From a virus: a stretch of DNA of 21,922 nt. Shown here piece by piece: positions 1 through 21,922 of this stretch; within the stretch, counting starts at the first letter, position 1; each line of letters starts with the position of its first letter. The DNA lies in IMG/VR virus record IMGVR_UViG_3300023179_000566, positions 1-21,922 of that record; one strand, given 5' to 3'. A model generated the notes under the pieces. That model saw only the letters and a list, made by a program, of their open reading frames with translations. It had not been told where the DNA came from and did not search any database. A program made the translations under genes and the position numbers.

Positions 1-842
1 GCAGCTGCTGTAGCACTGTTTCCAGCAGCAGTTGCTGAATTAGCTGCAGTAGTTGCACTAGTAGAAGCTGAACTAGCACTTCCTGCAGCATTAGTAGCTG
101 AAGTAGCTGCTTCTGTAGCTTTAGTAGAAGCAGTACTAGCACTAGTAGCTGCTTCTGTAGCTTTAGTAGAAGCTACATTTGCACTTTGATTTGCTTCTGT
201 AGCTTTAGTAGAAGCATTACTAGCACTAGTAGCAGCTGCTGTAGCTGATCCAGAAGCCGCATCTCTAGCACTTTCTGCAGCTACTTTAGAAGCAGTAGAA
301 GCAGTAGAAGCAGTTTCTGCATTAGTAGCATATGTTGAAGCATTACTAGCACTATTAGCAGCTGCTGTAGCACTGTTTCCAGCAGCAGTTGCTGAATTAG
401 CTGCAGTAGTTGCACTAGTAGAAGCTAAACTAGCACTTCCTGCAGCATTAGTAGATGAAGTAGCTGCTTCTGTAGCTTTAGTAGAAGCAGTACTAGCACT
501 AGTAGCTGCTTCTGTAGCTTTAGTAGAAGCTGCAGTTGCACTTTGATTTGCTTCTGCAGCTTTAGTAGAAGCAGTACTAGCACTACTAGCAGCTGCTGTA
601 GCTGATCCAGAAGCCGCATCTCTAGCACTTTCTGCAGCTACTTTAGAAGCAGTAGAAGCAGTAGAAGCAGTTTCTGCATTAGTAGCATATGTTGAAGCAT
701 TACTAGCACTAGTAGCAGCTGCTGTAGCACTGTTTCCAGCAGCAGTTGCTGAATTAGCTGCAGTAGTTGCACTAGTAGAAGCTGAACTAGCACTTCCTGC
801 AGCATTAGTAGCTGAAGTAGCTGCTTCTGTAGCTTTAGTAGA
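1..842 (-). repeat. 357-bp tandem repeat (119 residues, 17 heptads) in the fibre gene
   Basis: The same codons recur at exactly 357-bp spacing. The GCTGCTGTAGCACTGTTTCC block starts at 4, 361 and 718 on the plus strand, and the STKATEAATS block starts near 842, 485 and 128. Two full copies (842-486 and 485-129) and part of a third are present, and the array continues past the left edge. Stretches such as 241-300 versus 598-657 are identical, while others differ at a few bases. Each unit divides into 17 heptads of the type SATxAAx, so 21 bp is the inner period. Because the array reaches the edge, the copy number is unknown and a short-read assembly may have collapsed it. Confidence 0.95.
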
Positions 843-2315
843 AGCATTAGATGCTGCTGTTTCTGCATTAGTTTTTGCAACTATAGAAGAATCTTTTGCA
901 GTTTCTGCTCCTGCTTGTGCAAGAAGTGCGGCAGTTTTTGCAGCTATAGAAGAATCTTTTGCAGTTTCTGCTCCTGCTTGTGCAAGAAGTGCAGCAGTTT
1001 TTGCAGCTATAGAAGAATCTTTTGCAGTTTCTGCTCCTGCTTGTGCAAGAAGTGCAGCAGTTTTTGCAGCTATAGCATCTGAAGCACTTTGTGCAGAATT
1101 AGCTGCATTTTGAGCAGAATTTAATGTATTTCCATAAGTTTCTTGTAAATCACTTACTTTATCAATTAAACCAGTTCCTGCTGAATCAATTAAATTAATT
1201 CTAGCCCTTAAATCTGCATATAATTGCGTTTCTGTAATTTTATTTGTTAGTGCTGTTAATAATGTAGTTACATCTTGGCTAGTAGTTACATTTCCCAATG
1301 ATAGTGGTGTAACGCTTTCTATACCATCATTACTTTTATATGATATCCATATATACCAGTTAGTACTAGGATTAGTGGCTATACTTGTAGTAATGCCTTT
1401 AAACTCAGTTATTTTAATAGTATCTAGAAATGTAGGAACATAAGTACCGGTGCGTACTCTTCCATATACTACTGTAGTAGAGTGTCCATGACCTTGAATA
1501 TATGTAGGTAATTCTGGCAAAGTAATAAATATATAACTTACACCAGCAGTTAATGCTCCAGTAGTATTAAAATTAGGATTAGGAGGTGGTGTAGTATCTG
1601 TAATTAAATTTCCAGTTTTAATTATTGAATAATCTATAGTATAAGTATTATTATTTTTTATAGCTGTTAGAGTAAACTTTTCATTTCTTGAAATCCAAGC
1701 ATTTGCAGCAGATTGACTAAGTGTTATTACACCTGTTACACTATTTATAGTTAATTTTAATCCATTTTTTGTAACTGATCTGTTAGCTCCATCTGTTATT
1801 CCATTAACAACACCATATATAACATTAGTTAATAAAGCAATACCATTATATAATTCTAATGTATTTGCAGCTGTTGGTAATATATAATTATTTCCGCTTT
1901 GATCAGATTCTATAATATCATTATTTCTTGTAATTCTTAAATTAATACCTGTATATTTTTTAGAAATTGTTATTGGCAAAGAATTATATGTTATATTTTG
2001 ATAAGTTAAACTAGCTGTTATAGTTGCACTATCTCCAGCTAATTGTGTAGCTTGTAGTGTAAGAACATTATTAGATATAGAAAGAGTAGTTCCAGGAGTT
2101 AAACCTATTACAGTAAATGTAACTGTGCCTACTAAAATACCCCCCAATACTGCGGTTATTTTTACATTAGCTGGATCAGCTGTAACTATATCCGTGCCAT
2201 AATTAAATTCTTGTACAGGTGCTGCTAAAGTAATATAATTAGTTGCAACACCTAATACCCTGGGATTTAAAACTTGTAGTGCTAAATCTCGTGAATTAAG
2301 TATAGTAGTTGACAT
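1..2315 (-). CDS. Tail-tip / side tail fibre protein, 5' part only (runs off left edge)
   Basis: The frame opened by ATG at 2313-2315 stays open to base 1, giving 771 complete codons without a stop. The start overlaps the hub gene's stop (TAATG) and has AGGAG about 10 nt upstream. Residues 1-250 are beta-rich, Ig-like sequence. Residues about 250-340 resemble the FN3 module of gpJ-type tail fibres: a TPPPNP entry, then PELPTYIQGHGHS, then SYKSNDGIES. Residues about 350-400 look like a coiled coil containing ITETQLYADLRARINLID, a pattern I associate with phage tail-tip proteins. From about residue 410 the protein is Ala/Ser/Thr/Asn heptads, first three 21-residue repeats and then 119-residue repeats, similar in style to the lambda Stf shaft. 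It probably forms a trimeric fibre carrying a receptor-binding tip. That tip lies beyond the window. Fibre identity is well supported; side versus central fibre is not. Confidence 0.85.
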   Translation of the reverse strand, partial: MSTTILNSRDLALQVLNPRVLGVATNYITLAAPVQEFNYGTDIVTADPANVKITAVLGGILVGTVTFTVIGLTPGTTLSISNNVLTLQATQLAGDSATITASLTYQNITYNSLPITISKKYTGINLRITRNNDIIESDQSGNNYILPTAANTLELYNGIALLTNVIYGVVNGITDGANRSVTKNGLKLTINSVTGVITLSQSAANAWISRNEKFTLTAIKNNNTYTIDYSIIKTGNLITDTTPPPNPNFNTTGALTAGVSYIFITLPELPTYIQGHGHSTTVVYGRVRTGTYVPTFLDTIKITEFKGITTSIATNPSTNWYIWISYKSNDGIESVTPLSLGNVTTSQDVTTLLTALTNKITETQLYADLRARINLIDSAGTGLIDKVSDLQETYGNTLNSAQNAANSAQSASDAIAAKTAALLAQAGAETAKDSSIAAKTAALLAQAGAETAKDSSIAAKTAALLAQAGAETAKDSSIVAKTNAETAASNASTKATEAATSATNAAGSASSASTSATTAANSATAAGNSATAAATSASNASTYATNAETASTASTASKVAAESARDAASGSATAAASSASTASTKAAEANQSATAASTKATEAATSASTASTKATEAATSSTNAAGSASLASTSATTAANSATAAGNSATAAANSASNASTYATNAETASTASTASKVAAESARDAASGSATAAATSASNASTKATEANQSANVASTKATEAATSASTASTKATEAATSATNAAGSASSASTSATTAANSATAAGNSATAA
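897..1085 (-). repeat. 63-bp tandem repeat, three copies, in the fibre gene
   Basis: Three in-frame units, 1085-1023, 1022-960 and 959-897, each encode 21 residues around the core AAKTAALLAQAGAETA. The last two units differ by one base in the part I compared (GCGGCA versus GCAGCA on the plus strand); the first differs at its N-terminal end, reading ASDAI in place of KDSSI. A fourth, degenerate start (KDSSIVAKTNAETA) follows before the 357-bp array. Each unit is three heptads, so copy-number change would keep both the reading frame and the coiled-coil register. Confidence 0.93.
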
Positions 2316-3817
2316 TAAACTAATACTCCTATTGTTACTAAACCTGTTAGCCAATCTCTAACGATTGAATAAACAAGTCCTTTTTTACCACTACTTAAAT
2401 TAAATCTATTAGATTTAATAGTAACTATATCTCCTAATTGTACAAAAATAAATTGTGGTAAGTAAGTAGCTGTTATTAAAAATCGTTGTATACCCCATAA
2501 ACTAGATCGTTTTTGAGCCTCTACTTGGGCTTCACTAGTAATTAATAGTTGAGTTACTTCTTCATTTACTAAACCTGTATCTCTATATAATAATTGTTCT
2601 GCTGTTAAAGTATTTGTAGTATATAAATATTCTTCTTGAAAATTACTTGCAGGATTTACACCACCTGCTACAGTTTGTTGTACAGTATAGTTTTTACAAT
2701 AAGCAAGTTTAATAACAGGTTTTACTGGAAATGTTTCGCTTATTGATAATGAATTTACTACCATATAATCATCTGTTAGTTCCCATTTACTAGTTTCAGT
2801 AGGTGCTTTTAATTCTATTAATCTTAATTTACTTGTACTAACTTGATAATTAGATATATTTGTTCCTGTAATAGATATATTTGTACATATTAAACCTGCA
2901 TTTATACTTTTTGCTAATTGGTTACATATATCTAATATATTTAATCTTTGATTACAATATATTCCTACTTTACTACTATTAGTTATATTTGAAAAATCTA
3001 TTTCTGAACTAGTAAAAGCATTAGCTACATTAGTAGTATAATTTTGAACTATAATTTTAATTAGTTCAGGTACAGTACATAAATTTATAGCATTGGTTCT
3101 AGCCGAACAAGTAATAGTTCCTACTGGATTACTAATTGTTTCAAATTCGCCTTTATTTAAATATTTAATTATATCTATTGGTATACCATTATCGCGTACT
3201 TCTATAATATTTTCTATTACTCCATCATGAACTTTATATATTTTGCCAGTATTACCTGTACTACCATTATCTACATATAGTGGCTGAAAATTAAAAACTT
3301 CTCCAAATAGTAGTGGTACTACATTTTCTTTAGCAGTACTATTACTTTCACTATAATTTAGTTGTTGTAATAGTTTAGTCTTTAATACATCATTTAATCT
3401 TTGCATTTTATCTACTAGAGAAAGACTAAGAGTATTTTCACCATTAGATATTAGGTCTTCAACTAATCCATCAAAAATTAATACAAAATCATTTTTAATC
3501 CAACTAGGATCGCCAAGATATATTTTTACAGGTCTTTTTTTCCAAGTATAATTAAGTAAAATATCTATATGACCGCCAGTATTATCCAATTCTACAGTTC
3601 CATAGCTTATGGAAATATTTGCTTCTGCTGAAAGTGATTCTGTAAAATTTAGTCCACTTTTAATAATAGATATATATTCAGGACTATATGGCATACTAGA
3701 AAAATAAAAAGTGGTATTCTGATTATTTGAATCTGTAACCTCTGTAATATCTAATAATATACATTTTATATGGCTAGATGAATTTAACCAACTAATTATT
3801 TGACTAACTGTTTTCAA
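2315..3817 (-). CDS. Tail tip hub-like (baseplate hub / tail-associated) protein
   Basis: This 500-residue protein sits between the distal tail protein and the fibre gene, the usual place of the tail-tip hub. It is beta-rich, with no signal peptide or membrane segment. A GDIVTIKSNRF segment near the C terminus, followed by the end DWLTGLVTIGVLV, resembles the last beta domain of phage hub proteins. The start is TTG at 3815-3817. An in-frame TAA lies directly before it and GGAG is 7 nt upstream, so an earlier start is impossible and a later ATG (residue 43) has less support. The gene begins 13 nt after the distal tail stop, and its last base is shared with the fibre ATG. Hub is assigned from position and overall look; I see no catalytic motif. 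Confidence 0.7.
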   Translation of the reverse strand: MKTVSQIISWLNSSSHIKCILLDITEVTDSNNQNTTFYFSSMPYSPEYISIIKSGLNFTESLSAEANISISYGTVELDNTGGHIDILLNYTWKKRPVKIYLGDPSWIKNDFVLIFDGLVEDLISNGENTLSLSLVDKMQRLNDVLKTKLLQQLNYSESNSTAKENVVPLLFGEVFNFQPLYVDNGSTGNTGKIYKVHDGVIENIIEVRDNGIPIDIIKYLNKGEFETISNPVGTITCSARTNAINLCTVPELIKIIVQNYTTNVANAFTSSEIDFSNITNSSKVGIYCNQRLNILDICNQLAKSINAGLICTNISITGTNISNYQVSTSKLRLIELKAPTETSKWELTDDYMVVNSLSISETFPVKPVIKLAYCKNYTVQQTVAGGVNPASNFQEEYLYTTNTLTAEQLLYRDTGLVNEEVTQLLITSEAQVEAQKRSSLWGIQRFLITATYLPQFIFVQLGDIVTIKSNRFNLSSGKKGLVYSIVRDWLTGLVTIGVLV

Positions 3818-3828
3818 TTATATTCTCC
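3815..3828 (-). promoter_or_regulatory. Ribosome binding site that fixes a TTG start for the hub gene
   Basis: On the minus strand GGAG (3828-3825) precedes TTG (3817-3815) by 7 nt. The triplet immediately before TTG is an in-frame TAA, which rules out a longer form. Confidence 0.7.
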
Positions 3829-3830
3829 AA

Positions 3831-4652
3831 TTACCAACCTATAATATCTAAAGATGTATTATAAAATCCATTAACAGCATACTCTAAACTATTGCTTTGA
3901 TTTCTACCATATATACTATAAGCTTGGGTTATTTCTGGATTAGAATTATTAGGAAATACGCAAATATACATAAAACCACTTAAACCCCATGTACGAAATA
4001 TACTAAGTAATTCTTTCCTAGAAGTTTCATTTATATAATTTAAATTAAAATTCATACTTTCTGTTATAGGTCTACGATCTATATAAATATTTCCGCTACG
4101 TGTAATAATTACTTCACTAGCATCATTACTACCTAATGTAATTCCTCTTTCTACTTGTTGTGAACTTTCCCAATACTTTCCACAAATTATTCTACTACAA
4201 TCAATAGTACTTGTACCATTTACTAGTATAATATCCATTTTTCTAATATTAGTATATGTAGTAGTTAACCAAACACTAGTTTTAGTAGCTCCACCAAATA
4301 TAAAATCAGTATAAGTTGAAGTAGTATTACCATTTTGTAAAACTATACTTTTACCAGTACATGCTGATAAATTAGAAGTTTCTTCTACTTTATTATTATT
4401 AACATCATACAATATAATTTTAATTGTAGCTCCACTTACTAAATTAGTTGCTGGTAAAGCTATACTATTTATTATTTGATTACTGCTCCAAGTAATAGTA
4501 TAAGTTACTCCAGTAGTACCAGTGTTTCTATGAACAAGAGTTTTTTGATTTGTTTTTAAATTATCTGTACTAAATCCACTGGCTGTACTAGTTGCTGTAA
4601 TTGATGAAGCTAAATCTGCAACATTATTATAAATTATACGGATATTTGCCAT
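3831..4652 (-). CDS. Distal tail (Dit)-like protein
   Basis: The protein is 273 residues from ATG 4650-4652 and lies directly after the tape measure, where siphoviruses encode the distal tail ring. The N-terminal half (ITWSSNQIINSIALPATNL, then ATIKIILYD) looks like a jelly-roll or discoidin-like beta-sandwich, often carbohydrate-binding. The C-terminal half, with RRPITESMNFNLNYI and LLSIFRTWG, looks like the structural ring part. The open frame extends to a GTG at 4691, but the ATG at 4652 has GGAG 5 nt upstream and begins MANIRIIYNN, so I prefer it. The tape measure stop is 47 nt upstream and the hub TTG is 13 nt downstream. Dit is inferred from gene order and domain look, not from a specific motif. 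Confidence 0.65.
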   Translation of the reverse strand: MANIRIIYNNVADLASSITATSTASGFSTDNLKTNQKTLVHRNTGTTGVTYTITWSSNQIINSIALPATNLVSGATIKIILYDVNNNKVEETSNLSACTGKSIVLQNGNTTSTYTDFIFGGATKTSVWLTTTYTNIRKMDIILVNGTSTIDCSRIICGKYWESSQQVERGITLGSNDASEVIITRSGNIYIDRRPITESMNFNLNYINETSRKELLSIFRTWGLSGFMYICVFPNNSNPEITQAYSIYGRNQSNSLEYAVNGFYNTSLDIIGW

Positions 4653-4661
4653 AGCTACTCC
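4650..4661 (-). promoter_or_regulatory. Ribosome binding site that fixes the Dit-like start
   Basis: GGAG (4661-4658 on the minus strand) lies 5 nt before ATG 4652-4650. This favours the 273-residue form over the 286-residue form that starts at GTG 4691. Confidence 0.65.
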
Positions 4662-4699
4662 AATAAAATTAGTGCCGCAATATAGCAGCACTATACTTT

Positions 4700-7600
4700 C
4701 TACTTAATACTAACTTTATTTTGTAATCTAGTAGCTTGAGCACTTTTACTAATACTGTCTATTACTGCTTGTGCAATTTCTTCAGTATTTCTATTAGTTG
4801 CATTTGCATTAATTACTGCACCATTTGCAACAGTTTGTTCTAAGCTATCAATTTTTTGATTTAATCTCTGTATTTCTAATAACATTTCTCTATTATAGAT
4901 ATTTGTATTATTAGTTGTTGTCATTAATTTAAAATTATCGGCTGCGGGTATTATGCGTTCACCTTTGTGTACTTGTGCTACCATATCTTTAGACACATAG
5001 TTAGTACCTGCAGCAAATGATCCACCAACAGTTATACCTTTACCACCTTGGACTAAATATTGCTCTATTAATTGCGCTGTAGTTTTGCTGCTATTATCAA
5101 TACTTTCTAAAAATTTATTGCTGTCTTTTAATTCTAATAATTGTTTTTCTGCATCGGTTAATTGGGTAGACAAGGTGCCTTCTACACTATCAATTATACT
5201 TAGTATGGTATTCAAATCAACAGTATATTGTGCACCACTGGCATATAAACTTCTGGATAAGTTTAAGAAACGATCTGTGGCTCCAGTAAGTTTACTTATA
5301 GCGTCGCTTCTTATTTTAATTTCTTCAGGCGTTACAGCTGCTTTATTAATTGTTGCTAATAATTGTTCAACATTAGTTTTGGCTAGTGCATATTGTTGTA
5401 TAGTATTAAGAGTAGATTGATCACCAAGTAAAAGATTAGCTTTATAATCTTTTAAAACTTGTATTTGACTTTTTAAAGTATCTATAACACTTTTCAAACT
5501 ATTTTCTAAAGCTTTAGTTGTATTAACAAAGTCTTGTGTTCTAAATATTTGTCGCTTTAATTCTCTATTACTTTCATCTAGTTTATCAATTTCTTTTTCT
5601 CGTAACTCTAGCTGTGTCATAGTTAGTTTTGCTAGTTCTTCTTCTAAACTAGTGCGTTCTTCTGCTATTTTTTCCTGGATTTTAGTACTTTCTATAAAAT
5701 CTTTTTGTAAATTTAATAGTGAGCCAAGCAGTTCTTCACCACCTTTTCCAAGACCTTCAATACTTTTAACTAATGCTGCAAACTCTTTACGTGTATCTAC
5801 AGACTCTATGCCTAATCCAGGAAATTTTAAACTTAGTCGTGCTAGTTCTTCTCCTACTGCTTTACTAATAGGAGCAATTCGTTCTGCTTCTGTTAAAAAG
5901 TTTTCTCTAAAATATTGTGTTTTAGATATGAAGTTATCAAAACCATCAGCTGCTTTTATTAGTGCTTCCGTAACATCATAATTTTTAGAAATATCAACAC
6001 CAGTAATACCTATATTACGTATTTGTTGATTGACTTTTTCTGCATTATCTACAACACGAATTACTGTTTCTAGTAATCCTTCACCAAAATCAGCATATTT
6101 TTCAAAACTTTGAAATACTGCTAGGGTAGCGTCATCAAGTATTGAGCTAATAACACTTTCTACTTCTTTAGCTAGTGCTTCTCCGCTCAAACCTTTTAAG
6201 GTTATTTTTAAATCTTTTATTTCGAACTTACTTAATATATCTTTTACACCTTGCTCTGTATTAGTTCCGGTTTTAACTGCTAAATCAGTTAATAATGTTT
6301 GTGCATTACTAAAAATATCGGTAAAAAACTTTGTTATATCACTACTAGTTTGTCTAACATTTTTATCTATATATGTTTTAGTACTACCACCTAAACCTAA
6401 AAATCCACTCTTTTTAACTGTACGCTGAACTTCTTCATAAAAGTTAACAGCTCCTTGATTTACTCCACTAGCTAAATCACCAAATGAAGCATTAAGTAGT
6501 ATACCAGCATCTCTTATTTCAGTACTTGTACTACTACCAAATAATTGGCTAATACCTAAAAATCCTCCGCCAGTTTTAGTTCCTGTAGCAGTATCAAACA
6601 TGCTGCCTGTTCTTAAACCTTGTACATTGTAGAGTCGTTTAGCAGTTTGATTTATACCACTATCAATAGATTTTAATGTATTAAGTATTTTATTATCATA
6701 GCTTAAACCATCTACACTAGTTTCTTTAATACGTTCTAAACTTTTAGCTATGCTTTCACTTTTGGCCTCAGTATCACCAAAAACGCCACGACGTACTTGT
6801 ACTTCTTTTCCAGTACTATCATAGCCCATAGCAGTACCTTGTACTTTTTGTTGCTGTTCAGCTGTAGGTACAAATGCTGGTTTGCTACTACTACCACGAC
6901 CAAGTAAAGCGTATAAAGTAGCAATTAATCCAACTGCAACAGCTGTTCCGGCTATAGGACCAAGATCTCTAATACTTTTACCAAATATATCAGTTGCATA
7001 GGCTCCCATACGCTCTAGTGTACCACCAATTGTAACTGCAGTTTTTTGACCTTCTACAGTCGCACTTACAGCAGCTGATTTTATATCAGCTGCCATTTCA
7101 ATAAATTTTTGAGTTATTCTAACAATATGTATAGCTCTTTCAACTGCTGCAAAAGCTTTATAGGCTGTTGTTTTTTCTTTAAATAGTTTTTTAGTATCTC
7201 CTATTATTTGAGCATTACCTTTTAACTCTGTTTCTTTATTTTTACTTATTTGTTTAGATTCAGCATCTAATATTTCTGTTCGTTTTTTACCTAGTTCATC
7301 TTTACTTTCATCTGAACTAGCTGTTGCTAATTGTTTAGCATTATCTATTAAATCAGATTGTATAGTTTTTAATGCATTAGATCCTTTTTCAGTTTCTTGA
7401 TAATTTTTTATTAATGTACTAGTAATATTACCTAACTTTTCTCCTGTAGTACCCATAGCACTAGCTAGTGCTTCTGCTAAAATTTGGGTTCTACTTGTTA
7501 GTTCATTTTGTTTTTCTTGTTCAATATTTTGTTTGCGCTGTATTTCTATTAATTGATTACGAGCATCTCTTTCACTAGTTATAATAAATAATCTATTCTG

Positions 7601-10600
7601 TAATAAAGTATTTTGTCTTTCTTGCTCCGCATTTACTGCCTGTAAATATGCATCTTCACCTTTAGTATCTTTTAAATACCTTAATTTTATTTCTGCTTCT
7701 TCTTTAGCCTTAGCAGCTGCTATTGCTGCATCATTAATTTGTTTTTGAGCTTCAAAATTAGATTTTTCTATATCCATTCTAGCTATTACATTAGTAGTAT
7801 ATTGTTTATCTAAATTATATAGTTCTGCTTTTGAAGTAAATTGTGCTCTAGCTATCTGCAGTCCTGCTTCTATTTCAGCATTTTCTTTTGCTATATTAGA
7901 GCTTTTAATCTCATACTTTTTACCTAGATCTAAAATTTCTTGATCTAGCTCTCTCTTTTTTATAGTAATGTTAAGATTATCTATCTCTGCGTTATTCTTT
8001 TTATCTGTTGCGTCTAATAATTGCTTTTGGTAGTTTGCTTCTTTTTCAGCCTGTTTATTTCCAGTATTCATAAATTTTTCACCAGCTTGTTCATAAGCTA
8101 GTTGTATAGTACTACGCTCAATAGCTTGTTTCTTACGTAATTGCTCTAACTCTAGTTGACCTTCTTGTTGAATTATTTCTTTAGTTGTAATACCTGCTAT
8201 AGATTGAATACTTCCTCTTCTAGAAATTAATAGTTGATTATAGTCATTTTCTAAACTCAATAATTTATTTTTATCAGCTAATTCTGCCCGTTGTTTTTGA
8301 ATAATTCCTTCAATTAATGTACTTTGTTTTTCAGATTCTTTTACAATTAAATTAGCATCTTGAGCAGCAAGCTTAGTTTGTACATTTTGTACAGCAGCTC
8401 TTGATTGTTTTGCAATTCTTTTAGGGTCTGTATCTACAGGTACAGATGCTTGATCTTCAGGACCTATAGGTACAGATTGTGATAATTCTGTTGCAGTTTT
8501 AAAAATATCTGCGGCTTTCATAGTACCACTAAGAACCTTAGCTATTATATCCGTAGCTACTTTTTGTTCATAAGCAAAACGTTTTTCTTCTTCTGTAGCA
8601 TTTTTATCTTGACTAATTCTTGAGTATTCCACAGAAGCACGTAAGGCAGATGTTTCAGCAGCTAGTAGCTCATTAGTTTTTATTAAATCAATATTTGTTT
8701 TTATAGCACTAATTTGTATATTTATTTCTTGTACTTTAATTCTAGTACTTTCTTCTACAGCTCGTTCACCACTTAATACTAGTGAATTAGCTTTTGCAAT
8801 ATTAATACTAGCTTGTTGCATAGCATTACCAGTTGCTTGTGCAATATATTTACTACCTTGTTCAAAAGCAATATCTAAGCCTTTTAAGAATAGTTCTCTG
8901 CCTCGATCTATTTTATCAGTAGGTAAATAATTTATTGCATTTTTATAAAGTTCTACTTGATCTTCTAGCTGCTTAGTAATTCGTTGTTGTGTTCTTTCGT
9001 CTCTTGTTAAAATTATTCTTCCAGGTGAATTTTTTTCTCTTTCCTCTGCTAGTTTCTTTTCTTTTAATCTGCTTTCATCTAATAATTGCTGATATTTTTT
9101 GAGTTCTCCTTCATAAGCTCTAATACCATTAGCTTGTTCTTTAAATCCTTGTTCTATTTCTACAAATTGTTTTACAAATTCTGGACCAAATAATGCTGCT
9201 TTTCTAGGATCTTTTGATAGTTCTTCAAATGCTGCCATAATACCTTTAGTACCACGATTCATAGCAGTTATCATACTATCAGCAAGTATTTGCATACTAT
9301 CCCCTAATTTAAATAGTGGATCAGTACTTGCAGTGCTTTGTAAAAATTCTTGATAACTTTTTAGTGCTTTATCACTAGCATCTCTAAAACTTTCTAAATC
9401 ACTTCTAAGTTTGTCTAATTCTTTTCTTGCTGATTCTAATAAACTAGTAAATCTTTCTCGAACACCCTCACCTAGTCTATTTAAAGCATCTTCTACAGTA
9501 CCTGCACTAAGATCTTTTACTTGTAGTAGTTCTTTAAATCTTTCTCTATATTTTTCATCAATATCACTACGACGTAAAAGATCTAGGGCACTAATTAATT
9601 GTTTGCTTAAACCTCTGGCAACTTTATCATCTATACCATAACCAAAAAAATCTTTAAATCCTTCTACAATTCTATCAAACCAACCAGTACTAGCCTCTTT
9701 AGCCAATTTAGCGTCTTGTACTAATCTTTTAGCACTATCACTAATTTCTGTAAAAGCATTACTAATTGCTATAGCTTGATCTGTTAAACTTTTAGCTAAT
9801 CCTGCTCTGTCTAATTCTGCAAGTGTACGTTTTGTGTTATCTACAGAATCATTAACAGAATCTAGGCTAGCATTAAATTTTTGTATTTGTTTTTCATTTT
9901 TACTAAATATAGCTTCAAATAAAGAAAATACTGTTGCTGCAATAGCTATACCTGTTAGTGCACCACCAACAGCGTTTAAACCTGATAGTAATTTTCCTGT
10001 TAATATAGCCCCAGCACCACGAGCTAATAGCATATTTTTTTCAAAATTAGACAAGGATAAATTAGCATTTTCTATATCTAGTTTTAGTAGTTGAAATGCT
10101 ATACCAATACCTAGTACACCTGCACGCATATTTGCAGTTTGTATTATACTATCTTTTGCACCTTGTTTTTTAATAGCTTGTAAATCTTTTTCGTATGATT
10201 GAGCTAATTTATTACTTTGAAGTGCTTTTTCCGCATCTGCTAAAGCTCTTTGTTTTACTGCGGAAAAATTTACTTCACCAGCTAGTTGTGTTTCTAGAGT
10301 ATTTATAAATTCTCGTTCCAATGCAATTCTTGTTTTTTCTTGCTCTGTTAATTTTCTATTACCACTAGTTACTTGTGTTACATAATCTGCATGTGCTATT
10401 TTTAATTCTGCTAGACTTTTTTGAGTTAATTCAAGTGGATTGTCTTGTAAAATTTGTTTAAATGCTGGTTGTGGAGTTAGTAGTGCTCCTTGAGGTGTAT
10501 TTGCAGCACTATTTTTATAAAATTCTAATATTTTCTTTTCTGCTTTATCAACGGCAGCAACTCTAGCATCAGCTGCATCTGTTGCAGATTTTATAGTATA

Positions 10601-11686
10601 CTGAGTAAGAGCGTCATAACCTTTTTTCAAAAAGTCTAATTTTTGAGTAGTTTCTTCTGCTTGACGCTCTAAAGTTTTTCCAAATGCAGCTCTAAGATCT
10701 GCTACAGCTGGTAATGCTTTTTTAACAATAGCTGCAATTATAGCAGTTAAACCAAGTGCTAATGCTGTAGGACTAGATGCTAATATTTCTACAATTGGTT
10801 TTAATACTGTATTTAGTAACTCTAATCCACTAAAAGCTACATTTTTTAAACTTGCTAAAAGTTTATCATATGGATTAGCTTTAGAGTCTGCTAGTGCTGC
10901 AAATTTTTCTTCGCCTTCTTTAACAACAGCATTAGCAAAAGCTTGACGTTTTTCAAAATCTGTTAATTGACTAACAGCTTTGCCTAATTGTAGTGCATAA
11001 GCTTGTGTAGCTGGTTCTATTTTAGTAAAAATACCTAGTTCATCTAATAATTCAGGCTCTAGTTTAGTCACACCACGACTAAGACGATTGAGTGCATCAG
11101 GCATACTAATGCCTAGTGCAATACTAGCATTTTTTGCTACAGCACCTAGTCGAAGTATATTTTGACTAGTCATGCCGGCACTACTAGTCATAGCAACACT
11201 ACTCATTGCCTCACTTAAACTAATAGCTCCATCACTAGCTTGTACTAATTGTTTACTAAGTGAGCCTAACGATTTTCCACTTACTGCACCAAGTGTATTT
11301 AAGCCCTCAATAAGACTACTAGTATTAGCTGCATCGCGTAATACATTAAAAGCAGCACTAACAGCAAAAATATTAGCTGCAAACGTTGCGTATAAGCGTA
11401 CTAATCCACCCAACCCACGAGATTGTTCTGCAAAATCACGGCTAGCGGCGCCTGTAGCACCAGCAATACCGCGCATTTGGTTATACTCAAGATTTTCTCT
11501 ACTATTGGCTGCTCCAGCCATTGCAGCTGCACGAACTTTTTGAGCTCCACTAGCAGCTCTATTAAATCTTTGCAATGCTTCTGTAGACTGATCTAAATTA
11601 TTTCTAATTTTTCCAGTATCTTCAGCTGTTTCTTTAACACCCTCAGCTTGCAATTTTAGTCGTGCTGTAATTACGCCTTCTTCCAT
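4700..11686 (-). CDS. Tail tape measure protein
   Basis: This 2328-residue protein is the longest gene, placed between the tail chaperones and the tail-tip genes, and is expected to set tail length and pass into the host envelope during DNA delivery. Long helical, Gln/Lys/Glu/Ala-rich stretches are broken by hydrophobic segments near residues 95-118 (LYATFAANIFAVSAAF), 307-327 (ALGLTAIIAAIV), 550-595 (GLNAVGGALTGIAIAATVFS) and 1575-1597 (PIAGTAVAVGLIATLYALLG). The end near residues 2227-2250 (GTNYVSKDMVAQVHKGER, then IIPAADN) is typical of tape measure C termini. The start is secure: AGGAG lies 5 nt before the ATG. It has its own promoter and lies downstream of a terminator. I see no peptidase or lysozyme motif embedded in it. 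The plus-strand frames inside it are shadows. Confidence 0.95.
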   Translation of the reverse strand: MEEGVITARLKLQAEGVKETAEDTGKIRNNLDQSTEALQRFNRAASGAQKVRAAAMAGAANSRENLEYNQMRGIAGATGAASRDFAEQSRGLGGLVRLYATFAANIFAVSAAFNVLRDAANTSSLIEGLNTLGAVSGKSLGSLSKQLVQASDGAISLSEAMSSVAMTSSAGMTSQNILRLGAVAKNASIALGISMPDALNRLSRGVTKLEPELLDELGIFTKIEPATQAYALQLGKAVSQLTDFEKRQAFANAVVKEGEEKFAALADSKANPYDKLLASLKNVAFSGLELLNTVLKPIVEILASSPTALALGLTAIIAAIVKKALPAVADLRAAFGKTLERQAEETTQKLDFLKKGYDALTQYTIKSATDAADARVAAVDKAEKKILEFYKNSAANTPQGALLTPQPAFKQILQDNPLELTQKSLAELKIAHADYVTQVTSGNRKLTEQEKTRIALEREFINTLETQLAGEVNFSAVKQRALADAEKALQSNKLAQSYEKDLQAIKKQGAKDSIIQTANMRAGVLGIGIAFQLLKLDIENANLSLSNFEKNMLLARGAGAILTGKLLSGLNAVGGALTGIAIAATVFSLFEAIFSKNEKQIQKFNASLDSVNDSVDNTKRTLAELDRAGLAKSLTDQAIAISNAFTEISDSAKRLVQDAKLAKEASTGWFDRIVEGFKDFFGYGIDDKVARGLSKQLISALDLLRRSDIDEKYRERFKELLQVKDLSAGTVEDALNRLGEGVRERFTSLLESARKELDKLRSDLESFRDASDKALKSYQEFLQSTASTDPLFKLGDSMQILADSMITAMNRGTKGIMAAFEELSKDPRKAALFGPEFVKQFVEIEQGFKEQANGIRAYEGELKKYQQLLDESRLKEKKLAEEREKNSPGRIILTRDERTQQRITKQLEDQVELYKNAINYLPTDKIDRGRELFLKGLDIAFEQGSKYIAQATGNAMQQASINIAKANSLVLSGERAVEESTRIKVQEINIQISAIKTNIDLIKTNELLAAETSALRASVEYSRISQDKNATEEEKRFAYEQKVATDIIAKVLSGTMKAADIFKTATELSQSVPIGPEDQASVPVDTDPKRIAKQSRAAVQNVQTKLAAQDANLIVKESEKQSTLIEGIIQKQRAELADKNKLLSLENDYNQLLISRRGSIQSIAGITTKEIIQQEGQLELEQLRKKQAIERSTIQLAYEQAGEKFMNTGNKQAEKEANYQKQLLDATDKKNNAEIDNLNITIKKRELDQEILDLGKKYEIKSSNIAKENAEIEAGLQIARAQFTSKAELYNLDKQYTTNVIARMDIEKSNFEAQKQINDAAIAAAKAKEEAEIKLRYLKDTKGEDAYLQAVNAEQERQNTLLQNRLFIITSERDARNQLIEIQRKQNIEQEKQNELTSRTQILAEALASAMGTTGEKLGNITSTLIKNYQETEKGSNALKTIQSDLIDNAKQLATASSDESKDELGKKRTEILDAESKQISKNKETELKGNAQIIGDTKKLFKEKTTAYKAFAAVERAIHIVRITQKFIEMAADIKSAAVSATVEGQKTAVTIGGTLERMGAYATDIFGKSIRDLGPIAGTAVAVGLIATLYALLGRGSSSKPAFVPTAEQQQKVQGTAMGYDSTGKEVQVRRGVFGDTEAKSESIAKSLERIKETSVDGLSYDNKILNTLKSIDSGINQTAKRLYNVQGLRTGSMFDTATGTKTGGGFLGISQLFGSSTSTEIRDAGILLNASFGDLASGVNQGAVNFYEEVQRTVKKSGFLGLGGSTKTYIDKNVRQTSSDITKFFTDIFSNAQTLLTDLAVKTGTNTEQGVKDILSKFEIKDLKITLKGLSGEALAKEVESVISSILDDATLAVFQSFEKYADFGEGLLETVIRVVDNAEKVNQQIRNIGITGVDISKNYDVTEALIKAADGFDNFISKTQYFRENFLTEAERIAPISKAVGEELARLSLKFPGLGIESVDTRKEFAALVKSIEGLGKGGEELLGSLLNLQKDFIESTKIQEKIAEERTSLEEELAKLTMTQLELREKEIDKLDESNRELKRQIFRTQDFVNTTKALENSLKSVIDTLKSQIQVLKDYKANLLLGDQSTLNTIQQYALAKTNVEQLLATINKAAVTPEEIKIRSDAISKLTGATDRFLNLSRSLYASGAQYTVDLNTILSIIDSVEGTLSTQLTDAEKQLLELKDSNKFLESIDNSSKTTAQLIEQYLVQGGKGITVGGSFAAGTNYVSKDMVAQVHKGERIIPAADNFKLMTTTNNTNIYNREMLLEIQRLNQKIDSLEQTVANGAVINANATNRNTEEIAQAVIDSISKSAQATRLQNKVSIK

Positions 11687-11749
11687 TTCTTCTCCTAGGC
11701 GGCCATTTTAAAGATAATTATTATAATTACCGATTTTAATTTTAGTTTA

Positions 11750-11778
11750 ATTATAACACACTAGCACAAAAATATCAA
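11750..11778 (-). promoter_or_regulatory. Sigma70-type promoter for the tape measure / tail-tip operon
   Basis: On the minus strand a -35 box TTGATA (11778-11773) is followed by a 17-bp spacer and a perfect -10 box TATAAT (11755-11750). TG sits one base before the -10 (TGTTATAAT), giving an extended -10. The predicted start is near 11743, leaving a leader of about 57 nt that carries the AGGAG site of the tape measure gene. It lies immediately downstream of a strong terminator, which suggests separate control of the tape measure, distal tail, hub and fibre genes. It is predicted from sequence only. Confidence 0.75.
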
Positions 11779-11795
11779 CTGTACATTTTTTATGC

Positions 11796-11834
11796 AATAA
11801 AAAAGCCTAGTATTACTTACTAGGCTTTTTTATT
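11796..11834 (-). terminator. Perfect 17-bp hairpin with U-tract (bidirectional intrinsic terminator)
   Basis: The arm AATAAAAAAGCCTAGTA (11796-11812) pairs perfectly with 11818-11834 around a 5-nt loop (11813-11817). Either strand reads A-tract, GC-containing stem, then TTTTTTATT, so it should stop transcription both ways. The TAA of the frameshifted chaperone (11813-11815) lies in the loop, so a translating ribosome would reach the hairpin before finishing and might lower termination. Confidence 0.88.
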
Positions 11835-12208
11835 TCTTGCTTATATTTTTTAGTTATAATATTACTTCGAATTTTATCTATAATAGACATAATTCTAAGC
11901 ATTGTTTGTTGTTCAGCAGTATCTTCAATTTGAAAAATTTCAAATAAATTAAAAACTATAGTATAGTCTTTACCCATAAAAGTACCACTCATACCTTCCC
12001 AGCGATCGCTTAAAAAAGTATAGATATTAAAAGTACTTTGTACAAAATTTGGTAAATCTTGAAATTCTATGGGTACGTCACTATCAACAGGTTCTGTGCC
12101 TAACATTTCACACATTTCAAAATACTGATCTTTAGTCATTCCTAAATCAGCATTTTCAAAATAATTTTCTAGTAAATTATTTATGTCATCTATTTGCTCT
12201 TGGAAAAG
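11813..12208 (-). CDS. Tail assembly chaperone T part, made as a G-T fusion by -1 frameshift
   Basis: This frame begins at the slippery site and adds 131 residues to the first 131 of G, for a fusion of about 262 residues. After the slip it reads LFQEQIDDINNLLENYFENA and then MTKDQYFEMCEMLGTEPVDS, open until TAA at 11813. The ATG at 12139 is in this frame but has AGGA directly against it with no spacing, so independent initiation is unlikely. The frame offset from G is exactly -1. In lambda, gpG and gpGT bind the tape measure and recruit tube protein; the position here, just before a very long tape measure, suggests the same job. The sequence is acidic and helical, with a lysine-rich end (KKYKQEIKKPSK). 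Function is inferred from the arrangement. Confidence 0.88.
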   Translation of the reverse strand, partial: LFQEQIDDINNLLENYFENADLGMTKDQYFEMCEMLGTEPVDSDVPIEFQDLPNFVQSTFNIYTFLSDRWEGMSGTFMGKDYTIVFNLFEIFQIEDTAEQQTMLRIMSIIDKIRSNIITKKYKQEIKKPSK

Positions 12209-12600
12209 TTTCCCAAGTCAGTAACTTGTTCACTAATAAAGCTATCAAAATTTACTGAACTTTTCATTAAGTAAAGTGCATTTTCTTCAGTATATTCAAG
12301 CTCACTTTCAGAATCTTGATCACTAACATCTACTGGTGCTAGTTGTTCTAGATACTTCATTTTAAAGCCTTTCCAACCTTTAACACTACCCTTAACATAA
12401 AGCTCTAAAAATAAATCATCATTTAATTCTTCTACAGGCTGACGATTTTTAAATGTAGTTTTAGTAGCTTTTTTGCGAATTGTTTGTAAGGTTTCTCTAG
12501 ATAAAAAACATATATTAATCTCAAATCCTGGCATACCTGGATACTCTACCATAATTTCTTTGCTAGGAACAAGCATGTTTTTAAGTGATACAGACGACAT
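12190..12600 (-). CDS. Tail assembly chaperone G-like protein
   Basis: This 136-residue protein (MSSVSLKNMLVPSKEIMVEY, then PGMPGF and FLSRETLQTIRKKA) is encoded directly after the major tail protein, as in lambda-like and related siphoviruses. Most ribosomes should make this short form; a fraction slip at GGGAAAC five codons before the TAG (12190-12192) and make the long G-T form. The acidic segment DVSDQDSESELEYTEE lies in the second half. AAGGA lies about 10 nt before the ATG. A GC-rich hairpin stands between the tail tube stop and this start. The chaperone call rests on gene order plus the frameshift signature, a strong combination. Confidence 0.88.
   Translation of the reverse strand: MSSVSLKNMLVPSKEIMVEYPGMPGFEINICFLSRETLQTIRKKATKTTFKNRQPVEELNDDLFLELYVKGSVKGWKGFKMKYLEQLAPVDVSDQDSESELEYTEENALYLMKSSVNFDSFISEQVTDLGNFSKSK
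12208..12214 (-). other. Programmed -1 ribosomal frameshift site G_GGA_AAC
   Basis: The minus strand reads GGGAAAC, split in the G frame as G GGA AAC, so it fits X XXY YYZ exactly. Slipping one base back pairs both tRNAs with GGG AAA and enters the 131-codon T frame. Lambda uses the similar GGGAAAG. The G stop codon lies 15 nt downstream. The heptamer sits inside a short inverted repeat, CTTGGG...TCCAAG (12199-12217 on the plus strand). Confidence 0.88.
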
Positions 12601-12627
12601 AAATATTAAATCCTTAGGTTATTATAG

Positions 12628-12646
12628 TGGGGGCATAATACCCCCA
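12628..12646 (-). other. GC hairpin between major tail protein and chaperone G
   Basis: TGGGGG (12628-12633) and CCCCCA (12641-12646) form a 6-bp stem around a 7-nt loop. No T-tract follows in the minus-strand direction, so it is not a standard terminator. It could stabilise the 3' end of the tail tube message, act as a processing site, or weaken read-through into the chaperone gene. Confidence 0.6.
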
Positions 12647-12650
12647 GTCA

Positions 12651-13925
12651 TTAAGTTGTTGTTGCTGAGTAATATGCTACTGTGATCTCATTTTCTTGTT
12701 CAAGATCAAGTGCATTAGCTGTTGCACCTTGAGCAGTAAAATTAATTGTTTGACTTACAACTTGCTCAGTATTAATTGTTGGTATTGATAGTACAGCACT
12801 AGGCATGTTTAAAGTAACACGAGTTGCAGAACTACTACTACCACCAATATGTAATGTTAATTTAAAATCAGGTTCTACATCTGTAGTACTGTTAGTTAAC
12901 ATATCGGCCAATAGTGCAGCACTATTTCCAGCACCTGATTTTAAGTAACAGTTAATTGTTCCACTAATAGCACGAGTACCAGTAAAATATGTAGCAGGTC
13001 TATTAACAACACCAAGATTAGCTGGTGTTAAATAAGTAACATTATTAGCAAATGTAATACTACCACCTGTTAGTGCTAATGTATACGTTGTGCCACTAGG
13101 ACTTCCTGCACCAGTATAAGTTGGACTAGTTGTATAAGCTTGTAATGATACACTACTTAATTTATTAGCTAAAAATGGCGCATTTGTTACTTTTTGTTTA
13201 TAACTGCCACTAATACCAGTAAATGTTCCTGGTGTAGTACTACCTGCTGTAATAGCACGTAGTATACCACCACGAACTGTCCAAGCAATAGTTGCAATTG
13301 CATCTAAACCAAAATCAATAGTTGCTTGATCAACTACACAATCATCAACAGCATAACTATTAGCATCTAGTAGAATAATTACACCAAATTTATGTAATTG
13401 ATTTTTATTACTTTTAGTCAGTGATAGTGTACTAACTGGCGTAGCTCCTGGTGTTACTGTCCAAGCAGCATTAGCACCAGTACTACTTATAGGTGTACTA
13501 TCACCATTAGTTTGAACCCAAGGATCACTATTTGTAGTACTACCAATTAACTCATTTTGATTTGGAGTAGCATCTTGATAACCTGCTGCAAATGCATTCC
13601 ACAATACTTCTTCTTCTGCCCCAATCCAATCATCTGCGGTACCTACACCATTAACATTAAATTTTGGACGAATATAAGTACTAAAACTTAGTTCAACTGG
13701 TTCTAAACTAGTATTAAATTGGCGCTGACCGCGTGCTGGATCTGTACCAGCTTCATTAACTGTAATAGTTTCTGTACCAGTATTTTGACTAAAACTTAAG
13801 CCATCTAGTACTTGAATTTCTCTAGTATTACTTGAGGTAAATCCAGTACTATTTACAACACCTGTAAAGCTATTAACATTTGTTGTAAAAAACATACGTG
13901 CGTTACGAATTAAATTAAATGCCAT
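12651..13925 (-). CDS. Major tail tube protein
   Basis: This 424-residue, Thr/Ser/Asn-rich beta protein lies between the tail terminator and the tail chaperones, the standard slot for the tail tube subunit. The N-terminal region contains NTREIQVLDGLSFSQNTGTE and then EPVELSFSTYIRPKF, as expected for a tube-forming beta sandwich. It is longer than simple tube proteins (about 150-250 residues) and closer to T5-like ones, which carry an extra domain; the C-terminal stretch ending TINFTAQGATANALDLEQEN may be such a domain. The start is ATG with GAGGA 7 nt upstream. A hairpin follows the stop. The region looks richer in GC than the flanking tail genes, consistent with high expression. No membrane or signal segment is seen. 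Confidence 0.85.
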   Translation of the reverse strand: MAFNLIRNARMFFTTNVNSFTGVVNSTGFTSSNTREIQVLDGLSFSQNTGTETITVNEAGTDPARGQRQFNTSLEPVELSFSTYIRPKFNVNGVGTADDWIGAEEEVLWNAFAAGYQDATPNQNELIGSTTNSDPWVQTNGDSTPISSTGANAAWTVTPGATPVSTLSLTKSNKNQLHKFGVIILLDANSYAVDDCVVDQATIDFGLDAIATIAWTVRGGILRAITAGSTTPGTFTGISGSYKQKVTNAPFLANKLSSVSLQAYTTSPTYTGAGSPSGTTYTLALTGGSITFANNVTYLTPANLGVVNRPATYFTGTRAISGTINCYLKSGAGNSAALLADMLTNSTTDVEPDFKLTLHIGGSSSSATRVTLNMPSAVLSIPTINTEQVVSQTINFTAQGATANALDLEQENEITVAYYSATTT

Positions 13926-14000
13926 GTTTTATTCCTCATTATTAGGTGCACATTGCATCTACTAGATATTTATCTGTTATTAGCAAATTAGCACGGTTGT

Positions 14001-14441
14001 TTACATGATCTGATAGCGGACCTGTAAATTAATTTCACCAACTGCATATGGAATTAACAGCCCTTCGTCGGTAGTAATAGACTGTATTTGTATTTCAGTT
14101 GTTTCATAGTTATTTGTGGTATCATATACTAGTGTACGATTTAAATCTATACAATTTTCTAGATCAATAAGTAAATTTTCTAGATCTTCTTGTGAATCTT
14201 CTTCATTTTTTACATATACTTTAATACATATATCTAATAAACCCCAGACAAAGCCGCCTGGTAGATAGTCTCGAATTTCATTAGTTGGGTGCACATATAC
14301 TGCTGGAAAATCTTGTATTTCATCCCAAAATTTTAGTTTAGCATAACTATTACTATAAAGATTAGTTTTATATAAGCCAGTACCATTTATACTTTTAAAA
14401 ATTTCTGCTATAGCTTTTACTATACTAACGCGCTTGCTCAT
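14001..14441 (-). CDS. Tail terminator / tail completion-like protein
   Basis: A 146-residue protein encoded directly upstream of the tail tube gene, where siphoviruses place the protein that caps the tail and joins it to the head. It has the usual size and an alternating alpha/beta look: an N-terminal helix (SIVKAIAEIFKSI), a strand FPAVYVHP, a helix LENLLIDLENCIDL and a C-terminal strand GEINLQVRYQI. Its ATG overlaps the stop of the preceding gene by 4 nt (ATGA), so translation is probably coupled. A 75-nt gap follows before the tail tube gene, in which I see no convincing promoter. The call rests on position and fold pattern. Confidence 0.65.
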   Translation of the reverse strand: MSKRVSIVKAIAEIFKSINGTGLYKTNLYSNSYAKLKFWDEIQDFPAVYVHPTNEIRDYLPGGFVWGLLDICIKVYVKNEEDSQEDLENLLIDLENCIDLNRTLVYDTTNNYETTEIQIQSITTDEGLLIPYAVGEINLQVRYQIM

Positions 14442-16105
14442 CTTTCAACAGCCCTTATTTTAGTAATCATTTGTTGTTTAGCTAGTTCTCTAATTGATTT
14501 TGCGATTAACAGTTTAGGGTCTCTAGTACGAGGATATTGTTGTTTACCTCCAGTACTAAAAGTTGCATATGGATTACGCATATATGTATAAAATGCTGTA
14601 ATCATACCCTGTCTACTTTCAGTTATTTTCTCTACTTTTACACTTTCAGCAAATCTACCTGTTTGCAAATTAAGTATATCTTTACGATTTCCATTACCCA
14701 TATTACGTTTTATAGTTTCTATTAAATTATAATTTAGTATATTTTGTAATACTATTGGAGATTCTGATGTTTTTTCAAACTGTAATTTTGGTTTTACTAA
14801 ATCTATAAGTTTACTAGTTGCATTAGTAGTAGTAGTAGTAAATTTTTTTGGTTTAGTATTATTAACTACGTAATCAATACGTTTAAATTTTATTGATTTT
14901 TTATTAGTAGATTTTTCAGAAACTATTCTATTACCTGCTAATTTAGAAATTATAACATAATTTAAAAATTCTAATAAACTTTTAGATCCTTGAGCTAAAT
15001 GTGGTTTGCCTTTAGTAACTCGTTTAACTAAAGTATCTACTATTTTTTTACGCTCTGATCTTGTTAATGTAACTTTTTTAATTCCAATTATTTTATTAAG
15101 AGCAACTTTTTCAGTAGTTCTACCACGACTTTGATTAACTACAGCATCTTCAAAATTAGTAAATGTAATTCCTAAACTAAGTAATGCAGCGTATCCACCT
15201 TCAGGTCCTGTAAAATTTCTAGTTACAGTAATGCTATTTTCAATTATTTTACTTTCTCGTTTAAAAAAACTAGCACCTTCCTGTAACTGCTGCTTTCCAT
15301 ATAATTTTGAACGCCCAGATGCTATACTATATATAGCTTTTGCAAATGCTGGACTATTAACATAGGTACCAACATCATTTATAAGTGCTGCATGTCCAAT
15401 ATTTAATATTGTTCCGCTTTTATATTTACTAGAAAATTCTGTTGGTCCAATTATTGATTTTAAAAAACTTTCTAACCAAACATAAACATTTGTTCTAATA
15501 GCGTCACCTATAGCATTAAAAGAACTTGAAAAAAATATATAACCTTCTCCAAGTCCTGGCTCTATAGCAGCTAATATAGCTTTATTTCCAAATACAGTTC
15601 TAATTTTTCCTGCAAATTCTATTCCTAAAACTCTAGCAGATATTGCATTATCTATTTTTCTAGTACGATTAAACAGTGACATTGACATTCTGTTTAATTC
15701 TGCTATAGGATTAATTACACCATTTTGTTGACTAAGTAATTTTCTATGATAATTTCCTAAAGCTCTATCTATTCTAGTATGTAGTCGTCTATAGTATTCG
15801 CCTTGAGTATCTGCAAATTTTTCTAATAAATTATTTGTACCTTCTCTATCAAGAAATTGTAAAGGATTTTCTATCATCCTATTTACAATTATATTTGTAA
15901 TAGATGTAGGATTAGCTATTAATACATTAGGTATATATTTATCATATACTTCTCGTAGATCTTTTTCTACACCAGTTATAAAAGAGTCTATTTTTTTAAC
16001 GGCTTTATCACGTTCATTACTATTTCTAGCTTCTTCAATTGCTATACCAGAAAGAAAGTTTTCAATATTAGCCGCTACACTAAAAGGTATTTGTCTTATT
16101 GCCAT
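14438..16105 (-). CDS. Large neck / head-closure-region protein of unknown fold
   Basis: I do not recognise the protein as a whole. It has 555 residues and lies between the gp6-like connector and the tail terminator, where phages normally encode one or two small head-closure proteins. The C-terminal 80 residues (from about 476) carry NLQTGRFAESVKVE, FYTYMRNPYATFSTGG and RDPKLLIAKSIRELAKQ; the TGRF...SV pattern followed by a basic helix recalls HK97 gp10-like neck proteins. Residues 1-150 are mostly charged helix. The middle (residues about 180-300) is more hydrophobic and includes GHAALINDVGTYVNSPAFAK. Overlaps with both neighbours (TAATG upstream, ATGA downstream) place it in a translationally coupled trio. 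It may be a neck protein with a long N-terminal extension. Confidence 0.55.
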   Translation of the reverse strand: MAIRQIPFSVAANIENFLSGIAIEEARNSNERDKAVKKIDSFITGVEKDLREVYDKYIPNVLIANPTSITNIIVNRMIENPLQFLDREGTNNLLEKFADTQGEYYRRLHTRIDRALGNYHRKLLSQQNGVINPIAELNRMSMSLFNRTRKIDNAISARVLGIEFAGKIRTVFGNKAILAAIEPGLGEGYIFFSSSFNAIGDAIRTNVYVWLESFLKSIIGPTEFSSKYKSGTILNIGHAALINDVGTYVNSPAFAKAIYSIASGRSKLYGKQQLQEGASFFKRESKIIENSITVTRNFTGPEGGYAALLSLGITFTNFEDAVVNQSRGRTTEKVALNKIIGIKKVTLTRSERKKIVDTLVKRVTKGKPHLAQGSKSLLEFLNYVIISKLAGNRIVSEKSTNKKSIKFKRIDYVVNNTKPKKFTTTTTNATSKLIDLVKPKLQFEKTSESPIVLQNILNYNLIETIKRNMGNGNRKDILNLQTGRFAESVKVEKITESRQGMITAFYTYMRNPYATFSTGGKQQYPRTRDPKLLIAKSIRELAKQQMITKIRAVER

Positions 16106-16677
16106 TATGTATAATCCGCTACATATTGATCTAGTACGCGTTTAATATTTGCTGGTAAACTTGTTGTACTAACATATTGAACTTGTGTAGTATTAGGAGT
16201 TATATCACGATTAACATGCACAGCAGCATCATTTTTACGATAGTAACTTATTAAGTCCATTACAGCAATCTCTAAGTCAAATGGTACATCATTATAACCT
16301 GCTGTATAAGTAATTTTATAACCTTTTAGTAGATATTTAAATCCGTATATGCTAGTACTGATTATATAGTCATCGCTTTTAACCCAATCTGTATATTGAA
16401 TTAAATTAGTATAATTTTGACCATAATCTGAACTTGATTGTACGCTTATAACAGTATTTACTGGTGGCTCTTTTAAAATAAACCTATCAACACCACCATC
16501 AAAGTATTCTATTTTAGGATTAGTACTTAAGTAATAATCTACAAAACTTCTGCGACAGTAGTTTTTTACAAATTCACTTACACTTGCTATAAGCAAATCA
16601 ATTTGTGTATCATAATTTGTACTTTTAATTCCGGCATATGTCTTATAATCACTTCTAGTTGTTAAGTTTAATGCCAT
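16105..16677 (-). CDS. Head-tail connector (HK97 gp6-like adaptor)
   Basis: A 190-residue protein directly downstream of the capsid gene. It opens with the helical pattern typical of these adaptors (TRSDYKTYAGI, then YDTQIDLLIASVSEFVKNYCRRSF), followed by a beta insertion (residues about 55-125) and a closing helical part with DVPFDLEIAVMDLISYYRKND. In HK97 and SPP1 the equivalent protein (gp6, gp15) forms a ring under the portal. The start ATG has AGGAG 6 nt upstream. Two overlapping hairpins precede it in the leader. Its stop shares a base with the next start (TAATG). Confidence 0.75.
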   Translation of the reverse strand: MALNLTTRSDYKTYAGIKSTNYDTQIDLLIASVSEFVKNYCRRSFVDYYLSTNPKIEYFDGGVDRFILKEPPVNTVISVQSSSDYGQNYTNLIQYTDWVKSDDYIISTSIYGFKYLLKGYKITYTAGYNDVPFDLEIAVMDLISYYRKNDAAVHVNRDITPNTTQVQYVSTTSLPANIKRVLDQYVADYT

Positions 16678-16691
16678 TGTAATCTCCTGTA

Positions 16692-16746
16692 TGCTTCTAA
16701 AGACTGCCTCAACAATCTTTAGAAGCAGGACTCCTAAGAATCCTGC
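16692..16746 (-). other. Two overlapping, mutually exclusive hairpins between capsid and connector genes
   Basis: Hairpin A pairs TGCTTCTAAAGA (16692-16703) perfectly with 16716-16727 (12 bp, 12-nt loop). Hairpin B, read on the minus strand, is GCAGGATTC, TTAG loop, GAGTCCTGC (16746-16725), a 9-bp stem with one G-U pair. They share bases 16725-16727, so both cannot form fully at once. TTGAGGCAG occurs twice on the minus strand here. No U-tract follows, so it is not a classic terminator. RNA processing, stabilisation of capsid mRNA or reduced flow into the connector gene are possible roles. Confidence 0.65.
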
Positions 16747-16758
16747 CTCAATTACTAA

Positions 16759-18750
16759 TTAAACGTAACGTACTGTAACTACACCAGCACCTTCGTTGCT
16801 TGTAAGCTGGCTCATAGCTACACGCATACTTGCCACCATTACACGACGCTGATTAACTACTTCATCATCTGTATCCATACGCATTGCACGATGGTTACCA
16901 ACTACGAAGTTACGTGGGTTAACTAATACTGCTAGTGCATCATTAGCGGCTGCACCAGTCATTTGTGCTGTAACTAATACACGAGTTTGTGTTAGTAAAC
17001 CAACTTGACCTGTGATTAGTGTATTACGTGATTCACTGATCTTGTCTGTGCTTTGAAACTCTGTGTCATCTAATAGGTCGTAGTAAGCGGCCTGGCTAAC
17101 AAATAAAATTAGTTCGCTAGGATCTAGACCCCAAACACCTAGTGCACGACGTGCATCACGAAACTTAGCGGCTGTAAATTTAGCAGCAACAGCAACTGTT
17201 GGACTTGAAGTGGCTGATGCATCATAATATGCTAAACCATTAATACCAGCAGTATAAGTTGTAGCACCAACATCGTTACCAATTATCATAGCCTTATCTA
17301 GTGTTTTAGCCATGCGACGAACGATTGCATCACGAATAATAGGAACAATAGCAATTAAACCATCTTCCTCTTCTTCAAAGTTAACATATTCTTTGGTAGC
17401 TAGCTTTGCGCTGCTTATTTCAATCTCTTTTAGTGCATGTGTACGTTGTGTACCGCTGCTTGAACTACCACCAAAATCGCTGTTAGCTACCCAAGTTGCA
17501 TCTGCACCAGCATCAGGATTGATAGGCAGCTTCATGAAAGGCTGGCTCATAGCAATATTACGGATTGTACCAGCAACAACTAGTTGACGACGAATTTCGT
17601 CTTCCATGTTTAAGCTGATTTCTGTTTCCCAGTTCTTGCTTGGTAGGCGAATAGCACCACCAGCACCACTACCACTACCAGCAGCACCAGCTGTACCACC
17701 GCTAGCATACTTAGTTGCTAGATCCTTGTAGTATTTGGTTTCTTCAACTGGACGCTTTGTGATTTTGCTGATAAACACAGCAGCTTGCTTCTCCTGAAAG
17801 CTAATGTCACCATTATCAACCTTAGGGTCTGTAAACTGCATACGGCTCTTTTGAATAGCTTCTAGTTCAGCAGCTTTTTCGCGCAGAGCTGTTTCTAAAC
17901 CTTCAAGTGCGCTCTTGTGTGATTCAGCTTGTTCATTAAGACGCTTTTCAACGTCGGCTAGTAAGCGCTCTGCACCTGTGTCAACTGTTTGTACTGCAGC
18001 AACAGCAGCTTTGATTTTTGCTTCTAGTGCAGCTTCTGCTTTGGCAGCTTCAGCGGCTTCTTGAGCAGCTTTAGTTTGTGCTTCAACAACAGCTTTTGCA
18101 GTTTGCTCAGCAGCAGTAGCAGCAGCTTTAGCTAACATTTCTTCTAGTAATTTTGGATCCATGTTCCATTCCTCTTTATTTGCGCTATTTGCTGATTCAG
18201 AGTCCTCTAGCCCTTTAGCTGATTCTTCTACTGCAAATTGCTGTTTAAATAACTCATATTCCTCTGCACTATCAAATGCTTTGGCTAAACTAAAAAGCGT
18301 ATTCTGATTAGCAGGTACGCTGACTACACTAATTTCATGTAATTCTAAGTCTTTGATTAAAAATACTTCTACTTCTGACTTATACTCTGCATCTTTGACC
18401 CTAAACCCAATACTAAATGCACTTAAGATACCTTTCTTAATTAGCTTGTACACATCGCCGGCAGCGTCTGTAATTGCAGCTTTAATCCACAATCCTTTAT
18501 CGTCAACTTTGTGATCAACCATTTTACCAACAGGCATACGCTGATCGTGAAAGGCTAGAATAATTGGATTCTTTAAATAATTTTCCATACCCTTGGCCCA
18601 AACACTAGTAGGTACTACATCGCCTACGCGATCAGTATCATTAGTAGAGGCATAGCCTTCTATCATGATTGTCTGATCGCCATCATCCTGTGGCAGTGCT
18701 TTAGCAGTAAATTTAGACCCAAAGTAAATAATTTTATTTTTGATGTCCAT
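16759..18750 (-). CDS. Prohead protease - scaffold (delta domain) - major capsid protein fusion
   Basis: One 663-residue frame joins functions that HK97-type phages often keep separate. Residues 1-160 are an HK97-type prohead protease, with likely catalytic residues His68 (AFHDQ), Ser113 (AFSIGF) and Glu139 (LHEISVVSVPAN). Residues about 197-305 are an Ala/Glu/Lys-rich coiled coil (EAAEAAKAEAALEAKIKAAV), as expected of a delta or scaffold domain. A Gly/Ala/Ser linker (350-366) leads to an HK97-fold capsid protein (NMEDEIRRQLVVAGTIRNIA, later RRMAKTLDKAMIIGND). The start ATG directly abuts the portal TAA, with AAGGAG 11 nt upstream. An internal ATG at codon 197 has its own good ribosome site, so a 467-residue capsid precursor may be made in excess. 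Cleavage by the protease would then free the mature capsid protein. The cleavage point cannot be read from sequence. Confidence 0.93.
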   Translation of the reverse strand: MDIKNKIIYFGSKFTAKALPQDDGDQTIMIEGYASTNDTDRVGDVVPTSVWAKGMENYLKNPIILAFHDQRMPVGKMVDHKVDDKGLWIKAAITDAAGDVYKLIKKGILSAFSIGFRVKDAEYKSEVEVFLIKDLELHEISVVSVPANQNTLFSLAKAFDSAEEYELFKQQFAVEESAKGLEDSESANSANKEEWNMDPKLLEEMLAKAAATAAEQTAKAVVEAQTKAAQEAAEAAKAEAALEAKIKAAVAAVQTVDTGAERLLADVEKRLNEQAESHKSALEGLETALREKAAELEAIQKSRMQFTDPKVDNGDISFQEKQAAVFISKITKRPVEETKYYKDLATKYASGGTAGAAGSGSGAGGAIRLPSKNWETEISLNMEDEIRRQLVVAGTIRNIAMSQPFMKLPINPDAGADATWVANSDFGGSSSSGTQRTHALKEIEISSAKLATKEYVNFEEEEDGLIAIVPIIRDAIVRRMAKTLDKAMIIGNDVGATTYTAGINGLAYYDASATSSPTVAVAAKFTAAKFRDARRALGVWGLDPSELILFVSQAAYYDLLDDTEFQSTDKISESRNTLITGQVGLLTQTRVLVTAQMTGAAANDALAVLVNPRNFVVGNHRAMRMDTDDEVVNQRRVMVASMRVAMSQLTSNEGAGVVTVRYV
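18160..18175 (-). promoter_or_regulatory. Internal ribosome binding site and in-frame ATG for the capsid precursor
   Basis: On the minus strand AGAGG (18175-18171) lies 8 nt before an ATG (18162-18160) that is codon 197 of the fusion frame. It falls exactly at the junction between protease and scaffold domain (NKEEWN, then MDPKLLEEM). Confidence 0.65.
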
Positions 18751-19935
18751 TTACGCGCTTGCTCCTTGTGGCCTACCGCCTTGTGCGGGGTTGGCTGCTG
18801 AACCTGCAATATTTGCAGGTACTCTAATGGCATCCTGACCATCAATCTTAGGATACCTTAATTCTATTCTAGCCTCATTGGGTGTTATAACACCACCATT
18901 AACTAGTGTGCTGTGATACTTTGCTATTTCACCTATATCAGGCTGTAGTGCACTTACCATTGAGGTGATTGCTTCCACGTCATATCCAAAATATCGCTCC
19001 ACAGCGGATATATACAGCTTAACAATTGGCAATACTGTTTCCAGGTAAAATAACCGTAGATTAGGGGCAATGTTAGCATTGTTACCACCTTGTAGTAATA
19101 TTGGTGGGACTCCAACTGCAGTCATTATACGCTCACCATGTGTTTTTATTGCACGATCAAAATCTAGGTCGCTAAAACTTTGTTCTGATAGTTTAATAGG
19201 TTTAAGTCCACTATCTAAAATAATAGGACGCTTGCCGCCTGATTTAGTATTATATCGTTGTTGCCAGTACTGTAGTGTTTTTTCCTTAGCAACTTGCGAT
19301 AAACTATTTTCGGATGTAAGTACCAAACCAAAAACAGTACCATTATCAAAAAACTTTTGCTGAAACTCTTGCATTGAAAATAAGATATTAATATTTTCTA
19401 TACAACTTTGTAGCCTGCTAGCACCTCGATAGATGCTTTCACTATTAATATCTTTAAAATAAAATACTTCTGTATCCTTAAAATCTACCGAACCACTGTA
19501 CCTAAAGCCCTTAATAAAAGTTTTAGGGTCGCTGTTAATATCTACATTAGTAGCTGGTAGATGGTACATAAAAGTACCATCAAAGTGTATAAAAGCATTG
19601 CCTTCCAGCAACAAGTCTTTAAAAATCTCACGTCTAAAATCTTGTGCTGATTGGTAAGGATTTGGTCTGTAGTTTAAGAGTATGTTTAATGTTTTTTGGC
19701 GAACACCTAGTGCTACACCATCTATTACTTTGTCTTTTATATCATAGTCTAAGCTAGCACAAGCTGCTACAACCATGTTTACTGATCTGTTTACACTATC
19801 TATATTTTTAAAAGCCTGCTGGTAGCTAAGCAGTCTACCCTCAGTACCAATGGTACCGCCTTCGTCATAGTGTATTTGTTGTTGAGCTGGATTAAGTTTT
19901 TCACGAATCCAACTACTAATCTTTTCTAGTGCCAC
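18751..19935 (-). CDS. Portal protein, HK97 family
   Basis: A 394-residue portal that forms the dodecameric ring through which DNA enters and leaves the head. Family-like segments are RPNPYQSAQDFRREIFKDLL followed by EGNAFIHF, the helix-rich KTHGERIMTAVGVPPILLQG and the closing LRLFYLETVLPIVKLYISAV stem region. The length fits HK97-type portals (about 390-450). The start is GTG at 19933-19935, with AGGGG 6 nt upstream, inside the last 20 bases of the HNH gene. The stop directly abuts the capsid-fusion ATG. The C-terminal tail is Pro/Gly/Ala-rich (NPAQGGRPQGASA) and probably disordered. Confidence 0.92.
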   Translation of the reverse strand: MALEKISSWIREKLNPAQQQIHYDEGGTIGTEGRLLSYQQAFKNIDSVNRSVNMVVAACASLDYDIKDKVIDGVALGVRQKTLNILLNYRPNPYQSAQDFRREIFKDLLLEGNAFIHFDGTFMYHLPATNVDINSDPKTFIKGFRYSGSVDFKDTEVFYFKDINSESIYRGASRLQSCIENINILFSMQEFQQKFFDNGTVFGLVLTSENSLSQVAKEKTLQYWQQRYNTKSGGKRPIILDSGLKPIKLSEQSFSDLDFDRAIKTHGERIMTAVGVPPILLQGGNNANIAPNLRLFYLETVLPIVKLYISAVERYFGYDVEAITSMVSALQPDIGEIAKYHSTLVNGGVITPNEARIELRYPKIDGQDAIRVPANIAGSAANPAQGGRPQGASA

Positions 19936-20374
19936 TATTTTCCCCTAAAAATTGTGAAAAATAGGAACCATAACTAGACCCACGAAAATTAATATCACCA
20001 CTTGTATGCTTCTCCTGCTGCAATTCAATCCAGCGCTTTTGCTTTGCTACACTACTAGGAGCAGGGCTCTTTCCATAGATTCCATGCAGTTGAACATGAT
20101 GACGATTGCATAGGGTATATACAAGTTCATATATTTCTTCATGGTGTTCAGCAATAAACTGGTCACGAATAGCTAACACAGCTTCATCCGTACTAATATC
20201 AATAGAACTACGACTTGCCCAAGTTTCTAACAAGTAGGTTATTGAGTTAAGATGGTGAAGCTCTAGTTCATTAGTAGTTTTACATATATAGCAGCGATCA
20301 GCCTTTTCATAGGCACTTTTAGCCTTATCCCTAATCCACTTTACGGCTATGCGCTTGTTAGTATTTACCGCCAC
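19916..20374 (-). CDS. HNH endonuclease, probably packaging-associated
   Basis: The protein has 152 residues. Zinc-binding C28-x2-C31 (CYIC) and C89-x2-H92 (LCNRHH) frame the HNH core LELHHLNS (His40, His41), with LHGIYGKSP after it. It lies between the large terminase and portal genes. In HK97 the HNH protein gp74 is needed for terminase cutting at cos; the position here suggests a similar helper role and hints at cohesive-end packaging. A free-standing homing endonuclease is the alternative, but the tight overlap with the portal (20 nt) favours an integrated function. The start is GTG at 20372-20374 with GGAG 6 nt upstream; an ATG two bases earlier leads to a stop within three codons. A candidate promoter lies just upstream. 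Confidence 0.82.
   Translation of the reverse strand: MAVNTNKRIAVKWIRDKAKSAYEKADRCYICKTTNELELHHLNSITYLLETWASRSSIDISTDEAVLAIRDQFIAEHHEEIYELVYTLCNRHHVQLHGIYGKSPAPSSVAKQKRWIELQQEKHTSGDINFRGSSYGSYFSQFLGENSGTRKD
19933..19946 (-). promoter_or_regulatory. Ribosome binding site that fixes a GTG start for the portal gene
   Basis: AGGGG (19946-19942 on the minus strand) lies 6 nt before GTG 19935-19933, within the end of the HNH coding sequence. Confidence 0.65.
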
Positions 20375-20394
20375 ATTTTACTCCAATTTTGACT

Positions 20395-20424
20395 ATTATA
20401 GCCTAAAAGCAACTACCAATTCAA
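20395..20424 (-). promoter_or_regulatory. Possible sigma70 promoter upstream of HNH-portal-capsid genes
   Basis: Minus strand: TTGAAT (20424-20419), an 18-bp spacer, then perfect TATAAT (20400-20395), in the 67-nt gap after the terminase stop. The predicted start is near 20388, leaving a leader of only about 14 nt that still contains the GGAG site. The -35 box is 4/6 and the spacer one over optimum, so this is weaker than the promoter at 11750-11778. Confidence 0.45.
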
Positions 20425-20441
20425 CTCAAAATTTATAGGAC

Positions 20442-21734
20442 CTATATTGTATAGCTGTACAGCGCATAACGTACTGCATCAGCCATGTGACTATACTCAT
20501 CATGCTTGGGTCGTTCACGAGTTAATCCTTCACGAGTATCCCAGCGATATTGATCTAGCATTGCTAAGACATGCACACAGTTTTTGTAGACTAATAGTCT
20601 GCCTTGCTGTACTAGTGTTTGTACATAGGCTATACCTGGTAACACATCTTTTTTAGCCTTTGTAGTTGCTATATCATAGTTGTAAGCTAGGTCCGAAGCA
20701 AATTGTGCAGCTGCACTATCAATAAATACTATTTCAATACCCCAGTGCTCCATCATTAGTTTAAAACGCTCAGCATGATCACGAGTAGTTTTTTCCGATT
20801 CTAAGTAATCCTCAACACAATAGAACTTGTCGCTACTATGATCATAGATTATATTAACCCAAGCTGTAGCATCTCTGTAGCCTGGATCACAACCAGCAAT
20901 TGCTTCGCCTCGTAAACCTTCTGGCAACTCATCTAAGATGTACTCTGGCTTAAAACCTTCGTAAATTTGTCCTAGATAACTAGTAAATGATGCCATGTAC
21001 TCCTGCTCAAACTCTGACTTGGGCATTGAACGACGAGCTTCTTCAACATCCGACTCAGCCATTCTAGTATTTTCAGTATAGTCAGCTTGCAAACTACACC
21101 ACTCTGAAAAGTTCTGATCAAAGCCACGCTGCCAAAACTTTGAAAACCAGTTGTTTTTGCCGCGTGGAGTACTAATAAATATAGCTTTAGCGTGTGGCTT
21201 GTCTAGTGTGGGACGTAATGCAATATTAAAAGCTTCTTCACCACGCTCCGATAGTGCAGCTTCGTCAAATATAATTAAATCGTATGACCTACCAACCGTT
21301 GAATCAACAGTACCTACTGAACCCATACGAATAGTTGAACCATTTTGTAGTTCAATAACTCTATCTTTAAGATTATCACGACTAACTTCAAGATCAAAGT
21401 ACTTGATCAATCTACGCTGTAGTTCGAAACTAATTGAACTAAGATTATAGTTAGGTGATATAATAAGTACATTTGAATTAGGCACTAGCGTTACTAGTTG
21501 ACCAATTACATTGGCTATATAAGTTTTACCTAATCGTCTAGCAAGTGCAGCGCAAACAAATCTATAGTTAGGGCTATTTACACTATTAATTAGAGCAATT
21601 TGCGGCCTGTTAATAGTATCATATAAGTTTAGTAGTTTAAGATAATTATCTATTGGCAGTTTAATAAATCTACTACTAGCTTCAAACTCAGTAATATGCT
21701 CACAATCTATATCTGGTCTACTTACTACTAACAT
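20442..21734 (-). CDS. terL: Terminase large subunit (DNA-packaging ATPase and nuclease)
   Basis: This 430-residue protein cuts concatemeric DNA and pumps it through the portal. Residues 64-71 (LARRLGKT) are a terminase-type deviant Walker A. Residues 153-159 (LIIFDEA) are Walker B with the catalytic Glu. KAIFISTPRGKNNW (183-196) is the coupling motif. The RNase-H-like nuclease domain has Asp283 (GCDPGY), Asp339 (VFIDSA) and Asp419 (SHMADAVRYAL). Length and order are normal. The start ATG 21732-21734 lacks a good Shine-Dalgarno, but an in-frame TAG lies four codons upstream and the 28-codon gene overlaps the start, so translation is probably coupled to that gene. Confidence 0.95.
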   Translation of the reverse strand: MLVVSRPDIDCEHITEFEASSRFIKLPIDNYLKLLNLYDTINRPQIALINSVNSPNYRFVCAALARRLGKTYIANVIGQLVTLVPNSNVLIISPNYNLSSISFELQRRLIKYFDLEVSRDNLKDRVIELQNGSTIRMGSVGTVDSTVGRSYDLIIFDEAALSERGEEAFNIALRPTLDKPHAKAIFISTPRGKNNWFSKFWQRGFDQNFSEWCSLQADYTENTRMAESDVEEARRSMPKSEFEQEYMASFTSYLGQIYEGFKPEYILDELPEGLRGEAIAGCDPGYRDATAWVNIIYDHSSDKFYCVEDYLESEKTTRDHAERFKLMMEHWGIEIVFIDSAAAQFASDLAYNYDIATTKAKKDVLPGIAYVQTLVQQGRLLVYKNCVHVLAMLDQYRWDTREGLTRERPKHDEYSHMADAVRYALYSYTI

Positions 21735-21804
21735 GTAAAAATTCTACTAATAAAATTGTTGCTAAAAAGCTTAGTAGTAGTGCTGAAAATACAAATAGTA
21801 TCAT
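21718..21804 (-). CDS. 28-residue single-span membrane peptide overlapping the terL start
   Basis: ATG at 21802-21804 opens a 28-codon frame ending at TAG 21718-21720. GGAG lies 7 nt upstream (21815-21812). The first four bases overlap the preceding gene's stop (ATGA) and the last 17 bases overlap terL. The peptide starts MILFVFSALLLSFLATILLV, a membrane span of about 22 residues, and ends with a short polar tail (HVSSK). I do not recognise a family. It may be a small membrane factor, or a leader whose translation brings ribosomes to the terL start, which has no good site of its own. The site quality and double overlap make chance less likely, but the length keeps certainty moderate. Confidence 0.6.
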   Translation of the reverse strand: MILFVFSALLLSFLATILLVEFLHVSSK

Positions 21805-21922
21805 ATGCCATCTCCACTAATAAGTTTGTGTATAAGCTGACCATACTTTGATCCATCTGACTCATTAATTTGCACATTAACCTGCTTTTGCGGACCACTA
21901 TTACTTCGTAATTTTTCTAGCT
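21801..21922 (-). CDS. 3' end of an unidentified gene upstream of terL (possibly small terminase)
   Basis: The last 39 codons before TGA at 21801-21803 are open to the right edge. The visible part reads LEKLRSNSGPQKQVNVQINE and ends KLISGDGI. The position directly before terL (apart from the 28-codon gene) fits a small terminase subunit, but no diagnostic motif is visible in this tail, so the assignment is a guess from gene order. The stop overlaps the next ATG by 4 nt. Confidence 0.5.
   Translation of the reverse strand, partial: LEKLRSNSGPQKQVNVQINESDGSKYGQLIHKLISGDGI

Follow-up and report, generated by a model that had tools for sequence, protein, structure and literature searches.

A conserved internal start site and a structured RNA element in a fused protease–capsid gene of T5-related environmental phages

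A gene that joins a prohead protease to a major capsid protein in one frame raises the question of how such a covalent fusion fits a head for which far fewer protease molecules than capsid subunits may suffice. We addressed this question at a locus in a 21.9-kb virus record, the whole of which (21,922 nucleotides) is called the window here. A start site conserved inside the fused gene, together with a conserved RNA structure upstream of it, hints at how one gene could yield little protease and much capsid protein, which would answer the question for this phage group.

The late genes of the window lie on the minus strand in the order terminase, small gene, portal, fusion gene, head completion, two more genes and major tail protein, followed by two small genes, a 2328-aa gene that is tape-measure-like as judged by its size, and tail genes. 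The small gene between terminase and portal (19,916–20,374, minus strand) is HNH-like and belongs to phrog_3497 (function unknown); T5-like Vibrio phages have a hypothetical gene at this position. A tail-fibre-like open frame at 3–2,354, also on the minus strand, contains many near-identical repeats (KTAALLAQAGAETAKDSSI, ATSATNAAGSASSASTSATTAANSATAAGNSATAA).

The fused gene and its internal start

The fused gene (16,759–18,750, minus strand) encodes a prohead protease of the S78 type, a delta domain and a major capsid protein in 663 codons, in agreement with a preliminary description that had read protease and capsid from a single frame. In Pfam searches, a Peptidase_S78 domain covers residues 21–154 of the 663-aa fusion (E = 6.7e-20) and a Phage_capsid domain covers residues 382–646 (E = 6.9e-8), placing the capsid part among homologues of the HK97 fold. 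Among PDB entries, the major capsid protein of T5 (5tjt, E = 1e-37) aligns with residues 365–652, and the match to the 458-aa T5-type precursor chain 8zvi begins at residue 165 of that chain, with the mature capsid part of the fusion aligned as in T5. Capsid proteins of the T5/HK97 type carry an N-terminal helical extension of about 160 residues, which is lost at maturation. The ribosome-binding region of the full-length fusion (18,751–18,773, minus strand) contains AAGGAG, with a duplex energy of −7.7. An AlphaFold model, in which the linker before residue 199 is unstructured and residues 199–302 form long helices, was left out of all claims about the fold owing to its poor quality (pLDDT 43, 13 sequences).

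In each of the 157 relatives whose sequence spans the junction, protease and capsid share a single open frame, and split protease and capsid genes are absent within this group (157 fused loci, 136 distinct). A scan of genome contigs found no cellular or prophage copy. The linker sequence varies among the 157 loci, with four lengths of 39, 42, 43 or 44 codons; that its frame is nevertheless open in every one of them suggests that the fusion product is probably also selected, most simply because it would take the protease into the prohead.

Codon 197 of the fusion is an ATG (Met197; 18,160–18,162, minus strand), preceded at a spacing of 8 nt by the Shine–Dalgarno (SD) sequence AGAGG (18,171–18,175, minus strand), just as the preliminary description had read it. 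That description also proposed that ribosomes initiate here, and the site proves to be conserved: none of the 136 distinct homologues, all fused, lacks Met197 or its SD. Between them they have 70 distinct upstream contexts, in every one of which the SD duplex is at −5.3 kcal/mol or lower. The homologues are mutually related, so that the counts are not independent events. A value of −5 is reached by 2.5% of 712 other in-frame ATG contexts in the same genes. An earlier set had already shown the Met in 80 of 80 sequences (79 fusions and the window), the 79 fusions coming from two pattern searches, one with all of its patterns outside the junction and the other with one of six patterns touching it; a later search, in which one of two patterns touched the junction, led to the enlarged set.

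The region is rich in Lys and Glu, and synonymous recoding alone therefore reaches −5 in 43% of draws on average, although never in every sequence at once. The amino acids thus account for the SD in part, but are insufficient to explain its conservation, for which the pattern of change is the stronger evidence. At codon 193, nine changes fall at positions 1 and 2 and a single one at position 3, for which the gene mean is 11.3; where this codon encodes Arg, it is AGG, which makes up 5% of Arg codons. The SD is kept across six residue triplets (K-E-E, T-K-E, K-R-E, E-R-K, N-E-E and S-K-E), and in one relative (L090) it is kept though moved by one codon, a 3-nt shift. The synonymous sites of the SD–ATG are among the slowest in the gene. 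Conservation beyond codon constraint, on which the preliminary description had left its proposal to depend, is thus borne out by a third position held while the first two change and by an SD that survives residue changes, and these comparisons support the internal SD–ATG as a start site conserved more than by chance. Another low-change spot, at codons 352–355, falls within a stretch absent from some relatives and is unremarkable in the synonymous analysis.

Initiation at Met197 is very likely and would give a 467-aa delta-capsid precursor (16,759–18,162, minus strand) resembling T5 pb8, the precursor of which has 458 aa. Since the T5-type match begins at residue 165 of that precursor, the 467-aa product would correspond to the whole extent of the pb8 precursor, delta domain included. 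Ribosomes starting at 18,750 would then produce the protease–delta–capsid fusion, and those starting at the internal SD–ATG the equivalent of T5 pb8. On this reading Met197 would be the main source of capsid subunits. The fusion, as a minority product, could co-assemble with these subunits and bring the protease covalently into the prohead. The preliminary description had gone further and proposed strong initiation at this site, with a protease domain on only a minority of subunits, which may be how the ratio of protease to capsid is set.

A conserved RNA element upstream of Met197

Synonymous change is suppressed across codons 167–200, beyond the SD itself. The larger feature of this region, which the preliminary description had missed, is a conserved RNA element upstream of the internal SD and within the coding sequence (18,184–18,241, minus strand), consisting of a stalk, P1, and a hairpin, P2. 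The 5′ strand of P1, GC-a-AUUUGC (18,233–18,241), pairs with its 3′ strand, GCAAAU-a-GC (18,184–18,192), through compensatory changes on both sides, and P2 is a near-invariant bulged hairpin, UC-AGCU-AAAG-GGCU-a-GA (18,206–18,222), all on the minus strand. Along the alignment the order is gCA.TTTgC, then tCAGCTAAAGGGCTnGA, then gCAAA.aGC. The GCTAA core of P2 lies 57 nt from the ATG in 130 of 136 homologues and 60 nt from it in five.

Among 103 distinct sequences of the capsid element, 91.7% of cells are in standard pairs, compared with 22–41% when the partner strand is slid by 1–3 columns, and 31 two-sided changes occur, compared with 7.9 in shuffled alignments, none of 500 of which reaches 31. 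Divergent stalks read from the alignment illustrate this, with GUCAAUUUGC facing GCAAAAUUGAC (L161, L169), GCUC facing GAGC (the L106 group) and GUCGUUUGU facing ACAAAAGAC (L098). The P1 duplex has an energy of −10.7 kcal/mol, compared with −6.9 after synonymous recoding, and 47% of sequences fall in the best 5%. The same cells include 110 G-U and only 17 A-C combinations, an excess indicating that the paired molecule is RNA of the sense (coding) strand.

Other measures are less telling. By whole-region folding energy, just 13.6% of sequences rank in the best 5%, and the window sequence folded by itself is unremarkable (z = −0.8). RNAalifold, applied to a MAFFT alignment, returned only four pairs, all in P2; it missed P1 because indels upstream of P2 shift P1, which was recovered by counting the named structure and with codon-anchored rows. 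P2 itself is so nearly invariant in the capsid set that it covaries little there.

In the predicted ensemble the SD is unpaired with a mean value of 0.79 and the AUG with 0.88, the value for control positions being 0.38. The mRNA just 5′ of the internal start would therefore be expected, on this prediction, to fold as P1 and bulged P2 while leaving SD and AUG unpaired. A further small pairing, UGGA-ACAUGGA-UCCA at codons 195–199 (18,154–18,168, minus strand), would put the internal AUG in a hairpin loop; it is kept in some relatives with other residues (UGGAAAUGACUCCA) and not in others.

A second copy before the major tail protein gene

A covariance model (R1) built from the capsid element matched one other place in the window, 13,923–14,011 on the minus strand, which runs up to the ATG of the major tail protein gene and is for the most part contained in the 75-nt gap after the preceding gene. 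This second copy (13,946–13,994, minus strand) forms the leader of the major tail protein gene (12,651–13,925, minus strand; phrog_3575), the other of the two genes preceded by the element, and contains a P2 hairpin, CAGAU-AAAU-AUCU-a-G (13,962–13,976), which is followed by the SD of the tail gene, GAGGA (13,933–13,937). In 62 sources (505 kb), all 23 secondary matches of R1 fell at the tail leader; more than 20 related contigs have the match there, at an unchanged offset.

Tail leaders aligned alone (n = 49) have 90.2% paired cells, compared with 25–45% when slid, and 118 double-changed cells, compared with 37.8 in shuffles, with compensatory changes in five of five outer and three of three middle stalk pairs. 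A conserved secondary structure with compensatory changes is therefore found above shuffled and slid controls in both copies of the element. P2 reads CAGAU-AAAN-RUCU-a-G in the tail leader and CAGCU-AAAN-RGCU-n-G in the capsid gene, a difference from A-U to C-G that, read across the two alignments, is itself compensatory.

The core occurs within two mismatches in 66 distinct tail leaders (68 examined), the exceptions being a T5-like phage and L015 (contig 3300016657_000032). L015 is the sole relative without the capsid P2 core and lacks P2 in both genes; it keeps the internal SD–ATG, which indicates that P2 is not required for the start. The joint absence of P2 in this contig hints at the loss of a trans-acting partner.

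The element appears specific to these two genes. A model built from tail leaders only (R2) matched the capsid element, weakly (E = 0.2–2.9), and found nothing beyond the capsid and tail places in 357 kb, with no match in T5-like loci. In 13 records of up to 104 kb, the strong matches were the capsid and tail places, about 4 kb apart, with a partial tail match only in G007 (E = 0.1); other matches in these records were weak and, where checked, without a matching gene start. One such weak match (G012:5070-5133, on a 99-kb contig) was dismissed, having neither gene start nor hairpin core.

Pattern scans of IMG/VR for the two hairpin cores agree with this. For the tail-type core, 56 of the 80 matches listed are followed at 50–58 nt by an SD start whose product is homologous to the tail protein, a further one has a weak candidate start with no homology, and the remaining 23 lack a start. 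Among the matches listed, every tail-type hairpin with a good SD start, 56 in all, thus precedes the tail gene. For the capsid-type core, 62 of the 80 matches listed lie within protease–capsid fusions with an internal start, two more lie in fusions ending at contig ends and 16 are unrelated; 64 of the 65 capsid-type hairpins with an SD start, among the matches listed, fall in a fusion. Apart from chance matches, either hairpin core marks only the capsid fusion and the tail genes among the matches listed.

No Rfam 15 family matches either copy at its gathering score. In an environmental, water-borne group of T5-related phages, the element thus marks the genes for capsid and tail tube, and it is partly hidden in coding sequence, outside the reach of intergenic RNA-motif searches.

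Candidate roles of the element and related systems

Comparison among relatives shows the SD–ATG and RNA features, their conservation and pairing, their specificity for two genes and the kept fusion frame. The explanation that we find best, and consider very probable overall, is that two proteins are made from one gene and that a shared structured leader stands before the capsid and tail genes. Its presence ahead of the major tail protein gene as well suggests that the element serves as a shared mRNA leader, which would raise or time production of the two most plentiful virion proteins, with the capsid copy embedded in the coding sequence of the protease linker while the frame stays intact. We infer that the RNA acts on translation, not on mRNA processing, mRNA stability or protein binding. 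The T7 gene 10 leader is a structured leader of a highly expressed phage gene, and likewise an RNA element before a major structural gene; the window differs in having one of its copies inside coding sequence. More tentatively, with a chance that we put slightly short of even, the element may represent a new RNA family, a translational leader recognised in trans that jointly sets the output of both bulk structural proteins, with one copy written into the coding sequence of the upstream enzyme, such that a single frame serves as linker, regulatory RNA and start and sets the ratio of protease to capsid.

It is quite possible, if on the whole somewhat improbable, that the element is instead bound by a protein of the phage or its host, such as a repressor, activator or timing factor, which would recognise P2 and couple capsid and tail synthesis, internal initiation then being real but regulated. 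P2 is indeed conserved in sequence (CAG[A/C]U-AAAN-R[U/G]CU-n-G), whereas the stalk is free to vary as long as changes are compensated; P2 also keeps an almost constant distance to the start in the capsid gene, and L015 is without it in both copies. However, the element neither overlaps nor sequesters the SD, the binding protein is a putative one, and the co-loss in L015 concerns one contig.

We consider it rather unlikely that the element directs mRNA processing or stability, as an RNase III or RNase E site might, and thereby provides separate 5′ ends for the capsid and tail messages. Hairpins stand, in outline, directly before highly expressed late genes in T7, and the position of the hairpin right upstream of such genes here recalls that arrangement; neither element site has a detectable terminator or, on the gene strand, a sigma-70-like promoter. 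Yet the stalk is short and interrupted, unlike typical RNase III substrates, which are long, and the cleavage, so far a predicted one, would if it fell inside the capsid gene destroy the fusion message, the frame of which is kept.

T5-like phages (Demerecviridae) have homologous protease and capsid proteins, the latter being the major head protein pb8, and a gene order similar to that of the window (TerL, small gene, portal, protease, capsid). In these phages, including those of Vibrio, protease and capsid are encoded by two adjacent genes, the second of which starts at the same domain boundary, whereas the window has one fused frame with an RNA element that the T5-like loci tested lack. Met197 and AGAGG could accordingly be viewed as an unused relic of an ancestral separate capsid start, with only the fusion made and cut by its own protease, and fusions of another lineage, described below, often have no strong internal SD–ATG. 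We regard this as very unlikely and reject it: a relic would decay, but all 70 contexts retain the SD and compensatory changes maintain the RNA structure, and the absence of the element from the T5-like loci tested indicates that it was not simply inherited from a separate T5-like gene. In three T5-like Vibrio phages (L024, L026 and L027), a possible CUAGC..GCUAG hairpin lies near 3,530–3,590, at the end of the protease gene and before the capsid start.

A promoter or a DNA protein-binding site before the capsid and tail genes could likewise place the same element before two late structural genes, but such a DNA-level role is highly improbable, and the promoter reading is rejected, given compensatory pairing in which G-U far exceeds A-C, as in sense-strand RNA, and the lack of a sigma-70-like match on the gene strand. 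Programmed frameshifting towards a free protease ending at the −1 TAA (AGC TAA) found in nearly all sequences is barely credible and was rejected, as other −1 stops lie just upstream, no conserved in-frame slippery heptamer is present there, the TAA is part of the P2 stem-loop, and the same structure sits in an untranslated gap before the tail gene.

Nested starts in head genes have a precedent in lambda, where an in-frame start inside the head protease gene C gives Nu3, the two products sharing a C-terminus. The preliminary description drew this parallel, and its nested-start logic applies to the window, where an in-frame SD start at the domain boundary is conserved (Met in 136 of 136 homologues, SD in 70 of 70 contexts); the likeness ends at the product, which in lambda is a separate scaffold and here is the capsid protein itself, with its own scaffold domain. 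Fusion of a scaffold domain to the capsid protein is known from HK97 and T5 (PMC10275583). HK97, with its gp4 protease and gp5 delta-capsid protein, resembles the window in having an S78-type protease and an N-terminal scaffold domain on the capsid protein, but in HK97, as in T5, protease and capsid are separate genes. Fusions, nested head-gene starts and structured leaders are thus each already known, while their combination and the RNA element were not found in Rfam or the literature searched; in the open-access literature, we found nothing on the element or on dual starts in such fusions.

In actinobacteriophages, a ‘major capsid and protease fusion’ has been annotated as a single gene (PMC9671004, PMC9753647, PMC6606914), as in the window, although these fusions are not close to it in sequence, and the RNA model had no match in the three that were tested. 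In three annotated actinophage protease–capsid fusions the strongest SD–ATG lies at the boundary, and the same holds for eight of eight Microbacterium EE phages and nine of twelve small AN-like actinophages. In Arthrobacter AU-like fusions, by comparison, a strong SD–ATG occurs in the linker in 26 of 81, compared with 12% of the ATGs in the rest of these genes, and we therefore rejected the idea that dual starts are universal in fusions. Internal starts in protease–capsid fusions are common, not a rule. Their occurrence in several unrelated lineages suggests that annotated ‘capsid-protease fusions’ are often dual-start genes with an unannotated capsid product. The preliminary description had further argued that a shell built only of fusion subunits would hold an excess of protease, an argument weakened by these AU-like phages: most of them are without a strong linker SD–ATG, so all-fusion shells may exist and reasoning from protease excess is unsafe. 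In the 55 of 81 AU-like fusions without a strong linker SD–ATG (within L404–L483), heads may use fusion subunits only, or another route.
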